Origin: Sulfitobacter sp. EhC04 | Lineage (GTDB): Bacteria > Pseudomonadota > Alphaproteobacteria > Rhodobacterales > Rhodobacteraceae | Assembly: GCF_001650875.1 (NCBI RefSeq) | Contig: NZ_LXYI01000015.1 | Location: forward strand, 1 to 64,000 | Direction: 5' to 3' | Length of the DNA: 64,000 nt | Shown: positions 1 through 64,000 of the stretch, in pieces | Numbering within the stretch: position 1 is the stretch's first letter | Layout of the letters: each line of letters opens with the position of its first letter | The notes under the pieces: generated by a model | What the model was told of the DNA's origin: nothing | Databases searched by the model: none | The model's input: only the letters and a program-made list of their open reading frames with translations | Translations under genes and position numbers: made by a program

Positions 1-345
1 CGCTGCAGCTCCCGCTGACAGCAGCCACAAACCTTGGACTTTGCTGCCGTTCGCAAAGCCGCGCATCGTTGGGCCGTGGCGCGGCGATCCGACCTCAGTG
101 ATTGGCAGTTTATGGCAGCCACGCACCTCCTAACTATCTGTCAGACACTACAGAAGCCAAATCGCCGTGCCGCGGGACGGCCCGTCATGTCGCAGACATG
201 CCTCTGGCATGATGCGCGGCGGCCTGTGGCCTTGATTCCGCGCGGGTGGAATGCGGCAAGGGCTCCTCCCCGCCCATCGCCGCGATCTGCGTGAAGGTCC
301 GGTTTCCCAGCAAAAACCTGAACCAGGCATTTCGGTTGCCACCGC
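1..345. other. Gene-free stretch at window start
   Basis: I see no convincing gene here on either strand. The open frames are short, mutually overlapping and resemble no family I know. Positions 42-58 hold a 17-base string (TGCTGCCGTTCGCAAAG) that recurs at 41499-41515, also in front of a gene, so part of this stretch may be a dispersed intergenic element or decayed sequence. Confidence 0.5.
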
Positions 346-1266
346 TCAGCCCGCATTCGCCGCCCGCATCTGGCGCAGCATCGCCGTGGAGTAGATCACC
401 AGCGCGAGCCAGATCATCGGAAAGGCAATCGCGCGGGCGCGGCCAAAGGGTTCTTCGAACACCAGCACGGCACAGAGGAAGATCATCGTCGGCGCGATGT
501 ATTGCAGGATGCCGATGGTAGACAGCCGCAACAGCTTGGCCCCGTTGGCATAAATCATCAGCGGCACCGCCGTGATCACGCCACAGCCGACCAGCAGCCA
601 GAAATCGCGCCCGAAGTCGAAGCTGAAATGCGACGTGCCGGTGGCTGTCAGATATGCCAGATAGCCCAGCGCGGGCAGGATCAGGATCAGCACCTCCAGC
701 AGGAACCCCTGGTTGGGTCCGATCGGCAGGCTTTTCTTGCACAAGGCATAAAAGCCCCAGGACACCGTCAGCCCCAGCGCGGCCCAGGGCATCCGGCCCG
801 CGTCGACCGCCAGCACCAGCACCGCGCAGGCGGCAAGTGCAATGGCCACCATCTGCGCGCGGTTCAGCCGCTCTCCCAAAAGGACCGCCGCCAGGAAAAT
901 GCTGAACAGCGGGTTGATGTAGTACCCCAGCGCCGCATCCAGCGCGTGGCCCGAGTTGATCGCCCAGACATAGATCCCCCAGTTGATCGAGATCAGCGCC
1001 GCCGTCACGCAGCCCATGCCCAGCATCCGGGGCGACCTCAGCGCCTCGCGCAGGGCGTCGGTGCGGCGCAGCACAATCAGCACGGCGGCGGCAATCGGCA
1101 GCGACCACAACACGCGATGCGCCACGATCTCTGCCGCCGGGATATGCGACAGCAGTTTCATGTAAAGCGGCAGGAACCCCCACAACCCATAAGCGGTGAT
1201 GGCAAAGCCAAGGCCCAGGGGCGTGTCTTCGTTTGTGACGGGGGTCAGGCTGTCGGGGTTGCGCAT
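346..1266 (-). CDS. rarD: EamA-family transporter RarD
   Basis: This is a 306-residue integral membrane protein of the drug/metabolite transporter superfamily. The RarD-type opening (GLGFAITAYGLWGFLPLYMKLL) is followed by AAEIVAHRVLWSLP and about ten hydrophobic segments, and the NWGIYVWAINSGH and ALGYYINPL motifs are typical of RarD. The substrate is unknown for the family. An upstream in-frame ATG at 1299 exists, but the ATG at 1266 has an AAAGGA ribosome site about 9 bases before it and matches the usual family start, so I chose it. The gene stands alone downstream of the seven-gene demethylation operon and on the same strand, 68 bases away, so read-through from that operon is possible. 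Confidence 0.9.
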   Translation of the reverse strand: MRNPDSLTPVTNEDTPLGLGFAITAYGLWGFLPLYMKLLSHIPAAEIVAHRVLWSLPIAAAVLIVLRRTDALREALRSPRMLGMGCVTAALISINWGIYVWAINSGHALDAALGYYINPLFSIFLAAVLLGERLNRAQMVAIALAACAVLVLAVDAGRMPWAALGLTVSWGFYALCKKSLPIGPNQGFLLEVLILILPALGYLAYLTATGTSHFSFDFGRDFWLLVGCGVITAVPLMIYANGAKLLRLSTIGILQYIAPTMIFLCAVLVFEEPFGRARAIAFPMIWLALVIYSTAMLRQMRAANAG

Positions 1267-1334
1267 CTGTAACGGTCCTTTGCGCCTAGGGGTAGGCAAC
1301 CCGCCGGGCGGAGGGAAGGATAACTTTGTACCCG

Positions 1335-3779
1335 TTACATTTTCGCCCGCGCGCCTGTCGGATCATACATCGGCTTCAGCGAGGCCTCTGCCCTGACCCG
1401 CACGCCTGCCACGTCGATCTCATAGGTCGAGGCCAGCAGATCAGCCGCCGTTTCCCCGACGCAAGGGACATAGCCCATGCCCATCGCGCCGCCCAGCGCA
1501 TGGCCATAAGCCCCGGAACTCAGGAAACCGACGATCTGGCCGTCCCGCAGCACCGGCTCATTGTGATAGAGCAGCGGTTCAGGATCGGTCAGGCGGAATT
1601 GCAGCATCCGCCGGTCCAGCCCCGCCTCACGCTTGCGCAGCACGGCGTCGCGCCCGATAAAGTCCGACTTGTCAGTCTTCACGGCAAAGCCAAGCCCGGC
1701 TTCCAGCACATGATCCTCTGACGTGATGTCATGGCCAAAGTGGCGGAACCCCTTTTCGATGCGGCAACTGTCCATCATGTGCATGCCACACAGGCGCAGG
1801 CCCAGGTCCTGCCCGGCCTCTGCCAGCACCTCGAACACATGGGCGGACTGATCGGCGCTGACATAGATTTCCCAGCCCAATTCGCCCACATAGGTAACCC
1901 GGTGCACGCGGGCCAGCCCCATGCCGATCTCGATCTCCTGCGCCGTGCCAAAGGGGTTCACCGCATTGGAAAAATCATTCGGTGACACCTGCTGCAACAG
2001 ATCACGCGCGCGCGGCCCCATCACGGCTAGCACCCCTTCGCCCGCCGTCACATCGGTGATCACGACGTTGAAATCACCCTGATGGCGGCGCATCCATGTC
2101 TGATCCGCCAGCCGGGTCGCGGCGGGGGTGACCACCAGATAGGCCAGTTCGGACAGGCGGGTGACGGTCACATCCGCCTCGATCCCCGCATGATGGTTCA
2201 GGAACTGGGTATAAACGATCTTGCCCAGCGGCACGTCATACTGCCCGCCGCCGATGTGGTTGAGGAATGCGCAGGCATCGCGCCCCTCCACCCGGATCTT
2301 GCCAAAGGAGGACATGTCGTACATGCCGACATGCTCGCGCACCGCCATGTGTTCTGCGGCCACGTTGTCAAAGAAGTTCTGCCGCTTCCAACTGTAGTGA
2401 TAGGCGCGGTCCTGCCCCGGTTCGGCGAACCAGTTGGCGCGCTCCCAGCCTGCCAATTCGCCCATGACGGCACCACGTTCCAGCAGATGGGCATGGAACG
2501 GGCTGCGCCGCACGCCGCGCGCGGTGGCCTTTTGCCGGTAGGGGTAGTGATCGGCATAAAGCAGGCCCAGCGTTTCGATGGACCGCCGGGCCAGATAGCG
2601 GCGGTTGCCCTGAAACGGCTGCATCCGGCTGATGTCCACATCACCCAGGTCAAAAGGCTTTTCGCCCGCGTCCATCCATTGCGCCAGCGCCATGCCTGCG
2701 CCCCCCGCCGACTGGATGCCGATTGAGTTGAAACCGGCCGCGACCCAGACATTGTCCATCTCCGGCGCAAGGCCAAGGTGATAGGCGTCATCGGGGGTAA
2801 AGCTCTCGGGGCCATTGAAAAACGTATGTATCCCCGCCTCGGCCAGCATCGGCATGCGGTTCACCGCCGCCTCTAGGATCGGCTCGAAATGGTCGAAATC
2901 CTCAGGCAATTGGTCAAACTCGAAATCCGCAGGAATGCCGTCCAGCGCCCAGGGTTTGGCCTGCGGCTCGAACGCGCCCAGCAGGATCTTGCCCGCGTCT
3001 TCCTTGAAATAGGCGCATTCGTCCGGCACCCGCAGGACCGGCAGTTGGGTGAGGCCCGCAATCGCCTCTGTCACGATGTAGAAATGTTCGCAGGCTTGCA
3101 GCGGGACGTTCACGCCCAGCATCTGCCCCACCTCGCGGCCCCACATGCCGGCACAGTTCACCACCATGTCGCAGGCGATATGCCCGCTGTCGCCGCCCTG
3201 TTCCCAATCGACCCCGGTGATGCGGCGGCCTTGCCGGGTCACGCCGGTGGCGCGGGTCCGCTCGAATATCTGCCCACCGCGCTGCCGCGCGCCCTTGGCC
3301 AATGCCAGCGCGATGTTGGCCGGGTCGCCCTGCCCGTCCTTGCCAAGGTAGACACCGCCCCTGACCTCCCCGATGTTGAGGTGGGGATATTTGTCCTTCA
3401 CCTCTGCCGCGCTGATCTCCTCCGCCTCCACGCCAAAGGCGCGGGCCATGGCAGCCTGGCGGTTGATCTCTTCAAGCCGTTCACCGGTCAGGGCAACGGT
3501 GATCGAACCGCAACGCTTGAACCCTGTCGCAACGCCCGTTTCGTCCTGCAAGTTGCCGTATAACTCTTGCGAGTATTTCGCGAGCTTCGTCATGTTGGCA
3601 GAGGCGCGCAATTGCGCGATCAGCCCCGCAGCGTGCCAGGTGGTCCCGGAGGTGAGTTGTTTGCGTTCCAGCAGTACCACGTCCTGCCACCCCAGCTTGG
3701 TGAGGTGGTAAGCGACGGAACAGCCGATGATGCCGCCCCCGATGATGACAACACGGGCCTGGGTGGGGATGACAGCCAT
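1335..3779 (-). CDS. FAD-dependent oxidoreductase/GcvT-family dehydrogenase (DMGDH/sarcosine dehydrogenase-like)
   Basis: This 814-residue enzyme fuses an N-terminal DAO-type FAD domain to a C-terminal aminomethyltransferase (GcvT) domain, the layout of dimethylglycine and sarcosine dehydrogenases. The dinucleotide motif IIGGGIIG is at residues 12-19. His49 in GTTWHAAGL is the residue that carries covalent FAD in dimethylglycine dehydrogenase. The second half (from about residue 430) carries GcvT features such as GELGWEIYV and a late EKGFRHFGHD stretch. The family oxidatively removes an N-methyl group and passes it to tetrahydrofolate. It is the last gene of the operon, 11 bases after the homocysteine S-methyltransferase gene. 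The substrate cannot be read from sequence: dimethylglycine, sarcosine or another N-methylated compound are all possible. It is paralogous to the product of 5301-7748. Confidence 0.88.
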   Translation of the reverse strand: MAVIPTQARVVIIGGGIIGCSVAYHLTKLGWQDVVLLERKQLTSGTTWHAAGLIAQLRASANMTKLAKYSQELYGNLQDETGVATGFKRCGSITVALTGERLEEINRQAAMARAFGVEAEEISAAEVKDKYPHLNIGEVRGGVYLGKDGQGDPANIALALAKGARQRGGQIFERTRATGVTRQGRRITGVDWEQGGDSGHIACDMVVNCAGMWGREVGQMLGVNVPLQACEHFYIVTEAIAGLTQLPVLRVPDECAYFKEDAGKILLGAFEPQAKPWALDGIPADFEFDQLPEDFDHFEPILEAAVNRMPMLAEAGIHTFFNGPESFTPDDAYHLGLAPEMDNVWVAAGFNSIGIQSAGGAGMALAQWMDAGEKPFDLGDVDISRMQPFQGNRRYLARRSIETLGLLYADHYPYRQKATARGVRRSPFHAHLLERGAVMGELAGWERANWFAEPGQDRAYHYSWKRQNFFDNVAAEHMAVREHVGMYDMSSFGKIRVEGRDACAFLNHIGGGQYDVPLGKIVYTQFLNHHAGIEADVTVTRLSELAYLVVTPAATRLADQTWMRRHQGDFNVVITDVTAGEGVLAVMGPRARDLLQQVSPNDFSNAVNPFGTAQEIEIGMGLARVHRVTYVGELGWEIYVSADQSAHVFEVLAEAGQDLGLRLCGMHMMDSCRIEKGFRHFGHDITSEDHVLEAGLGFAVKTDKSDFIGRDAVLRKREAGLDRRMLQFRLTDPEPLLYHNEPVLRDGQIVGFLSSGAYGHALGGAMGMGYVPCVGETAADLLASTYEIDVAGVRVRAEASLKPMYDPTGARAKM

Positions 3780-3790
3780 ATCAGGTGACC

Positions 3791-4672
3791 TCAGACAATG
3801 GAGTGACCCGCCGCACGCAGGCGGCGGGCGATTTCGGCAATATGCGCGGGGCTGACTTCGCAGCAGCCGCCGACGATGCTGGCCCCGGCATCGACCCAGC
3901 GCAGGACATGATCGGCGTAGCGTTCCGGCGTCAGATCGCGCCGCATGCTCAGGCTGTCCACGGTTGGCTTGTCCTCCAGAAAGCCCTCGGTAATCTGCTC
4001 GAACGCATTGGCGTAGGCGCCGAAGGGCAGACCGGATTGCGCCAGTATCGGCATCGCACTGTCAATCGCCTCGGGGACCGAACAATTGACAAGGACCGCC
4101 TGCGCCCGCTCCCGTGCCAGCGACAAAACCTCTGACAACGCCTCGCCCGAGCGCAGCCTCGTGCCGTCCTGATCGTCGACGGTCAGGGCCAGCCAAACGG
4201 GCTTGCCCGCTGTGGCGGCCCCCTTCAGGATGCTTGCGGCATGGGTCAGCGAGGCGACAGTTTCACAGATCAGCAGATCGCAATCGCCGGCAAGCAGCCC
4301 CGCAATCTCGGCATAAAGAACCGCACCGGCATCTGCGTCCGGATGCAGATCGGGCCGGTAAGAGGCCATCAACGGCCCGATGCTGCCCGCGATACGGGTC
4401 GCGCCACTGGCCCGCGCCTCCGCCAGCGCCAGCCTGTGCAACTCCTCGAACCGGTCTTCCAGCGGGGTGCCTGCCAACCTGTCGCGGTGGATGGCATAGG
4501 TGTTGGCCGTGGCCAGCGTCGCCCCGGCCTGCGTAAAATCGCGGTGCACACCGGCCACCATGCCGGGGTTGTCGATCATCACCTGCGTGGACCACAGCGG
4601 TGTCGGGTTGTCGCCGGAACGGTGGATCAATTCCTGCCCCATGCCGCCATCAAGCAGCGTTATATCACTCAT
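3791..4672 (-). CDS. Homocysteine S-methyltransferase family protein
   Basis: The 293-residue product belongs to the zinc-dependent homocysteine S-methyltransferase family (BHMT/MHT type), a TIM-barrel enzyme that moves a methyl group from a sulfonium or betaine donor to homocysteine to make methionine. It opens with LLDGGMGQEL. The three zinc-binding cysteines are present: one in VLVNCSVPEA and the adjacent pair in GGCCEVSPAHI near the C-terminus. The ATG at 4672 overlaps the stop of the preceding LysE gene in an ATGA junction, which argues for this start over longer in-frame options. Placed between two N-demethylating dehydrogenases, a betaine or similar methyl donor is plausible, but S-methylmethionine cannot be excluded. 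Confidence 0.88.
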   Translation of the reverse strand: MSDITLLDGGMGQELIHRSGDNPTPLWSTQVMIDNPGMVAGVHRDFTQAGATLATANTYAIHRDRLAGTPLEDRFEELHRLALAEARASGATRIAGSIGPLMASYRPDLHPDADAGAVLYAEIAGLLAGDCDLLICETVASLTHAASILKGAATAGKPVWLALTVDDQDGTRLRSGEALSEVLSLARERAQAVLVNCSVPEAIDSAMPILAQSGLPFGAYANAFEQITEGFLEDKPTVDSLSMRRDLTPERYADHVLRWVDAGASIVGGCCEVSPAHIAEIARRLRAAGHSIV

Positions 4673-5304
4673 TGCCGTGCCTCGGCGCTCAGGTCGCGGC
4701 TGGCCAGCAGGGCTGCCGCGACGATCATCAGCGCGCCGGATATCCGGTTCACCCAGACCCCGCTCAGCGCGCGCAGACGCCCAAGTGTCCGCGTTGCGGT
4801 CCACCCCCAAAGCAGCAGCACCGCACCATCGACAAGCAGATAGGTGACCCCAAGGATCAGCAGTTGCGGCAGGACGGCCTGAGCCGGGTCGATGAACTGC
4901 GGGAAAAGCGCGCCAAAGAACACAACCGCATATGGGTTGGCGGAGGAGGTCAGGAACCCCTGTCGGAACAGGACGCTCGTGCGCGCCTCGCGGGCAGCAC
5001 CCGGTTCAACCGCGCCGCCCCTTGTCATCATCAGGCGCACTCCGATCCACCCAAGATAGGCCACGCCAACCCATTTGATGATCCAGATCGCATCGGCAGA
5101 GGCCGCGATGATTGCCGTCAGGCCAAAGGCCGCCGCCGTCATTTGCAGCGCATTGGCCGACAGATCACCCGTTATCGTTGCCGCACTACGCCGCAGCCCG
5201 TGGCGCAGCGAATTGGAGATGATCAAAAGCTGGCTCGTGTCCGGCGGCGTCAGAAAGAAAGCGGCCAGCACCCCCAGATAGATCAGATATGTCTCGATGC
5301 TCAT
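4669..5304 (-). CDS. LysE-family exporter
   Basis: This is a 211-residue membrane protein of the LysE/RhtB amino-acid exporter family. It begins with the hydrophobic stretch TYLIYLGVLAAFFLTPPDTSQLL, has the ISNSLRHGLRRS region that follows the first helix in the family, and carries about six hydrophobic segments. It overlaps the upstream dehydrogenase gene and the downstream methyltransferase gene by 4 bases each (ATGA junctions), so it is translationally coupled inside the operon. It is one of two LysE paralogues there; I infer export of an amino acid that accumulates during demethylation, such as methionine, glycine or an N-methyl amino acid. Confidence 0.85.
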   Translation of the reverse strand: MSIETYLIYLGVLAAFFLTPPDTSQLLIISNSLRHGLRRSAATITGDLSANALQMTAAAFGLTAIIAASADAIWIIKWVGVAYLGWIGVRLMMTRGGAVEPGAAREARTSVLFRQGFLTSSANPYAVVFFGALFPQFIDPAQAVLPQLLILGVTYLLVDGAVLLLWGWTATRTLGRLRALSGVWVNRISGALMIVAAALLASRDLSAEARQ

Positions 5305-7748
5305 GCGCGCAGCCTTTCGTTTTCAGGGTCCCATAGCGGCTGATCCGGTTGCACCACCGCCGGGCAGAGTCTGCCAAAGATGTTGATCTGCACCTGCGTG
5401 CCGGGTGTGGCCAGATCCGCGCGGATGGTGCCCAGCGCGATGGATTTGCCGATCCGGTATCCCCAGTCGCCACTGGTGGTTTCGCCCACCACCTCGCCGT
5501 TGTGCAGAACGGTGGACATATAGGGCGCATCCTGATCGCCCGCCTCGACAATCATGGTGACAAAGCGTTTCTTCACGCCCGCCTGTTTCTCGGACAACAG
5601 CGCGGCCTTGCCGGGGAAGTCCTGCGGTTTGTCAAACCGGATGAAACGGTCCAGCCCCGCCTCCAGCAGGGAATAATCGGTGGACAGGTCCCCCTTCCAG
5701 GTCCGATACCCTTTCTCCATGCGCATCGCGTTCAGCGCATACATGCCAAAGGGTTTCGCCCCGGCACCAAGCACCGCGTCATAAAGCACCGGGATGTCGG
5801 CCATCGCCGCATGGATTTCCCAGCCCAGTTCGCCCGCAAAACTGACCCGCGCCAGGGTGCAGTCAACGCCCGCAACCTGAGCAGGTTGATGGCTCAGCCA
5901 GCCCAGCGACAGGTCGGCTTGCGTTTCGATCGCGGTGAACAGCGCGCGCGACTTGGGGCCGGTCACGATCAGCGTGGAATAGTCACTGGTCTCGTCGGTC
6001 AGGCTCAGCCCTTCGGGCAGGTTCCGCTGCAACAGTTCAAAGTCATGCCACTGCGCAACCGCAGCCGTGATCAGGGTAAAGGCATCCTCCGCCTGCCGCA
6101 TGATCGACATTTCGGTGAGGATGCGGCCCCGGTTGTCAGGGAAATAGCCCAACGTCATGCGCCCGACCTTGGGCAGGGCACCCGCGATGCGCCCCCGCAG
6201 CCATTCCGCCGCGCCCTCGCCGCCAAGGGCGAAGCGCGAGAACCCCGGCAGGTCCAGCACCCCCACCGCGTCGCGGACGGCTTCGACTTCATCCTGAATG
6301 CGGATCGCCCAGGGGCCGTTGCGGTCCCAGGTCTGGGTCGCTGCCTCGGACGTGTCGTCGCCTGGCTGCGCAAACCAGTTGGCGCGCTCCCAGCCGTTAT
6401 AGGCACCCATCTGGCCACCCAACGCAATCACCTTTTCATGGACTGGCGACAGCTTCCTGTCACGCCCCGCAGGCCATGCATGGCGCGGGAAATGCATCGC
6501 GTATTCGTGGCCATAGGTTTCCATCGCCTTGGCAAGGCAATGGTCGTGATCGGTATAATCGGTGTAGCGGCGCGGATCGACGGACCACATGTCCATCTCT
6601 GTCTGTCCGTGCATGATCCATTCCGACAGCACCTTGCCCGCGCCGCCGCCCTGCGCGATCCCGAAGGTGAAAGAATGCCCTTCAAATGCATTGCGAACCC
6701 CCGGCATCGGGCCAACCATGGGCAGCCCGTCAGGGGCATAGGGGATCGGGCCGTTGATGTTGCGCCCCACCCCGGCACTGCCCAGGATCGGCACCCGCGC
6801 CATCGCGTCCTCGATGTAATATTCCAGCCGCTCCAGATCGTCGGGGTAAAGCTGAAAACTGAAATCCTCGGGCATCGGATCATCCGGCGTGACCCAATGC
6901 GCCTTGCAGTTCCGCTCATAGGGGCCAAGGTTCAGACCGTTCTTGTCCTGCCGCAGGTAATAGGATGTATCCACATCGCGCAGCAGCGGCACCTTATGGC
7001 CCTTCTCTCTGGTCCAAGCCTCAAGCTCTGCAATCGGCTCGGTCAGGAAATACTGATGCGACATGGTGACCATCGGCACGGTGCGCCCGCCGAAGGGTTT
7101 GAACATCTCGCCCACACGCTGCGCATAATACCCCGCGCAATTGGCGACAAATTCGCAGCGGATCTCGCCCTTCGGGGTCTTCACGATCCACTCGTCGCCG
7201 TCGCGGTCGATGCCGATGGCCGGGCAGAACCTTTCAATACGCCCCCCCGCATCCCGCGCCCCCTTGGCCAGCGCCTGTGTCAGCTGTGCCGGATCAATGT
7301 CACCATCCAGCGGGTCCCAAAGCCCCCCCATAAGATCATGGGTTTCCATGAAGGGATGCCTTTCCTTCAATTCGTCCGGTGTGCAGACGGTCATTTCCAG
7401 ACCCTGGTACTGCCCCATGGAGGCCACGCGTTCGAATTCCTGCATCCGTTCCTTTGAATGGGCCAGCCGCACGGAGCCGGTGACGTGGTAATTCATCGGA
7501 TAGCCCACGTCCTCGCCCAGAGTGCGGTACATGGCGGCGGCATAGCGCTGCATGTTCATCACCGCCCATGAGCCCGCAAAGTTCGGCACATTGCCGGCCG
7601 CGTGCCAAGTGGACCCCGCGGTCAGTTCGTTCTTTTCCAGCAGGACGCAATCGGACCAGCCCGCCCTGGCCAGATGATAAAGGGTCGAGGCACCCACGAC
7701 GCCGCCGCCGATGATGACAACACGGGCGGTTGTGGGGAACTCACTCAT
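5301..7748 (-). CDS. FAD-dependent oxidoreductase/GcvT-family dehydrogenase (second paralogue)
   Basis: This 815-residue protein has the same FAD plus GcvT architecture as the product of 1335-3779. The motif IIGGGVVG is at residues 12-19, and His49 in AGSTWHAAG is at the covalent-flavin position of dimethylglycine dehydrogenase. The C-terminal half contains FAGELGWEIHA and MEKGYRTWKGDLS, typical of the folate-binding GcvT domain. Substrate-side regions differ clearly from the other copy, for example NVPNFAGSWAVMNM after the WHAAG motif instead of LIAQLRASANMTK. The two enzymes may therefore act on successive intermediates, such as dimethylglycine then sarcosine. A start at 7748 is favoured because it places the FAD motif as in the paralogue and gives an 8-base overlap with the GFA gene. 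A longer frame to 7877 is unlikely. Confidence 0.88.
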   Translation of the reverse strand: MSEFPTTARVVIIGGGVVGASTLYHLARAGWSDCVLLEKNELTAGSTWHAAGNVPNFAGSWAVMNMQRYAAAMYRTLGEDVGYPMNYHVTGSVRLAHSKERMQEFERVASMGQYQGLEMTVCTPDELKERHPFMETHDLMGGLWDPLDGDIDPAQLTQALAKGARDAGGRIERFCPAIGIDRDGDEWIVKTPKGEIRCEFVANCAGYYAQRVGEMFKPFGGRTVPMVTMSHQYFLTEPIAELEAWTREKGHKVPLLRDVDTSYYLRQDKNGLNLGPYERNCKAHWVTPDDPMPEDFSFQLYPDDLERLEYYIEDAMARVPILGSAGVGRNINGPIPYAPDGLPMVGPMPGVRNAFEGHSFTFGIAQGGGAGKVLSEWIMHGQTEMDMWSVDPRRYTDYTDHDHCLAKAMETYGHEYAMHFPRHAWPAGRDRKLSPVHEKVIALGGQMGAYNGWERANWFAQPGDDTSEAATQTWDRNGPWAIRIQDEVEAVRDAVGVLDLPGFSRFALGGEGAAEWLRGRIAGALPKVGRMTLGYFPDNRGRILTEMSIMRQAEDAFTLITAAVAQWHDFELLQRNLPEGLSLTDETSDYSTLIVTGPKSRALFTAIETQADLSLGWLSHQPAQVAGVDCTLARVSFAGELGWEIHAAMADIPVLYDAVLGAGAKPFGMYALNAMRMEKGYRTWKGDLSTDYSLLEAGLDRFIRFDKPQDFPGKAALLSEKQAGVKKRFVTMIVEAGDQDAPYMSTVLHNGEVVGETTSGDWGYRIGKSIALGTIRADLATPGTQVQINIFGRLCPAVVQPDQPLWDPENERLRA

Positions 7749-8124
7749 CTGTCCGTGCCTTCTCTGGGTCGATGCCCGGAATGTCATAATAATCGCCCTT
7801 GTCGGCGGTGAAGATGTGCCGTTCCAGATGCAGACCGGTTTCCCCGTCCAGAGCGCCCAGCGCCACGCCGATTTCATCCTCGTCGTTGCTCTTCCAGAAC
7901 AGGAAGGACCCGCAGGTCGGGCAAAAGCCGCGTTTGGCGCTGTCAGATGCCGCGTACCAGCGCACCGGGCCGGTCATCCTGAACCCCGCCATCCAGACGT
8001 TCACGGACGCCCAGTAATGGCCCGATTGCTTGCGGCACTGGCTGCAATGGCAGGCCGCCGGGTCGCGTGCCGTCCGGTCTGCGGTGAATGTGATCTTGCC
8101 GCACAGGCAGCTGCCTTTGAGCAT
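7741..8124 (-). CDS. GFA-family (formaldehyde-activating-like) zinc protein
   Basis: The product is 127 residues and has the zinc cysteine pattern of the GFA fold: CLCGK near the N-terminus, ACHCSQCRKQSG in the middle and FCPTCGSFLFW later. The founding member helps formaldehyde react with glutathione, but many relatives have other or unknown roles. Its place between a LysE gene and a demethylating dehydrogenase supports a role in handling formaldehyde released when folate is limiting; that is an inference. The stop overlaps the start of the downstream dehydrogenase by 8 bases, and the gene begins only 3 bases after the upstream LysE gene. Confidence 0.85.
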   Translation of the reverse strand: MLKGSCLCGKITFTADRTARDPAACHCSQCRKQSGHYWASVNVWMAGFRMTGPVRWYAASDSAKRGFCPTCGSFLFWKSNDEDEIGVALGALDGETGLHLERHIFTADKGDYYDIPGIDPEKARTDE

Positions 8125-8127
8125 GGT

Positions 8128-8748
8128 TCAACTCCTTGTCGGGGTGGTGGCAGTGCCCAGCAGGACACCGTAGATGATGAAACAAAGCGCCATGACCCGG
8201 CGCACCCAGATGTTAAAGACCGCCCCCAGCGCCGCCCGCCCGATGCCCGCGCCAAGCGCGGTAAAGGTGACATAGCTGAGCGCCGTCAGCGTCAGCGCGG
8301 TGGGGAAAATGACCACCATCTGTTCCCAGATCGGGACGTTCGGCTGCACAAACTGCGAAAAGGCGGCAAGATAACCTGCGACGGACTTGGGGTTGATCGT
8401 GGCGATGGCAAGCGCCCGGAGGTAGACCGACTTTGCAGGCCGGTCCGAAACCGTGACCGGGGTTCCGGCCATCACCCATCCGCGTATCCCGAGATAGATC
8501 AGAAACCCCGCGCCAATCCATTTGGCCACCGTAAACGCCGTCTGCGACGCGGCAAGCAGTGCCGTGACCCCAAGCACGGAAAGCAGCAGGAACAATGTGG
8601 CTTGCGTGAGGATTGCCAGCACCCCGATCAGGCCGCGCCGGAAACCAATGGTCATGCCGTTGGTGATGCAATTGACCGCATTCGGCCCCGGCGTGGTGAC
8701 AAATACCAGCCAGAAAAGGGCAAATACGGTCCAGGCTTCAAAGCTCAT
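8128..8748 (-). CDS. LysE-family translocator
   Basis: This 206-residue protein is a LysE/RhtB exporter. After the first helix comes the family signature TPGPNAVNCITNGMTIGFRRGL, and further helices follow (AILTQATLFLLLSVLGVTALL, WIGAGFLIYLGIRGW). It lies 9 bases downstream of the XRE/cupin regulator gene and 3 bases upstream of the GFA gene, so it is the first structural gene of the operon. It is a distant paralogue of the exporter at 4669-5304. An LysE exporter directly next to a local regulator often means that the exported amino acid, or something related, is the signal; here that is only a suggestion. Confidence 0.88.
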   Translation of the reverse strand: MSFEAWTVFALFWLVFVTTPGPNAVNCITNGMTIGFRRGLIGVLAILTQATLFLLLSVLGVTALLAASQTAFTVAKWIGAGFLIYLGIRGWVMAGTPVTVSDRPAKSVYLRALAIATINPKSVAGYLAAFSQFVQPNVPIWEQMVVIFPTALTLTALSYVTFTALGAGIGRAALGAVFNIWVRRVMALCFIIYGVLLGTATTPTRS

Positions 8749-8757
8749 GTCATTTAC

Positions 8758-9330
8758 CTAATACACCGGCGGCGCGATCACCCAGATCGCCACCGCCGGG
8801 GTGTCGAAAGGGTTGGACCAGCGGAACGCCTCGCCGCGGATGCGAAAACTGTCACCGGGGTTCAGCAGATGGGCCGTGCCCTCGATCTCGACCTCCAGCT
8901 TGCCAGAGACAAGATAGCCGACCTCCTGCGTGGGGCGGCTGACGGGTGCCGTGATCCGGCTGTGGGGTTGAAAGGTGGAATGCACCACCTCGAAATCATC
9001 CGTGAGGTCGGGGGACAGCAATTCTTCGACCAGCCCGGCGACATCAGAACCGATGGGCCGCCGTGCGCCCTGCCGCACCACATAACCCGCCTCATGCGCA
9101 GGGGCCGCGGCGTGGCGAAACAACATGGAGACAGAAACCCCGAGACAGGCCGCGATATGGCGCAAATCAGTGATCGACGGGTCGGAGATACCCCGCTCAA
9201 CCTGGCTCAGCCAGCCGACGGAGCGGCCAAGGGTGTTGGCCATCTCCGTCAGGGTCAGATCCCGGCTCTTGCGCAGGGCGCGCAGGTCCGCTCCGAGGGA
9301 AAAAGGTGGGTCTGGCGGGCTGTGCTGCAT
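8758..9330 (-). CDS. XRE-family regulator with C-terminal cupin domain
   Basis: The 190-residue protein has an N-terminal helix-turn-helix (residues about 12-66: LRALRKSRDLTLTEMANTLG, then SVGWLSQVERGISDPSI) and a C-terminal cupin_2 sensor domain (about 115-185, with VGYLVSGKLEVEIEGTAHLL and LNPGDSFRI). This architecture is common in regulators of polyamine, betaine and amino-acid catabolism. It is the first gene of the seven-gene demethylation operon and probably its controller. Two identical-arm dyads (9342-9367 and 9381-9406) lie immediately upstream of its ATG, which points to autoregulation of the entire operon. Ligand and sign of regulation are unknown. Confidence 0.9.
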   Translation of the reverse strand: MQHSPPDPPFSLGADLRALRKSRDLTLTEMANTLGRSVGWLSQVERGISDPSITDLRHIAACLGVSVSMLFRHAAAPAHEAGYVVRQGARRPIGSDVAGLVEELLSPDLTDDFEVVHSTFQPHSRITAPVSRPTQEVGYLVSGKLEVEIEGTAHLLNPGDSFRIRGEAFRWSNPFDTPAVAIWVIAPPVY

Positions 9331-9341
9331 GATACCTGGGG

Positions 9342-9367
9342 TGAAATTTACGACTCCATTTTCACGC
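9342..9367 (-). promoter_or_regulatory. Operator candidate, promoter-proximal dyad
   Basis: On the minus strand this reads GCGTGAAA, ten bases, then AAATTTCA. The dyad core is TGAAA/TTTCA. It lies 12-37 bases upstream of the regulator start codon and shares both 8-base arms and the spacing exactly with the dyad at 9381-9406. Confidence 0.6.
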
Positions 9368-9380
9368 TAGACCCCTGATA

Positions 9381-9406
9381 TGAAATTTTCCAGCATTATT
9401 TCACGC
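9381..9406 (-). promoter_or_regulatory. Operator candidate, distal dyad
   Basis: This is the second copy of GCGTGAAA-N10-AAATTTCA, exactly 39 bases upstream of the first in the direction of transcription. It overlaps the last codons of the GAF gene. Identical arms with unrelated central bases are what a dimeric DNA-binding protein selects for. Confidence 0.6.
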
Positions 9407-9854
9407 ACCCGAAAACCGAATGCAATATGTCGCCAAGGGCGGTGGCATCCACCTGCGAAAAGGCATCCGACTGATTGCTGTCGATGTCGAACACCGCGAT
9501 CAGCCTGCCGGTGCCATCGCGAACCGGCAACACCAGTTCCGACCGTGTGGTCGAGGCACAGGCAATGTGACCCGGAAAGGCATCCACATCCGGCACCAGT
9601 TGCACCTTGCCCTCCCGCGCGGCGGCCCCGCAGACACCACGGGAAAACGGGATGCTCAGGCAGCCGTGGCCGCCCTGATAGGGACCGATCTTGAGCAACT
9701 CCGGCGCGACAACCCGGTAAAACCCGGTCCAGTCGAAACGGTCATCGGCATGATGCACCTCACAGGTGACCGTGGCCATCAGGGCAACGGCATCGGCCTC
9801 CCCTTCGGTCAGCGCCGCGATGGTCCGGGCCAGGGTGGCGTAGTCAACTTGCAT
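9396..9854 (-). CDS. msrC: GAF-domain protein, free methionine-(R)-sulfoxide reductase type
   Basis: This is a 152-residue single GAF domain protein. The three cysteines of free methionine-R-sulfoxide reductase are all present: Cys65 (GHGCLSIPF), Cys75 (SRGVCGAA) and Cys99 (GHIACAS), together with the DWTGFYR and ELVLPV motifs. The enzyme reduces free, not protein-bound, methionine sulfoxide. A clear AGGA ribosome site precedes the ATG at 9854. It is 18 bases downstream of the thiolase gene and just upstream of the demethylation operon on the same strand; the downstream operator candidate overlaps its last codons. A link to methionine made by the operon's methyltransferase is attractive but unproven. 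Confidence 0.85.
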   Translation of the reverse strand: MQVDYATLARTIAALTEGEADAVALMATVTCEVHHADDRFDWTGFYRVVAPELLKIGPYQGGHGCLSIPFSRGVCGAAAREGKVQLVPDVDAFPGHIACASTTRSELVLPVRDGTGRLIAVFDIDSNQSDAFSQVDATALGDILHSVFGCVK

Positions 9855-9872
9855 GGGGCGTTTCCTAAGAAA

Positions 9873-11048
9873 TTACAGGCGTTCAATCGCAATGGCGGTG
9901 CCTTCGCCGCCGCCGATGCAGATCGCTGCAATGCCGCGTTTGAGATTGCGTTTCTCCAGGGAGTTCAACAGCGTGACCATGATCCGCGCGCCCGATGCGC
10001 CAATGGGATGGCCCAGCGCACAGGCCCCGCCGTTGACGTTCACGATCTCATGGTCCAGCCCCATTTCATGCATGAAGGCCATGGGCACGACAGCAAAGGC
10101 TTCGTTGACCTCCCACAGGTCGACATCTTCTTTTTTCCAGCCGATCCGGTCGAGCAGTTTTGTCGCTGCGGGCACCGGGGCCGTGGTGAAAAGGCCCGGT
10201 TCCTGCGCGTGGCTGGCATGGCCCAGAATGCGCGCGCGGATGTTGAGGCCCTGCGCCTGTGCCGCCTCTTCCGAGGAAAGGATCAACGCGGCGGCCCCGT
10301 CAGAGATCGACGATGAATTGGCCGCTGTCACCGTGCCGCCCTGACGGAAGGCCGGTTTGAGCTGCGGGATCTTGTCGGGCTGGGCCTGCGCGGGCTGTTC
10401 ATCGGCGGCCACCATTGTGCTGCCCTTGCGCGAGGTGACCTCGACGGCGGCGATCTCATCGCTGAAGGCACCGCTGTCCTGTGCCGCGATGGCGCGGGAC
10501 AGCGACGCCAGGGCATATTCATCCTGACGTTCGCGGGTGAACTGGTAGGTCTCGGCGCAATCCTCGGCAAAGGTGCCCATGAGGCGGCCCTTGTCATAGG
10601 CGTCTTCGAGGCCATCCAGGAACATGTGGTCGATCACCGCCCCATGGCCAAGCCGCGCACCGCCGCGCATCTTTGGCAGCACATAGGGCGCGTTCGTCAT
10701 GCTTTCCATGCCGCCCGCCACCACAACATCGGTCTGGCCCAGCGCGATCTGGTCAAAGGCAATCATCGCCGCTTTCATGCCGGAGCCGCACATCTTGTTC
10801 AGGGTGGTGGCGGGCACGTCCTGGCCCAGACCGGCGGCGAAACCGGCCTGGCGGGCGGGGGCCTGTCCCTGACCGGCGGGCAGGACGCAGCCCATCAGGA
10901 CCTCCTGAACCACGGCGGGCCCGGCATTTTCCAGCGCCGCCCGGATGGCATGGCCACCAAGCTCTGACGCCGTGAGCCCCGCGAAGGCCCCCTGAAACCC
11001 ACCCATCGGGGTTCGGGACGCACCTGAAATCACGACATTCCGCATCAT
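9873..11048 (-). CDS. Acetyl-CoA C-acetyltransferase (thiolase)
   Basis: This 391-residue thiolase carries the acyl-accepting Cys87 in TTLNKMCGSGMKA, the NEAF motif (LWEVNEAFAV), the NGGACALGHPIGASGARI block with the active-site histidine, and the C-terminal CIGGGEGTA motif with the second catalytic cysteine. The length is normal for biosynthetic or degradative acetoacetyl-CoA thiolases, and the two roles cannot be separated from sequence alone. An SD-like GAGGAGA precedes the tandem ATGs at 11048. The gene is divergent from the STAS/HATPase pair and 18 bases upstream of the GAF gene. Confidence 0.9.
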   Translation of the reverse strand: MMRNVVISGASRTPMGGFQGAFAGLTASELGGHAIRAALENAGPAVVQEVLMGCVLPAGQGQAPARQAGFAAGLGQDVPATTLNKMCGSGMKAAMIAFDQIALGQTDVVVAGGMESMTNAPYVLPKMRGGARLGHGAVIDHMFLDGLEDAYDKGRLMGTFAEDCAETYQFTRERQDEYALASLSRAIAAQDSGAFSDEIAAVEVTSRKGSTMVAADEQPAQAQPDKIPQLKPAFRQGGTVTAANSSSISDGAAALILSSEEAAQAQGLNIRARILGHASHAQEPGLFTTAPVPAATKLLDRIGWKKEDVDLWEVNEAFAVVPMAFMHEMGLDHEIVNVNGGACALGHPIGASGARIMVTLLNSLEKRNLKRGIAAICIGGGEGTAIAIERL

Positions 11049-11138
11049 ATTCTCCTCTTTGTCCGCGCCGTTGGTTACCTGTTGATAATCTTTGGCGATT
11101 ATCTAACGGCGTCATCATCTGGTTCTAAAGGTCTGTCT

Positions 11139-11477
11139 ATGGAAGTTTCCGTCAAAACAGAAGCTGACTTCTGCGTGGTCGCTTTGCGTGAACAGCGGAT
11201 CGACGCGGCTGTCGCGCTGGATTTCAAGGACACAATGCGCCAGGCCGCACAGGATGGGGACCAGAACATCATCCTGGACCTCAGCGAAGTCACTTTCATC
11301 GATTCCAGCGGCCTGGGCGCGATTGTGGCCACGATGAAGTTTCTCGCGCCGGACCGGTCCCTGATCCTGGCCGGAATGACCGCGCCAGTAGACCGGGTTT
11401 TCAAACTGACCCGGATGGATTCAGTCTTTGCCATCTTCCCAACGCTTGGTGCCGCCTTGAGCGGACAACATGCATAA
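11139..11477 (+). CDS. STAS-domain anti-sigma-factor antagonist
   Basis: The 112-residue product is a single STAS domain of the SpoIIAA/RsbV type. The phosphorylatable serine lies in the conserved FIDSSGLGAIVATMK motif (residues about 54-68). Such proteins, when unphosphorylated, bind and neutralise a kinase/anti-sigma partner. Its stop codon overlaps the start region of the HATPase gene at 11470, so the two form a translationally coupled partner-switch pair. The ATG at 11139 with AAAGG upstream is preferred over an upstream in-frame ATG at 11082, since STAS domains normally start close to the MEVSVK segment. No phosphatase of the RsbU/SpoIIE type is visible in the window. Confidence 0.88.
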   Translation: MEVSVKTEADFCVVALREQRIDAAVALDFKDTMRQAAQDGDQNIILDLSEVTFIDSSGLGAIVATMKFLAPDRSLILAGMTAPVDRVFKLTRMDSVFAIFPTLGAALSGQHA

Positions 11478-11964
11478 GCAGGGGACCATGACCAGATCGA
11501 CGGCCCTGTCGCCGGAAACATCACCCTTTCCATTCGATATTCGCTTCAACAGCAGCAAGGCCGCTGTCCGCCAGGCGCTGGCAGAGGTGCGGCAGGAACT
11601 GGCCCCTCTGGGGCTGGATATCGAAGAGCTGCAAATTGTGGAACTTGTGCTGGCCGAGGCGCTGAACAACATCGTCGAACACGCCTATGCGCAGCCAGTA
11701 CCGGATGACATGATCACCATCTGTGGCGACCACCGGGCAAACGGTTTGCATTTCCGGATCGTGGACCGGGGCGGGGCCATGCCGGACGGCAAACCGCCGC
11801 TGGGCAACACCCAACCCATCAGCGCCGAGATCGAGGACCTTCCCGAAGGCGGCTTTGGCTGGTTCCTGATTCGTGACCTTGCCAAAGACGTATGTTACCG
11901 CCGCATCGGAACGGAAAACCGGTTGGACCTGCGACTGGCGATTGCATTGGACTGGCGGGAATAA
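11470..11964 (+). CDS. RsbW-like ATP-binding anti-sigma/serine kinase
   Basis: This protein of up to 164 residues has a GHKL ATPase domain: N box ELVLAEALNNIVEHAY, G1 box RIVDRGGAMPDG and a later GGFGWFLIRDLAKDV glycine-rich box. It fits the RsbW/SpoIIAB-like kinase that phosphorylates the STAS partner encoded just upstream. Start choice is open: ATG 11470 overlaps the STAS stop and ATG 11488 follows an AGGGGA string but at short spacing. The target is unknown. Alphaproteobacteria usually use PhyR/NepR for general stress, so this pair may serve another output such as biofilm or motility control. Confidence 0.83.
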   Translation: MHKQGTMTRSTALSPETSPFPFDIRFNSSKAAVRQALAEVRQELAPLGLDIEELQIVELVLAEALNNIVEHAYAQPVPDDMITICGDHRANGLHFRIVDRGGAMPDGKPPLGNTQPISAEIEDLPEGGFGWFLIRDLAKDVCYRRIGTENRLDLRLAIALDWRE

Positions 11965-12366
11965 CCGGTCTCGCCGCATTTGTCGGGAACCGGCCATGCC
12001 GCAGCAGGCAGGGCGGGGGGCAGACCCGGCAATCGCCCCAATTTCGGACCGGACCGCCAAAAGGCCTCATTGTGATCATATTCGCGCCACCGTTGCGGGG
12101 CATTTTCCGTCTTGTAGCTGCATATGGCTTCCCTCGGCGCTGCGTTTAATAGCCCCCACCCAGTGCGTGGCGTCGAGGTACTTTCCCAAACATTCTCACC
12201 CGACATCGGCAGCCCTGCGACAACGCGCGAAAGCGTTTCGGAATATACCTGAATCACTTGTTCGCTGCCTCTCCCTTCGGTCGAACGCGAAAAGTGACGT
12301 GCGATGTTTCAAGTTTATCCCGAAACGCTGTAGGTTGCCTTGAAACGATTTATGTTGGGATAAACT
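11965..12366. other. Intergenic stretch between HATPase and gamma-glutamyltransferase genes
   Basis: About 400 bases without a supported gene. Short open frames on both strands show no family resemblance. The last 30 bases before 12367 are AT-richer (around TTTATGTTGGGATAAACT) and probably hold the promoter and leader of the downstream gene, but I cannot assign boxes with confidence. Confidence 0.4.
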
Positions 12367-13944
12367 ATGCGCGATTTTCACCTGCCCGGACGCTCACCTG
12401 TACTTGCGGCAAACGGCATGTGCGCGACGTCACACCCGCTGGCTGCCAAGACGGCGGTCGAGATGCTGGAGCGGGGCGGCAATGCGATGGATGCGGCCAT
12501 TGCCGCCGGTGTCCTGCTGGGCATCTGCGAACCGCAGATGACCGGGATCGGTGGGGATTGCTTTGTTCTTTACACCCTGCCCGGCAGCAAGGATGTGCAT
12601 GCGCTGAACGGATCGGGCCGCGCGCCTTCGGGGGCCGATGCAGCGCTTCTGCGTCAGCGCGGGGACACCAGCGTGCCGTTGTACAGTGCGGATGCGGTTA
12701 CCATCCCCGGCGCGATCGACGCCTTTTGCCATCTGTCGGAAACTGCCGGCACGGCGGGGCTGGACGCGGTTCTTGCCCCGGCCATCCGCTATGCCGACTC
12801 CGGCGTGCCGGTCGCGCCGCGCGTCGCCTTTGACTGGGCGCGCGAAACGGAAAAGCTGAAGGGCGCGGCGCGGGATCATTTCCTGATCAACGGCAAGCCT
12901 CCTCAGGTGGGTCAGAATTTCCGCGCACCCGGTCAGGCCGAGGTGCTGCGGCGCGTCGCCAAGGACGGCAGAGATGCGTTTTACACCGGCGAAATCGCGG
13001 AAGATATGCTGCGCGCCCTCAAGGATCAGGGTGGTGTGCACAGTGCCGAGGATTTTGCCGCTGTCGCCGCAACGTCGGCCACCCCCATCGCCGGTGCTTA
13101 CAAGGGCATCGACGTGGTCGAGCACCCGCCAAACGGACAGGGTGCAACGGCGCTGCTGATGCTCAACATTCTTGACCAGTTCGATATCGCGGGCATGGAT
13201 CCGTTGGGGGCCGAGCGTATCCACATCGAGGCCGAAGCGGCCAAGCTGGCCTATGACGCCCGCAACCGTTTTCTGGCGGACCCGGATCACACCGCCAAGC
13301 TGGATCACATGCTGTCATCCGACACCGCGCAGCGGCTGGCCGCGCTGATCGACCCAAAGCGCGCGATGGATGCCCCCGCTGCCCTGTCCGAACAGGTCCA
13401 CAAGGATACGATCTACATCACCGTGGTGGACAAGGACGGCATGGCGGTTTCGCTGATCTATTCCATCTTCCATGGCTTCGGATCGGGCATCGCATCCGAG
13501 AAATTCGGCATCCTGCTGCAAAACCGGGGGGCCGGATTTACCCTGGAGGAAGGCCATGCCAACGAGTTGAAAGGCGGCAAACGCCCAATGCACACGATCA
13601 TTCCGGGCATGATCCGCGAGAATCGCAAGGTGATCATGCCCTTTGGCGTCATGGGCGGGGCCTATCAGCCCTGCGGCCATGCGCGCTTTGCCTCGAACCT
13701 TCAGGATTTCGGCATGGACCCGCAAAGCGCCATCGACGCGCCGCGCGCCTTTTCCGATCAGGGGGTGCTGAAAGTGGAACGGGGATACCCCGACGCGGTC
13801 CGCGCGCAGTTGAGCGACATGGGCCACAAGGTAGAGATCCCCGATGCTGCCATTGGCGGCGCACAGGCCATCCTGATGCGCCCGGACGGCATCCTGGAAG
13901 GGGCCAGCGACCCCCGCAAGGATGGATGCGCGCTGGGGTACTGA
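12367..13944 (+). CDS. Gamma-glutamyltransferase family protein
   Basis: This is a 525-residue Ntn-hydrolase of the gamma-glutamyltranspeptidase family, which self-cleaves into large and small subunits and hydrolyses or transfers gamma-glutamyl groups. The N-terminus has MCATSHPLAAKTAVEMLERGGNAMDAAIAAG and IGGDCFVL. The autoprocessing and nucleophilic threonine would be the Thr in KDTIYITVVDKDGMAVS (about residue 345), and the late GGAYQPCGHARF region also fits. There is no signal peptide, so a cytoplasmic location and a role closer to the YwrD/cephalosporin-acylase-like branch are more likely than periplasmic glutathione breakdown. The gene stands alone. Confidence 0.85.
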   Translation: MRDFHLPGRSPVLAANGMCATSHPLAAKTAVEMLERGGNAMDAAIAAGVLLGICEPQMTGIGGDCFVLYTLPGSKDVHALNGSGRAPSGADAALLRQRGDTSVPLYSADAVTIPGAIDAFCHLSETAGTAGLDAVLAPAIRYADSGVPVAPRVAFDWARETEKLKGAARDHFLINGKPPQVGQNFRAPGQAEVLRRVAKDGRDAFYTGEIAEDMLRALKDQGGVHSAEDFAAVAATSATPIAGAYKGIDVVEHPPNGQGATALLMLNILDQFDIAGMDPLGAERIHIEAEAAKLAYDARNRFLADPDHTAKLDHMLSSDTAQRLAALIDPKRAMDAPAALSEQVHKDTIYITVVDKDGMAVSLIYSIFHGFGSGIASEKFGILLQNRGAGFTLEEGHANELKGGKRPMHTIIPGMIRENRKVIMPFGVMGGAYQPCGHARFASNLQDFGMDPQSAIDAPRAFSDQGVLKVERGYPDAVRAQLSDMGHKVEIPDAAIGGAQAILMRPDGILEGASDPRKDGCALGY

Positions 13945-13988
13945 CCGGCGCGCCTGCGGCGTCCATCGCAACCGCAGAGAAGGGAAAG

Positions 13989-14004
13989 GTAACCCATGGG
14001 TTAC
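13989..14004. repeat. Perfect 16-bp palindrome followed by an AT-rich tract
   Basis: GTAACCCATGGGTTAC is a perfect palindrome 45 bases after the gamma-glutamyltransferase stop. It is followed by about 35 bases very rich in A and T, striking in this GC-rich DNA. It could be a weak terminator for the plus-strand gene or a protein-binding site. Confidence 0.5.
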
Positions 14005-14038
14005 TTAATAACTTGTTAATAATAGATAAATTTTGGTT

Positions 14039-14051
14039 AAGCCGAAGGCTT
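14039..14051 (-). terminator. Weak hairpin downstream of hspQ
   Basis: AAGCC-TTC-GGCTT on the minus strand forms a 5-bp stem 9 bases after the hspQ stop and is followed by AACCAAAATTT. There is no clean T-run, so termination is possible but not strong. Confidence 0.3.
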
Positions 14052-14059
14052 GCGAAGCA

Positions 14060-14386
14060 TCAGTTCAACTGGAAATGCAGGGGATAGGACCCATCGGTGA
14101 AGGGGCCGAACAGGTCGGGAATATCGGGGTGATCCACCGGTTCCCCGGAATAATCCGCGACAAGGTTCTGCTCTGACACATAGGCCACGTAGTAGCTTTG
14201 ATCATTTTCCGCCAGCAGGTGGTAGAACGGCTGATCCTTGACCGGGCGGTTTTCCTTGGGAATCGATTCATACCATTCATCGGTATTTGCGAATTCCGGG
14301 TCGACGTCAAAGATCACCCCGCGAAACGGGTGTTTCTTGTGCCGGACAACCTGCCCGAGATGATATTTCGCGCGTGTACGTAGCAT
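14060..14386 (-). CDS. hspQ: Heat shock protein HspQ
   Basis: The 108-residue product matches the HspQ (YccV-like) family: KYHLGQVVRHKKHPFRGVIFDVDPEF at the N-terminus, then WYESIP and the QPFYHLLAEND block. In enterobacteria HspQ is a hemimethylated-DNA-binding protein and a specificity factor for Lon protease. The ATG at 14386 gives the normal family N-terminus (MLRTRAKY); a longer frame to 14440 adds residues unlike the family. It is divergent from the lipoprotein gene at 14668. Confidence 0.88.
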   Translation of the reverse strand: MLRTRAKYHLGQVVRHKKHPFRGVIFDVDPEFANTDEWYESIPKENRPVKDQPFYHLLAENDQSYYVAYVSEQNLVADYSGEPVDHPDIPDLFGPFTDGSYPLHFQLN

Positions 14387-14512
14387 AACATTGCAGCCCC
14401 TACCTTTCGTTAGTAGTCGGTTCAAGGGGCATTTGTCCAATCACGCATGAATCGGCAAAGGAAACAAACTGTTGCCCCCCGTGCTTGAGGTCATGAGAAT
14501 CGTGGCACTTGG

Positions 14513-14523
14513 CCCCCCCCCCC
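14513..14523. repeat. Eleven-C homopolymer in the hspQ/lipoprotein intergenic region
   Basis: An uninterrupted run of 11 cytosines lies in the region between two divergent genes. The arms CTTGGCCC on the left and GGGCCCAAG on the right (14509-14534) could fold around it. Runs of this length are prone to slippage. Confidence 0.7.
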
Positions 14524-14667
14524 GCCGGGCCCAAGCCGCGCAGGGGGAAAGCGGGAAAGGGCGCATTTCCGCTTTTACCAACTGTTCTGCTGTAAAATTT
14601 TTGATGTGATCCGCCATCAAAATAGCGTATGCTGTGACAAAATAAAAAACGACCAAGCGAGAGGCAA

Positions 14668-15252
14668 ATGAGCAAAACTCTTCGCGCTATGATAATTGTA
14701 CTGATGGTCGCCTCCTGCGGGGGCGGGCAGTCGTCTGCGCCGAACGACCTGGACAACGCCTGTACAATTCTCAGAGAGCGCCCCGAATACTATAAGGCGT
14801 TCCGCAAGGTGGAACGCAAATGGGGTGTGCCGGTGCATGTGCAGATGGCCACCATCCACCAGGAAAGCAAGTTCGTATCGGACGCGCGCACGCCGTTCAA
14901 ATACGTGCTGGGCGTGATCCCGATGGGGCGGCAATCCAGTGCCTTTGGGTATTCCCAAGCGCTTGATGCCACCTGGGAAGAATACCGCAACGCGCAGAAC
15001 CGCCGGTCCGCCAAGCGCGACAGGATCAATGACGCCAGCGATTTCATGGGCTGGTACATGAACCAGACCCGCGACCGCAACGGCATTGCCCTGCACGACG
15101 CGCGCAACCAATATCTGGCCTATCACGAGGGTCACACAGGTTATGCGCGGGCCAGCTACAACAGCAAATCCTGGCTGGTTGCCGTGGCCGGCAAGGTCGA
15201 GGCGCGTTCGCTGATGTATCAGCAGCAGATCGCAGGTTGCCGTTTGCGGTGA
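14668..15252 (+). CDS. Lipoprotein with lytic-transglycosylase (SLT)-like domain
   Basis: This 194-residue protein begins with a lipoprotein signal ending in MVASC, so Cys17 is probably lipidated. The rest resembles a small lytic transglycosylase: VPVHVQMATIHQESKF holds the catalytic-glutamate motif (QES), followed by SSAFGYSQALDATWEEY, which matches the GLMQ-like segment, and QYLAYHEGHTGYAR near the end. Such enzymes cleave peptidoglycan glycan strands at the outer-membrane face. AGAGGC gives a ribosome site before the ATG. No operon partner; convergent with lolA. Confidence 0.85.
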   Translation: MSKTLRAMIIVLMVASCGGGQSSAPNDLDNACTILRERPEYYKAFRKVERKWGVPVHVQMATIHQESKFVSDARTPFKYVLGVIPMGRQSSAFGYSQALDATWEEYRNAQNRRSAKRDRINDASDFMGWYMNQTRDRNGIALHDARNQYLAYHEGHTGYARASYNSKSWLVAVAGKVEARSLMYQQQIAGCRLR

Positions 15253-15261
15253 CGTGACAGC

Positions 15262-15309
15262 CCCGGTCAGCACTGGCCCGGTCAGCACTGGCCCCGGTCA
15301 GCGCCGGGG
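15262..15309. repeat. Tandem 15-bp repeat ending in a hairpin between convergent genes
   Basis: CCCGGTCAGCACTGG occurs twice head to tail (15262-15276 and 15277-15291) and a third partial copy (CCCGGTCAGC) begins at 15293. The last part can fold as CCCCGG-TCAGCG-CCGGGG (15292-15309). It lies between convergent gene ends and may contribute to transcript ends, although there is no T-run. Confidence 0.6.
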
Positions 15310-15319
15310 CCGGTACGAC

Positions 15320-15919
15320 CTACCTTGTGGGCGCGCTGCCCGGACTGCCCGTGTCGAACAGGCTGTTGGGCAATGATCCGCCCTTTTGCAGGTCCCCCAG
15401 CACCACGGTTGTGACCGAACCGTTGCCGTCATTGATGATCCATTGGCGCAGTTCCACCGGGTTGCCGGTGAACTTCAACTGGATGTTGCCGTATTGCGGG
15501 TTTTCAGGGTCCTGTGCCGTCACCACCGTGGCGGTGCCGTCATAGGAATGGCCGGTGACCATATTGGCGCGTGCCAGGTCCACCTGTTTGGCCAGGATGA
15601 TCGACAGCGGGGTGCGCGACAGCGGATAGCTTTCTGCGGGCTGGTTCGACTTCTTGTCATAGATCACCACGGTATTCGCGCCGGCGACCACCAGCGCGGA
15701 TTCAGGCGGGTTGTATTCGAACCGCACCTTGCCCGGCCGTTTGATATAGATGGTGCCGGTGCTGATCGACCCGTCATCATTGATCTGGGTAAAGTCGCCC
15801 TTGGCGGTCTGAAGCTGGTTCAGATAGGCCGATATGTCGTTCAGCGGCAGTTTTTGCGCCATTGCCGCAACGGGGCTCAGCAGGGCAAGTGCAAGTACGA
15901 TGGGTTTCATCAGTCGCAT
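15320..15919 (-). CDS. lolA: Outer-membrane lipoprotein carrier protein LolA
   Basis: The 199-residue product has a signal peptide (MRLMKPIVLALALLSPVAAMAQ) and the LolA core: QTAKGDFTQI, GTIYIKRPGKVRFEY, VVIYDKKSNQ and LSIILAKQVDL. LolA escorts lipoproteins across the periplasm from LolCDE to LolB; alphaproteobacteria usually lack LolB, so LolA acts alone. AGGA 8 bases upstream supports the ATG at 15919. It lies downstream of ftsK on the same strand, as in many alphaproteobacteria, but the strong ftsK terminator at 16070-16100 separates the two. Confidence 0.92.
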   Translation of the reverse strand: MRLMKPIVLALALLSPVAAMAQKLPLNDISAYLNQLQTAKGDFTQINDDGSISTGTIYIKRPGKVRFEYNPPESALVVAGANTVVIYDKKSNQPAESYPLSRTPLSIILAKQVDLARANMVTGHSYDGTATVVTAQDPENPQYGNIQLKFTGNPVELRQWIINDGNGSVTTVVLGDLQKGGSLPNSLFDTGSPGSAPTR

Positions 15920-16069
15920 TGTGATCTTCCTGTGTTTCAGTTGGAACAGACATAGGGCGGAACCCGGTGATATGCGATATCAGGTCGCGGTTTTCTGCTT
16001 ACCGGCGTGACGCATTGCCTATCGGGGGTGGTGTCAGGCCCCGGCAGTCAGGGCCGCAGTACGTCGCAT

Positions 16070-16100
16070 AAAAAAGCCGCCGGTTGGCGTGACCGGCGGC
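16070..16100 (-). terminator. Rho-independent terminator of ftsK
   Basis: On the minus strand GCCGCCGGT and ACCGGCGGC form a 9-bp stem with a 7-base loop, followed by TTTTTT. It lies 42 bases after the ftsK stop codon. Confidence 0.88.
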
Positions 16101-16122
16101 TGTTGGCGCATCTAGCGAACAG

Positions 16123-16141
16123 GGCTTGAAGGAGGTAAGCC
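16123..16141 (-). promoter_or_regulatory. Anti-Shine-Dalgarno stem-loop directly after the ftsK stop
   Basis: The transcript reads GGCUUACCUCCUUCAAGCC: a 5-bp stem (GGCUU/AAGCC) presenting the loop ACCUCCUUC. The loop contains ACCUCCUU, identical to the usual 3' tail of 16S rRNA. It starts at the base after the ftsK stop codon and is followed by the terminator at 16070-16100. Confidence 0.5.
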
Positions 16142-19129
16142 TTATCCCTGTTCCGGCACCAGTATCTCGCGTTTGCCCACATGGTTGGCTGGAGAGACGA
16201 GGCCCTCGTCCTCCATCTGCTCCACCAGGCGGGCGGCCTTGTTGTAGCCGATGGCCAGCTTGCGCTGGATGTAGGATGTCGAACACTTGCGGTCCTTGAT
16301 CACCACCTGCACGGCGGTGTCATAAAGCGCGTCCTCGCCATCGGTATTGCCGCCTGTGTTCAGCCCCAGCACCGCGTCGATGTCGCTTTCCTTGTCATCG
16401 GCCGGGCCTTGCACCACGCCGGAGACATAGTCAGGCTCGCCGAACTGCTTGAGGTGGTTGACGATTTCCTCGACTTCCTCGTCTGATACGAATGGGCCAT
16501 GGCAGCGGGTGATCTTGGCCCCACCCGCCATATACAGCATGTCGCCCATGCCCAGAAGCTGCTCGGCACCCATCTCGCCCAGGATCGTGCGGCTGTCGAT
16601 CTTGGAGGTCACCTGGAAGGAAATCCTTGTGGGGAAGTTCGCCTTGATCGTGCCGGTGATCACGTCGACCGAGGGGCGCTGTGTCGCCATGATCAGGTGG
16701 ATGCCCGACGCCCGTGCCATCTGGGCAAGGCGCTGGATGCAGGCTTCGATTTCCTTGCCCGCGACCATCATCAGGTCGGCCATCTCGTCCACGATGACGA
16801 CGATATAGGGCAGCGCCACCGGGGTTGTTTCCTCGGTCTCGAAGATCGGTTCTCCGGTGTCCTCGTCAAAGCCGGTCTGAACGGTGCGGCTGAAGAGTTC
16901 GCCCTTGGCCAGCGCATCGCGCACGCGGCCATTATAGCCTTCGATGTTGCGCACGCCCATCTTGGACATCTTGCGATAGCGTTCTTCCATTTCGCCCACG
17001 GTCCATTTCAGAGCGACAACGGCCTTTTTGGGGTCGGTGACAACCGGGGACAGCAGGTGCGGGATGCCGTCATAGACGGAGAGTTCCAGCATCTTGGGGT
17101 CGATCATGATCAGGCGGCATTCCTGCGGTGTCAGCTTGTAGAGCAGCGACAGGATCATCGTGTTGATGGCCACGGATTTACCGGACCCGGTGGTCCCCGC
17201 GATCAGCAGGTGGGGCATCTTGGCGAGGTTCGCCACAATGGGATCACCGCCGATGTCCTTGCCCAGCGCCAGCGGCAGGCGTTGGTTGCCATCGCCAAAG
17301 TCGCGGCTGGACAGGATCTCGCGCAGGACCACCTTTTCGCGGTTCTCGTTGGGCAGTTCGATGCCGATCACGCTGCGCCCCGGCACGGTGGAGACACGGG
17401 CGGAGAGCGCGGCCATGGAGCGCGCAATGTCGTCGGCCAGACCGATCACGCGGCTTGCCTTGAGGCCCGGTGCCGGTTCCAACTCGTACATGGTCACCAC
17501 GGGGCCAGGGCGCACCGCGACGATCTCGCCCTTGACGCCGTAGTCATCCAATACCGTTTCCAGCATCCGCGCGTTCTCTTCCAGTGCCTCGTCGCTGAGG
17601 TGCAGGCGCTGCACGGTGTCGGGGCTTTCCAGCAGGTTCAGCGGCGGCAGTTCGAAACCGGGATGGGTGTCTTCGAAGGTCAGGGTCGGCTGGGCTTCGG
17701 CCTGGGCCTGTCTGGAGGGCTGCACCGGTTTGCGGGTCGGTTGCTGCACCACGACGCGGCGCGGCTCGGCCACGGGGATGGAGGGGGTTTCCGGTGCGGC
17801 CTGGTGCAGCGGCAGGACATCGGGTTGCCCGGCGGTGTCAGCTTCGTCGTATGAATCGTAGCTGTCGTCCACCGGCGCGTATGACAGCGGTTCCTCTGCC
17901 ACGGGTGGTTGCGCTGCCATAGTGGCGGCGCCGGTGCCAGAGATCGACAGACGGGATGCCGTCAGAGGCGGCTCTGCCCGGCCGGCCTGCGCGGCTTGCG
18001 ATGTCAGGGGCGGCTCGGGCGGCAATTGCCCGGCAGGTGCGGTTTTCAACAGCAGCGGATCAGGCCCCCTGCCCCGCCCCCGCGTGAGCGGTGCGGTTGT
18101 CGGCGTATGTACCGCCGTGGTGCTGCGCACGCGATTCTTGATCACATCCGCGATCTTGGACTTGATGCGGTCGCTGCCCGGTTCTTCCTCTTCCACCACG
18201 GCGTCGGAATATGTTTCCACCAGTTCGGGCTCCGGCATCGGGTCGGGGCGTTTGATCAATCCGGGCATACGGCCCAGCAGGCTGGATTTGGCCGGTTCGA
18301 CCTGCGGATGGGTTTCAAGCACCGGTTCGGCACGGGGCATGTTGCGCTGGACCGCCACTGCCGACACTTCCTGCTGTGCGGCAAAGGCCGCGTTCTCTTC
18401 TGCCTCGATGCGCAGACGTTCGCGCCGCTCGGATTGGCGGGCCTGCAAGGTCTGGGCCGCATGCACGGCACCGGACGCGCCGCGCCCCATGATGTTCATC
18501 ATCGTGGCATAGGCCATGATGGTGCCCACCAGCAGGAAGCGGCCAATGCGGTTCAGTTCGGCCCTGGTGAAACCGAGCACAAAAGCGCCCAGTGCCAGAA
18601 TGCCCAGCCCCATGACCACGGACATGAATTTCACGGTAAAGGTCGATCCGATCGGCAGGATCGTCAGGATCGCGCCCATCACGGTATCGCCAAACAGACC
18701 ACCCAGACCAAAGCTGTGGGTCTGAAGCCATTCCGGTCCCGGTGCCAGGGTTGCGGCATAGATCGAGCCAAGGGCCACGGCAATCGGCGCAAAGATCAAT
18801 CGGCCCAATGCGCGGTCCTGTCCCCAGTGCAGTGCAAACCGCCCCCCCCAGAACAAAAGGATTGCGGCCAGCCCCCATGCGCCCCAGCCCACGATCATGA
18901 ACAGCGGTGCGGCGATGGAGGCGCCCATGCGGCCCATCCAGTTCTGCACCGGCGCATCGGTTGAGACCATCCAGTTGGGATCGTCCGGCGTGTAGCTGCC
19001 GATCATCATTGCGGCCATCACGCCCAGCATGATCAGCGCCAGACCCAACAGTTCCTTGCCGCGTTTTTCCAGCGCCTCGGTCATGTTGCTGTCCAGCAGG
19101 GGGTCACGCCCACGGGTCTGATATGCCAT
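16142..19129 (-). CDS. ftsK: DNA translocase FtsK
   Basis: This 995-residue protein has a membrane domain of four to five helices within the first 200 residues, then a Pro/Glu-rich variable linker (about 220-500), the ATP motor and a C-terminal gamma domain. Walker A is [17 protein letters not shown] (near residue 643), Walker B is [13 protein letters not shown] (near 778), and the winged-helix gamma domain ([29 protein letters not shown]) reads KOPS sites. FtsK pumps the terminus region through the septum and activates XerCD at dif. GAGGA upstream supports the ATG at 19129. The gene is 17 bases from the aminotransferase gene stop and probably in one operon with it. Confidence 0.95.
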
Positions 19130-19146
19130 TGCTCGTTTCCTCGTTC

Positions 19147-20334
19147 TCAAGTCGGATAAAGGCAGTCGCGGATCAGTTCCAATCCGCGTGCCGTTTCATC
19201 TTTGGGGGCCACCAGGGCGACCCGGATGTACTTTTTACCGGGGTTTCCCACCCCTTCAACGTCCTGCGCCAGATAACCGCCCGGCAAGACCTTCACGCCA
19301 GTTTCTTTCCACAGCTTCAGGGCTGCGGCCTCGTCGTCCTCGACCGGAAGCCAGAGGAAGAATCCGGCCTCCGGGCTGTGATAGCCGGGCACATTGCCCA
19401 GGATGCGGTCCGCGATCCGGTATTTCTCAAGGTAAAGCGCCCGGTTTTCAACCACATGCACCTCGTCGTCCCAGACAGCGGCGGCGGCGGCCTGCAAGGG
19501 CAGCGGCAGCGGTGCGCCTGCGTAGTTGCGCAGCTGCTTGACCTCGCGAATGGTCTCGGGGCCGGAGGCGACAAAGCCGGAGCGCAGGCCCGGCAGGTTG
19601 GAGCGTTTCGACAGCGAATGAAAGATCACCACGCGGTTGCGGTCGGTGCCCAGTTCCTCGGCCACCTGCAATGCGCCGACGGGCGGCGTGTCGCGGTAGA
19701 TCTCTGAATAGCATTCATCGGCAAAAATCTTGAAATCGTGCTTTTCGGCCAGGTCGATCAGCCTGGTCCAGTAGTCACGCGATGCGACAGCGCCCTGCGG
19801 GTTGGCGGGCGAACAGATGTAGCAGGCCGTGGTCCGGTTCAGGATTGCGGGATCAACGCTGTGGAAGTCGGGCAGATGCCCGGTTTCCTCGGTGGCATTG
19901 ACCATGATCGGGTCCGAATTGCCGGAAATCGCGCCAATCATATAGACCTGATAGAAGGGGTTCGGCATCAGGATGGCAGGTTTCTGGCCGTCCTTGGTTT
20001 CGGGGCAAAGGGCAATCACCGCGTTGTACAGACCTTCGCGGGTGCCGTTCAGGGCCATCACTTCACTGTCGGGGTCCATGTCCACGCCATAGCGGCGCTT
20101 GATCCAGCCCGCGATAGAGGCGCGCAGTTGCGGCGAGCCATCGTTCGGAGGATAGCTGTTAAACCCTTCCGCAGCTTCGACAATCCTGTCCGTGACCCAT
20201 GCCGGGAAGGCATGTTTCGGCTCCCCGATTGTCATCTGGATCAATGGTCCACCACCTTCGTGCACGTCCAGAAGGGCGCGCAGGCGCGGCCACGCATGGG
20301 CCGGAAGGTTCGAAAACCGCTCAGGATAGAACAT
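19147..20334 (-). CDS. Class I/II PLP aminotransferase, DapC-like
   Basis: This 395-residue fold-type I aminotransferase has [19 protein letters not shown] and the PLP lysine in [19 protein letters not shown], which is the form seen in succinyldiaminopimelate aminotransferases (DapC). The substrate-binding arginine is in KYIRVALV near the C-terminus. If it is DapC, it makes N-succinyl-LL-2,6-diaminopimelate for lysine and peptidoglycan. The window also contains asd, an earlier step of the same pathway. Function as a general aminotransferase cannot be excluded. AGG precedes the ATG at 20334. Confidence 0.8.
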
Positions 20335-20451
20335 TACAACTGCCTCGGATCGGGATCGTTATCGCCCCGTTTGTTTCAAAGTACCCAAGGTGCTGCCTGC
20401 CGTCCAGAAAAACCGGCGCAAGCTCAGCGTGTTGTGGTATTTAGGCCAATC

Positions 20452-21780
20452 TCAGACCAGCATTTCCTCGACCGCCGCGCCAAGTCTCAAAAGCTGTTCT
20501 TCCATATGTGGGGGGCACATCAGCATCAGACCACAAGAGGGAGTATCCGTCGGCAGGGTGAGCGCGCATAATCCCATCAGGTTGCCGATGCGGGTGTTGC
20601 GCAGGGTCAAGAGATTTTCAGAGACATAATAGTCATGGTCTTGTTGCAGTTTCGCAAGCGACGGCGGCAGCAGGGCGGCGGTCGGCAACAGGACCGCGTC
20701 GTAACCCGCGACTGCCGCGTCATAGCCTGCGCGCAACGCGTCCAGCTTTGCCCATGCCGCCACGTAATCCGGCCCGGAAAAGCCTTTGCCCAGGCGAAAC
20801 CGTTCCAGAATCTCGCTGAACATCGCATCGGGGTTCGCCTCGATCACATCGCGCCACAGGCCGTAAGCCTCTGCCGTATATAGACAACTGCTGAGCGGCA
20901 TCGCCTCTGCCACCTCGGGAATGTCGATTTCGGTGATCTGGGCTCCGGCCTCTGTCAGGCGGGCAATCGTCGCCTCGAATGCGGCGGCGGGGGTCTCGCG
21001 GAGGTCGTCCATCGCGGTGGTGCGCAGGACCGCGAAACGGCGCCCTTCCAGATCACTGTGACGCAGATCGGCAGATTTTTCCCCAGCCATGGCGGCAAGC
21101 AGCAGGCTGGCGTCCTCGACCGACCGGCACAGCGGGCCAATTGTGTCGAATTTCAGGGCCAGCGGGACAACACCCTCAAGGCTGAGCCGCCCCGATGTTG
21201 TCTTGAGCCCCACCAGATCGTTCCAGGCGGCAGGAACACGCACCGAGCCGCCGGTGTCAGAGCCGATGGCGGCAGCGGCCAGCCCGAAGGCCACCGACGC
21301 CGCAGCGCCGGAGGACGACCCGCCGGAAACGGCGTTTTCATCGTTGATGCAGGGCGGTGTCGCGGTGCTGGGGTTATGGCCGAGGCCAGAAAAGGCCAGT
21401 TCGCTCATATGGGTCTTGCCCAGACAGACCAGCCCGGCGGCAGTCGCATTGGCCAAAACCACCGCATCGCGGTCCGGCACGCGCCCTTCCAGCAGTCTGG
21501 ACCCGGCTTCGGTCGCCGTGCCTGCGGTATCAAAGAGGTCTTTCCAGGAGATCGGCACGCCGTCGAGCGGGGACAGCCGTTGCCCCGCCCTGGCGCGGAC
21601 GGCGGCGGCGCGGGCCTCTGCCAGGGCGCGGTCGGCGGTGACGCGGGCATAGATGCGGTCCCGCAGGGGGTGCGCCGCGATGGCATCCAGATAGGTCTGG
21701 CACAGGGCCACCGGATCAATATTCTTTGCCGCGATGCCGCGCCCCAGATCCGCGGCGGTCATGGTCAGCCAGTCTTGCAT
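20452..21780 (-). CDS. Amidase signature family protein
   Basis: The 442-residue product is an amidase-signature hydrolase. The Ser-cisSer-Lys catalytic set is visible: Lys in PISWKDLFDTAG, the cis-Ser in AVSGGSSSGAAAS and the nucleophilic Ser in IGSDTGGSVRVPAAW. Substrates in the family range from simple amides to Glu-tRNA(Gln); there is no GatB or GatC partner here and the sequence is not GatA-like in its C-terminus, so a free amidase is more likely. The ATG at 21780 follows AGGGGA at good spacing. It is 117 bases upstream of the aminotransferase gene. Confidence 0.88.
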   Translation of the reverse strand: MQDWLTMTAADLGRGIAAKNIDPVALCQTYLDAIAAHPLRDRIYARVTADRALAEARAAAVRARAGQRLSPLDGVPISWKDLFDTAGTATEAGSRLLEGRVPDRDAVVLANATAAGLVCLGKTHMSELAFSGLGHNPSTATPPCINDENAVSGGSSSGAAASVAFGLAAAAIGSDTGGSVRVPAAWNDLVGLKTTSGRLSLEGVVPLALKFDTIGPLCRSVEDASLLLAAMAGEKSADLRHSDLEGRRFAVLRTTAMDDLRETPAAAFEATIARLTEAGAQITEIDIPEVAEAMPLSSCLYTAEAYGLWRDVIEANPDAMFSEILERFRLGKGFSGPDYVAAWAKLDALRAGYDAAVAGYDAVLLPTAALLPPSLAKLQQDHDYYVSENLLTLRNTRIGNLMGLCALTLPTDTPSCGLMLMCPPHMEEQLLRLGAAVEEMLV

Positions 21781-21860
21781 GTTAGGTCCCCTGATTTTCG
21801 CAGACGGTAGCGACCACAGCGCGCATGGACAATCCCCGAGCGACCGCCATATCAAGGGGC

Positions 21861-23087
21861 ATGAAATTCGATACCGATATTGCCATCATCGGCGGCGGCC
21901 TGAATGGCCCGGTCCTGGCGCTTGCACTTGCCGGTTCGGGGCTGCGGGTGACGTTGATCGACGCGCTTGAGATCAAGATCCGCAGGAATGCGGGCTTTGA
22001 CGGGCGGTCCTATGCGCTGGCGCTGTCTTCTACCCGGATGCTGGAGGCGCTTGGCCTTTGGCAGGGGATCGCGGATCAGGCCCAGCCCATGCTGGAGATC
22101 AAGGTGACAGACGGGCGCGCGGGCGACAGGCCGTCACCGATGTTCATGCATTTCGACCATGCCGAGATCGAGGAAGGCCCGATGGGCTTTATGGTGGAAG
22201 ACCGGCATTTGCGGCGGCATCTGCTGGATGCGGTCAAGGCGGACAAGCGCATCCGCCAGATGAACGGCGAAACTGTCATCGGCCAGAGCGCGGATGCCGC
22301 CGGCATCACGCTCACGCTGGCCAGCGGCGGGTCGCTGCGGGCGCGCCTTGCCGTGGGGGCCGATGGGCGCAGCACGGGCACCGGACGGCGTGCGGGGATC
22401 GGGCGGGTTGAATGGGCCTATTGCCAGACCGCGCTGGTATGCGCGATTGAACATGCGGCACCGCATCACGGTATCGCGCATCAGTTGTTCATGCCATCCG
22501 GGCCGCTGGCCATCCTGCCGCTGCGCGGCAACAGATCCGCCATCGTCTGGAGCGAGACGGCCGAGACCGCCAAGGCGATCAACGCGCTGTCCGATGCGGC
22601 CTATCTGGAGGTGTTGCGGCCACGGATCGGTGATTTCATGGGAGAGATCGGTCTGGCAGGGGCGCGCTATACCTATCCGCTGAGCCTGTCGCTGGCGCAG
22701 AATATGGTGGCACAGAGGGTGGCCCTGGTCGGCGATGCGGCCCATGGGGTGCATCCGATTGCCGGACAGGGGTTGAACGCGGGGCTGCGGGATGTCGCGG
22801 CATTGGCAGAGGTGATTGCCGATGCCCGGCGGCGCGGCGAGGACCCCGGTTCTGACGCGGCACTGGCGCGCTATCAGGAATGGCGGCGTTTCGACAATGC
22901 GTCGCTTGCTCTGGCGACCGATAGTTTCAACCGTCTGTTTTCGAACGACAACCCGGTGATCCGTTTGGCGCGCGACATCGGGATGGCCGCCGTGAACGCG
23001 CTGCCCGGCCTGCGGCGCGGTTTCATCCGCGAAGCTGCCGGTCTGACCGGAGAGCTGCCAAGACTGATGCAGGGCAAGGTGCTGTGA
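21861..23087 (+). CDS. UbiH/UbiF/VisC/COQ6-family FAD monooxygenase
   Basis: This 408-residue flavoprotein hydroxylase has the N-terminal FAD motif DIAIIGGGLNGPVLALAL, the middle DG motif (LAVGADGRSTGTGRRAG) and the second FAD motif RVALVGDAAHGVHPIAGQGLNAGLRDVAALAE, which is nearly the UbiH family consensus. It probably hydroxylates the ubiquinone ring; which position is not clear. The ATG at 21861 gives the standard N-terminus, although its upstream AAGGGG is close; an ATG at 21825 is possible. Divergent from the amidase gene. Confidence 0.85.
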   Translation: MKFDTDIAIIGGGLNGPVLALALAGSGLRVTLIDALEIKIRRNAGFDGRSYALALSSTRMLEALGLWQGIADQAQPMLEIKVTDGRAGDRPSPMFMHFDHAEIEEGPMGFMVEDRHLRRHLLDAVKADKRIRQMNGETVIGQSADAAGITLTLASGGSLRARLAVGADGRSTGTGRRAGIGRVEWAYCQTALVCAIEHAAPHHGIAHQLFMPSGPLAILPLRGNRSAIVWSETAETAKAINALSDAAYLEVLRPRIGDFMGEIGLAGARYTYPLSLSLAQNMVAQRVALVGDAAHGVHPIAGQGLNAGLRDVAALAEVIADARRRGEDPGSDAALARYQEWRRFDNASLALATDSFNRLFSNDNPVIRLARDIGMAAVNALPGLRRGFIREAAGLTGELPRLMQGKVL

Positions 23088-23099
23088 TCCGAAGAGGGG

Positions 23100-23282
23100 T
23101 CAGCCCAGTTTGCGGGCTTCGTCGATCAGCATGACCGGGATGCCGTTTCGGATCGGATAGGCCAGACCGGCGGCCCTTGAGATCAGTTCCTGATTTTCCG
23201 CATCATATTCCAGCGTTGTCTGATTGCGCGGACAGATCAGGGCATCCAGCATGCGGCGGTCAAAGATCGGGGTCTCGGTCAT
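23100..23282 (-). CDS. Trm112-family protein
   Basis: The 60-residue product is a small Trm112/YcaR-type protein: [16 protein letters not shown] at the N-terminus and [18 protein letters not shown] at the end. In eukaryotes and archaea Trm112 activates methyltransferases; bacterial members are often encoded near LPS or RNA-modification genes. Only the first of the usual zinc cysteine pair is visible (ICPRN lacks the second Cys), common among bacterial forms. ATGA overlap with the LON-domain gene shows coupling. Confidence 0.85.
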
Positions 23283-23923
23283 TGTATCAATCCTTCGTCA
23301 TGGCCGCCGCGCATGGCGTATTCGATCAGGGTCACCAGGGTCTCGCGCCGGGTCTGGAGCGAGGGTGCCTCAAGCAGGGCCTGTTTGTCCTCTGCGTCGA
23401 AGTCGAGCATCATCGAAAGTGAATTGATCAGCAATTCATCTTCCGCCTCTTTCAGCGTGCTCCAGTCGGCGGAAAGGCCGCGGGTTTCGAAATAGCGGCC
23501 CAGCAGGTCCATGAGGGGTTTGCGGCTGAAGTTGGCGTCCTGTTCCTCGTCGCCCAGGTCGCGTTCAAAACCGTCCCATTTCACGTCGCATCTGCGGTAG
23601 GGGCTGAAGCCCTCGACCTCTTTGATCACCCGAAAGCGGGACACGCCGCTGAGCGTGATCATATAGCGGCCATCCTCGGTTTCGGAGAACTGGGTGATGC
23701 GCCCGGCGCAACCGATGCTGTGCAGACCGGGCCCCTGGCGGCCCGGCACCGGGTTGGGCTGGATCATCCCGATCAGCCTGCCATCGGTCTTCAACGCGTC
23801 GGCAATCATCTGCAGATAGCGCGGTTCGAAGATGTGCAGGGGCAATCGCGAGCGGGGGAGAAGCAAGGCTCCCGCCAGTGGAAAGATCGCGATCGTATCT
23901 GGCAGCTCTGTTTGCTTTATCAT
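23279..23923 (-). CDS. LON peptidase substrate-binding-domain protein
   Basis: This 214-residue protein consists only of the N-terminal substrate-binding domain of Lon ([29 protein letters not shown], then [29 protein letters not shown]). There is no AAA or protease domain. Function is not established for the stand-alone family. It sits between cnoX (27 bases upstream) and the Trm112 gene (4-base overlap), a cluster conserved in alphaproteobacteria. A proteostasis role is suggested by the neighbouring co-chaperone gene. Confidence 0.88.
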
Positions 23924-23950
23924 GGCCTAGCACCTAGCGCATGCGCAGGA

Positions 23951-24865
23951 TCAGGCAAATATCATCGAGCTTAATTTGCGACGCCCGTTCAAGACCACGG
24001 GATCGTTGGGTTTCAGCGCATCGAAGATCGTGAACAACTGCGTTTTCGCGGCACCGTCGTTCCATTCGCGGTCGCGGCGGAACAGATCCAGAAGATGGGT
24101 CACCGCCAGTTCGGCATCGCCCTTGGCATAAAGCGCCTGGGCCAGGTCGAACCTTGCCTGATGGTTGTCGGGTTCCGCGTCCACGGTGGCGGTTAGTTCG
24201 GCAACCGGGCCTGCGTTTTCCGCCTGCCGTGCCAGTTCGAGCTGGGCAAAGGCGGCTTCCAGTTCCGGGGCTTTGGAAATCTCGATCGGGGCACCGTTCA
24301 GCAGGGCCTCGGCCTGGTCCAGTTCGCCCATTGCGATATGGGCGCGGACCATGCCGCCATAGGCACCGGCGTGTTGCGGGTCTTCGCCCAGAATGGCAAC
24401 GAAGGTCTGTGCCGCATCCGCAGCCGCGCCTTCGGTCAGCATGTCCTCTGCCGCCTCCACAGCTTCGGCCAGCGCATCGCCCGGCGCTTCGCCACCGGCA
24501 GCCTTGATCACCTTGTCGACAAAGGCCTTGATCTCGGATTCCGGCAGGGCCCCCTGGAAGCCGTCGATTGGCTGGCCCTTGTAAAAGGCATAGACGGTCG
24601 GGATCGACTGGATCTGCAGCTGGCCCGCGATCATCTGCGCCTCGTCCACGTTCACCTTGGCCATCTTCACGGCACCCTTTGCGGCGGTCACCGCAGCCTC
24701 CAGCTGGGGGCCCAATGTCTTGCAGGGGCCGCACCAGGGGGCCCAGAAATCCACGATCACCGGTGTTGTCTGCGACGCCTCGACCACGTCGGTCATGAAT
24801 GTCGCTTCGCTGACATCCTTGATCAGGTCGGCGTCGGGTGCGTTGGCGGTCAGGTTCAGTTCCAT
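23951..24865 (-). CDS. cnoX: Thioredoxin-fold co-chaperone CnoX (YbbN-like)
   Basis: The 304-residue product has an N-terminal thioredoxin domain with an intact CGPC site (VDFWAPWCGPCKTLGPQLE, near residue 40) and a C-terminal TPR-like region of about 180 residues (repeated alanine-rich helices such as AEDMLTEGAAADAAQTFVAIL). CnoX protects proteins from over-oxidation by chlorine species and hands clients to GroEL. Escherichia coli CnoX lacks the first cysteine; here both are present, as in Caulobacter, which allows redox activity. GAGGAC precedes the ATG at 24865. Confidence 0.88.
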   Translation of the reverse strand: MELNLTANAPDADLIKDVSEATFMTDVVEASQTTPVIVDFWAPWCGPCKTLGPQLEAAVTAAKGAVKMAKVNVDEAQMIAGQLQIQSIPTVYAFYKGQPIDGFQGALPESEIKAFVDKVIKAAGGEAPGDALAEAVEAAEDMLTEGAAADAAQTFVAILGEDPQHAGAYGGMVRAHIAMGELDQAEALLNGAPIEISKAPELEAAFAQLELARQAENAGPVAELTATVDAEPDNHQARFDLAQALYAKGDAELAVTHLLDLFRRDREWNDGAAKTQLFTIFDALKPNDPVVLNGRRKLSSMIFA

Positions 24866-24920
24866 GGTCTTGTCCTCGCGTGTCAGCATTTGACCTTATA
24901 TGAGCGCTTGGGCGCGTGAA

Positions 24921-25709
24921 TCAAAGGTCAAAGGTTGCAAAAACCGGCGCGTGGTCGCTGGGTTGCTCCCATCCCCGCACGGCGCGCTGGATGTGGCTGG
25001 AGTGGGCGGCGTTGGAAATATCCGGCGTGGCCCAGACGTGATCGAGGCGACGGCCCTTGTCTGCCGTATCCCAATCAGCCGCGCGGTAGGACCACCAGCT
25101 GTACAGATTGCCCTGCGGAATGTCCTTGCGGGTGATGTCGACCCAGCCGCCCGCATCCTGTGTGGCACCCAGGGCTTCGACCTCCACCGGGGTGTGGCTG
25201 ACCACCTTCAGCAGTTTCTTGTGATCCCAGACGTCGTCCTCTCGGGGGGCGATGTTCAGATCGCCCACGAGAATCGCCTTTTGCGGCTTTTCGCCATGAA
25301 ACCAGTCGCGCATTTCTGCCAGATAATCCAGTTTCTGGCCGAATTTCTCGTTGATTGTCCGGTCGGGTTTGTCGCCACCGGCGGGCACGTAGAAGTTATG
25401 GATGGTTGTGCCGTTCTCCAGCCGGGCCGCGACGTGGCGGGCATGGCCGAGGGTCGCGAAATCGCGGTCCCCGGCATCTTGCAGCGGCAGTTTGGACAGG
25501 ATGGCAACGCCGTTGTAGCCTTTTTGCCCGCGCGCGACCATGTGGGTATATCCCGCCTGGCTGAATGCCTCTGTCGGGATCTTGTCGACCGGGCTTTTGC
25601 ATTCCTGCAGGCACAGGATGTCCGGCCCATGTTCAGCCAGCATTTTCAGGACAAGTCCTTCGCGGAGGCGGACCGAATTGATGTTCCAGGTGGCAAGGGT
25701 GAATGGCAT
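24921..25709 (-). CDS. xthA: Exodeoxyribonuclease III
   Basis: This 262-residue AP endonuclease/exonuclease has all family motifs: TLATWNINSVRLR, ILCLQECK (metal-binding Glu), GYNGVAILSK, ILVGDLNIAPREDDVWD and the terminal SDHAPVFATF (catalytic His). It incises at abasic sites in base-excision repair. GGAG precedes the ATG. It may be the first gene of the cnoX cluster (55 bases upstream of cnoX). Confidence 0.95.
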   Translation of the reverse strand: MPFTLATWNINSVRLREGLVLKMLAEHGPDILCLQECKSPVDKIPTEAFSQAGYTHMVARGQKGYNGVAILSKLPLQDAGDRDFATLGHARHVAARLENGTTIHNFYVPAGGDKPDRTINEKFGQKLDYLAEMRDWFHGEKPQKAILVGDLNIAPREDDVWDHKKLLKVVSHTPVEVEALGATQDAGGWVDITRKDIPQGNLYSWWSYRAADWDTADKGRRLDHVWATPDISNAAHSSHIQRAVRGWEQPSDHAPVFATFDL

Positions 25710-25821
25710 GGGATGCTCCGTCTGTGACCTTGGGCAGGTTAACCGCTCGGGCGGGGGAGCGCCACCAGGTCACGTCCTCCCTGCCGGACATATTCGCCGG
25801 ACGAGGTAGATCATAGCGAAG

Positions 25822-25848
25822 AAAAAAGGCCGGGCACGAAGCCCGGCC
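25822..25848 (-). terminator. Rho-independent terminator downstream of cenR
   Basis: On the minus strand GGCCGGGC-TTCGT-GCCCGGCC forms an 8-bp stem and is followed by TTTTTT. It ends the cenR transcript about 125 bases beyond the stop codon, which leaves an unusually long structured 3' UTR. Confidence 0.9.
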
Positions 25849-25970
25849 AAGTCCAACAGGGAGGTATGTGCCAATACCCGGGCACAAGCTTCGGGGTTCA
25901 AACCGAGCAGCGGGTCATGAAAACCCCGCCTCTCGTAGGGGTAACCGCAGAACCCTGATTTGGTTCCGGC
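25822..25970 (-). ncRNA. Candidate 3'-UTR-derived small RNA with anti-SD motif
   Basis: The 125-base stretch between the cenR stop and its terminator can fold into several hairpins on the minus strand, including GUGCC/GGCAC (25877-25894). Directly after that stem lies AUACCUCCCUG (25858-25868) in an apparently single-stranded linker before the terminator. Hairpin, CCUCCC and terminator in that order resembles CcsR-type small RNAs of Rhodobacter. There is no open frame of note. This is a structural inference only. Confidence 0.35.
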
Positions 25971-25972
25971 GG

Positions 25973-26659
25973 TCAGCTCATTAATCTGTAGCCACCGGAT
26001 TCGGTAACAAGAAGGCGCGCATTTGACGGATCTGGTTCGATTTTCTGGCGCAGGCGATAGATGTGGGTTTCCAGCGTGTGGGTGGTTACGCCCGCGTTAT
26101 AGCCCCAGACCTCGTGCAGCAGCACATCGCGCGGGACGACGCCATCATTGGAACGGTAAAGAAACTTCAGGATATTGGTTTCCTTTTCCGTCAGGCGGAT
26201 TTTTTTGTCGTCTTCGGTGACCAGCATCTTCATCGAGGGTTTGAAAGTATAAGGCCCAAGCTGGAAAACCGCATCTTCGGATTGCTCGTGCTGGCGCAGC
26301 TGGGCGCGGATACGGGCCAAGAGGACCGGAAACTTGAACGGTTTGGCGACATAATCGTTGGCACCGGCATCCAGACCCAGGATGGTATCTGCATCGCCGT
26401 CATGCCCGGTCAGCATCATGATCGGGCTTTTCACACCCTGTTTGCGCATCAGCCGGCAGAGTTCGCGGCCATCGGTATCGGGCAGGCCAACGTCCAGGAT
26501 GACCAGATCATAGATCGCCTCTCTGGCACGGGCCATGGCGTCGGCGCCGTTGCCTGCTTCGAAGACGTCAAAGTCCTCTGTCATGATCAACTGCTCGCTC
26601 AGCGCCTCGCGCAGGTCCTCGTCATCATCGACGAGCAGGATTTTCTTGAGCTGGGCCAT
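25973..26659 (-). CDS. cenR: OmpR/PhoB-family response regulator, CenR-like
   Basis: The 228-residue protein has a receiver domain (acidic pocket VDDDED, phospho-Asp in LVILDVGLPDTDGREL, switch Thr in MMLTGHDGDADTILGLDAGANDYVAKPF) and a winged-helix DNA-binding domain (LTEKETNILKFLYRSNDGVVPRDVLLHEVWGYNAGVTTHTLETHIYRLRQKIE). The sequence closely follows what I recall of CenR, an essential cell-envelope regulator in Caulobacter and Rhodobacter. GGAGG precedes the ATG at 26659. No histidine kinase is encoded nearby. Divergent from ribA. Confidence 0.8.
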   Translation of the reverse strand: MAQLKKILLVDDDEDLREALSEQLIMTEDFDVFEAGNGADAMARAREAIYDLVILDVGLPDTDGRELCRLMRKQGVKSPIMMLTGHDGDADTILGLDAGANDYVAKPFKFPVLLARIRAQLRQHEQSEDAVFQLGPYTFKPSMKMLVTEDDKKIRLTEKETNILKFLYRSNDGVVPRDVLLHEVWGYNAGVTTHTLETHIYRLRQKIEPDPSNARLLVTESGGYRLMS

Positions 26660-26824
26660 CTTTAACCTCCACACTATTTTGTTAACAGGTGTGCCTTGCG
26701 TCCGGGTTCGACAAGGTTTGGCATGCTGGCTTCACGGCCTCGTGTGGCAGAGCGCCGCAATGTTTCAATTCAGAGCCATGTGGCATAGTTAAGTTTCAAT
26801 CGCCTTTCGGAGTTGTAACACAAT

Positions 26825-27913
26825 ATGGCCCTGGCCCCCGACATTATCGAACAACTGGCCCGCGCGCGGGCGGATTTACGCATGGGCATCCCGGTTGTCC
26901 TGCTGGATGCAGAGCCTGTGCTGGTGCTGGCCGCCGAAACGCTGACCGCGCAGCGGCTGGCCGATGTTCTGGCATTGGGGGGGGAGCCGGTTCTGGCAAT
27001 CACCGCGCGCCGTGCCCAGACGCTCAAGGCGCGTGCCTATGACGGGGATCTGGCGCGGGTGATTCTGCCGGAGGACGCGACACCGGCCTGGGTGCAAAAC
27101 CTGGCCGATCCCGCTGACGACCTGCGCGCGCCGATGAAGGGCCCGTTGAAATGCGCGCGGGGTGGGGATGTGGCCGCGCATCGCGCCGCCCTGCAGCTGA
27201 TCAAGACAGCGCGCCTTTTGCCCGCCGCGCTGATCCTGCCGCTGGCAGATGCCAAAGACTTTGCCGCGCGGCATTCCCTGACGGCGCTTGACCTTGCCGC
27301 GGTGACCCCTGCGCTGGCCGAACGCAGCCCCTTGCATCCGGTCGTCAATGCCCGTTTGCCGATGGAAGTGTCAGAGGCGGGCCGGTTGCATATCTTCCGC
27401 CCCGAGGATGGCGGCGAGGAGCATTATGCCGTCGAGATCGGACGGCCAGACCGGGCAAAACCCGTGCTGGCGCGGTTGCATTCCGCCTGTTTCACGGGGG
27501 ACCTGATGGGCAGTCTGAAATGTGATTGCGGCCCGCAATTGCGCGCCGCGCTGGCGCAGATGGGGGCCGAGGGGAACGGCGTGCTGCTCTATCTCAATCA
27601 AGAGGGGCGTGGGATTGGGCTGGCCAACAAGATGCGGGCCTATTCCTTGCAGGATCAAGGGTTTGACACCGTCGAGGCGAACCACCGACTGGGGTTCGAA
27701 GACGATGAACGCGACTTCCGGCTGGGGGCGGATATTCTGAAATCCATGGGGTTCTCAGCCGTGCGCCTTCTCACCAACAATCCGCGCAAGGTCGAGATGA
27801 TGGAATCCTCTGGCATCAAGGTGGCCGAACGCGTGCCGCTGGCGGTCGGGGAAAACCGCCATAACGCTGGCTATCTGGCGACAAAGGCCGCAAAATCAGG
27901 GCATCTGTTTTAG
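26825..27913 (+). CDS. ribA: GTP cyclohydrolase II with degenerate RibB-like N-terminal domain
   Basis: The C-terminal half of this 362-residue protein is GTP cyclohydrolase II: the zinc site [18 protein letters not shown] (Cys-x10-Cys-x-Cys), the catalytic NQEGRGIGL motif and [17 protein letters not shown]. It catalyses the first step of riboflavin synthesis. The N-terminal 170 residues resemble a diverged DHBP-synthase domain but lack the acidic DEDREGE-type motif, so they are probably not catalytic. Its stop lies 9 bases before the GFA remnant. Confidence 0.88.
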
Positions 27914-27922
27914 GGGGCGACC

Positions 27923-28066
27923 ATGGAAGGCCGATGCTCTTGCGGGGCGCTGCATTACAGGGGGACGGCCGTTCCGGTGTGGAAGCTGCAATGCCATTGC
28001 AGGGAATGTCAGTATATCCCGGGCGGGGGGAAACCCTGTCATGATGAGATACCTGTGTGCAAATGA
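27923..28066 (+). pseudogene. Truncated GFA-family gene remnant
   Basis: Reading from ATG 27923 gives 47 codons with the N-terminal half of a GFA protein: CSCGALHY, then LQCHCRECQYIPGGG. After that the homology stops and a TGA follows at 28064. Complete members need about 130 residues including a later CxxC zinc motif, which is absent. A good ribosome site (AGGGGG) remains. The 3' end overlaps the L,D-transpeptidase start, consistent with a deletion that joined the two genes. A complete GFA gene is at 7741-8124. Confidence 0.65.
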
Positions 28067-28557
28067 CCCCCGATGACCTGGTCCTGACCCCCATTGGCCT
28101 GCGGTTTCAGGGGCGGCTTTACCCTTGCAGCATCGGCAAGGGGGGTCTGAATGGACAAAAACGCGAGGGCGATGGTGCCACGCCGAAAGGGGTCCACAAG
28201 ATTGTCGGGATGCTGTACCGGCCCGACAGGCTGGCCTGCCCGGTGAGTTGGGCCGTGCCGATCGGGCCGGGGGACCTGTGGTCCGATGATCCGGCAGCCG
28301 GGGATTACAATACGATGGTGCGCGCGCCCTACCCGCACAGTCACGAGATGCTGCGGCGCGCGGACTCGCTTTATGATCTGGTGATCCTGACAAACTGGAA
28401 CTGGCCCCACGCGGTTGCCGGGCGCGGCTCTGCCATTTTCATTCACCAGTGGCGCAGGCCCGGATACCCGACCGAAGGCTGTATCGGCCTGCGGCGGGCC
28501 GATCTGCATGCCATTGCGCCGATGATCCGGCAGCGTACACGGCTGATCGTGGCCTGA
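28063..28557 (+). CDS. L,D-transpeptidase family protein (YkuD-like)
   Basis: The 164-residue product has the YkuD-type active-site block AIFIHQWRRPGYPTEGCIGL, with the catalytic His and Cys, and a GDGATPKGVHKI segment typical of the family. These enzymes make 3-3 peptidoglycan cross-links or attach proteins to peptidoglycan. No signal peptide is visible, which fits the cytoplasm-looking DUF-type members common in Rhodobacteraceae. A GTG start at 28057 is possible; neither start has a clear ribosome site, perhaps because translation is coupled to the upstream GFA remnant. Confidence 0.8.
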   Translation: MTPDDLVLTPIGLRFQGRLYPCSIGKGGLNGQKREGDGATPKGVHKIVGMLYRPDRLACPVSWAVPIGPGDLWSDDPAAGDYNTMVRAPYPHSHEMLRRADSLYDLVILTNWNWPHAVAGRGSAIFIHQWRRPGYPTEGCIGLRRADLHAIAPMIRQRTRLIVA

Positions 28558-28566
28558 CGCCGGGCC

Positions 28567-29220
28567 TTATCCCGGCACTCTTTCCCCGAAAATGGCGGAT
28601 CCGACCCGCACATGGGTGGCACCCAGTGCCACGGCGCGTTCGAAATCGCTGCTCATGCCCATGGAAAGGCCCTGTAACCCGTTGCGTGCCGCGATCTTTG
28701 CCAGCAGGGCGAAATGCAGTGATGGTTCTTCGTCCACCGGGGGAATGCACATCAGCCCCCGTACAGGCAGATCGAGATCCCGGCATTCGGTGACAAAGGC
28801 ATCGGCATCGCCGGGCAGGACACCTGCCTTTTGCGCTTCCTCGCCGGTGTTCACCTGGATGAACAGATCGGGGCATTTCCCCTCTTCCTGGGCCAGCCGG
28901 GCGAGGGCACGGGCCAGCTTGGGCCGGTCCAGGGAGTGGATCGCATCAAACAGGGTGATCGCCTGCCGCGCCTTGTTGGATTGCAACGGGCCGATCAGGT
29001 GTAGATCGACGCCGGGAAATTCGGCGCGGAAATCGGGCCATTTGCCCGCAGCCTCCTGCACCTTGTTTTCACCAAAACAGCGGTGGCCCTGCTCAAGCAC
29101 ATGACGCACCCGCGTGTCCGGCTGCACCTTGCTGACGGCGATCAGGGTGACGGAACCGGCTTTGCGCCCGGCGTCTGTCTCTGCCTTGGCCAATCTGGTG
29201 GTGATATCTGTCAGACCCAT
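28567..29220 (-). CDS. yggS: YggS-family PLP homeostasis protein
   Basis: This 217-residue TIM-barrel protein of the YggS/PROSC family binds pyridoxal phosphate without known enzymatic activity and keeps B6 vitamers and amino-acid pools balanced. The PLP lysine is in VTLIAVSKVQP, followed by FGENKVQEAAGKW, WHLIGPLQSNK-like (DLHLIGPLQSNKAR) and GMSSDFERAVALGATHVRVGSAIFG. The ATG at 29220 after GGGGAA gives the family N-terminus. It is convergent with the L,D-transpeptidase gene. Confidence 0.92.
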   Translation of the reverse strand: MGLTDITTRLAKAETDAGRKAGSVTLIAVSKVQPDTRVRHVLEQGHRCFGENKVQEAAGKWPDFRAEFPGVDLHLIGPLQSNKARQAITLFDAIHSLDRPKLARALARLAQEEGKCPDLFIQVNTGEEAQKAGVLPGDADAFVTECRDLDLPVRGLMCIPPVDEEPSLHFALLAKIAARNGLQGLSMGMSSDFERAVALGATHVRVGSAIFGERVPG

Positions 29221-29272
29221 GATGTTCCCCTTGCTGCCCTGGGGCGCACAGAACAACACGGTGGCAGAAATG

Positions 29273-29300
29273 AAAAGGGGCAGACCCGAAGGCCTGCCCC
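29273..29300 (-). terminator. Rho-independent terminator of the porin gene
   Basis: On the minus strand GGGGCAG-GCCTTCGGGT-CTGCCCC is followed by TTTTC. It lies 24 bases after the porin stop codon. Confidence 0.85.
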
Positions 29301-29323
29301 AAACTCACGTGTATGAGTTCAAC

Positions 29324-30250
29324 TTAGAAGTTGAAGCGCACACCGAAGTCAACCAGCGTCGCGTCGGAACCTGTGGAGGAGATACCGCCACGGAGGGACG
29401 TACCGCCACCCATGTCGTGGTTGAAGTCAACACCGTAGGATGTTTCAGCGAAGTAGTCCGCGTCAGCAACGTAGGCTTCGATGTTTGTGGCTGCGCCAAC
29501 ATCAAAACGACCGGACAGAACCCAGTGATCGCCTGTACCACCAGCGCCGATTACGCCATTGTCATCGCCGTTTTTGGCGTATGCCAGGTTCACGTCGGCA
29601 ACGCCGAAGGAACCGCCAACTGTGACTGTCCAGTCGGTGTCACCCACGAAGTCGGAGTCCTGTGCGCCCAGAGCGAATGTCCAGCCGTTCCATGTGTACG
29701 CGATGTGACCCGCGATACGGTCGTTGGCCGGACCGGTGGGGTTGGTTGCGGACACGTGGACTGCCAGATCACCAGCGGAGTACAGAACTTCGATACCGTT
29801 GGAGCCCGAGCTACCCAGGCCTTGGCCGTTCTGGTAAGCATCGCCACGGAAGTTGTAGGCAACGTAGTCATAGGAGTGACCGGTCAGACCAAGGTCGATG
29901 GGGTACTGACCAGGCATGAATTCCAGCGCGCCGTAGATGTTACCAACACCAACTTCGAAGCCGCCGGAGCGGGCGAAGAAGCGTGCGCCGTTGAAGCCCG
30001 GAGCGACGGCGACGGCTGCGTCACGCTCTTCGGATTCGAAGTGAATGGTACCACCGAACACGACACCAGCGTCGGATTCAGCAGTTGCATTCACGATCAA
30101 ACGCAAACGGCTTGTGATGTTTGTTGTGTCACCAGCTGCTGTGTCTGTGTACAGGATACCAAAGCGGCCATAACCACCAAATGTAACGTCTGCTGCTGCA
30201 ACGCCGGCGGTCGCGACCAGGGCTGTTGTAGCGAAGAGAACTTTTTTCAT
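29324..30250 (-). CDS. Alphaproteobacterial general porin
   Basis: The 308-residue precursor has a signal peptide (MKKVLFATTALVATAGVAAA) and alternating beta-strand sequence from DVTFGGYGRFGILY to the terminal aromatic DFGVRFNF, the usual signal for the BAM machinery. It resembles the Rhodobacter porin family (DUF/Porin_4 type), a trimeric 16-strand channel. Codon use is strongly biased, as in highly expressed genes, and this creates a long antisense open frame. GAGGGA precedes the ATG. A possible short upstream reading frame is described at 30272-30325. Confidence 0.9.
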   Translation of the reverse strand: MKKVLFATTALVATAGVAAADVTFGGYGRFGILYTDTAAGDTTNITSRLRLIVNATAESDAGVVFGGTIHFESEERDAAVAVAPGFNGARFFARSGGFEVGVGNIYGALEFMPGQYPIDLGLTGHSYDYVAYNFRGDAYQNGQGLGSSGSNGIEVLYSAGDLAVHVSATNPTGPANDRIAGHIAYTWNGWTFALGAQDSDFVGDTDWTVTVGGSFGVADVNLAYAKNGDDNGVIGAGGTGDHWVLSGRFDVGAATNIEAYVADADYFAETSYGVDFNHDMGGGTSLRGGISSTGSDATLVDFGVRFNF

Positions 30251-30271
30251 GAGTTTTCCCTCGGTTTGAAT

Positions 30272-30325
30272 TCATATGCCCAGACCGGGGAATCCGGAAA
30301 GGGTATGAAGGGTGTTTGCACCCAA
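30272..30325 (-). CDS. Possible 17-codon upstream reading frame of the porin
   Basis: A TTG codon at 30325 is preceded, six bases upstream, by a perfect AAGGAGG ribosome site (30332-30338). The frame of 17 codons (MGANTLHTLSGFPGLGI) ends 21 bases before the porin ATG. The C-rich surroundings could create such a site by chance, so this is tentative. If translated it could couple with or attenuate porin expression. Confidence 0.25.
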   Translation of the reverse strand: MGANTLHTLSGFPGLGI

Positions 30326-30539
30326 CCCCCCCCTCCTTGCAAGAAGCCTGAAACGCTCAGGGGCAATGTCGCTGCCAATGGTGCAGCTTTGCCACAGTTT
30401 TATCTCAGCCCGGCCCTTCTCGGGCGTATCCAAGACCGCAAAGCCCATATTCGACAGGGGAATCACTGCGCTACATATGCCTTGCCGATGGTGCAGCACT
30501 TGGATAGACCATTGTGCAAACAGGCAAAGGAAAGCTGAA

Positions 30540-31028
30540 ATGGCATACAGGACCGTTTGCAAAGGCGCAGTGGCACTTCTTATTGTTGCGAGTCTCGGCG
30601 CTTGTGGCCTGGGGCGGGAAGCAACACAGCGCGCAGCGACATACAGCAATACCAACAACCCCAACGTGATCGAGACCGACCCGGACAATACGATCTGGTC
30701 GATTTTCAACCGCAAGAGCGGTGACACGAGAGTTTCGGTAAACAAGTATCTCTGGTCTGCATCGCTTGAGGTCCTCAATTTTCTGCCGGTTCAGTCCATC
30801 GACCCATTCACAGGCGTGATCGTGACAGGCTATGGCAGGCCACCCGGCGGCGGCTCGGCCTATCGCGCAACGGTGCTGATCGACGATCCGGCGCTTGATG
30901 CGCGGTCCCTGAACCTGGCGCTGCAAACCCAGGGCGGGCGCACCGTGAACACGGCCACCACCCGCGCGGTAGAAGACGCCATCCTGTCCCGCGCCCGTGA
31001 GATGCGTCTCGCCGACAATAAATTCTGA
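30540..31028 (+). CDS. DUF3576 lipoprotein
   Basis: The 162-residue product begins with a lipoprotein signal (VALLIVASLGAC; lipidated Cys22) and continues with the DUF3576 pattern DNTIWSIFN, VNKYLWSASLEVLNFLPVQSIDPFTGVIVTGYG and AILSRAREMRLADNKF. The family is alphaproteobacterial and of unknown function; location is probably the inner leaflet of the outer membrane. The ATG at 30540 follows AAAGGA. It precedes leuS, lptE and holA on the same strand, an arrangement common in the order. Confidence 0.85.
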   Translation: MAYRTVCKGAVALLIVASLGACGLGREATQRAATYSNTNNPNVIETDPDNTIWSIFNRKSGDTRVSVNKYLWSASLEVLNFLPVQSIDPFTGVIVTGYGRPPGGGSAYRATVLIDDPALDARSLNLALQTQGGRTVNTATTRAVEDAILSRAREMRLADNKF

Positions 31029-31112
31029 TCCCGAACACGATCCACGACTTCTATGCGCCGGGCCCAGTGACATGAACGGCCCGGCGCAGTCCGTTTGAAC
31101 GAAGGCCAAGCC

Positions 31113-33659
31113 ATGACCCGCTATACTCCCGCCGAAATCGAAGCCCGCTGGCAAGCTGCCTGGGAAAAGGATGGCATTTTCCGCGCCGTCCGCGATGTCT
31201 CCAAGCCGAAATATTACGTGCTGGAGATGTTTCCCTATCCCTCGGGGCGCATCCACATGGGGCATGTGCGCAACTACACGATGGGCGACGTGATCGCGCG
31301 CTACAAGATCGCCACCGGGCATAACGTGCTGCACCCGATGGGCTGGGACGCCTTCGGGATGCCTGCGGAAAACGCCGCCATGGCCATCGGTGGCCACCCC
31401 AAGGACTGGACCTATGGCAACATCGACGACATGCGCGGCCAGATGAAGCCGCTGGGCCTGTCGATCGACTGGTCCCGCGAATTCGCCACCTGCGATCCCG
31501 AATACTATGGCCAGCAGCAGGCGCTTTTCCTCGACTTCCTTGATGCGGGGCTGGTGTATCGCAAGAACGCCGTGGTGAACTGGGACCCGGTCGATATGAC
31601 TGTGCTGGCCAACGAACAGGTTGAGGCAGGGCGCGGCTGGCGCTCTGGCGCGCTGGTGGAACGGCGCGAGCTGACGCAGTGGTTCTTCAAGATATCGGAT
31701 CATTCAGAGGAACTGCTGAATGCGCTCGACGGGTTGGACAACTGGCCCGCCAAGGTCAAGCTGATGCAGGCCAACTGGATCGGCAAGTCGCGCGGGCTGC
31801 AATTTGCCTTCTCCACCATCGAGGCACCGGACGGCCATGACCGGATCGACGTTTATACCACGCGCCCCGATACGCTGATGGGCGCGTCCTTTGTCGGTAT
31901 CTCGCCCGATCACCCGCTTGCCAGGGCGCTGGAGCGGGAGAATTCGGATATCGCTGACTTCTGCGCCGAGTGCCGCAAGGGGGGCACGACGGAAGAGGCC
32001 ATCGAGACCGCCGAGAAGCTGGGGATGGACACTGGTATCCGCGTGCGCCACCCGTTCGACACGGCGCATGAACTGCCCGTCTATATCGCCAACTTCATCC
32101 TGATGGATTACGGCACCGGGGCCATTTTCGGCTGTCCGGCCCATGACCAGCGCGATTTCGAATTCGCGACCAAATATGGCCTGCCGATCATTTCGACCTT
32201 TCTGCCATCAGAGGACGCGCCCGAAACCCTCGAAGAAGCCTTTGTGCCTGCCAAGGACGAGAAGGTCTTTTACAACCGGGGATTTGCGGGTGAAGCGCAC
32301 CAAACCGGCAATGAGGCCATCGACGCCGCGATTCGCTTTTGCGAGGAAAACGGCGTGGGCCAAGGCGTGACCAAGTTCCGCCTGCGCGACTGGGGTCTGA
32401 GCCGCCAACGGTACTGGGGCTGCCCGATTCCCGTGGTGCATTGCGATACCTGCGGCGTGGTCCCCGAAAAGAAAGAGAACCTGCCGATCGAACTGCCCTA
32501 TGACGTGGATTTCGACACGCCCGGCAACCCGCTGGACCGTCACCCGACATGGCGTGACTGTGCCTGCCCGTCCTGCGGTGCTGCGGCGCGGCGCGAGACG
32601 GACACGATGGACACCTTTGTCGATTCGTCGTGGTACTTCGCCCGGTTCACCGCACCCCGCGCCGAAACGCCGACAAACATGGAAGACGCCAAATACTGGA
32701 TGAATGTGGACCAGTATATCGGCGGCATCGAACACGCGATCCTGCACCTGCTCTATTCACGTTTCTTTGCGCGGGCGATGCAGATCACCGGTCACCTGCC
32801 GGAAAGCGCCATCGAGCCCTTTGACGCGCTGTTCACGCAAGGGATGGTGACGCATGAGATCTACCAGACGCGCGATGCGAATGGGCGGCCCGTCTATCAC
32901 CTGCCCGAGGATGTGAGTGACGGTAAGCTCTCTGACGGCACTGCCGTTGAAGTCATCCCCTCCGCCAAGATGTCGAAGTCCAAGAAAAACGTGGTCGATC
33001 CGCTGCACATCATTTCGAACTACGGGGCGGATACCGCCCGCTGGTTCGTGCTGAGCGATTCGCCCCCGGAACGGGATGTGGAATGGACCGCCTCGGGCGC
33101 AGAGGCGGCGTTCAAACACCTGGGCCGGGTCTGGAACATCTGCGACCGGATCGCACAGATGGAGACCGATGCCAGCGGAGACGGCGACGCGGAGTTGCTG
33201 CGCGCCATGCACAAGACCATCCATGATGTGACGATGGGCGTGGAATCCTTTGGTTTCAACGCCGCGATTGCCAAGCTTTATGCATTTACCGCGACCCTGC
33301 AAAAATCCAAGGCGGGCCAGGCCGCGCAGCGCGAAGCGATCATGACGCTGGCGCAGCTGATGGCCCCGATGACCCCGCATCTGGCCGAGGACATCTGGGC
33401 GCGCCAGAACGGCGAGGGCCTGATTGCCACCGCCCCCTGGCCAAAGGCGGACGAGGCGATGCTGGTGGATGATACGGTGACCCTGCCGATCCAGATCAAC
33501 GGCAAACGACGGGCGGAAATCCAGGTGCCTGCCGACATGTCAAAAGAAGAGGTTGAAAAGATCGCGCTGGCCCATGAAGCTGTGATCAGGACCCTGGATG
33601 GGGCCACCCCGAAGAAGGTCATCGTAGTGCCCGGACGGATCGTGAATGTCGTTGCTTGA
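31113..33659 (+). CDS. leuS: Leucyl-tRNA synthetase
   Basis: The 848-residue class I synthetase has the HIGH-type motif [15 protein letters not shown] (near residue 44), the CP1 editing domain ([22 protein letters not shown] and the [35 protein letters not shown] region), and the KMSKS loop [13 protein letters not shown] (near residue 618). Length is normal. The ATG at 31113 follows GAAGG. Its 3' end overlaps lptE by 14 bases. Confidence 0.97.
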
Positions 33660-34128
33660 CCGACGCACCCTTTTGCTTGCCCCGCTGGCGCTGGCCGCCT
33701 GCGGGTTTGAGCCGGTCTATGGGCCCGGCGGCAGCGGTACTGCGCTGCGCAACCGGGTGCTGGTGGATGAACCGAATGATCGCAACGGCTATCTGCTGAC
33801 TCGCGAGATCGAGGAACGGCTGGGACGTGCCAACCCTGCGGGCTTTGGCCTGGCGGTCAAGATCGCCACGACCGAAGAGCGCCTTGCCATCGATTCGGCG
33901 GGCAACACCACCCGGTTCAACCTGCTGGGCGCGGTGGATTTCGCGCTGCGGGATCTGACCACGGGCCAGATCGTGACATCCGGCACCGTCGAGAACTTCA
34001 CTGGCTATTCCGCCACCGGCACAACTGTTGCAACGCTGGCCAGCGCGCAGGATGCACAGGAACGCCTGATGCGCATTCTGGCCGAGCAGATCATCGCAAG
34101 GCTTTACGCCGCGCAGATCCCCGCATGA
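33646..34128 (+). CDS. lptE: LPS-assembly lipoprotein LptE
   Basis: The 160-residue product has a lipobox (LALAACGF, Cys19) and the typical LptE opening [41 protein letters not shown]. LptE plugs the LptD barrel and helps place LPS in the outer leaflet. It overlaps leuS by 14 bases and holA by 4, so the three genes are translationally coupled. Members are short and diverse, but context makes the call firm. Confidence 0.9.
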
Positions 34129-35123
34129 AACTGTCCCCGCGCGAGGCCAACAGCTATTTCACCAAGCCGGATGCCGGCAAGACCGGCCTGTTGATCTTTG
34201 GCAGCGATGCGATGCGTGTCGCCCTGAAACGGCAGGAATTCCTGAAATCGCTGCTGGGGCCCGATGCGGAAGAGGAAATGCGCCTGACCCGCATTCCTGC
34301 GGCCGAGTTGCGCCGTGACCCCGCGATGTTGCTGGACGCGATCAAGGCCGTGGGGTTCTTTCCGGGGCCGCGTGCGGCCTTTGTCGAGGATGCCAACGAC
34401 AATGTGGCGAAACCTCTGCTGGATGCGCTGGTGGACTGGCAGCCCGGCGATGCGCAGATTGTCGTGTCGGGGGGCGACCTCAAGAAGACCTCCAAAGTGC
34501 GCAAGGCCTTTGAGAGCCACCCGAATGCCTATGCCGTGGCGATCTATGACAATCCGCCCGACCGGGCCGAGATCGAGCGGCTGTTGTCCGAGGCAGGATT
34601 GCGGCCCGAGCCCGATGCCATGGGCGCGCTGAGCGAACTGGCCCGCACGATTGATCCGGGCGATTTCCGCCAGACGCTGGAAAAGCTGTCGTTATACAAG
34701 CTGAACGATTCCACCGCCCTGACCGGACAGGACGTTGCTGCCTGCGCGCCGACATCGACCGAGGCTGATGTGGATGACATCCTGCACGTGGTGGCCGAAG
34801 CCCGCGCGGGCGACATCGGGCCGGTGATGAACAAGTTGCAGGGCCAGGGGGTGAACCCGGTGACGCTGACCATCATGGCGATCCGCCATTTCCGCACGCT
34901 TTACCGCATTGCCGCATCGCCCGGCGCGCCGATCTATGGGGTGCGTGACCGGGACCGGGCCATGCGGCAGGCCAAGGCCTGGGGCGCGGCAAAGCTGGAA
35001 ACCGCGCTGACGGTTCTGACAGACACCGACCTGACCCTGCGGTCGGCCGCACAGACCGCACCGGCGCTGGCGCTGGTCGAACGCGCCTTTATCCGCCTTG
35101 CGATGCTGGGTGCCCAGCGCTGA
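34125..35123 (+). CDS. holA: DNA polymerase III subunit delta
   Basis: This 332-residue delta subunit of the clamp loader begins with [39 protein letters not shown] and has the C-terminal collar region with VNPVTLTIMAIRHFRTLYRI. It opens the beta clamp during loading. ATGA overlap with lptE is the junction seen across alphaproteobacteria. A GC-rich inverted repeat (CCTGCC/GGCAGG, 35133-35151) follows the stop without a T-run. Confidence 0.93.
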   Translation: MKLSPREANSYFTKPDAGKTGLLIFGSDAMRVALKRQEFLKSLLGPDAEEEMRLTRIPAAELRRDPAMLLDAIKAVGFFPGPRAAFVEDANDNVAKPLLDALVDWQPGDAQIVVSGGDLKKTSKVRKAFESHPNAYAVAIYDNPPDRAEIERLLSEAGLRPEPDAMGALSELARTIDPGDFRQTLEKLSLYKLNDSTALTGQDVAACAPTSTEADVDDILHVVAEARAGDIGPVMNKLQGQGVNPVTLTIMAIRHFRTLYRIAASPGAPIYGVRDRDRAMRQAKAWGAAKLETALTVLTDTDLTLRSAAQTAPALALVERAFIRLAMLGAQR

Positions 35124-35240
35124 CCCCGGCACCCTGCCCGCGCGCGGCAGGATGCGAATACATTCTGGCTGGTCGACGAATTTGACGCGATTATCCGGGC
35201 AGCAGCCAAACACGATTTTGCTTTCCCTCAGGACTGGCGG

Positions 35241-35525
35241 GTGCCTGAGATCAAGGACAGTCTGAAGACGGCGTTGCTGCGCTCTGCCGACGTGCCGGCG
35301 GATCGGCTGGAAGGGTCATGCCTGGAGGGAGACAAGATGACCCATGCGGACATTCTGGGTGCATGGGCCGCAATGATGCGGGACCGGCCCGCGTTCAAGG
35401 CAGCGCAGGAGAAGGTTGCGGAATCCAGAAGGCTTTCCATCTTCCATCGCGTCGCGTTGCAGAAGAGCGGTTCAATGGCAATTGGCGGCGGCCTTGGATG
35501 GCAGGGTCTGCGGATTAATGCTTGA
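35241..35525 (+). CDS. Orphan reading frame of unknown function, possibly a gene remnant
   Basis: From GTG 35241 (AGGA seven bases upstream) the frame gives 94 residues, with KTALLRSADVPADRLEGSCLEGDKMTHADILGAWAAMM and later KVAESRRLSIFHRV. The same frame stays open back to 35124 without any ATG, and the upstream codons (DANTFWLVDEFDAIIRAA) also look coding. The true start therefore may have been lost, and this could be the 3' piece of a broken gene. It overlaps the convergent flavoprotein gene by 11 bases. I do not recognise the family. Confidence 0.35.
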   Translation: MPEIKDSLKTALLRSADVPADRLEGSCLEGDKMTHADILGAWAAMMRDRPAFKAAQEKVAESRRLSIFHRVALQKSGSMAIGGGLGWQGLRINA

Positions 35526-36693
35526 CCCAGGCTGCCGCCTGCTGCCCTGCCCAGCGCCCGGTCGCAAGGCAGGCATTGATCAGATAGCCCCCTGTCGGTG
35601 CCTCCCAATCCAGCATCTCCCCTGCCACAAAGACCCCCGGCAGGTCGCGCAGCATCAGATTGTCATCGAGCGCACCAAATCGGACACCCCCGGCGGTCGA
35701 GATCGCCTCAGCCATCGGGCGCAGCCCCGCGTGGCGGATCGGCAGCGCCTTCAGCACCCGCGCGGTGGCCCTCAGACCCTCGGGCAGGGGGCGCGCCATT
35801 TCCTGTATCAGCGCGATCTGCGCCGGTGTCAGGTTCAACACCTTCCGCAGGTGGTTGGACAGGCTGGCCTTGCCGCGCGGCTTTGCCAGGCGCGTCGTGA
35901 TCTCTGGCACAGAGAGGTCCGGCAGCAGGTCAAGCGACAGATCATGCCCTTCGCGCAGCCCGCGCGAGACCGCATAGATGCCGCCGCCCTCCAGCCCCCC
36001 TGCGGACAGGCTCGCCTCCCCCCGCGACTGGAACGGACCGGCGGACCATGCACCGCCTTTGATCGGCGCGCCAAAGTGTCTGACCATATGGTCAGACCAG
36101 TCCACCGCTACCCCGGCATTCGCGGGGGTAAAAGCCGCCAGGTCGACACTCCGAGCGTGCAATATCTCCGCCCATGTGCCGGTTGCGCCCAGTCGCGGCC
36201 AACTGGCGCCACCAAGGGCCAATACGGTCACATCCGCCTGCACCGTCCCGGCACCCTCCGGCGTCTGAAATGCCAGTGCATCGCCCTGCCAACCCTGCCA
36301 GTGCCACCGGGTCCTGATCTGCACCCCAAGCCCGGCAAGGCGTGCCAGCCAGGCCCGGAGCAGCGGTGACGCCTTCATCGAGGTCGGAAAGACCCGGCCT
36401 GTCGAGCCGGTGAAAACATCCTGCCCCAACCCGCGCGCCCAATCCTGCACGGCGCTTGCGTCGAATGCCGCGATGATCGGGGTCAGCGGGGCACGGGCCT
36501 CGGCATAGACTTCCATGAAAGGCGTGGGCGGCTCGTCCTTTGTCAGGTTCAGGCCGGATTTCCCGGCCATCAGGAACTTGCGGCCCACCGATGGCTTGGC
36601 GTCGCACAGCGTGACCTCAAGACCGGCACGCCCCAGCATCTCTGCCGCCATCAGACCAGCCGGGCCTGCGCCGATCACGACGGCACGGCTCAT
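35515..36693 (-). CDS. HI0933-like/TIGR03862-type NAD(P)/FAD flavoprotein
   Basis: This 392-residue flavoprotein has the N-terminal FAD motif AVVIGAGPAGLMAAEMLGRAG, the family's FLMAGKSGLNLTK signature (replacing the RKLLATGGGRCN of relatives), VTVLALGGASWPRLGATG and the C-terminal GVFVAGEMLDWEAPTGGYLINACLATG. The reaction is not established for the family. Its start overlaps the stop of the mscS gene by 4 bases (ATGA). Confidence 0.87.
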   Translation of the reverse strand: MSRAVVIGAGPAGLMAAEMLGRAGLEVTLCDAKPSVGRKFLMAGKSGLNLTKDEPPTPFMEVYAEARAPLTPIIAAFDASAVQDWARGLGQDVFTGSTGRVFPTSMKASPLLRAWLARLAGLGVQIRTRWHWQGWQGDALAFQTPEGAGTVQADVTVLALGGASWPRLGATGTWAEILHARSVDLAAFTPANAGVAVDWSDHMVRHFGAPIKGGAWSAGPFQSRGEASLSAGGLEGGGIYAVSRGLREGHDLSLDLLPDLSVPEITTRLAKPRGKASLSNHLRKVLNLTPAQIALIQEMARPLPEGLRATARVLKALPIRHAGLRPMAEAISTAGGVRFGALDDNLMLRDLPGVFVAGEMLDWEAPTGGYLINACLATGRWAGQQAAAWVKH

Positions 36694-38021
36694 GCCCCTG
36701 CCCTGGGCAAACCACCTTTGATCTCGACCACGCGCTGGGGATAGGGAATCTCGATATTCGCGTCCTTGAGTGCGTTCCAGACCAGGAACAGCACGTCGGA
36801 GGTGTATTTGTTCGGCCCGTCATCCAGCCCGTTCACCCAGAACTCCACCGCGAAATCCACACCGCTGTCGCCAAAACCGCGCAGCTCGCAATCGGGCGGG
36901 TATGGTGCATCCAGCACTTCCGGGTGTGTGGCCACTGCGGCCTCGACCAGGGCGGGCACCCTGTTGATATCGGTGTCATAGCTGACAGAGAATGCTGCCT
37001 CGTATCGGTTGGCCGATCCGGCATCGGAGTAATTTGCCACGCGGGTGGTGATGAAATCCTCGTTCGGCACCACAATCCAGCGGCCATCGAAGGTTTCCAG
37101 AATGGTGGCACGGGCCATCATCTTGACGATCTTGCCCGCTTCGCCCCCGTCAAGTTCCACAAAATCACCGACGGTCGCCTGCCCCTCGACCAGCAGGATC
37201 ACCCCCGAGATGAAATTCGACGCGATCTTTTGCAGGCCAAAACCCAACCCCACCCCGATCGCACCACCCAGAACGGCCAGGGCACCCAGGTTGATGCCCA
37301 TGATGTTCATCAGCAACAGGAAGGCGACGGCAAAGATCGTGAACTCGACTGTCTTGATCAGCAATTGCCGGATCGAGGGGCGCATTTCCTCGTTCTGAGC
37401 GATGATCTGCGTGGTCTGGGTGTTCGACCATTGTCCCAGCCAGAACAGGAATGTCCCGGCAATGACGCCCCGTGCGACCGTGATCAGCGAAAAGCGGATA
37501 TTGCCGACGCCCACGATGGTTTCGGTCAGCGCGGTGTTCACGACTTCCAGCAGGCCCAGGGCATAGATCGCCATGATCGGCAGCAGGATAAAGCGCCCCA
37601 TGGTCTTGAGCAGCGGATCGGTGATGATGTCGCGCACCAGCGCCCGCGCGGCCAGAAACAGGAACAAACGCTTGCCAAAGGCGATGACAGCGCCAGAGTC
37701 GAACAGGGACCTGACAATGCTTTCTCCGATTCCTGTCAGCGCATAGGCCATCAGCGGAGAGAGCAGCGGCAGAAACAACAGGACAAACCGGCGCGGCGCG
37801 GCAAAGATGTTGGCACTGTCGCCGGGGTCGATCACCCGCTGCAATGCAGGTTTCAACCGCGCCGAGATCAGCGTGGCAAGCAGCCATGCCGCCACAAGCA
37901 GTGCAAACTGAGACCACGCCGCCGGGCTCAACAACCAACTGAGCGCAAGTTCCCAGCCCTGCACGGCATAGCCATAGGCCTGCTGCACGATTTCAGGCTG
38001 CGCAGAAAGGTCGAACTCCAT
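36690..38021 (-). CDS. Mechanosensitive channel, MscS family
   Basis: The 443-residue protein has several N-terminal hydrophobic helices, then the MscS pore helix and beta domain: GALAVLGGAIGVGLGFGLQKIASNFISGVILLVEGQATVGDFVEL and RATILETFDGRWIVVPNEDFITTRVANYSD. The extended N-terminus (about 230 residues with four or five helices) places it with larger MscS-like channels such as YbdG/YnaI. These channels release solutes on hypo-osmotic shock. AAGG eight bases before ATG 38021 favours this over the ATG at 38027. Confidence 0.88.
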   Translation of the reverse strand: MEFDLSAQPEIVQQAYGYAVQGWELALSWLLSPAAWSQFALLVAAWLLATLISARLKPALQRVIDPGDSANIFAAPRRFVLLFLPLLSPLMAYALTGIGESIVRSLFDSGAVIAFGKRLFLFLAARALVRDIITDPLLKTMGRFILLPIMAIYALGLLEVVNTALTETIVGVGNIRFSLITVARGVIAGTFLFWLGQWSNTQTTQIIAQNEEMRPSIRQLLIKTVEFTIFAVAFLLLMNIMGINLGALAVLGGAIGVGLGFGLQKIASNFISGVILLVEGQATVGDFVELDGGEAGKIVKMMARATILETFDGRWIVVPNEDFITTRVANYSDAGSANRYEAAFSVSYDTDINRVPALVEAAVATHPEVLDAPYPPDCELRGFGDSGVDFAVEFWVNGLDDGPNKYTSDVLFLVWNALKDANIEIPYPQRVVEIKGGLPRAGA

Positions 38022-38249
38022 CACCATTACCTTGTTTCATTCAGCAAATACGCCATCCTCATGCCCGGACGGCAGCAAAGGATCAAGGATTTTGCATAGG
38101 GTCAGAACGTACCGCACCCGGTTTGCCGTCTCTCAAGGCGTGGGATTCCAGCAAAGGTGCCGCACAGACAGGACATGTCCGCTGTGAAACCCTGCGCCGA
38201 AAAAAATGCCGACAGCTTTGTCGCGTCCTGCCTGCAATATCCACAGGCT

Positions 38250-38864
38250 CTAACCTCCGCAGCACATCCGCTTGATCCCGGCCGCGATCTCGGGCCTGGC
38301 GGCCACAGTGTCGGCCGTGAGGTCGCGGGCATGTTCCAGCAAGGCGTCGGGCGCGACAATCCGGTCGATCAGGCCAAAGGAAAGCGCGTCTTCCGCCGTG
38401 ATCTTTTGCCCGCCCATCAGGATCAGCTTGGTACGTGCGGGCCCTATGAGGGCCGCCATGCGCACCGGGTCGGACGGCTGCGGCAGGAACCCCAGCTTCA
38501 TCACCGGATAGAAGAACTTTGCCTCCGGCACCGCGATACGGATGTCGCAGGCCAGGGCCATGCCCATGGCACCGCCCGCAAGGGTGCCGTTCAGCGCCGC
38601 GACGGTCAGCCCAGGCAGGGCCGCAATCGCGCCGGACAGGCGTTCCCATATGTCAGAAGTGGCGAGGCCTGCGCGGGCGGCCTCCAGATCGGCACCGGCG
38701 CTGAAAACACGGCCCGTGCCGGTCAGGATCACCGCCCTGGCCTCTGTCGCCGCCTCCATCACCTCCGCCAGCTCGCTGAGCATGGCATGGGTCAGCGAGT
38801 TGGCCTTGTCGGGGCGGTTGATGGTGACGGTCCAGATGTCACCCGCGCGGTCACAGAGGATCAT
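38250..38864 (-). CDS. Enoyl-CoA hydratase/isomerase-family protein lacking both catalytic Glu
   Basis: This 204-residue crotonase-fold protein is short for the family (usually about 260), ending after the core with KRMCCGG. The oxyanion-hole segments are kept (VFSAGADLEA and NGTLAGGAMGMALACD). However the two acid/base glutamates of enoyl-CoA hydratase are replaced: Gly in GGAMG and Val in AKFFYPVMKLG. Hydratase activity is therefore doubtful; another crotonase-type reaction or a non-enzymatic role is possible. ATGA overlap with the SDR gene. Confidence 0.82.
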   Translation of the reverse strand: MILCDRAGDIWTVTINRPDKANSLTHAMLSELAEVMEAATEARAVILTGTGRVFSAGADLEAARAGLATSDIWERLSGAIAALPGLTVAALNGTLAGGAMGMALACDIRIAVPEAKFFYPVMKLGFLPQPSDPVRMAALIGPARTKLILMGGQKITAEDALSFGLIDRIVAPDALLEHARDLTADTVAARPEIAAGIKRMCCGG

Positions 38865-39610
38865 ATCAGACCCACGGCGCGGCGGATGTCCTCGTCCCGC
38901 AGCGAAATCTCGTCACCCTTGAACCGGTCGGCTTCGACACTGCACATCCACAACAGGCACCGTGCGGGCCAGTCGGCGGGAATATGGTCTTCCCAGGCCA
39001 GCTTGCTGACCGGATTGATGCCGGAGGCCTTGATCTCGCGCTGCATCTGCGTCGCAACGGTGCCGGGCGAAAGGCCAATGGCGCGGATGCCGTGTTCGGC
39101 CTCTTCCTTGTCAAGGCAGCGGTTCAACATGTTGACCGCCGCCTTGGAGGCGCAGTAGTGGCTCCAGCCTTCGATCGCGCCATGGGCCGCCCCGGAGGAG
39201 ATCGTCAGGATCGACCCGCCGCCCGCTTCGCGCATCGCGGGCAGCACCGCATGGATGCCGTTGAACACGCCCTTGAGGTTGATGTCGATCACCTGCCCCC
39301 AATCGGCGGGATCAACGTCAGCGAGACGCGAAATGGGTTCGATCACGCCGGCATTGTTGATCAGCACGTCCAGACTGCCGAAGGCGCTTTGCGCGGTAGC
39401 GACCGCCGATGACATTTCGCCGTATCGCGCCACATTGCAGGGAATCGCAATCGCCTTGTCTCCGATTTCCCCCACCAGATCGCTCAGCGCGTCCTGTGAC
39501 CGCGCCAGCAGTACCACATTTGCCCCCGCTTGGGCGAAAACCCGCGCAGTTTCGGCGCCGATGCCACGGCTTGCACCTGTGATCATAACTGTCTTGCCGG
39601 TCATATCCAT
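38861..39610 (-). CDS. SDR-family oxidoreductase
   Basis: The 249-residue short-chain dehydrogenase has the NAD(P)-binding motif VMITGASRGIGAETARVF, NNAGV (DVLINNAGVIEP), the catalytic Ser in SILTISSGAAHG and the YxxxK pair in HYCASKAAVNMLN. The substrate is unknown. Coupled to a crotonase-like protein by an ATGA junction, it may act on an acyl-CoA or a hydroxy acid. GGAG precedes the ATG at 39610. Confidence 0.9.
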   Translation of the reverse strand: MDMTGKTVMITGASRGIGAETARVFAQAGANVVLLARSQDALSDLVGEIGDKAIAIPCNVARYGEMSSAVATAQSAFGSLDVLINNAGVIEPISRLADVDPADWGQVIDINLKGVFNGIHAVLPAMREAGGGSILTISSGAAHGAIEGWSHYCASKAAVNMLNRCLDKEEAEHGIRAIGLSPGTVATQMQREIKASGINPVSKLAWEDHIPADWPARCLLWMCSVEADRFKGDEISLRDEDIRRAVGLI

Positions 39611-39759
39611 TGGATCACTCCTTTGATCGGGGGATGTTTTGCATAGGGTCTTTGCCCTGTGGTAAAGCTGTGAAATGCGATGGTCCACCCCCGTGCGGTA
39701 CTTGACCCTGCGCGCCCTTTGTCAGAGGCTCTGGCCACATTTGCGATAAGGATATTCTC

Positions 39760-41286
39760 ATGTTTCGTCTGAACTCCGCTTCTTTCGGTCTCGCGTTGCC
39801 CGCGATGCTGTTGTCTTCTGCCGCTTGGGCCGATCTGACCCCGACACAGGTCTGGGGCGACTGGCGCCAGTATATGGAGGGCATGGGCTATGGCATCAGC
39901 GCCTCCGAAAACGAGGCAGGTGGCAACCTGACCGTCAGCGATCTGACCCTGGACATGCCGATGCCCGATGAGGGCGGCGCGGTCACGATGACCATGGGCA
40001 CCTTCGAATTCGTCGCGAACGGCGATGGATCGGTGGCAATCGTGATGCCTGCAACGCTGCCCATGGCAATTTCCGCCACCGGCAGTGAAACCGATCCCGG
40101 CTTTACCATGAACCTGGACTACACCCAGTCCGACCATACGATGACGGTCAGCGGGACGCCCGAGAGCATGACATATGCCTATGATGCGGGCACCATTGGT
40201 CTGAAGCTGACAGAGCTGATCGTGGATGGCAAAAGCTATGGCGAGGAAAATGCCAAGATCGACGTCGTTGCGACCGACTTTACCAGCCGGACAACAATGA
40301 CCATCGGTGACATGCGCAGTTATGAACAGACCGGACAGATCGGCGGCGTCACCTATGACCTGTTTGTGCATAACCCCGAACAGACGGGCCAGCTTGCCAT
40401 GGTCGGCAGCATGTCCGAACTGACCCTTGAGGGGGGTGGCATGATCCCGCGCGACAACCTGGATGCATCGGATATGGCGGCGATGATCGCGGCGGGCTTC
40501 GATGTATCGGGCAACATCACCTTTGGCGCCGGCAATACCGACATCAATTTCCAGGATGAGACCGAGGGCGATTTCGCCGCAACCACATCTTCGCAGGGTG
40601 GCGATCTGAGCGTTGAAATGGGTCCGGGCGGCATTGCCTATGCCGGGTCGCAGAAAGACACCAAGATGAACATCAAGGTGGCCGATCTGCCGTTCCCGAT
40701 CGACCTGAGCATGGCGCGCTCCGGTTTCAAGCTGGAAGCGCCCGTTGTCAAATCCGACGACCCGCAGGATTTTGCCTTTGGGATCACGCTGGGCGATTTC
40801 GTCATGTCCGACATGATCTGGGGTATCTTTGACCCCACCGGCCAGTTGCCGCGTGACCCTGCAACCGTCGAACTGGATCTCAGCGGTCAGGCCAAACTGC
40901 TGGTCGACTACATGGACCCCGAAGCGGCAGCAAACCTTGCTGGCCCTCCGGGCGAGGTCAACGCGCTGACGGTGAACACGCTGGTGGTGGATGCCGCCGG
41001 TGCGCGCCTCGAAGGTCAGGGTGACGTGATCTTCGACAACACGGACCAGACCACATTCCCCGGCATGCCGAAACCTGTGGGCGCTGTCGACCTGTCGCTG
41101 GTGGGCGGCAACGGGCTGATGGACAAGCTGGTTGCGATGGGCCTTTTGCCCGAGGAACAGGCAATGGGCGCGCGGATGATGATGGGCCTGTTCGCAGTGC
41201 CCGGCACCGAACCGGACACTCTGAGTTCAAAGATCGAATTCACCGAAGATGGCCAGGTCTTGGCCAATGGGCAGCGTATCAAGTAA
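39760..41286 (+). CDS. DUF2125 secreted protein
   Basis: The 508-residue product has a signal peptide (SFGLALPAMLLSSAAWA) and a long beta-rich body with many Thr, Ser, Asp and Gly residues and Met-rich stretches (DMPMPDEGGAVTMTMGTFEF, MGARMMMGLF). It fits DUF2125, an alphaproteobacterial periplasmic or envelope family with no known function. It has its own terminator. No operon partner is visible. Confidence 0.82.
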   Translation: MFRLNSASFGLALPAMLLSSAAWADLTPTQVWGDWRQYMEGMGYGISASENEAGGNLTVSDLTLDMPMPDEGGAVTMTMGTFEFVANGDGSVAIVMPATLPMAISATGSETDPGFTMNLDYTQSDHTMTVSGTPESMTYAYDAGTIGLKLTELIVDGKSYGEENAKIDVVATDFTSRTTMTIGDMRSYEQTGQIGGVTYDLFVHNPEQTGQLAMVGSMSELTLEGGGMIPRDNLDASDMAAMIAAGFDVSGNITFGAGNTDINFQDETEGDFAATTSSQGGDLSVEMGPGGIAYAGSQKDTKMNIKVADLPFPIDLSMARSGFKLEAPVVKSDDPQDFAFGITLGDFVMSDMIWGIFDPTGQLPRDPATVELDLSGQAKLLVDYMDPEAAANLAGPPGEVNALTVNTLVVDAAGARLEGQGDVIFDNTDQTTFPGMPKPVGAVDLSLVGGNGLMDKLVAMGLLPEEQAMGARMMMGLFAVPGTEPDTLSSKIEFTEDGQVLANGQRIK

Positions 41287-41307
41287 GCTGCGAGCTTCGA
41301 ATTGACC

Positions 41308-41337
41308 AAGAGGCGCGGCGCTGGCCGCGCCTCTTTT
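41308..41337 (+). terminator. Rho-independent terminator of the DUF2125 gene
   Basis: AAGAGGCGCGGC-GCTG-GCCGCGCCTCTT is a perfect 12-bp stem followed by TT, 22 bases after the stop codon. Because it also has A residues on its 5' side it may work in both directions. Confidence 0.88.
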
Positions 41338-41498
41338 CATTTGCAGTGTTCCCCCGGCTGTCGCATGCCGCGCAATTCTGACTGTTCCCGGCGGATTTTC
41401 TGAATTCGGTCAGGAAGCCGTGGCAAGCAATCCTGACCCGACTGCCATGCATTTCCGACCCAGACCGGACCCTTGGCACAGGGTGCGCTGGCGGACAA

Positions 41499-41515
41499 TG
41501 CTGCCGTTCGCAAAG
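41499..41515. repeat. 17-bp string shared with 42-58
   Basis: TGCTGCCGTTCGCAAAG occurs here, just upstream of the alpha/beta hydrolase gene, and at 42-58 in the same orientation. Flanks are not obviously related. Confidence 0.5.
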
Positions 41516-41541
41516 TTCAGGCACATATGCTATTGTCCTGC

Positions 41542-42417
41542 ATGCTTGACCTCAATGACACCACCACGATCGAGGTGAACGGAACCAGCCTCGCCACATT
41601 CCAACAAGGTAGCGGCGACCCTGTCACGCTTGTCCACGGTGGTGTTTCGGACCTACGAAGCTGGTCCGGTCAGATGTCCGCATTGTCGAGGAAATTCCGG
41701 GTTCTCTGCTATAGTCGCCGGTTTCACGCACCGAACGCCCCCATTCCGCCAGACCAGCCGGATACGTTTCAAACCCACGTGGACGATCTGGCCGCGCTGA
41801 TCGACCGCCTTGGGACGGCTCCAACCCATATTGTGGCGCATTCGTGGGGCGGCCTGATTGCACTCGCCCTGGCGACGCAACGCCCCGAGATGTGTCGAAA
41901 CCTGGTTCTGATCGAAGCACCGAGCGTAACCGTTCATCTGGAAATCCCGCCAAAACCGCTGCAATTGCTAAACCTGTTCCTTTCGAACCCGAAACTTGCC
42001 TTTGCGATCGCGAAGCTGGGTGCAGGAACATTTGCGCCTGCGGAAAAGGCATTTCGAAAGGGGGACGACAAAGCCGCCATTGCACACTTTGGCCGGGGCG
42101 TTTTGGGGGATCGGGCATTTGATGGTCTCTCTGAAGAGCGCTACCAGCAGGTCTGGGACAATCGAGGGCCGGACAGAGCGCAGGCTTTATATCACGGCTT
42201 TCCCGATTTGCGTAACGCACCGCTCTCGCGTGTCACGATGCCCGTCCTGTTGCTCAGCGGAAACTCAAGCCCGGTTGTATTTCGGCGGTTGAATGATGCT
42301 TTGGCTGACAGGCTGCCCAATGCGATCCATCGCATAATACCCAATGCGTCGCATATCGTTCAGGAGGATGCCCCTGATGAAGTAAATGCCCAGATAGCAG
42401 GATTCCTGAAAACGTAA
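41542..42417 (+). CDS. Alpha/beta hydrolase
   Basis: This protein of about 291 residues has the alpha/beta-hydrolase fold: VTLVHGGVSDLRSWSGQM (oxyanion region), nucleophile elbow IVAHSWGGLIALAL, a late VLLLSGNSSPVVF strand and the catalytic His in IIPNASHIVQEDAPDEV. The substrate is unknown. Start is uncertain: ATG 41527 or 41542, neither with a clear ribosome site. Codon use is visibly less GC-biased than that of neighbours (many ATA, TTT, CTA codons), and it sits in front of a conserved envelope operon next to a dispersed repeat, so recent acquisition is likely. Confidence 0.85.
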   Translation: MLDLNDTTTIEVNGTSLATFQQGSGDPVTLVHGGVSDLRSWSGQMSALSRKFRVLCYSRRFHAPNAPIPPDQPDTFQTHVDDLAALIDRLGTAPTHIVAHSWGGLIALALATQRPEMCRNLVLIEAPSVTVHLEIPPKPLQLLNLFLSNPKLAFAIAKLGAGTFAPAEKAFRKGDDKAAIAHFGRGVLGDRAFDGLSEERYQQVWDNRGPDRAQALYHGFPDLRNAPLSRVTMPVLLLSGNSSPVVFRRLNDALADRLPNAIHRIIPNASHIVQEDAPDEVNAQIAGFLKT

Positions 42418-42530
42418 GTTGGACCCGATCCCGCCATTCCTGCGCCCGGAGCACGCCAATCGGGCCGCTGCCCTTGCCCTTGTGACCATTGGCGATTACC
42501 TCTGCGCCTACCCCGATTGGAGCCTGCCTC

Positions 42531-43877
42531 ATGTCACAGCCCCTCGATGCGCTGACCAAATCCCTGTTGCTTGCCGCCGGCAAGGCAGGCGCGGACGCGG
42601 CAGATGCCAAGGCCGTGCGCGCGACGTCTGTTTCTGTCGATGTGCGCGGCGGTCTGCTGGAGCAGGCCGAGCGCGCGGAGGGCACCGACATCGGCCTGCG
42701 TGTCTTTGTGGGAAAACGATCTGCCACGGTTTCGGCGTCGGATACATCTGAACGCACGATGGAGGAAATGGCCGTGCGCGCGGTAGCCATGGCCCGCGAG
42801 GCCCCCGAAGACCCCTATGCCGGGTTGGCCGAGCCTGAGCAGCTTGCACGGGGTTGGGACATCGAAGCCCTGCAACTGGTCGACCCGGCAGAGGAACCCT
42901 CGCCCGAGGCCCTGCAAGAGGACGCGGCCGCCACCGAAGCTGCGGCGCTGGCCGTCAAGGGCGTCAGCCAGGTGCAATCCGCCAGCGCCGGATACAGCGC
43001 GCAGCAGATATTTCTGGCCACGACAAACGGTTTCGAAGGCGGCTATGGCCGCACCAACCGGGGGCTGTCCTGTGTTGCCATCGCGGGCAGCGGCAGCGGT
43101 ATGGAACGTGATTATGATGGCGACAACCGCATCTTTCAATCGGACCTGCGGGATGCCGACGACATTGGCCGGACCGCGGCGCAGCGCGCCCTTGCAAGGC
43201 TTGATGCGCGCAAGCCGCCCACCGGAGCATATCCCGTCCTTTTCGACGAACGCGTCGCATCCTCGCTAATCGGCCATCTGCTGGGCGCAGTGAACGGCAA
43301 CGCCATAGCGCGCGGCGCGTCATACCTGCGTCACGCGCTGGGGGAGGCCGTCCTGCCCGATCACCTTTCGCTGATCGAAGATCCGCACCGCCCCCGTGTC
43401 GGCGGGTCGCGCCCCTTCGACGGCGAAGGATTGCCGACCCAGCGCCGCATGATCGTGGAGAACGGCGTGCTCACGGGCTGGACGCTCGACCTTGCCACCG
43501 CGCGCAAACTGGGCATGGCACCGACCGGCAACGGGGCGCGCAGCACCTCTTCGGGGCCGTCGCCCACCACCTGGAATGTGGCCCTGACCCAAGGCACGGC
43601 CAGCCGTGACGACCTGATCCGCGAGATGGGCACCGGTCTGCTGGTCACCTCGATGATCGGGTCGACGATCAATCCGAACACGGGCGATTATTCGCGCGGG
43701 GCCAGCGGCCTGTGGGTCCAGAACGGCGAGATCACCCATGCGATCAACGAATGCACCATTGCGGGCAACCTGCGGGACATGCTGCGTGCGATTGTCCCCG
43801 CCAATGACGGGCGGCCGCACCTGAGCCGGGTCGTGCCGTCCTTGCTGGTGCCGGGGATGACCCTTGCCGGCGCGTGA
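42531..43877 (+). CDS. pmbA: TldD/PmbA-family protein (PmbA/TldE type)
   Basis: The 448-residue protein matches the PmbA (TldE) branch: LTKSLLLAAGKAGADAADAKAVRATSVSVDVRGG, ERAEGTDIGLRVFVGKRSATVSASD and the C-terminal STINPNTGDYSRGASGLWVQNGEITHAINECTIAGNLRDML. The metal-binding HExxxH motif of TldD is absent, as expected for the non-catalytic partner. TldD/TldE proteolyse peptides and mature microcins. GGAG precedes the ATG at 42531. It is the first gene of the pmbA-phosphatase-DUF4170-waaA-lpxK cluster typical of this family. Confidence 0.87.
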   Translation: MSQPLDALTKSLLLAAGKAGADAADAKAVRATSVSVDVRGGLLEQAERAEGTDIGLRVFVGKRSATVSASDTSERTMEEMAVRAVAMAREAPEDPYAGLAEPEQLARGWDIEALQLVDPAEEPSPEALQEDAAATEAAALAVKGVSQVQSASAGYSAQQIFLATTNGFEGGYGRTNRGLSCVAIAGSGSGMERDYDGDNRIFQSDLRDADDIGRTAAQRALARLDARKPPTGAYPVLFDERVASSLIGHLLGAVNGNAIARGASYLRHALGEAVLPDHLSLIEDPHRPRVGGSRPFDGEGLPTQRRMIVENGVLTGWTLDLATARKLGMAPTGNGARSTSSGPSPTTWNVALTQGTASRDDLIREMGTGLLVTSMIGSTINPNTGDYSRGASGLWVQNGEITHAINECTIAGNLRDMLRAIVPANDGRPHLSRVVPSLLVPGMTLAGA

Positions 43878-44640
43878 TCTGCCCCTGCTGATCGACGCCG
43901 CCCGCATTGCCGGACGTGTCGCCACCAGCTTTGTCGGAAAGACGGCGCGGCGTTGGGACAAACCGGGCGATGCAGGCCCGGTGACCGAGGCTGACCTGGC
44001 GGTGAACGATGTGCTGCAAACAACCTTGCGGCTTGCCCGGCCCGATTATGGCTGGCTGTCGGAAGAAACCGAAGACACCACCGAAAGACTGGGCAAGGAC
44101 AGGGTGTTCATCATCGACCCGATCGACGGCACCCGCAGCTTTGTCGAAGGGTCACACACCTGGGCGCACTCCCTGGCCGTGGCAGAGGCAGGTGTGGTTA
44201 CGGCAGCGGTCGTGTTCCTGCCGATGCGGGGCAAGCTCTATGCCGCTGCAAAGGGTGAGGGGGCGACACTGAACGGCGAAGACATGCGGACAGCGCAGCA
44301 GCCCGACCTGTCGCAAACCACGGTGCTGGCTGCTAAACCCGCGCTGATGGAACATTTCTGGAAATCCCGCAGTGCCCCGACCTTCAAACGCAGCTACCGG
44401 CCATCGCTGGCCTATCGCCTGGCGCTGGTGGGACAGGGCCGTTTCGACGCGATGCTGACCCTGCGCCGCAGCTGGGAATGGGACATCGCGGCCGGAGCCC
44501 TGATCGTGACAGAGGCAGGCGGCACCTGTTCCGATCAGACGGGCCGACCGCTGGTCTTCAACAATGCCGATCCCCGGCTGAACGGAGTGGTCGCCGGCGG
44601 GGTGCCTGCGCAGGCGGCCCTGATCGCCGCACTTGCCTGA
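43864..44640 (+). CDS. CysQ/inositol-monophosphatase-like phosphatase
   Basis: The 258-residue product is a lithium-sensitive, metal-dependent phosphatase: GPVTEADLAVND, YGWLSEETEDTTERL, the metal motif IIDPIDGTRSFVEGSHTWAHSLAV and WEWDIAAGALIVTEAGG. It may act as 3'(2'),5'-bisphosphate nucleotidase or inositol monophosphatase. It appears to start at TTG 43864, with GGGG at 7-base spacing, overlapping pmbA by 14 bases; no in-frame ATG lies before the core domain. The fixed place beside LPS genes is typical but not explained. Confidence 0.85.
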   Translation: MPARDLPLLIDAARIAGRVATSFVGKTARRWDKPGDAGPVTEADLAVNDVLQTTLRLARPDYGWLSEETEDTTERLGKDRVFIIDPIDGTRSFVEGSHTWAHSLAVAEAGVVTAAVVFLPMRGKLYAAAKGEGATLNGEDMRTAQQPDLSQTTVLAAKPALMEHFWKSRSAPTFKRSYRPSLAYRLALVGQGRFDAMLTLRRSWEWDIAAGALIVTEAGGTCSDQTGRPLVFNNADPRLNGVVAGGVPAQAALIAALA

Positions 44641-44691
44641 AACGTTTCTTCTGGTACGACAAGGATACTCCCAAGTGACAAAGGAAATTCC

Positions 44692-44934
44692 ATGACACAA
44701 CGCTTGCACCTCGTTTTCGGCGGTGAACTGGTCAATCCCACGGACACCGCATTCAAGAACGTCGATGACATCCATATCGTCGGTATATTTCCGAACTATG
44801 CCACCGCATTCGACGCTTGGAAGAACGAGGCACAACGCACGGTGGACAACGCGCATATGCGCTATTTCATTGCCCACCTGCACCGCCTGCGGGACGAGGA
44901 AACACCCGCCTCGCCCACCGAAGAGCTGGGCTGA
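44692..44934 (+). CDS. DUF4170 protein
   Basis: The 80-residue protein has the DUF4170 form: LHLVFGGELVNPTDTAFKNVDDIHIVGIFPNYATAFDAWKNEAQRTVDNAHMRYFIAHLHRL. AAAGGAAATTCC gives a ribosome site. The family is alphaproteobacterial and is nearly always encoded between a CysQ/IMPase-like gene and waaA; function unknown, cytoplasmic by sequence. Confidence 0.87.
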   Translation: MTQRLHLVFGGELVNPTDTAFKNVDDIHIVGIFPNYATAFDAWKNEAQRTVDNAHMRYFIAHLHRLRDEETPASPTEELG

Positions 44935-44941
44935 ACCCGCA

Positions 44942-46168
44942 ATGGCGCGGTCGCTGGGGCTCGCGGCGTATCGTGCCATGGTCCGGCACGGGGTGGCCGA
45001 TGTGGTCCCGCCCGATGTGCCGCGCCCGACCGGTGAGCTGGTATGGGTTCGCGCCGCTGAGGCCGGGAACCTGCTGGCCGTCCGGGACCTTGCCTTGCGG
45101 CTGTGTGCGGTGCGGGACGGGTTGAATGTGCTGATCACCCTGCCGGAGGGGGCGGACATGACCGCGCTGCCGAACACGGACAACAACGTGATCGTCCAGC
45201 CCGTGCCAAGCGAACACCAGTCGGCGGTCAAGGCGTTTCACGATCACTGGCGCCCCGATAGCTGCATCTGGGTCTGGGGCGCACTGCGGCCCAATCTGGT
45301 GCTGGAGACCGGCGCACGGAACTGTCCCATGTTCCTGATTGACGCCGACACCCGTGGTTTTGACGGCCGCCGCGATCGTTGGCTGTCAGATCTGACCTAC
45401 CAGATGCTGTCACAGTTCGACTATGTTCTGGCCCGGTCCGAGCCGGGGTTGCAGCGGTTGCTGCAACTTGGCCTTTCGCGCCAGCAGATCGAAATCACAT
45501 CACCCCTCCTGGCAGGAGGCCAGGCGCTGCCCTGCGTGGACTCGGATCTGACAGAACTGTCTACAGTCATCGGCGGCAGGCCGGTTTGGTTTGCAACCCA
45601 ATTGCAAGCCAAGGAATTCCCCACCGTCCTTTCAGCCCACCGCCAGGCCATGCGCCTGTCGCACCGGTTGCTGCTGATCCTGCAACCGGCAGAGCCGGAA
45701 ACAACCGCCGAGGCGATCGAGCTTGCGCAGGCACGCGGTTTCGCGACCGTGAACTGGAGCGATGGCACCTTTCCCGACGAGGCAACGCAGGTTGTCGTTA
45801 CCGATGACCCCGGCGACCGTGGGCTGTTCTTTCGACTGGCTCCGGTATCCTTTCTGGGCTCGTCCCTGGTGCAGGGCGAAAGCGGCTGTGACCCCTTCGA
45901 CGCGGCGGCCCTGGGGTCTGCCGTGCTGTACGGTCCGAAGGTCCGGCATTTCATGGGGTCCTACACAAGGCTGGCGGTCGCAGGTGCAGCGCGGATCGTC
46001 AACGATGCCGACGCGCTCGGCACCGCCGTTTCACGCCTGATCGCCCCGGATCAGGCCGCGACGATGGCCCATGCGGGATGGGATGTGATCAGCCAGGGTG
46101 CCGCGCTGATGGACCGGGTGACCGATCTTGTGCAGGACGCGCTTGATGATCAGGTCAGGGCGCAGTGA
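44942..46168 (+). CDS. Divergent Kdo-transferase (WaaA)-like glycosyltransferase
   Basis: This 408-residue protein is in the usual waaA position, directly before lpxK, and keeps the outline of the GT30 family: [11 protein letters not shown] (matching the HSVSVGE strand), [11 protein letters not shown] (matching METELWPN), and a nucleotide-sugar region [31 protein letters not shown] (matching GGSLVERGGHNPLEAAA). But the N-terminal ERxG motif with the catalytic glutamate is missing, the anchor helix region is short, and HEGEE and PRHPERF are replaced. Kdo transfer to lipid A by this copy is therefore doubtful. The start has no strong ribosome site. It ends in a TGATG junction with lpxK. Confidence 0.75.
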
Positions 46169-47157
46169 TGCGGGCCCCGGATTTCTGGCATCTGCCCCGG
46201 CCCGACTGGCGCGCACGGCTGTTGCAGCCCCTTGGCACGCTCTACGCACGGGCGACCGCGCGCCGTCTGGCCCGGGGCACGCGCGCGCGGCTGGAGGTGC
46301 CCGTGGTCTGTGTCGGCAACATCAACGCGGGCGGGACCGGCAAGACACCCACGGTCATGGCTGTTGTGGATCACCTGCGGAACCTGTTTCACACACCGCA
46401 TATCGTGTCGCGCGGCTATGGCGGAACCCTGGAGGGGCCCGTGCAGGTCGACCCATCGCGCCACAGCGCTGCTCAGGTCGGAGACGAACCGCTGCTGCTG
46501 GCGGCCTTTGCCGAGGTCTGGGTCGCCAGGGATCGCGCCGCCGGAGCCAGGGCCGCGCAACAGGCAGGCGCCACCGTGATCGTGCTGGATGACGGGTTCC
46601 AGAACCCGGCGCTGCACCATGATCTGGGCATTGTGGTGGTGGATGCGGAAAAAGGATTCGGCAACGGGTTGTGCCTGCCTGCGGGCCCGCTGCGTGAACC
46701 TGCGGAGGTCGGGCTGGGCCGGGCAGATATTTTGCTGTCGATCGGTGATTCTGCCGCACAGGCCAGCTTTGCGGCACCGACCCTGCCGCCTTCCGTACCG
46801 CATGTGCAGGCCGCCCTTGCCCCCTTGCAGACCGGTATGAACTGGGCGGATACCACCGCCTTTGCCTTTGCCGGGATCGGCCACCCGGAGAAATTCTTTG
46901 CCACGCTGCGCGGGCTGGGGGCGACGCTGGTCCATGCAGAAGCGCTGGACGATCACCAGCCGCTGACCGCTGCGCTGATGACACGGCTGGAGACAGACGC
47001 CCGCGCGCGCGGCGCGCAACTGGTCACGACGGAAAAAGACGCGGTCAGGCTGCCAGACAGCTTCCGCAGCAAGGTGATCACCCTGCCGGTGCGTTTGCAA
47101 TTCGCCGAGGGAAACGCGCTGTTCGAAGCTCTGGACGCGCTGCCACGTCCCGCGTGA
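46168..47157 (+). CDS. lpxK: Tetraacyldisaccharide 4'-kinase LpxK
   Basis: The 329-residue product has the LpxK N-terminus ([36 protein letters not shown]), the unusual Walker [28 protein letters not shown]-like [18 protein letters not shown] and the [13 protein letters not shown] block. It phosphorylates the 4' position of the lipid A disaccharide at the inner membrane. It starts at ATG 46168 (TGATG with the upstream gene); GTG 46165 is a possible alternative. Tandem palindromes follow its stop. Confidence 0.93.
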
Positions 47158-47163
47158 CACAGC

Positions 47164-47206
47164 GGAATTTTCGAAAATTCCGGCCCGATCTTTTTGAAAA
47201 GATCGG
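47164..47206. terminator. Two adjacent palindromes between convergent genes (bidirectional terminator candidate)
   Basis: GGAATTTTCGAAAATTCC (47164-47181) is a perfect palindrome. Three bases later CCGATCTTTT-TG-AAAAGATCGG (47185-47206) is nearly perfect. Both have internal T and A runs that can act as the U-tract on either strand. They lie between lpxK and the CoA-transferase gene, which converge. Confidence 0.65.
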
Positions 47207-47214
47207 TCGGCCGG

Positions 47215-48327
47215 TCAGTTGTCCTCGCCCAGCTTCGGAGCCGGGCGGTGCAGCGCCAGTTCGGCATCCGAAAAGGTGAACGGCGAGCGCAGCCCCGGAA
47301 CCCCGTCCAGTTCGATCTGCATGCCGCGCGCCACCACCTGCGGGTCGGCCATGACATCGGACAGATCGTTGATCGGCCCCGCCGGCACATTGTTCGCCTC
47401 GCAGGCCGCCAGCAGATCGTCCCTGCTGCGCAACCGCGTTGCGCCATTCAGGCGGCGGATCATCTCGGGCCGGTTGGCCACACGGTCGGCGTTCTTGGCA
47501 TAATCCGGTGCCTCGGCCATCTCATCCAGCCCCAGCAGGCGGCACAGACGCTGGTACTGGCCATCATTGCCGGTTGCGATGATCAGGTGACCGTCTGCAC
47601 ATTCGAACACTTCGTAGGGAGTCAGGTTGGGATGCGCGTTGCCCATGCGCCCAGGCGGTTTGCCGGTGGTCAGGTAGTTCATCGCCTGATTGCCCATGAT
47701 GGCCACCGCGCAATCCAGCAGTGCCATGTCAATGTGCTGACCCCTGCCGGTCTGGCTGCGCTGGTGCACGGCGGCCAATATCGCGGTGGTCGCGTAGATG
47801 CCCGTGAAGATATCGGTGATCGCCATGCCCGATTTCTGCGGCTGGCGGTCCGGTTCTCCGGTGATCGACATCAGGCCCGACATGCCCTGAATGATGAAAT
47901 CATACCCGGCCCGATGGGCATAGGGGCCGGTATGGCCGAAACCTGTGATCGAGCAGTATATCAGATGCGGGAACTCGTCCTTGAGGCTGGCATAGTCCAG
48001 CCCGTATTTGGCCAGCCCGCCGGTCTTGAAATTCTCGATCAGGATATCGGCATCCGCCAGCATCGCCTTGACCTGCGCCACGCCCTCATCGGTCCGGAAA
48101 TCGGCGGTGACAGACGCCTTTCCCCGGTTGGTGGAGTGAAAATAGCTTGCCGACTGGTCCTCATCGCGGGTGACGAAGGGCGGGCCCCACTGGCGGGTGT
48201 CATCGCCGGCAGGGCTTTCGACCTTGATCACGTCGCATCCCAGATCGGACAGGGTCTGACCGGCCCAGGGCCCGGCCAGGACCCGTGCCAGTTCTATGAC
48301 CTTCAGGCCTGCAAGCGGTGCGCTCAT
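47215..48327 (-). CDS. CaiB/BaiF family CoA-transferase
   Basis: This 370-residue class III CoA-transferase has LAGLKVIELARVLAGPWAGQTLSDLGCDVIKVESP, the FHSTNRGKASV stretch, ADILIENFKTGGLAKYGLDY and the catalytic aspartate in GMAITDIFTGIYATTAIL. It moves CoA between carboxylic acids (for example succinate, formate, carnitine or C4-C5 dicarboxylates); the substrate is not clear. Its ATG overlaps the DsbA-like gene stop in a TGATG junction. Confidence 0.9.
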   Translation of the reverse strand: MSAPLAGLKVIELARVLAGPWAGQTLSDLGCDVIKVESPAGDDTRQWGPPFVTRDEDQSASYFHSTNRGKASVTADFRTDEGVAQVKAMLADADILIENFKTGGLAKYGLDYASLKDEFPHLIYCSITGFGHTGPYAHRAGYDFIIQGMSGLMSITGEPDRQPQKSGMAITDIFTGIYATTAILAAVHQRSQTGRGQHIDMALLDCAVAIMGNQAMNYLTTGKPPGRMGNAHPNLTPYEVFECADGHLIIATGNDGQYQRLCRLLGLDEMAEAPDYAKNADRVANRPEMIRRLNGATRLRSRDDLLAACEANNVPAGPINDLSDVMADPQVVARGMQIELDGVPGLRSPFTFSDAELALHRPAPKLGEDN

Positions 48328-48998
48328 CAGCTGCCAAGCTCGGCGTCGATCAATGTCTTGAAGTCGGCGTAGGACATGTTCGATTGCTTCGTGCCGTTGA
48401 TGATGAAGCTGGGCGTCGAGGTGACGTCATCGCCCTCGCGATTCTCGGCTTCCCAGGCGACCAGCGTCTGCGCCGTGTCGGCATCCTGAAGACAGGCGTT
48501 CAGGGTGTCGTTGTCCATCCCCGCAAGGCGGCCGATCTTGCGCAGCCCTTCGACGATCGCAGCAGGCTCGCCGCCGCGGACCCAGTCGGACTGACCCTTG
48601 TAGATCAGATCCGCAATGCCAAAGAACTTCGCTTCGCCACCGCAACGCGCCACCATGGAGGCCCAGAGGCCGGGGCGGTCGAAATAGACTTCGCGGTAGA
48701 TGAACCTGACCTTGCCGGTGTCGATATAGTCGGCCTTGAGCTGCTTGAACGGCCCCTGATGGAAGGCCGCGCAATGCGGGCAGGTGAAAGAGGCGTATTC
48801 GATGATCGTGACCGGCGCATCCGCGTCGCCCATCACCATCTCGGTGATGGTGGAGGTATCGACATCCGCATCGCTGGATTGGGCATTCGCCGCGCCGACG
48901 ATGGCAGTCGAACCGGGTGTTGACGAGTTGCGTGTCAGCGCCCAGCCGCCCAGCCCCGCGACGGCGACACCGCCCAGAATCAGATTTCTACGTTGCAT
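48327..48998 (-). CDS. DsbA-family thiol-disulfide protein
   Basis: The 223-residue product has an N-terminal signal with a twin arginine (QRRNLILGGVAVAGLGGWAL), so export by Tat is possible, followed by a thioredoxin/DsbA fold: MGDADAPVTIIEYASFTCPHCAAFHQGPFKQLKADY with CPHC active site, and the cis-Pro in SEITSTPSF-like VTSTPSFIINGTKQ. This form (DsbA_4/thioredoxin_4) is common in alphaproteobacteria and is often annotated as a disulfide reductase or isomerase of the periplasm. AAGGA precedes the ATG. Confidence 0.88.
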   Translation of the reverse strand: MQRRNLILGGVAVAGLGGWALTRNSSTPGSTAIVGAANAQSSDADVDTSTITEMVMGDADAPVTIIEYASFTCPHCAAFHQGPFKQLKADYIDTGKVRFIYREVYFDRPGLWASMVARCGGEAKFFGIADLIYKGQSDWVRGGEPAAIVEGLRKIGRLAGMDNDTLNACLQDADTAQTLVAWEAENREGDDVTSTPSFIINGTKQSNMSYADFKTLIDAELGS

Positions 48999-49020
48999 GT
49001 GATGTTCCTTTGTCAGCTCT

Positions 49021-49527
49021 TCAGCGGTTGTTCTTGTTCAATATGTTCTCGCCCAGACGCGCAAGGGCCTCGCGCAATCCGTTGTCCGAAACCTGGCCCG
49101 CCGCCGCAGTCGCTTTTGCGCGCAGTGCCGGATCAGGTGCCGCCTTGGACTTGGGGCTTTGGTGGGCGAATGCAACCTGCCCTTCGGCAAAACCGGTTGC
49201 AGCAGTCTGGGTGATGCGCACCCGCGCGATGGCGTTGTAACCGTAGATCGCGTTCACCTTGGCGCGCAGTTTTTCCTTCTGCATCTCCAGCATTGGGGCA
49301 TGTGACCCGGTTGTCAGCAGGGTGAGCGTCGCGCCCAGCCCCCCCCGGCCATAGCTGACCTCGACGGGTTGGCAGATATCCGCAATGTCCTCGCCCGCAA
49401 CTTCGACCCATTGAGTCAGCAGCCGCGACTGCGCAAACCCACGCGATTCGGATGCCTTCCGGATCTGGCCGGACAGAAGGCTGTCGGTGCGTTTGAAACC
49501 ATAGGTTCCGGTGCGGCGCGGTGGCAT
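49021..49527 (-). CDS. DUF721/DciA-like protein
   Basis: The 168-residue product matches DUF721: FAQSRLLTQWVEVAGEDIADICQPVEVSYGRGGLGATLTLLTTGSHAPMLEMQKEKLRAKVNAIYGYNAIARVRITQT. DciA proteins of this family load the replicative helicase in bacteria without DnaC. The C-terminal 45 residues are low in conservation. Start at 49527 (GGAG upstream) rather than 49554 or 49623. It is divergent from mutY, with which it is commonly paired in Rhodobacteraceae, and 22 bases upstream of the DsbA-like gene. Confidence 0.85.
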   Translation of the reverse strand: MPPRRTGTYGFKRTDSLLSGQIRKASESRGFAQSRLLTQWVEVAGEDIADICQPVEVSYGRGGLGATLTLLTTGSHAPMLEMQKEKLRAKVNAIYGYNAIARVRITQTAATGFAEGQVAFAHQSPKSKAAPDPALRAKATAAAGQVSDNGLREALARLGENILNKNNR

Positions 49528-49610
49528 GGGCTTGTATCTCCGAACGTGCGGCATACCATAGCGGTCTGGTGCAGTTGCGCCACCCCATGACCGCCGAGGA
49601 CCTATAAACA

Positions 49611-50696
49611 TTGCGTGAAACATCGTCCCCCGGCAATCTGCCGCGCCTGCTGCTGGAATGGTACGACGTCCATGCCCGCGCGATGCCCTGGCGCACCGGC
49701 CCCGCAGACCGCAAGGCAGGCATCCGGCCCGATCCCTACCGCATCTGGCTGAGCGAGATCATGCTGCAACAGACCACTGTTGCCACGGTGCGGGACTATT
49801 TCGCACGCTTCGTCGCACGCTGGCCCACAGTGGCGGACCTGGCCGCTGCGGAGGACGCCGATGTGATGGGCGAATGGGCCGGGCTGGGCTATTACGCGCG
49901 GGCCCGCAACCTGCTGAAATGCGCGCGGGCTGTGGTCGCGCAACACGATGGTGTCTTCCCCGCCGATCATGCGGCCTTGCTGGCCCTGCCGGGGATCGGC
50001 CCCTATACGGCGGCTGCCGTGTCCTCCATCGCGTTTGATCTGCCCCACACCGTGCTGGACGGCAACGTCGAGCGGGTGATGGCGCGGCTTTACGACATCC
50101 ACACACCCCTACCCGTCGCCAAACCGACGCTGATGGAAAAGGCGGCGGCACTGACACCGCGTGACAGACCGGGCGACTATGCGCAGGCGGTGATGGATCT
50201 GGGTGCCACGATCTGCACCCCGAAATCCCCCGCCTGCGGGATCTGCCCCTGGCGGGATCCCTGCAAGGCGCGGCGCGAGGGCACCGCGCCGCTGCTGCCA
50301 ATGAAAACACCAAAAAAGCCCAAGCCGGTGCGCCACGGCACGCTGTACCTGGCGCAGCGGATTGATGGCGCGTGGTTGCTGGAAACGCGCCCCGACAAAG
50401 GGCTGCTGGGCGGCATGCTGGGCTGGCCCGGCTCTGACTGGCTGGACATTGCGACCAAGCGGCCCGAAGGCACGCCGCCTGTCCCGGCCAATTGGCACGA
50501 TCTGGCTGGCGAAGTGCGGCACACCTTTACCCATTTCCACCTGCTGCTTTCGGTCAGGATAGCCCGCGTGGCATTGGACGTGCAGCCCGATCGCGGCGAC
50601 TTTGTTCAAAGGCAGGACTTTCGCCCTTCCGATCTGCCAACTGTGATGCGCAAGGCGTTCGATTTGTCGCAGGCAGAGCATGTCACGGGCCTTTGA
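49611..50696 (+). CDS. mutY: A/G-specific adenine glycosylase MutY
   Basis: The 361-residue glycosylase removes adenine opposite 8-oxoguanine. It has the catalytic Glu in RIWLSEIMLQQTTVATV, the helix-hairpin-helix LPGIGPYTAAAVSSIAF, the catalytic Asp in VLDGNVERVMARL, an intact iron-sulfur motif Cys-x6-Cys-x2-Cys-x5-Cys (CTPKSPACGICPWRDPC) and the C-terminal NUDIX-like domain that reads 8-oxoG. The frame has no ATG before the core; a TTG at 49611 with GAGGA upstream is the only good start. Confidence 0.93.
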   Translation: MRETSSPGNLPRLLLEWYDVHARAMPWRTGPADRKAGIRPDPYRIWLSEIMLQQTTVATVRDYFARFVARWPTVADLAAAEDADVMGEWAGLGYYARARNLLKCARAVVAQHDGVFPADHAALLALPGIGPYTAAAVSSIAFDLPHTVLDGNVERVMARLYDIHTPLPVAKPTLMEKAAALTPRDRPGDYAQAVMDLGATICTPKSPACGICPWRDPCKARREGTAPLLPMKTPKKPKPVRHGTLYLAQRIDGAWLLETRPDKGLLGGMLGWPGSDWLDIATKRPEGTPPVPANWHDLAGEVRHTFTHFHLLLSVRIARVALDVQPDRGDFVQRQDFRPSDLPTVMRKAFDLSQAEHVTGL

Positions 50697-50703
50697 CCGC
50701 CAG

Positions 50704-50728
50704 GCAAGCTGCGCTAGGGTCAGCTTGC
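50704..50728 (+). repeat. Stem-loop in the leader of the AlkB-like gene
   Basis: GCAAGCTG and CAGCTTGC form an 8-bp perfect stem with a 9-base loop, 17 bases before the ATG and just before the AAAGAGAAC ribosome site. No T-run follows, so it looks more like a leader structure or operator than a terminator. Confidence 0.45.
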
Positions 50729-50744
50729 AAAAAGAGAACCTACC

Positions 50745-51896
50745 ATGACCCTGCAAGGCAAAATCGTATCGCCAAAGGATCTCGCCCGCGCGACGCGGGC
50801 GCTTCCGTTCTGGTTGTCGCTGGGATTGATCCCGCTGGCTTGGGTCACCGCAATCCATGGCGGCTGGACAGTGATCCTGCTGCCACTGACAACATGGTAC
50901 CTGTTCACGCTGCTGGATGCGGTTGTGGGGCTGAATCTGGACAATGCGGATCTCACTGCCTCTGAAAGCGACCTGTTCTGGTATCGGCTTGTCACCCTGA
51001 TCTGGGTTCCTGCACAGTTCCTGACCCTGTTCGGGCTGATCTGGTACGTCCCGCAGGCCGAACACCTTGGCACCTTTGAACGCTTCATGGTGTTTTTCGG
51101 GGTCGGTGTGATCACCGGCACGATAGGGATCAACTATGCCCATGAATTGATGCACCAGCGCAACCGGTTGGAGCGGTTTCTGGCGGATGCCCTTCTGGCG
51201 ATGGTGCTCTATTCGCACTTCCGGTCCGAACACCTGCTGGTGCACCACCGCTATGTCGCGACCCCGCGCGACACCGTGACCGCGCGGTACAACGAAGGGT
51301 TCCACCGTTTCTATCCCCGTGTGCTGCGCGAATCGCTGGTCTCGGCCTTTGCCGCCGAAAAGGCGATGCTGGCGCGCAAGGATCTGCCCTGGACCGACCT
51401 TTCCAACCCGTTCTTCAAATACTGGGGGTTTCAGGCCGCGCTGCTTGTGCTGGCCCTGTTGCTGGGCGGCTGGTCCGGGCTGGTGCTGTTCCTGGTGCAG
51501 GCGGGCGTGGCGATCTGGCAGTTGGAGCTGGTTAATTACATTGAACACTACGGGCTGACCCGCAAACACTTGGGCGATGGCAGATACGAACACGTCCAGC
51601 CGCGCCATTCATGGAACGCCGCGCACAGGGCGTCGAACTGGCTGCTGATCAACCTGCAACGCCATTCCGACCACCATTACAAACCCGACAGGCGGTTCCC
51701 GGTTCTGCAGAACTATGGGCCTGATGAAGCGCCGCAATTGCCCCATGGTTATCCGATAATGACAATGGCGGCGATGATCCCGCCGCTGTGGCGGCGCATC
51801 ATGAATCCCAGGGTCCGCATATGGCGGGCGATGTATTACCCGGAAATCAACGACTGGACCCCCTACAACAAACAAAGCACGCCCCAGCCCCGCTGA
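50745..51896 (+). CDS. AlkB-like alkane/xenobiotic monooxygenase
   Basis: This 383-residue membrane di-iron protein has the three histidine boxes of the AlkB/XylM family: HELMHQRN, EHLLVHHRYVATPRD and LQRHSDHHYKPDRRF, plus the NYIEHYGL box, and six hydrophobic helices. AlkB hydroxylates terminal carbons of medium-chain alkanes with rubredoxin as electron donor. No rubredoxin or rubredoxin reductase gene is nearby. Substrate range is inferred from family only. A leader stem-loop precedes it. Confidence 0.88.
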   Translation: MTLQGKIVSPKDLARATRALPFWLSLGLIPLAWVTAIHGGWTVILLPLTTWYLFTLLDAVVGLNLDNADLTASESDLFWYRLVTLIWVPAQFLTLFGLIWYVPQAEHLGTFERFMVFFGVGVITGTIGINYAHELMHQRNRLERFLADALLAMVLYSHFRSEHLLVHHRYVATPRDTVTARYNEGFHRFYPRVLRESLVSAFAAEKAMLARKDLPWTDLSNPFFKYWGFQAALLVLALLLGGWSGLVLFLVQAGVAIWQLELVNYIEHYGLTRKHLGDGRYEHVQPRHSWNAAHRASNWLLINLQRHSDHHYKPDRRFPVLQNYGPDEAPQLPHGYPIMTMAAMIPPLWRRIMNPRVRIWRAMYYPEINDWTPYNKQSTPQPR

Positions 51897-51970
51897 ATGC
51901 CGGTTGAATTGATCGTGATGACACGCAAGGGACAATTTACACGGCTGAGGTGACCTCCTAGCGTTTCAGG

Positions 51971-52798
51971 ATGGTCTATTGCCTTCGCCTGATTCCTGGC
52001 CTGCTGGCCTTGGTGCTTGCCTGCATGTCGGGCGGTCTTCGTGACGCAAACGCCCAGACCCAGAGAGTTGAAGTGGACCTTGAACTGGTCCTGCTGGTCG
52101 ATGTCTCCCGTTCCATGTCCGAGGCAGAGCTTGACCTGCAACGCCGTGGCTATGCTGCGGCGCTCGGGTCTTCCGAAGTGTTTGCGGCCGTGCAGTCCGG
52201 GCTGCTTCAGAATGTGGCCCTGACCTATGTGGAATGGGCCGGCACGCAGCAGGTCGTGGTGGATTGGCGTGTGGTCACCTCCCGCGCCGATCTGGAGGAA
52301 TTCGCGCGTCAGGTGACAGCCAGGCTTGATCCCGGTTTGCGGCGCACGTCGATCTCTGGCGCGCTGCACTTCGGGGCAGAGCTGATCGAGAACAACGCCT
52401 ATGCCGGTCTGCGCCGGGTGATCGACATTTCCGGCGATGGTCCCAACAACCTTGGAGGACCGGTCACCCTTGCCCGTGATGCGGTCCTTTCACGGGGCAT
52501 CACAATCAACGGGCTGCCCCTGATGACCAGCGACGGTGCCTATTCGCAGTTCGACCTGCCGGACCTCGACATCTATTACCAGACCTGCGTCATCGGGGGC
52601 CCGGGTGCCTTTGTCATCCCGGTCACCGACTGGCCCGATTTTGCAGACGCGGTGAAGCGCAAACTGGTGTTGGAAATCGCGGGGCTGACCCCGGCGGCAC
52701 AGGTGATCCAGGCACAGGCCCGAGATCCACGCGATTGCCAGGTCGGTGAAAAGATCTGGCGCGATTTCTCCGATGGGCAGGGTGGCTTTCTGCCGTGA
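51971..52798 (+). CDS. DUF1194 von Willebrand factor A-like secreted protein
   Basis: The 275-residue product has a signal peptide (LIPGLLALVLACMSGGLRDANA) and a vWA-type domain with the metal-site motif Asp44-x-Ser46-x-Ser48 in LVLLVDVSRSMSEAELDLQRRGYAAAL, and a later VIDISGDGPNNLG. It belongs to DUF1194, an alphaproteobacterial secreted family of unknown function; metal-dependent protein binding is expected from the fold. Ribosome site weak. Confidence 0.85.
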   Translation: MVYCLRLIPGLLALVLACMSGGLRDANAQTQRVEVDLELVLLVDVSRSMSEAELDLQRRGYAAALGSSEVFAAVQSGLLQNVALTYVEWAGTQQVVVDWRVVTSRADLEEFARQVTARLDPGLRRTSISGALHFGAELIENNAYAGLRRVIDISGDGPNNLGGPVTLARDAVLSRGITINGLPLMTSDGAYSQFDLPDLDIYYQTCVIGGPGAFVIPVTDWPDFADAVKRKLVLEIAGLTPAAQVIQAQARDPRDCQVGEKIWRDFSDGQGGFLP

Positions 52799-52820
52799 AA
52801 CGGGACTAACCGCCAAACGA

Positions 52821-52846
52821 AAAAGGCCCCGCCACAAGGGCGGGGC
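52821..52846 (-). terminator. Terminator between DUF1194 gene and ccrM
   Basis: GCCCCGCC and GGCGGGGC (52826-52846) form an 8-bp stem. On the minus strand it is followed by CTTTTTCG, so it mainly serves ccrM, and it may also stop the convergent plus-strand transcript. Confidence 0.85.
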
Positions 52847-52925
52847 TTAGGTGAGTGCCTTTATAGGCGGACCTTCATGTGGAAGGCCGCAGGCACCGGC
52901 GGTGTTCGGATAAGGTGAAGGTGTC

Positions 52926-54119
<1,194 letters not shown>

Positions 54120-54141
54120 AAGTGCTTAAGAAATTACCTTG

Positions 54142-54747
54142 CTACAACATATTGTGTACGGGCTTGAACGAACGTCTATGGTGAGGGGTCACACCAAGAT
54201 TTTGAAGCGCCGAGATGTGGCTTTTTGATCCATATCCCATGTTGGTCTCCCAGCCATAGCCGGGGTGCTGTTGCGCAAGGGACAACATGACACAATCTCG
54301 ACATACTTTGGCCATGATTGAGGCCGCCGAAATGCTCTGCGACCGGGCATCGCCCTTGATGATCGTCTCTGCCGGGAGGGTCAGATCGCGGGGCAGCATA
54401 TTGCCGTCGACCAACGCGTAATCCGCTGGGGTTTTCAGCCCCGCCAGCGCGCGCATCATCGCCAGATGGCTGGCCCGCAGGATGTTCAGCGTATCAATCT
54501 CCTCCACGCTGGCATGGGCGATGCTGACATCCGCCACCTGCATGATCTCTTCATACAGGCGCGCGCGTGACCGTTTGGTCAGTTTCTTGGAATCGTTCAG
54601 CCCCTCGGGGATGCGCGCGGGGTCCAGCACCACTGCGGCTGCGGTGACAGGACCTGCCAAGGGGCCACGGCCGACCTCGTCCACTCCGGCGATCCGAAGG
54701 AACCCCCGACCCTGGGCTGCGTGTTCAAATGAATAATCCGGACTCAT
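54142..54747 (-). CDS. rnhB: Ribonuclease HII
   Basis: The 201-residue product has the RNase HII active site: RIAGVDEVGRGPLAGPVTAAAVVL (first two acidic ligands), the LNDSKKLTKRSRARLYEEI motif, DYALVDGN and IIKGDARSQSISAASIMAKVCRD. It removes single ribonucleotides and RNA from RNA-DNA hybrids. The ATG at 54747 gives the expected N-terminus. It lies upstream of ccrM on the same strand, the usual pairing in alphaproteobacteria. Confidence 0.94.
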   Translation of the reverse strand: MSPDYSFEHAAQGRGFLRIAGVDEVGRGPLAGPVTAAAVVLDPARIPEGLNDSKKLTKRSRARLYEEIMQVADVSIAHASVEEIDTLNILRASHLAMMRALAGLKTPADYALVDGNMLPRDLTLPAETIIKGDARSQSISAASIMAKVCRDCVMLSLAQQHPGYGWETNMGYGSKSHISALQNLGVTPHHRRSFKPVHNML

Positions 54748-54899
54748 GACGCTTCCAAAACGCAAGACGGCCCGCGCCGCAAGGCCCGGACCGTCAGAAA
54801 CCATCTACTGGTTACATGAAAAGGCGGGGGAAGTGCCCGAACACCTCCCCCAGTTTCCCGCAGGTCAGGGACCTGGCCTGCGAGGCATGACCTGCGGTT

Positions 54900-55418
54900 T
54901 TATCCGCGGGCCAATCTGTATCCCGCATCCCGCAGGCAGCGCGCTTCAAAGCCGCTGCGCAGGCCGTTTGGGGTCCCGAACTTGTATTGGCAGTTCTGGG
55001 GCAGGGATTTCACGTGGCGATAGTTGCGCTGCAGGCAGCGTTCGCCGAACATCTGGATTGTGCCGCGACGGGTGTCGAAGCTTTGGAAGCACTGTTTGGG
55101 CAGCAGCTTGTTGTTCACATGGCGCGGCAGGGGACGCGGCTGCGGATGATAGCGCGGCGGATTGTGACGCGGCTGGACGCCACGCGGCGGATAATGACGC
55201 GGGGGTGTTGTCCGGGGATGGTTGTAGACCGGCGCGGGCTGGTGGTTGGCGCGCTTCTTCTTGTTGTTGTCGTGAATGATCTTGCCCACGACGGCGACGC
55301 CGAGGATGGCGGCAAGGGCGCGCACGGTGTCGCGATCACCGGCAAAGGCGGGGGCAGCGCCCATGGCGGTGATCGCGATGGATGCGGCGGCGATGGTGGC
55401 GATGAATCGGCGGTACAT
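54900..55418 (-). CDS. Secreted Pro/His/Asn-rich protein of unknown function
   Basis: The 172-residue protein has a signal peptide (FIATIAAASIAITAMGAAPAFA), a hydrophobic segment (TVRALAAILGVAVVGKIIHDNNKKKR), a low-complexity middle (many P, H, R, N residues: about 90-120), and a C-terminal cysteine-containing domain (four Cys: QCFQSF, ERCLQRNY, QNCQYKF, ARCLRD). The paired cysteines suggest two disulfides in the periplasm. AGGA precedes the ATG. I recognise this pattern from Rhodobacteraceae proteins of unknown function, but not a named family. Confidence 0.7.
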   Translation of the reverse strand: MYRRFIATIAAASIAITAMGAAPAFAGDRDTVRALAAILGVAVVGKIIHDNNKKKRANHQPAPVYNHPRTTPPRHYPPRGVQPRHNPPRYHPQPRPLPRHVNNKLLPKQCFQSFDTRRGTIQMFGERCLQRNYRHVKSLPQNCQYKFGTPNGLRSGFEARCLRDAGYRLARG

Positions 55419-55584
55419 GTGTCTGATCCTTATTAGAGGGTGCAGACGGGGGCCGCCTGCTGATGGGATCAAACTGGGGTCAGGGGGGCAAGACAGGCAA
55501 TATCAGGGGAATGTTATCGGATATCAGAACCTCTAAACCCCTTTGGATATTGAATATCAGCGGACAAAAGCGCAGAGATACTAC

Positions 55585-55875
55585 ATGAAACACGCCATCC
55601 TTTCCATTCTGTCTGCGGGTCTGATCGCTGCTGCCCTGCCTGTCTCGGCGGCGGGGTGTTATGCCGATTACAAGGCCAAGCAAGACAACCCGCTGCGCCT
55701 GCACTACGGCGTTGCGCAAATCAACGGGGCCTGCAATGCAGGTGCCGCCAAGGCGGAGCTTTCCGCCCGGCTTTCGGCGCAGGGGTGGACCCTGCTCAAC
55801 ATCCTGTCGGTCTTTGGCGAGGACGGGTTGGCACAGAGGAGAGACAGTGCAGGATCAAACTATCTCCGCTTCTGA
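55585..55875 (+). CDS. Small secreted protein of unknown function
   Basis: This 96-residue product has a signal peptide (AILSILSAGLIAAALPVSAAG) and a short mature domain with two cysteines (GCYADYKAKQDNPLRLHYGVAQINGACNAG). The mature part, roughly 75 residues, looks folded and has an Ala-rich helix (AAKAELSARLSAQGWTLLNILSVFG). Function unknown. Its 3' end overlaps the next gene by 29 bases, so the two are probably coupled. Confidence 0.75.
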   Translation: MKHAILSILSAGLIAAALPVSAAGCYADYKAKQDNPLRLHYGVAQINGACNAGAAKAELSARLSAQGWTLLNILSVFGEDGLAQRRDSAGSNYLRF

Positions 55876-56551
55876 CATGCGCCGCTTTGGCGGCCGCATT
55901 GTGGGTGCCGGAATTACAGCAATTGTCGCGGCCCTGCTGATCGCGGCAGGGCTGCTGTTCTGGTCCCTGCCCGATGCCAATGCCTTCAATGCCGAAGTCA
56001 CACGTATCTTTGTCGAGAACGATGACCTGACATCCGGTACGGAAATCAAGTTGCTGGAGATCCTGGCACAATCCGGCACCGCCTTTTCCGAAACCCTCAA
56101 CAGTTATCGCATGGTGATCTTTGTGCTGCTGGTCTTTGCCACGGCGATGCTGGTGGCGGCGCTGGTCTTTCTGATCATGCTGGTTGGTTTCAACCGTCGC
56201 ATGGCCCAGATCGAGCGGGCGGGCATCCAGGTGAATTCGCTTCTTATCAGTCGCGAGGAAAATACCGTGTACCTCAACAACCTCGGCTTCAAGTTGACCG
56301 ATGCGGCAATGGAAACCATGAGCGTGCTGGCCGAGGCCCGGATGGACGATGACGTCCTGTCCGGTTCCGAGATCGAAGGGGTCATTTCCGGCCGCAACGC
56401 CGCCGATTGCGACGAGGCCGCAGGGGCAACGCGAATCAAGCGGTTGCGCGATACGCTGGGCAACCAGATTGTCAGTGAGCTTCTGGTCAAGAACATCGCG
56501 CGGCGCGGTTACATGCTGGCCATCGACAAGGACGTGATCAAGGTCATCTGA
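55847..56551 (+). CDS. Membrane-anchored protein with winged-helix-like C-terminus
   Basis: Starting at GTG 55847 (AGGAG six bases upstream), this 234-residue protein has two membrane helices (VGAGITAIVAALLIAAGLLFWSL, residues about 20-42, and MVIFVLLVFATAMLVAALVFLIMLVGF, about 88-115) with a periplasmic segment between them. The C-terminal cytoplasmic part contains VLSGSEIEGVISGRNAADCDEAAGATRIKRLRDTLGNQIVSELLVKNIARRGYMLAI, whose spacing resembles an OmpR-type winged helix (recognition helix, then a wing). I infer a membrane-tethered DNA-binding regulator, but this is not a secure family assignment. Confidence 0.6.
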   Translation: MQDQTISASDMRRFGGRIVGAGITAIVAALLIAAGLLFWSLPDANAFNAEVTRIFVENDDLTSGTEIKLLEILAQSGTAFSETLNSYRMVIFVLLVFATAMLVAALVFLIMLVGFNRRMAQIERAGIQVNSLLISREENTVYLNNLGFKLTDAAMETMSVLAEARMDDDVLSGSEIEGVISGRNAADCDEAAGATRIKRLRDTLGNQIVSELLVKNIARRGYMLAIDKDVIKVI

Positions 56552-56651
56552 CCCCCGCCGCGCGATACAAGGCAGTGCGCCTGTTCGCACCCTCTGGTCA
56601 ACAGGACACGGCCCGGCGTAGGGTCCGGCAGAAACTGCAAGGACCCCTGTC

Positions 56652-57425
56652 ATGCCCGTACCTGTGAACCCCTTCAAAAAAGCCCTCAGCGCGGGCGAAA
56701 CAGTCTTTGGCTGCTGGCTCGGCCTTGCCGATACTTTCAGCGCCGAACTGATGGGCACCGCCGGGTTCGACTGGCTTTTGATCGACGGTGAACATGCGCC
56801 CAACGACCTGCGGTCGATCCTGGCGCAACTTCAGGTTCTTGCCGCCTCACCCAGTCACGCCGTGGTTCGGTTGCCGATCGGCGAAACCTACATGATCAAG
56901 CAGGTGCTGGACGCAGGCGCGCAGACCGTGCTGGTTCCGATGGTGGAAAGCGCCGACCAGGCCCGGCAGTTGGTGCGCGATGTGACCTATCCCCCCCACG
57001 GCGACAGGGGCGTGGGATATGCGCTGACCCGTGCGTCGCGTTTCTCGCAGATCACTGACTATGGCGCTACTGCCGATGCGCAGACATGCCTGCTGGTGCA
57101 GGTCGAGAACCTCAAGGGGCTGGCCGCACTTGACGATATCCTTGCTGTTGATGGGGTGGACGGAGTCTTTATCGGGCCGGCCGATCTGGCGGCGGACATG
57201 GGGCATATGGGCAATGCCCAGCATCCGGATGTTCAGACCGCAATCATGGACGCCCTGCGCCGGATCAAGGTCGCAGGCAAAGCGCCCGGCATCCTTTCCA
57301 CAAGGGACGAAATGACAAATGAAGCCCTGGCGGCAGGCGCGCAGTTTGTTGCCGTCGGTGCCGATGTCCTGCTGCTCAGCCACACCGCACAGGCGCTGGC
57401 GCGGAAATGGATACCCCAAGCCTGA
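56652..57425 (+). CDS. HpcH/HpaI-family aldolase
   Basis: The 257-residue product is a metal-dependent class II aldolase: FGCWLGLADTFSAELMGTAGFDWLLIDGEHAPND, VVRLPIGETYMIKQVLDAGAQTVLVPMVESADQARQLV, RGVGYALTRASRF, LLVQVENLKGL and VFIGPADLAADMG. Relatives split 4-hydroxy-2-oxoheptanedioate or 2-keto-3-deoxy sugar acids to pyruvate and an aldehyde. It couples by a TGATG junction to an MFS transporter gene, so substrate uptake and cleavage may go together. Confidence 0.92.
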   Translation: MPVPVNPFKKALSAGETVFGCWLGLADTFSAELMGTAGFDWLLIDGEHAPNDLRSILAQLQVLAASPSHAVVRLPIGETYMIKQVLDAGAQTVLVPMVESADQARQLVRDVTYPPHGDRGVGYALTRASRFSQITDYGATADAQTCLLVQVENLKGLAALDDILAVDGVDGVFIGPADLAADMGHMGNAQHPDVQTAIMDALRRIKVAGKAPGILSTRDEMTNEALAAGAQFVAVGADVLLLSHTAQALARKWIPQA

Positions 57426-58600
57426 TGCATATCGGTCTGATCCTGCTGGCGCTTGCCTATGTGCTGAGCCAGTTCTTTCGCGCCTTCCTGGCCGTGCTGG
57501 CCAAGATTCTTGAACAGGATATCGGCGCTTCGCCAGATGACCTGGCCTTTGCCTCCGGCCTGTGGTTCGTCGCCTTCGCGGCGGCACAGATCCCGATTGG
57601 CGCGGCCCTGGACAGCATCGGTCCCCGCCGGACCGCCGCCGGGCTGCTGCTGATCGGCGGCGGCGGCGGGGCGGCTGTGTTTGCGATGGCAACCAGCCCA
57701 CTGCATATCGCCATCGCGATGACGCTGATCGGCGTCGGCTGCGCGCCTGTGCTGATGGCGTCCTACTATATCTTTGCCCGCGAATACCCGCCGATGCGGT
57801 TTGCCCTTCTGGCGTCTGTCATGGTTGGGGTGGGCAGCCTGGGCAACCTCGTGGCCTCCTATCCGATGGCGCTGTCGGCGGAACTGCTGGGCTGGCGCAC
57901 CTCTCTCTGGGGGCTGGGCGGCCTGTCGACGCTGGTGGCGCTGTCGATCTATCTGTGGGTCAGGGACCCCGCCAAGGTCGAAGGCGAAACCAAGGGGTCG
58001 CTTGCAGAGCTTTTCAAACTGCGGGCGCTCTGGTTCATCTTTCCCCTGATGGGGGTCAACTATGCCCTGCCGGGCGCGGTGCGCGGCCTCTGGATTGGTC
58101 CCTACCTGACAGATGTGTTCGGGGCGGATACCAGTGCAGTAGGGCTTGCAAGCCTGCTGATGGGCACCGCCATGATCTCCGGTACATTGTTCTACGGCTT
58201 TGCCGACCGGCTCTTTCCGTCGCGCAAATGGATGCTGGCAGGCGGGGCGATGGTCACCTGCCTTGCGACCTTCACTGTGATCCTGCTGCCCGCGCATTCG
58301 CTGGTCCTGGCGGTCGGGCTGATCTGTGCCATCGGGTTCTTTGGAAGCGGCTATGCGGTGATCATGGCGCATGGGCGCAGCTTTCTGCCGCCGCATCTGA
58401 TCGGACGGGGGGTGACCATGCTCAACCTCTTCAGCATCGGCGGGGTCGGCATTCTGCAATTCGCATCCGGACGGGTCTATCACCACTATGCCGGAACGGG
58501 CGACACGGTACTGCCCTATATGATGGTTTTTGTCCTGCTGGGTGCCTGCCTGGTGGCGGGGTTGCTGGTGTACCTTTTCAGCAGCGACCGCGCCGCCTGA
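57425..58600 (+). CDS. MFS transporter
   Basis: This 391-residue protein has twelve hydrophobic segments and MFS features: FRAFLAVLAKILEQDIGASPDDLAFASGLWFVAFAAAQIPIGAALDSIGPRRTAAGLLLIGG (motif A-like GAALDSIGPRRT). The loop after helix 6 carries RDPAKVEGETKGSLAELFKLRALWFIFPLM. Substrate unknown; coupling to the upstream aldolase suggests a carboxylate or aromatic acid. ATG 57425 (TGATG with the aldolase stop) is preferred; ATG 57407 would overlap by 19 bases. Confidence 0.9.
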   Translation: MHIGLILLALAYVLSQFFRAFLAVLAKILEQDIGASPDDLAFASGLWFVAFAAAQIPIGAALDSIGPRRTAAGLLLIGGGGGAAVFAMATSPLHIAIAMTLIGVGCAPVLMASYYIFAREYPPMRFALLASVMVGVGSLGNLVASYPMALSAELLGWRTSLWGLGGLSTLVALSIYLWVRDPAKVEGETKGSLAELFKLRALWFIFPLMGVNYALPGAVRGLWIGPYLTDVFGADTSAVGLASLLMGTAMISGTLFYGFADRLFPSRKWMLAGGAMVTCLATFTVILLPAHSLVLAVGLICAIGFFGSGYAVIMAHGRSFLPPHLIGRGVTMLNLFSIGGVGILQFASGRVYHHYAGTGDTVLPYMMVFVLLGACLVAGLLVYLFSSDRAA

Positions 58601-58686
58601 CCGCCCGCGCATCGCGCAGCCCTTTCCCTTTGCCGACAGGCGCGATAAAGGGCAGCCACCATCACACATAACATTGGAGAATTCAG

Positions 58687-59709
58687 ATGGGTTATCGCGT
58701 CGCCGTCGTGGGCGCCACAGGCAATGTGGGCCGCGAAATGCTGAACATTCTGGCAGAGCGCCAGTTCCCCGTGGATGAGGTCGTGGCCCTGGCCAGCCGC
58801 AAATCCATGGGCACGGAAGTCAGCTTTGGGGACAAGACGCTCAAATGCAAGGATCTGGACACGTTCGACTTTACGGGCTGGGACATGGCGCTGTTCGCCG
58901 TGGGCTCAGACGCCACCAAGAAGTACGCGCCGGGTGCCGCCAAGGCCGGATGCGTGGTGATCGACAACTCGTCACTCTACCGCTACGATCCGGACGTGCC
59001 GCTGATCGTTCCCGAGGTGAACCCGCAGGCGATCCATGATTACGCAAAGCGCAACATCATCGCCAACCCGAACTGTTCGACCGCGCAGATGGTTGTTGCG
59101 CTCAAGCCCCTGCACGACCGTGCGACGATCAAGCGGGTGGTGGTCAGCACCTATCAATCCGTGTCCGGCGCGGGCAAGGAAGGCATTGACGAACTGTGGG
59201 ATCAGACCAAGTCGATCTACAACCCGGTCGACGACAAACCGGCGAAAAAGTTCACCAAGCAGATCGCCTTCAACGTGATTCCGCATATCGACGTCTTCAT
59301 GGAAGACGGGTCGACCAAGGAAGAATGGAAGATGGTTGCAGAGACCAAAAAGATCGTGGACCCCAAGATCAAGGTCACGGCCACCTGCGTCCGCGTCCCG
59401 GTCTTCGTGGGCCACTCGGAGGCGATCAACATCGAGTTCGAGGATCATTTGGACGAGGACGAAGCGCGCGAGATCCTGCGCGAGGCGCCCGGCATCATGG
59501 TGATCGACAAGCGCGAGGACGGTGGCTACGTCACGCCGATCGAATGCGTGGGCGATTTCGCGACCTTCATCAGCCGCATCCGTCAGGACAGCACCATCGA
59601 CAACGGCCTGAACCTGTGGTGCGTCAGCGACAACCTGCGCAAGGGTGCCGCCCTGAACGCGGTACAGATCGCCGAGTTGCTGGGCCGTGAGGTTCTGAAA
59701 AAGGGTTAG
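58687..59709 (+). CDS. asd: Aspartate-semialdehyde dehydrogenase
   Basis: The 340-residue enzyme makes aspartate semialdehyde for lysine, diaminopimelate, threonine and methionine synthesis. It has the NADP motif YRVAVVGATGNVGREM, the catalytic cysteine in IIANPNCSTAQMVVALKPL, VSTYQSVSGAGKEGIDEL and the substrate/catalytic His in VPVFVGHSEAINIEF. Length is normal. GGAG precedes the ATG, and its own terminator follows. Confidence 0.96.
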   Translation: MGYRVAVVGATGNVGREMLNILAERQFPVDEVVALASRKSMGTEVSFGDKTLKCKDLDTFDFTGWDMALFAVGSDATKKYAPGAAKAGCVVIDNSSLYRYDPDVPLIVPEVNPQAIHDYAKRNIIANPNCSTAQMVVALKPLHDRATIKRVVVSTYQSVSGAGKEGIDELWDQTKSIYNPVDDKPAKKFTKQIAFNVIPHIDVFMEDGSTKEEWKMVAETKKIVDPKIKVTATCVRVPVFVGHSEAINIEFEDHLDEDEAREILREAPGIMVIDKREDGGYVTPIECVGDFATFISRIRQDSTIDNGLNLWCVSDNLRKGAALNAVQIAELLGREVLKKG

Positions 59710-59734
59710 GCGGGCTTTCGCTTTGACCGGGATC

Positions 59735-59760
59735 AGGGGCCTTGCGGCCCCTTTTCTTTT
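59735..59760 (+). terminator. Rho-independent terminator of asd
   Basis: GGGGCC-TTGC-GGCCCC (59736-59751) is followed by TTTTCTTTT. It lies 26 bases beyond the asd stop codon. Confidence 0.9.
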
Positions 59761-59811
59761 GCCCGGCAGGCTTGCACAATGTGGCCAGTTATTGATCACA
59801 GGGATTACCCG

Positions 59812-61434
59812 ATGCGTATTGTTGCCGCCTGCCTGCTCAGCCTGCCCACCGTGGCCCAGGCCGACACATTTACCCTTGCCAGTGCCCCCACTGCCGCCGT
59901 CGTCTACGGCTACGGCGCGCAGGTCACGCGCGAGGTTGCCTTCACCGTTCCTGCCGGTTCGCATGAGGTCATCCTGCCCGATCTGCCTGCCTGGATGCAG
60001 GGCGACATGCTGCGGGTCAGCCTGGACGGCGCGCGCCTTGGGGCGACGCAATTCCGCTCCTCTGCCGTTCCCCCCCGTCCCGACACTGACAGCGCCGCAG
60101 TCACTTCTGCGAAGGACCGCATCAAGGCCGCAGAACGCGCGATCACCGATCTTGAGGACCGGGTCGCCGAAGCCCGCCTTGCCGCCGCTGCGGCAGAGGC
60201 AAAGGTCGGCTTTCTGGGCGCTTTGGGAACAAACGAAGGGTTGCCAAGCGATGTGACAACCCTGAGCGATATCGCCCGGATGGTCGAAACCGAAACGCTG
60301 GCCGCCCGGCAGGCCGCCCTTGCGGCGCAGCAACGCGCCCGAGACATCGAGAGAGACCGCGAGGATCTCGACAAGGAGTTGAATGATGCGAAAGCCGCGC
60401 TTGCCGCTCTCACTCCGCCGCCCAAGGAAGTATCGCAGTTGACCCTGTCGGTCACAGCCGAGGCCGAGGGGGAGCTGACCCTGTCACTGAGCTATCCCGT
60501 CGATGCGGGCTGGCGGCCGGTCTATGACCTCTACCTGCGCGGTGACGACCCTTCGACGCTGGAAATCGTCCGGGGGGCCATGATCGCGCAGTACAGCGGC
60601 GAGAACTGGGAGGATGTTGCGGTTACCCTTTCCACGCTGGCACCTGCATCGCAGATTCGCCCCAGCGTGGTGGCGCCTCAGCTGCGCCGGATCGAAGAGC
60701 CGGAGCCACCCCGCCCCATGGCGTCGCTGCGCAAGGAAAGCGGCAGCATGGATGCAGCGGCACCCGTCATGGAATCTGCGGTCAGGTTCGATGACAGCGT
60801 CGCAACTTCCTTCGACGGGCCGGGTGTGACCTATACCGTGGCGCGCCCGCTTGATCTGGCCAGTGGCGTGGACGCGACGCGGGTCAATCTGGACCAGCTG
60901 AGCTTTGACGCGCGCCGCTATGCCCATGCTGCACCGGCATTCGACAATACGGCGTATCTGATGGCCGAATTCACCAATACCACGCAGGAGCCCCTGCTGG
61001 CGGCAAATGAGGCAGCGCTTTATATCGACAACACGCTGGTCGGGCGCGCGCCATTCCCGCAGGTTCCGGCAGGGGGTGAGGGGGATGTTCCCTTTGGCCC
61101 GATCGAAGACCTGCAAGTGTCCTATACGATCCTGAACCAGTCCGAAGGCGATCGCGGCATCATCAGCCGGTCAAATGCCCAGCGTCAGCAGGTCCGCATG
61201 GATATCGAGAACCTTGGCAGGACCGATTGGGAAGTCGAGGTTCAGGCCGCCGTTCCCTACACCATACAGGATGACCTGATCATCAAGTGGAGCGCGGCCC
61301 CCGAACCGGATGAGACCAATGTCGAGGACCAGCGCGGGGTGCTGCAATGGAACATCGACGTGGCCGCCGGTGAAACCGGTGAAATCGAAATCCAGCAAGA
61401 GCTGAACTGGCCCGACGGCATGGTCCTGAGATAA
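59812..61434 (+). CDS. DUF4139 (MuiA-type mucoidy inhibitor) protein
   Basis: The 540-residue product has a short signal peptide (IVAACLLSLPTVAQA), an N-terminal DUF4140 beta domain (AAVVYGYGAQVTREVAFTVPAGSHEVILPDLP), a coiled-coil region of about 110 residues (AKDRIKAAERAITDLEDRVAEARLAAAAAEA to ERDREDLDKELNDAKAALAAL) and the C-terminal DUF4139 domain (LSLSYPVDAGWRPVYDLYL to GETGEIEIQQELNWPDGM). The family is found from bacteria to fungi; function unresolved, envelope role likely. AGGGA precedes the ATG at 59812. Confidence 0.88.
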   Translation: MRIVAACLLSLPTVAQADTFTLASAPTAAVVYGYGAQVTREVAFTVPAGSHEVILPDLPAWMQGDMLRVSLDGARLGATQFRSSAVPPRPDTDSAAVTSAKDRIKAAERAITDLEDRVAEARLAAAAAEAKVGFLGALGTNEGLPSDVTTLSDIARMVETETLAARQAALAAQQRARDIERDREDLDKELNDAKAALAALTPPPKEVSQLTLSVTAEAEGELTLSLSYPVDAGWRPVYDLYLRGDDPSTLEIVRGAMIAQYSGENWEDVAVTLSTLAPASQIRPSVVAPQLRRIEEPEPPRPMASLRKESGSMDAAAPVMESAVRFDDSVATSFDGPGVTYTVARPLDLASGVDATRVNLDQLSFDARRYAHAAPAFDNTAYLMAEFTNTTQEPLLAANEAALYIDNTLVGRAPFPQVPAGGEGDVPFGPIEDLQVSYTILNQSEGDRGIISRSNAQRQQVRMDIENLGRTDWEVEVQAAVPYTIQDDLIIKWSAAPEPDETNVEDQRGVLQWNIDVAAGETGEIEIQQELNWPDGMVLR

Positions 61435-61435
61435 A

Positions 61436-61458
61436 GGCGGGCGCCAGCGGCGCCTGCC
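61436..61458. terminator. GC-rich hairpin between convergent DUF4139 and carbonic anhydrase genes
   Basis: GGCGGGCGCC-AGC-GGCGCCTGCC can form a 10-bp stem with one G-U pair. There is no T-run on either side, so if it terminates transcription it does so weakly or with Rho. Confidence 0.4.
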
Positions 61459-61473
61459 AATGGGCTGACCCGG

Positions 61474-62124
61474 TTAAACGGGCTGGAAACGCTTGCTTTC
61501 CGAGCTGTAGTATTCAAGCCCGCCTTCGCCGATGTCGGTCCAGAGGCCGTGCATCGTCAACTGCCCCTGCTGGACCGGCTCTGCCACAAAGGGAAATGTC
61601 ATCAGGTTCTCAAGCGATGTCATCACCGCCAGTTTCTCCAACTGGCGTTCCTGTTCGACCCCCTCGGGCATCTTGGAGACCTCATCATACTTGGGTCGCA
61701 GAATGTCCATCCAGCGGCCCACGAAGCTGTCTTTCGCGTCCATCTCGGGGGCGTTGCCCTGGCACATGTCGATGCAGCCCTTGACGCCACCGCAGTTGGA
61801 ATGGCCCAGCACGATCAGATGGGCAACCTTCAACACCCGCACCGCGTATTCCACCGCAGCCGATGTGCCGTGATGGTCGCCATCGGGCTCATAAGGCGGG
61901 ACAAGGTTGGCGATATTCCGATGGATGAAGAATTCGCCCTGGTCGGCCCCGAAGATCGACGTCACATGCACCCGGCTGTCACAACACGAGATCACCATGG
62001 CGCGTGGGCGCTGCCCCTCGTCGGCCAGTCTGCGATACCACGAAGCGTTATCCGCATAGCTTGTTGCTTTCCAGCCATGATACCGCTGTATCAGATAGCC
62101 CGGCAGTGGTTTTGCCCTGTTCAT
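61474..62124 (-). CDS. Beta-class carbonic anhydrase
   Basis: This 216-residue beta-carbonic anhydrase has the zinc and catalytic motif CCDSRV (Cys47, Asp49, Arg51), the second zinc pair in LIVLGHSNCGGV (His and Cys) and IHRNIANLVPPYEPDGDHHGTSAAVEYAV. It interconverts bicarbonate and carbon dioxide. The ATG at 62124 with AAGGGG eight bases upstream is preferred over a GTG at 62151. It is a stand-alone gene, divergent from 62272. Confidence 0.93.
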   Translation of the reverse strand: MNRAKPLPGYLIQRYHGWKATSYADNASWYRRLADEGQRPRAMVISCCDSRVHVTSIFGADQGEFFIHRNIANLVPPYEPDGDHHGTSAAVEYAVRVLKVAHLIVLGHSNCGGVKGCIDMCQGNAPEMDAKDSFVGRWMDILRPKYDEVSKMPEGVEQERQLEKLAVMTSLENLMTFPFVAEPVQQGQLTMHGLWTDIGEGGLEYYSSESKRFQPV

Positions 62125-62271
62125 CGCGCTGATCCCCTTGTTCTCGGTCACGCTGAATTAGCCCAAATCAAAGGCGAATTCGAGCGAAAAGGTAGGTCCC
62201 CTCAACCCTTTTCAAACACCTGCGCAGCATAGTCGCACCGCAGCCGTGGGGGCTGATCAAGGGGTGAGACT

Positions 62272-62649
62272 ATGTTGGTTCTGCAAATGAAACCTATGGA
62301 AAACGTATGCGTCGATCAAACGCGGCTGGACGCGCTGTATACCCAATTGGGCGAAGCCGATGCTGAGGAGATTCTGTGCCGCGCGCTGGAGGACATCGCG
62401 CTGCGATTGTCGCATTGTTCGGAACTCTATCACAGTCAAGACATGCCGGAATTGCGCAGGAATACCCGCACGTTGATCGCCGTGGGTGGCCAGATCGGGA
62501 TGCTGGCCGTGACCCGCGTTGCCACAGATGTCGTTGCCTGTATCGACCGGGGGGATACCATCGCCATCGCCGCCACGCTTTCGCGATTGCTGCGGGTTGG
62601 AGAGCGGTCGCTTTGCGCGGTTTGGAACAGCGACGAAAGCCCGATCTGA
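62272..62649 (+). CDS. HPt-fold-like protein without phosphoacceptor histidine
   Basis: The 125-residue all-helical protein has the spacing of an HPt domain (PELRRNTRTLIAVGGQIGMLAVTRVATDVVACIDRGD, compare the usual AHxLKGxAxxxG), but where the phosphohistidine would stand there is Arg or Thr. It may be a degenerate HPt or a scaffold. The ATG at 62272 follows AAGGGGTGA. Function unknown; divergent from carbonic anhydrase. Confidence is for it being a gene more than for the fold. Confidence 0.65.
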   Translation: MLVLQMKPMENVCVDQTRLDALYTQLGEADAEEILCRALEDIALRLSHCSELYHSQDMPELRRNTRTLIAVGGQIGMLAVTRVATDVVACIDRGDTIAIAATLSRLLRVGERSLCAVWNSDESPI

Positions 62650-62715
62650 TGGCTTGCGGGCATCGCTGGAAAGGATAGGCTGCGCCGCAGGTTGTCCCAA
62701 AATCGAAAGCGTTCC

Positions 62716-64000
62716 ATGCCCTGCACCTTTGTCCCGAAGACCGCCAATACCGTGCCGCTGCACGTCCTTTCAGAAGATGCGCTGAACGGTTGGTCTGCCG
62801 ATCAGACGACAGCAGTTCAGAACTGGATCGAGGCAAACGGCTTTACCGGCGGCCTTGGCCAGTCGCTGGTGATCTCCGATGCGGACGGCAAACCGGGCAT
62901 GGCCCTTGTCGGCTACGGCAATCCGAAGGCGCGCGCGCGGGGACGGTTCCACCTGGCCGGTGCCGTGACGGCCCTGCCCGAAGGCAGCTACGAAATTGCC
63001 AGCGGCCTGCCCGAAGACGCGGCTGAGGCCGAGGCGCTTGGCTGGCTGTTGGCCGGATACGCCTTTGACCGCTACCGCGCACAATCGCCCCTGCGCGCAA
63101 GGTTGGTCGCGCCGGAGCATCTGGACGCAACCCGGATCGAAGCCATTGCGGCCGGCGAAGTGCTGACACGTAACCTGATCAACACACCGGCATCGGACAT
63201 GGGCCCCCCGGACCTCGCCGATTCTGCACTGGCACTGGCAAAACAGCACGGTGCCGAGATCGACATCATCGTCGGGGAAGACCTGCTGACGCAGAATTTC
63301 CCGATGATCCACGCGGTTGGCCGCGCCGCCGACCGCGCGCCACGTCTGATCGACATGCGCTGGGGCAAAAGCGGGCCAAAACTGACCCTGGTCGGCAAGG
63401 GCGTCTGTTTCGACACCGGCGGGCTGAACCTGAAACCCGGTGCCTCCATGGGCTTGATGAAAAAGGACATGGGCGGTGCTGCTGCCGTGCTGGGGCTGGC
63501 GCATATGATCATGGCGACGGGGCTGGACCTGCAATTGCGGGTGCTGATCCCGGCGGTCGAAAACTCGGTTTCCGGCAATGCCTTCCGCCCACAGGACATC
63601 CTGACGTCGCGCAAGGGGCTGACGGTCGAGATCAACAACACCGATGCAGAAGGCCGCCTTGTGCTGGCCGATGCGCTGGCCTACGCCGACGAGGACGCGC
63701 CGGACCAGATCATTTCCATGGCCACGCTTACCGGGGCCGCACGGGTGGCGGTCGGCCCTGATCTCGCCCCCTATTTCAGCGACGATCCCGCCTTTGTCTC
63801 GGCGCTTGAAGCCGCAGCGGCGGCCACCGCCGATCCGGTCTGGCGGATGCCCTTTCACGACCCCTATGAGAGCATGATCGAACCGGGCATCGCGGATCTG
63901 GACAACGCGCCCAAGGGCGGTTTTGCCGGGTGCATCACCGCCGCCCTTTTCCTGCGCCGCTTTGTCACCGAAAGCCCCTATGCGCATTTCGACATCTACG
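62716..64000 (+). CDS. Leucyl aminopeptidase family (M17), cut by the window end
   Basis: From ATG 62716 the frame stays open to the window end (428 codons seen). It is an M17 di-zinc aminopeptidase: VGKGVCFDTGGLNLKPGASMGLMKKDMGG supplies the catalytic Lys and metal-binding Asp residues, and EINNTDAEGRLVLADALAYA supplies the NTDAEGRL signature with the remaining Asp and Glu ligands. The N-terminal domain is shorter than in PepA, as in the PepB-like/Rhodobacteraceae branch. It removes N-terminal residues from peptides in the cytoplasm. The C-terminus is missing. Confidence 0.92.
   Translation, partial: MPCTFVPKTANTVPLHVLSEDALNGWSADQTTAVQNWIEANGFTGGLGQSLVISDADGKPGMALVGYGNPKARARGRFHLAGAVTALPEGSYEIASGLPEDAAEAEALGWLLAGYAFDRYRAQSPLRARLVAPEHLDATRIEAIAAGEVLTRNLINTPASDMGPPDLADSALALAKQHGAEIDIIVGEDLLTQNFPMIHAVGRAADRAPRLIDMRWGKSGPKLTLVGKGVCFDTGGLNLKPGASMGLMKKDMGGAAAVLGLAHMIMATGLDLQLRVLIPAVENSVSGNAFRPQDILTSRKGLTVEINNTDAEGRLVLADALAYADEDAPDQIISMATLTGAARVAVGPDLAPYFSDDPAFVSALEAAAAATADPVWRMPFHDPYESMIEPGIADLDNAPKGGFAGCITAALFLRRFVTESPYAHFDIY

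Follow-up and report, generated by a model that had tools for sequence, protein, structure and literature searches.

Seven genes of Sulfitobacter sp. EhC04, all on the minus strand within positions 1335 to 9330 of the 64,000-nucleotide stretch analysed here (the window), form an operon that on balance is probably a locally regulated unit serving the lower part of the breakdown of glycine betaine, an abundant osmolyte of algae that roseobacters, among others, consume. The gene order is XRE/cupin, LysE1, GFA, FADa, LysE2, HMT, FADb, and the successive junctions are a 9 bp gap, a 3 bp gap, an 8 bp overlap, two 4 bp overlaps and an 11 bp gap. An earlier note had described seven genes in this order and on this strand, with tight junctions, and ORF coordinates and Pfam domains bear this out (Table 1). 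For the later betaine steps the operon offers specific candidate genes together with a regulator and a precisely delimited operator; the accessible part of the 2025 work on Ruegeria pomeroyi gives these steps as predictions and does not deal with their control (PMC12478193).

Table 1. Genes and predicted operator boxes of the operon and its flanks, with positions in the window
Feature	Positions	Strand	Evidence
XRE/cupin regulator, probable local autorepressor	8758..9330	-	Pfam HTH_31 and Cupin_2; fold match 1y9q; in 47 of 71 FADa clusters
LysE1, putative LysE-type exporter	8128..8748	-	Pfam LysE 75.5 bits; NCBIfam best PRK10520, 97.3 bits, below cut-off of 209
GFA-family protein	7741..8124	-	Pfam GFA 76.2 bits, cut-off 24.3
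FADa, DMGDH-like FAD/GcvT dehydrogenase	5301..7748	-	568 bits to rat DMGDH; active-site residues kept
LysE2, second putative LysE-type exporter, rare in relatives	4669..5304	-	Pfam LysE 85 bits; near FADa in 3 of 71 genomes
HMT, putative MmuM-like homocysteine S-methyltransferase	3791..4672	-	Pfam S-methyl_trans 192.4 bits; first fold match MmuM
FADb, second FAD/GcvT dehydrogenase, probable sarcosine dehydrogenase	1335..3779	-	470 bits to rat DMGDH
Flank: GAF-domain gene	9396..9854	-	Pfam GAF; without NCBIfam match
Flank: RarD/EamA transporter	346..1299	-	NCBIfam TIGR00688, 212.2 bits, above cut-off
Operator box 1, predicted, TGAAA-N13-TTTCA	9381..9403	-	Overlaps 3′ end of GAF gene
Operator box 2, predicted, TGAAA-N13-TTTCA	9342..9364	-	39 bp from box 1

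We infer that the first methyl group would be removed elsewhere, by cobalamin-dependent MttB-family methyltransferases of the MtgBCD type; FADa would then act on dimethylglycine, yielding sarcosine, and FADb on sarcosine, yielding glycine, with tetrahydrofolate receiving a one-carbon unit from each enzyme. As a side branch, the MmuM-like HMT would use a sulfonium or betaine to form methionine. It is plausible that the LysE proteins export surplus amino acids as overflow and that the GFA protein may handle stray formaldehyde. The XRE/cupin protein would bind two palindromes lying over the -35 and start region, repress its own promoter and release the DNA on sensing a pathway metabolite.

Both dehydrogenases carry the Pfam domains DAO, FAO_M, GCV_T and GCV_T_C. 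Comparison with characterised enzymes, as recommended in the earlier note, placed both closest to DMGDH; the mammalian (rat) enzyme is the best solved-structure match for each, and FADb scores 414 bits against Arthrobacter DMG oxidase. The FAD-His motif and the equivalents of H225 and Y259 of the Arthrobacter enzyme, which we take to be the active-site histidine and tyrosine, are kept in FADa and FADb; the D552 equivalent is E546 in FADa, as in mammalian (rat) DMGDH, and D536 in FADb. Domain architecture and active-site residues are those of the mammalian and Arthrobacter enzymes, but the Sulfitobacter operon holds two diverged paralogues together. Among 120 genomes, FADa and FADb are both present in 69, FADa alone in 2, FADb alone in 6 and neither in 43. 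The presence sets were compiled by hand, and in some of the searches nearly always only eight of the first-look candidates per genome were scored. Rows set aside before co-occurrence counting left 75 of 81 matching genomes for FADb (G052, G069, G079, G086, G107 and G157 dropped as paralogue-level matches at 44-51 %), 52 of 54 for XRE (G130 and G145 dropped, 43-44 %) and 68 of 69 for the MttB-family protein (G157 dropped, 52 %).

A search for the gene order in other genomes, also suggested in the earlier note, showed that the cluster is real and recurs across the 71 FADa-positive roseobacter-family genomes among the 120. On a tblastn map with identity and coverage thresholds and a 9 kb radius around FADa, in which some clusters are cut by contig ends, FADb was near FADa in 63 of the 71 genomes, the XRE/cupin regulator in 47, HMT in 37, the GFA gene in 25 and LysE2 in three; XRE, HMT and FADb were jointly near FADa in 34. 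No XRE, LysE, GFA, HMT or FADb gene was mapped on the opposite strand within 9 kb of FADa in these genomes. The full seven-gene content is found in two only, the window and G144, the latter with one extra LysE gene, and the LysE exporters are variable accessories of the cluster. With such variations, the operon occurs in many marine roseobacters. This supports the note's reading as a demethylation operon with its own regulator and two FAD/GcvT enzymes of the DMGDH/SARDH type, and shows the operon to be conserved.

The order FADa-HMT-FADb on one strand is seen in the window and also in Roseobacter records (L012-L015, L018). The note knew of no named system of this composition, yet the SARDH-HMT-DMGDH core had already been published from Roseobacter litoralis, where the consecutive tags RLO149_c039090-c039110 are labelled SARDH, homocysteine S-methyltransferase and DMGDH (PMC3141670). 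According to the accessible part of that 2011 paper, the cluster was proposed to act on glycine betaine, HMT being put forward as a novel betaine methyltransferase; growth on betaine was reported alongside this order, RD1_0018 of R. denitrificans has a matching HMT neighbourhood, and neither R. litoralis nor R. denitrificans grew on dimethylglycine (PMC3141670). The likeness of the R. litoralis core to FADa-HMT-FADb was judged from gene order and the labels in print, and the same part of the description makes no mention of a regulator, exporters, GFA protein or operator (PMC3141670). In R. pomeroyi, DMGDH and SARDH have been assigned to SPO3400 and SPO3396, whose likeness to FADa and FADb was judged in the same way. 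Counting against FADa and FADb as the betaine enzymes, another paper, in its accessible part, names bhmt1, dgcA and soxBDAG as the genes by which Rhodobacteraceae degrade betaine.

The regulator, with an N-terminal HTH and a C-terminal cupin domain, is a probable local autorepressor. In relatives, a putative -35 element of the CTTGGA type lies inside box 1 and a putative -10 element (CAnCGT) abuts box 2; the proposed operon promoter was not listed by a generic promoter scan. After removal of identical regions and of regions containing over 50 N, at least one 23 bp palindrome was present in all 60 distinct regions upstream of the XRE regulator and at least two in 48 of the 60. Nine sites were found elsewhere in the 2.8 Mb of DNA that the retrieved loci make up, and a single-base shuffle gave two matches of at least 11 bits in an equal amount of sequence. 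The weight matrix scored its own training sites, the exact-pattern counts being the fairer test, and the 112 palindrome sites are not all independent because some loci overlap. The XRE-cupin proteins ErfA, PsdR and PauR of Pseudomonas are described as local repressors with the same domain layout, palindromic sites and control of neighbouring metabolic genes (accessible part of PMC7901475), whereas the roseobacters have a fixed pair of boxes, with a usual spacing of 39 bp, that covers the promoter of a betaine-type operon. Paired palindromes before the regulator gene appear to be undescribed. Co-regulation of the MttB-family gene by this operator was rejected: the EhC04 copy has no upstream site of at least 11 bits, and for the 65 places of this gene in the retrieved loci, one of them with less than 400 bp of upstream sequence, a single clear site was seen, in G113, 348 bp upstream.

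For the first demethylation, the cobalamin-dependent MtgC and MtgD are reported to be required in R. pomeroyi, and mtgC/mtgD mutants did not grow on betaine even with methionine (PMC12478193). MtgBCD and MtgE of that species belong to the same organism group and pathway and supply this step, from genes outside the present operon type (PMC12478193). EhC04 has MtgB-like and MtgC-like genes, MtgE and DUF1638; genes of the MttB family number three, and the MtgC-like matches lie below both model cut-offs (186 of 370 and 174 of 310). The MttB-family protein that partners FADa (C5) scores 192 bits to glycine betaine methyltransferase and 181 to trimethylamine methyltransferase; it was rejected as canonical MtgB, as another protein (C29) has 407 bits to 2qne and C5 192. 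GbcA, the glycine betaine monooxygenase, was found in none of the 120 genomes at E <= 1e-170, a threshold at which 14 control genomes also gave none. In EhC04 the Rieske protein that comes closest to GbcA falls short of the cut-off (496 bits, cut-off 670); its scores are 726 bits against 3n0q and 634 against 3vca, which we take to be the stachydrine demethylase Stc2. Homarine was discarded as a substrate, as no homarine operon appeared among the papers listed by the literature search.

It is decidedly unlikely that the operon is self-contained for betaine, with HMT as a betaine:homocysteine methyltransferase that takes the first step before FADa and FADb. This would agree with the gene order and the 2011 proposal (PMC3141670), which the operon puts in question, and with the sequential stripping envisaged in the earlier note. 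HMT also co-occurs with FADa, beside which it so often lies (both in 49 of 120 genomes, HMT alone in 7, FADa alone in 22, neither in 42), and the related homocysteine methyltransferase Bmt of Phaeobacter (P. inhibens), when purified, uses betaine and DMSP directly in vitro. C197, C270 and C271, presumably the zinc-binding cysteines, are invariant in 45 HMT sequences, taken from 88 distinct ones (44 of 59 distinct sequences were aligned for XRE; genes of unusual length were left out of both sets). However, HMT is missing from 22 of the 71 FADa genomes, betaine growth of R. pomeroyi depends on MtgC and MtgD despite methionine, and HMT is closer to MmuM (127.2 bits, cut-off 215) than to bacterial BHMT (72.5 bits, cut-off 338). 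E. coli MmuM is its closest solved relative by sequence (83 bits), in a different gene context. For the predicted model, MmuM 5dmm is first by E-value (26 % identity, TMq up to 0.80), compared with 16-20 % identity and TMq 0.67-0.77 for BHMT; Thermotoga maritima MetH reaches a TMq of up to 0.82. MtgE is distinct from HMT, since EhC04 MtgE scores 571 bits to NF005718 and HMT 72.5. A first-step role for HMT is therefore doubtful. Neither is it supported as a stand-in for a lost MttB-family protein, as HMT is present in 46 of 63 FADa genomes with that protein and in three of eight without it (p = 0.10; Fisher p values here ignore shared ancestry). A side-branch role, as in the lower-pathway reading preferred here, fits the co-occurrence data.

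An MttB-family protein, FADa and FADb might instead take three methyl groups from a trimethylated compound other than betaine, the product then being transaminated, which we regard as unlikely. The MttB-family protein, which is not canonical MtgB, is a close phyletic partner of FADa (both in 63 of the 120 genomes, FADa alone in 8, MttB alone in 5, neither in 44) and lies within 9 kb of it in 17 of 71 genomes, which fits the lower-pathway reading as well. A canonical MtgB-like protein is far more widespread (110 of 120, against 71 for FADa), so that either the later steps differ elsewhere or FADa and FADb serve another substrate. An aminotransferase gene adjoins the EhC04 MttB gene, and in G131, as in G040 by the gene calls of a home-made script, one separates FADa from FADb; the G131 type, however, is in just one of 71 clusters on the tblastn map. 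Three further FAD/GcvT proteins of identical four-domain architecture and two SoxA/SoxB pairs (sarcosine oxidase, with scores above cut-off) are encoded in the EhC04 genome, which lowers the betaine reading and raises this alternative. The trimethylamine methyltransferase score of the MttB partner and the failure of R. litoralis and R. denitrificans to grow on DMG also count against betaine. On the other side, both dehydrogenases are closest to DMGDH, GbdR-like regulators near FADa in 9 of 71 genomes (146 bits against a GbdR model whose cut-off is 480) point to betaine or DMG, and on N-osmolytes R. pomeroyi raises both named MttB-family proteins together with the predicted DMG and sarcosine demethylation proteins (PMC12478193). 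Somewhat unlikely is a merger of two modules, betaine dehydrogenases and a methionine repair or overflow set (GAF, LysE, GFA, HMT), in which the regulator senses methionine and HMT acts on S-methylmethionine or damaged AdoMet; this is partly compatible with the lower-pathway reading. MmuM is the first fold match of HMT, and GAF, GFA or LysE was called beside HMT in 7 of 17 loci where it stands apart from the dehydrogenases, but in the other 10 no such neighbour was called, and the plasmid contexts of HMT gave no hint to its substrate. The first fold match of the regulator is 1y9q, whose accessible description reports D-methionine in the cupin pocket; however, this match is moderate in fold (TMq 0.60) and weak in sequence (29 bits, in the HTH part), and the regulator follows FADa (51 of 52 XRE genomes) rather than HMT (37 of 52). 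Very unlikely as a whole, finally, is a scheme in which the double-operator switch of the XRE/cupin protein couples betaine-type demethylation to methionine status by sensing methionine or a methylated pathway compound, HMT being a cobalamin-independent route from methylated osmolyte to methionine, and FADa and FADb with their unlinked MttB-family partner stripping a quaternary amine that is perhaps not glycine betaine.

Because the 3′ end of the GAF gene shares sequence with operator box 1, that gene probably forms a transcription unit of its own. Its product, which we take to resemble free methionine-(R)-sulfoxide reductase, is encoded near FADa in 24 of the 71 genomes, that is in 24 of the 47 clusters with XRE and in none of the 24 without. 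The RarD gene on the other flank is near FADa in 13 of the 71.

The seven-gene content and order of the operon described in the earlier note were borne out, with all genes on the minus strand in the window: XRE (an XRE/cupin regulator), LysE1 (a LysE-type exporter, as are LysE2 and LysE3), GFA, FADa (a FAD/GcvT dehydrogenase), LysE2, HMT (a homocysteine S-methyltransferase), and FADb (a second FAD/GcvT dehydrogenase). Each domain call is backed by Pfam. The first two junctions are gaps of 9 and 3 bp, the next three are overlaps (8, 4, and 4 bp), and the last is an 11-bp gap. The closest named record to HMT is from Sulfitobacter sp. DFL-14 (90 % identity). In the DFL-14 operon (L009) a LysE1 match is absent and the remaining members are 83-93 % identical. 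On the best reading of these sequences, this would be a lower betaine-catabolism operon under a local XRE/cupin repressor, serving the steps from dimethylglycine to sarcosine to glycine, with the HMT, LysE, and GFA proteins as probable accessories within one of two cluster architectures. A formaldehyde role for GFA, like any exporter cargo, is putative.

Among 120 family genomes, matches were found to FADa in 71, HMT in 56, FADb in 81, and XRE in 54, the last two falling to 75 and 52 once paralogue-level matches were removed. The surroundings of FADa were mapped by tblastn in all 71 FADa genomes, window included, at a radius of 9 kb. XRE, HMT, and FADb occur jointly near FADa in 34 of these, and the complete gene content of the operon is present only in the window and in one other genome (G144). 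No opposite-strand XRE, LysE, GFA, HMT, or FADb was seen among the mapped genes around FADa in the 71 genomes. The clusters fall into two architectures. Those with XRE (n=47) include HMT in 34, any LysE in 28, GFA in 24, and an MttB-family gene in 3; those without XRE (n=24) include HMT in 3, LysE in 0, GFA in 1, and an MttB-family gene in 14. One genome, G046, joins both, with XRE, FADa, MttB-family, HMT, and FADb genes. A GbdR-like AraC regulator sits between HMT or FADa and FADb in several loci (L011, L026, L056, and others). At the equivalent chromosomal spot in G017 (L042) there are the GAF gene, LysE1, GFA, HMT, and RarD, with FADa and FADb absent from the available 3.9 kb.

Features of the operon, its surroundings, and related genes elsewhere in the Sulfitobacter sp. 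EhC04 genome (G000; C, contig; L, retrieved locus)
Feature	Location	Observation
TGAAA-N13-TTTCA box 1	9381-9403	upstream of XRE
TGAAA-N13-TTTCA box 2	9342-9364	upstream of XRE
FADb		within 9 kb of FADa in 63/71
XRE		within 9 kb of FADa in 47/71
HMT		within 9 kb of FADa in 37/71
GFA		within 9 kb of FADa in 25/71
GAF gene		within 9 kb of FADa in 24/71
LysE1		within 9 kb of FADa in 20/71
MttB-family gene		within 9 kb of FADa in 17/71
LysE3 (Pfam LysE)		within 9 kb of FADa in 14/71
RarD		within 9 kb of FADa in 13/71
GbdR-like		within 9 kb of FADa in 9/71
LysE2		within 9 kb of FADa in 3/71
MttB-family methyltransferase	G000:C5:9775-11262 (L092, L164)	orthologues in 63/71 FADa genomes
SoxA/SoxB sarcosine oxidase pairs, two	C25 and C9 (L097, L098)	above model cut-offs

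Comparison of both dehydrogenases with characterised enzymes gave mammalian dimethylglycine dehydrogenase (DMGDH) as the best solved-structure match for each (FADa 568 bits, FADb 470 bits), and Arthrobacter dimethylglycine (DMG) oxidase scores 414 bits with FADb versus 264 bits with FADa. The histidine of the GS/TTWHAAG motif aligns in both (H49 in each), and equivalents of H225 and Y259 are found in both alignments. At the D552 position FADa has the glutamate seen in rat DMGDH (E546) and FADb the aspartate of DMG oxidase (D536); H225, Y259, and D552 are active-site positions of DMG oxidase. By analogy with published R. litoralis and R. pomeroyi gene labels, FADa is named as a putative DMGDH and FADb as a putative sarcosine dehydrogenase (SARDH). 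The genome (a 4.85-Mb draft of 89 contigs, completeness 99.9 %) has 12 GCV_T matches, one of them under the cut-off. These include three further proteins that share the four-domain architecture of FADa and FADb (two on C45, one on C16) and the alpha subunits of two sarcosine oxidases, which score 1280 and 1290 bits against a cut-off of 1164. A beta subunit lies close to each (639 and 655 bits, cut-off 529), therefore FADb is not the sole candidate for the sarcosine step.

The pathway core is already published. In R. litoralis, the genes for DMGDH4 (c039110), SARDH (c039090), and a homocysteine S-methyltransferase (RLO149_c039100) lie together, and the methyltransferase was put forward as a representative of a novel class of betaine methyltransferases in bacteria; R. 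litoralis and R. denitrificans are reported to grow on betaine and not on dimethylglycine (PMC3141670). In R. pomeroyi, SPO3400 is labelled DMGDH and SPO3396 SARDH, and another paper gives SPO3398 as a homocysteine S-methyltransferase. Betaine degradation in the Rhodobacteraceae was assigned in 2020 to bhmt1, dgcA, and soxBDAG (PMC7574528). In 2025, MtgC (SPO2160) and MtgD (SPO1863) of R. pomeroyi were reported as essential to betaine growth and methionine synthesis, methionine not rescuing betaine growth of the mtgC and mtgD mutants, and N-osmolytes as raising the MttB-family proteins SPO2108 and SPO2134 and predicted DMG and sarcosine proteins (PMC12478193). Purified P. inhibens Bmt (PGA1_c13370), named MtgE in that study, transfers methyl from betaine, and also DMSP, to homocysteine in vitro (PMC12366255, PMC12478193). 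In the portions consulted of these publications, neither HMT of the operon nor the regulator is tested.

The earlier interpretation is partly supported: a two-dehydrogenase demethylation operon with its own regulator stands, but given the published mutants HMT would be unable to carry betaine growth alone, provided that SPO3398 is its orthologue. HMT scores under every cut-off (MmuM 127 bits, HMT/MTHFR fusion 106, bacterial BHMT 72.5). When matches to its AlphaFold model (pLDDT 95.6) are ranked by E-value, MmuM leads (TMq 0.80), with T. maritima MetH similar (TMq 0.78-0.82) and BHMT lower (TMq 0.67-0.77), and C197, C270, and C271 show no variation in 45 sequences.

An MttB-family protein (PF06253, 364.5 bits), first spotted beside dehydrogenases without HMT, is a closer partner of FADa than HMT is (among 120 genomes, with FADa in 63, alone in 5, FADa alone in 8, neither in 44; for HMT 49, 7, 22, and 42). 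The C5 copy, which has an aminotransferase gene upstream, was rejected as canonical MtgB, at 192 bits to glycine betaine methyltransferase (181 to trimethylamine methyltransferase) versus 406-407 for the copy on C29 (9yce and 2qne, respectively). The C29 protein, of a type present in 110 of the 120 genomes, also scores 725 bits to 4yyc (putative trimethylamine methyltransferase) and 118 to trimethylamine methyltransferase. Clustered on C29 are DUF1638, MtgE (571 bits), and a corrinoid protein that scores 186 and 174 bits to MtgC models, in both cases under the cut-off. MetH is split into two genes on C3, adjoining a Rieske protein (G000:C3:21962-22630; L088, L094; 3n0q 726 bits, 3vca 634 bits) and the GbcB-like reductase beside it.

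The two boxes upstream of XRE are the only exact matches to their pattern in the window (0.04 expected from dinucleotide shuffles), and 109 of 112 matches in 2.56 Mb of retrieved loci are no more than 400 bp away from a mapped XRE gene. With a weight matrix derived from 106 sites (threshold 11 bits), there were 112 matches no further than 300 bp from an XRE start, 9 in other parts of 2.82 Mb, and 2 in a single-base shuffle control. Every one of 60 distinct XRE upstream regions has at least one box (two in 47, one in 12, three in 1), and the last two are spaced by 39 bp in 32 of 48 regions. The consensus of these 32 has a CTTGGA-like sequence within box 1 and CAnCGT 17 bp downstream, abutting box 2, a layout that would be that of an autorepressed promoter. 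Since a generic consensus promoter scan omitted it, this XRE promoter is one that we infer.

The predicted regulator model (pLDDT 83.8, pTM 0.59) has as its first fold match 1y9q (TMq 0.60), described as a Vibrio cholerae XRE-cupin protein with bound D-methionine; the effector of XRE and its sign of regulation are putative. XRE-cupin proteins of P. aeruginosa are reported as local repressors, with palindromic sites demonstrated for some (PMC7901475). The single paper listed by a full-text literature search on XRE-cupin regulators and betaine concerns cobalamin biosynthesis. The operator is apparently new, though of known kind. Three sites stand out as the stronger ones among the 9 away from XRE starts. 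One, of 27.2 bits, precedes the MttB-family gene of G113 by 348 bp (L102:7741-7769) and is the single clear hint that the regulator may act on that gene. The other two lie in G075 (L126:6545; 22.5 bits), 488 bp before FADb, and in G128, a genome without XRE (L147:6303; 21.8 bits), 1453 bp before FADa. Elsewhere in the window, an Rfam match to SorX, the singlet oxygen resistance sRNA, lies at 25822-25897 on the minus strand (77.2 bits, gathering score 46.6).
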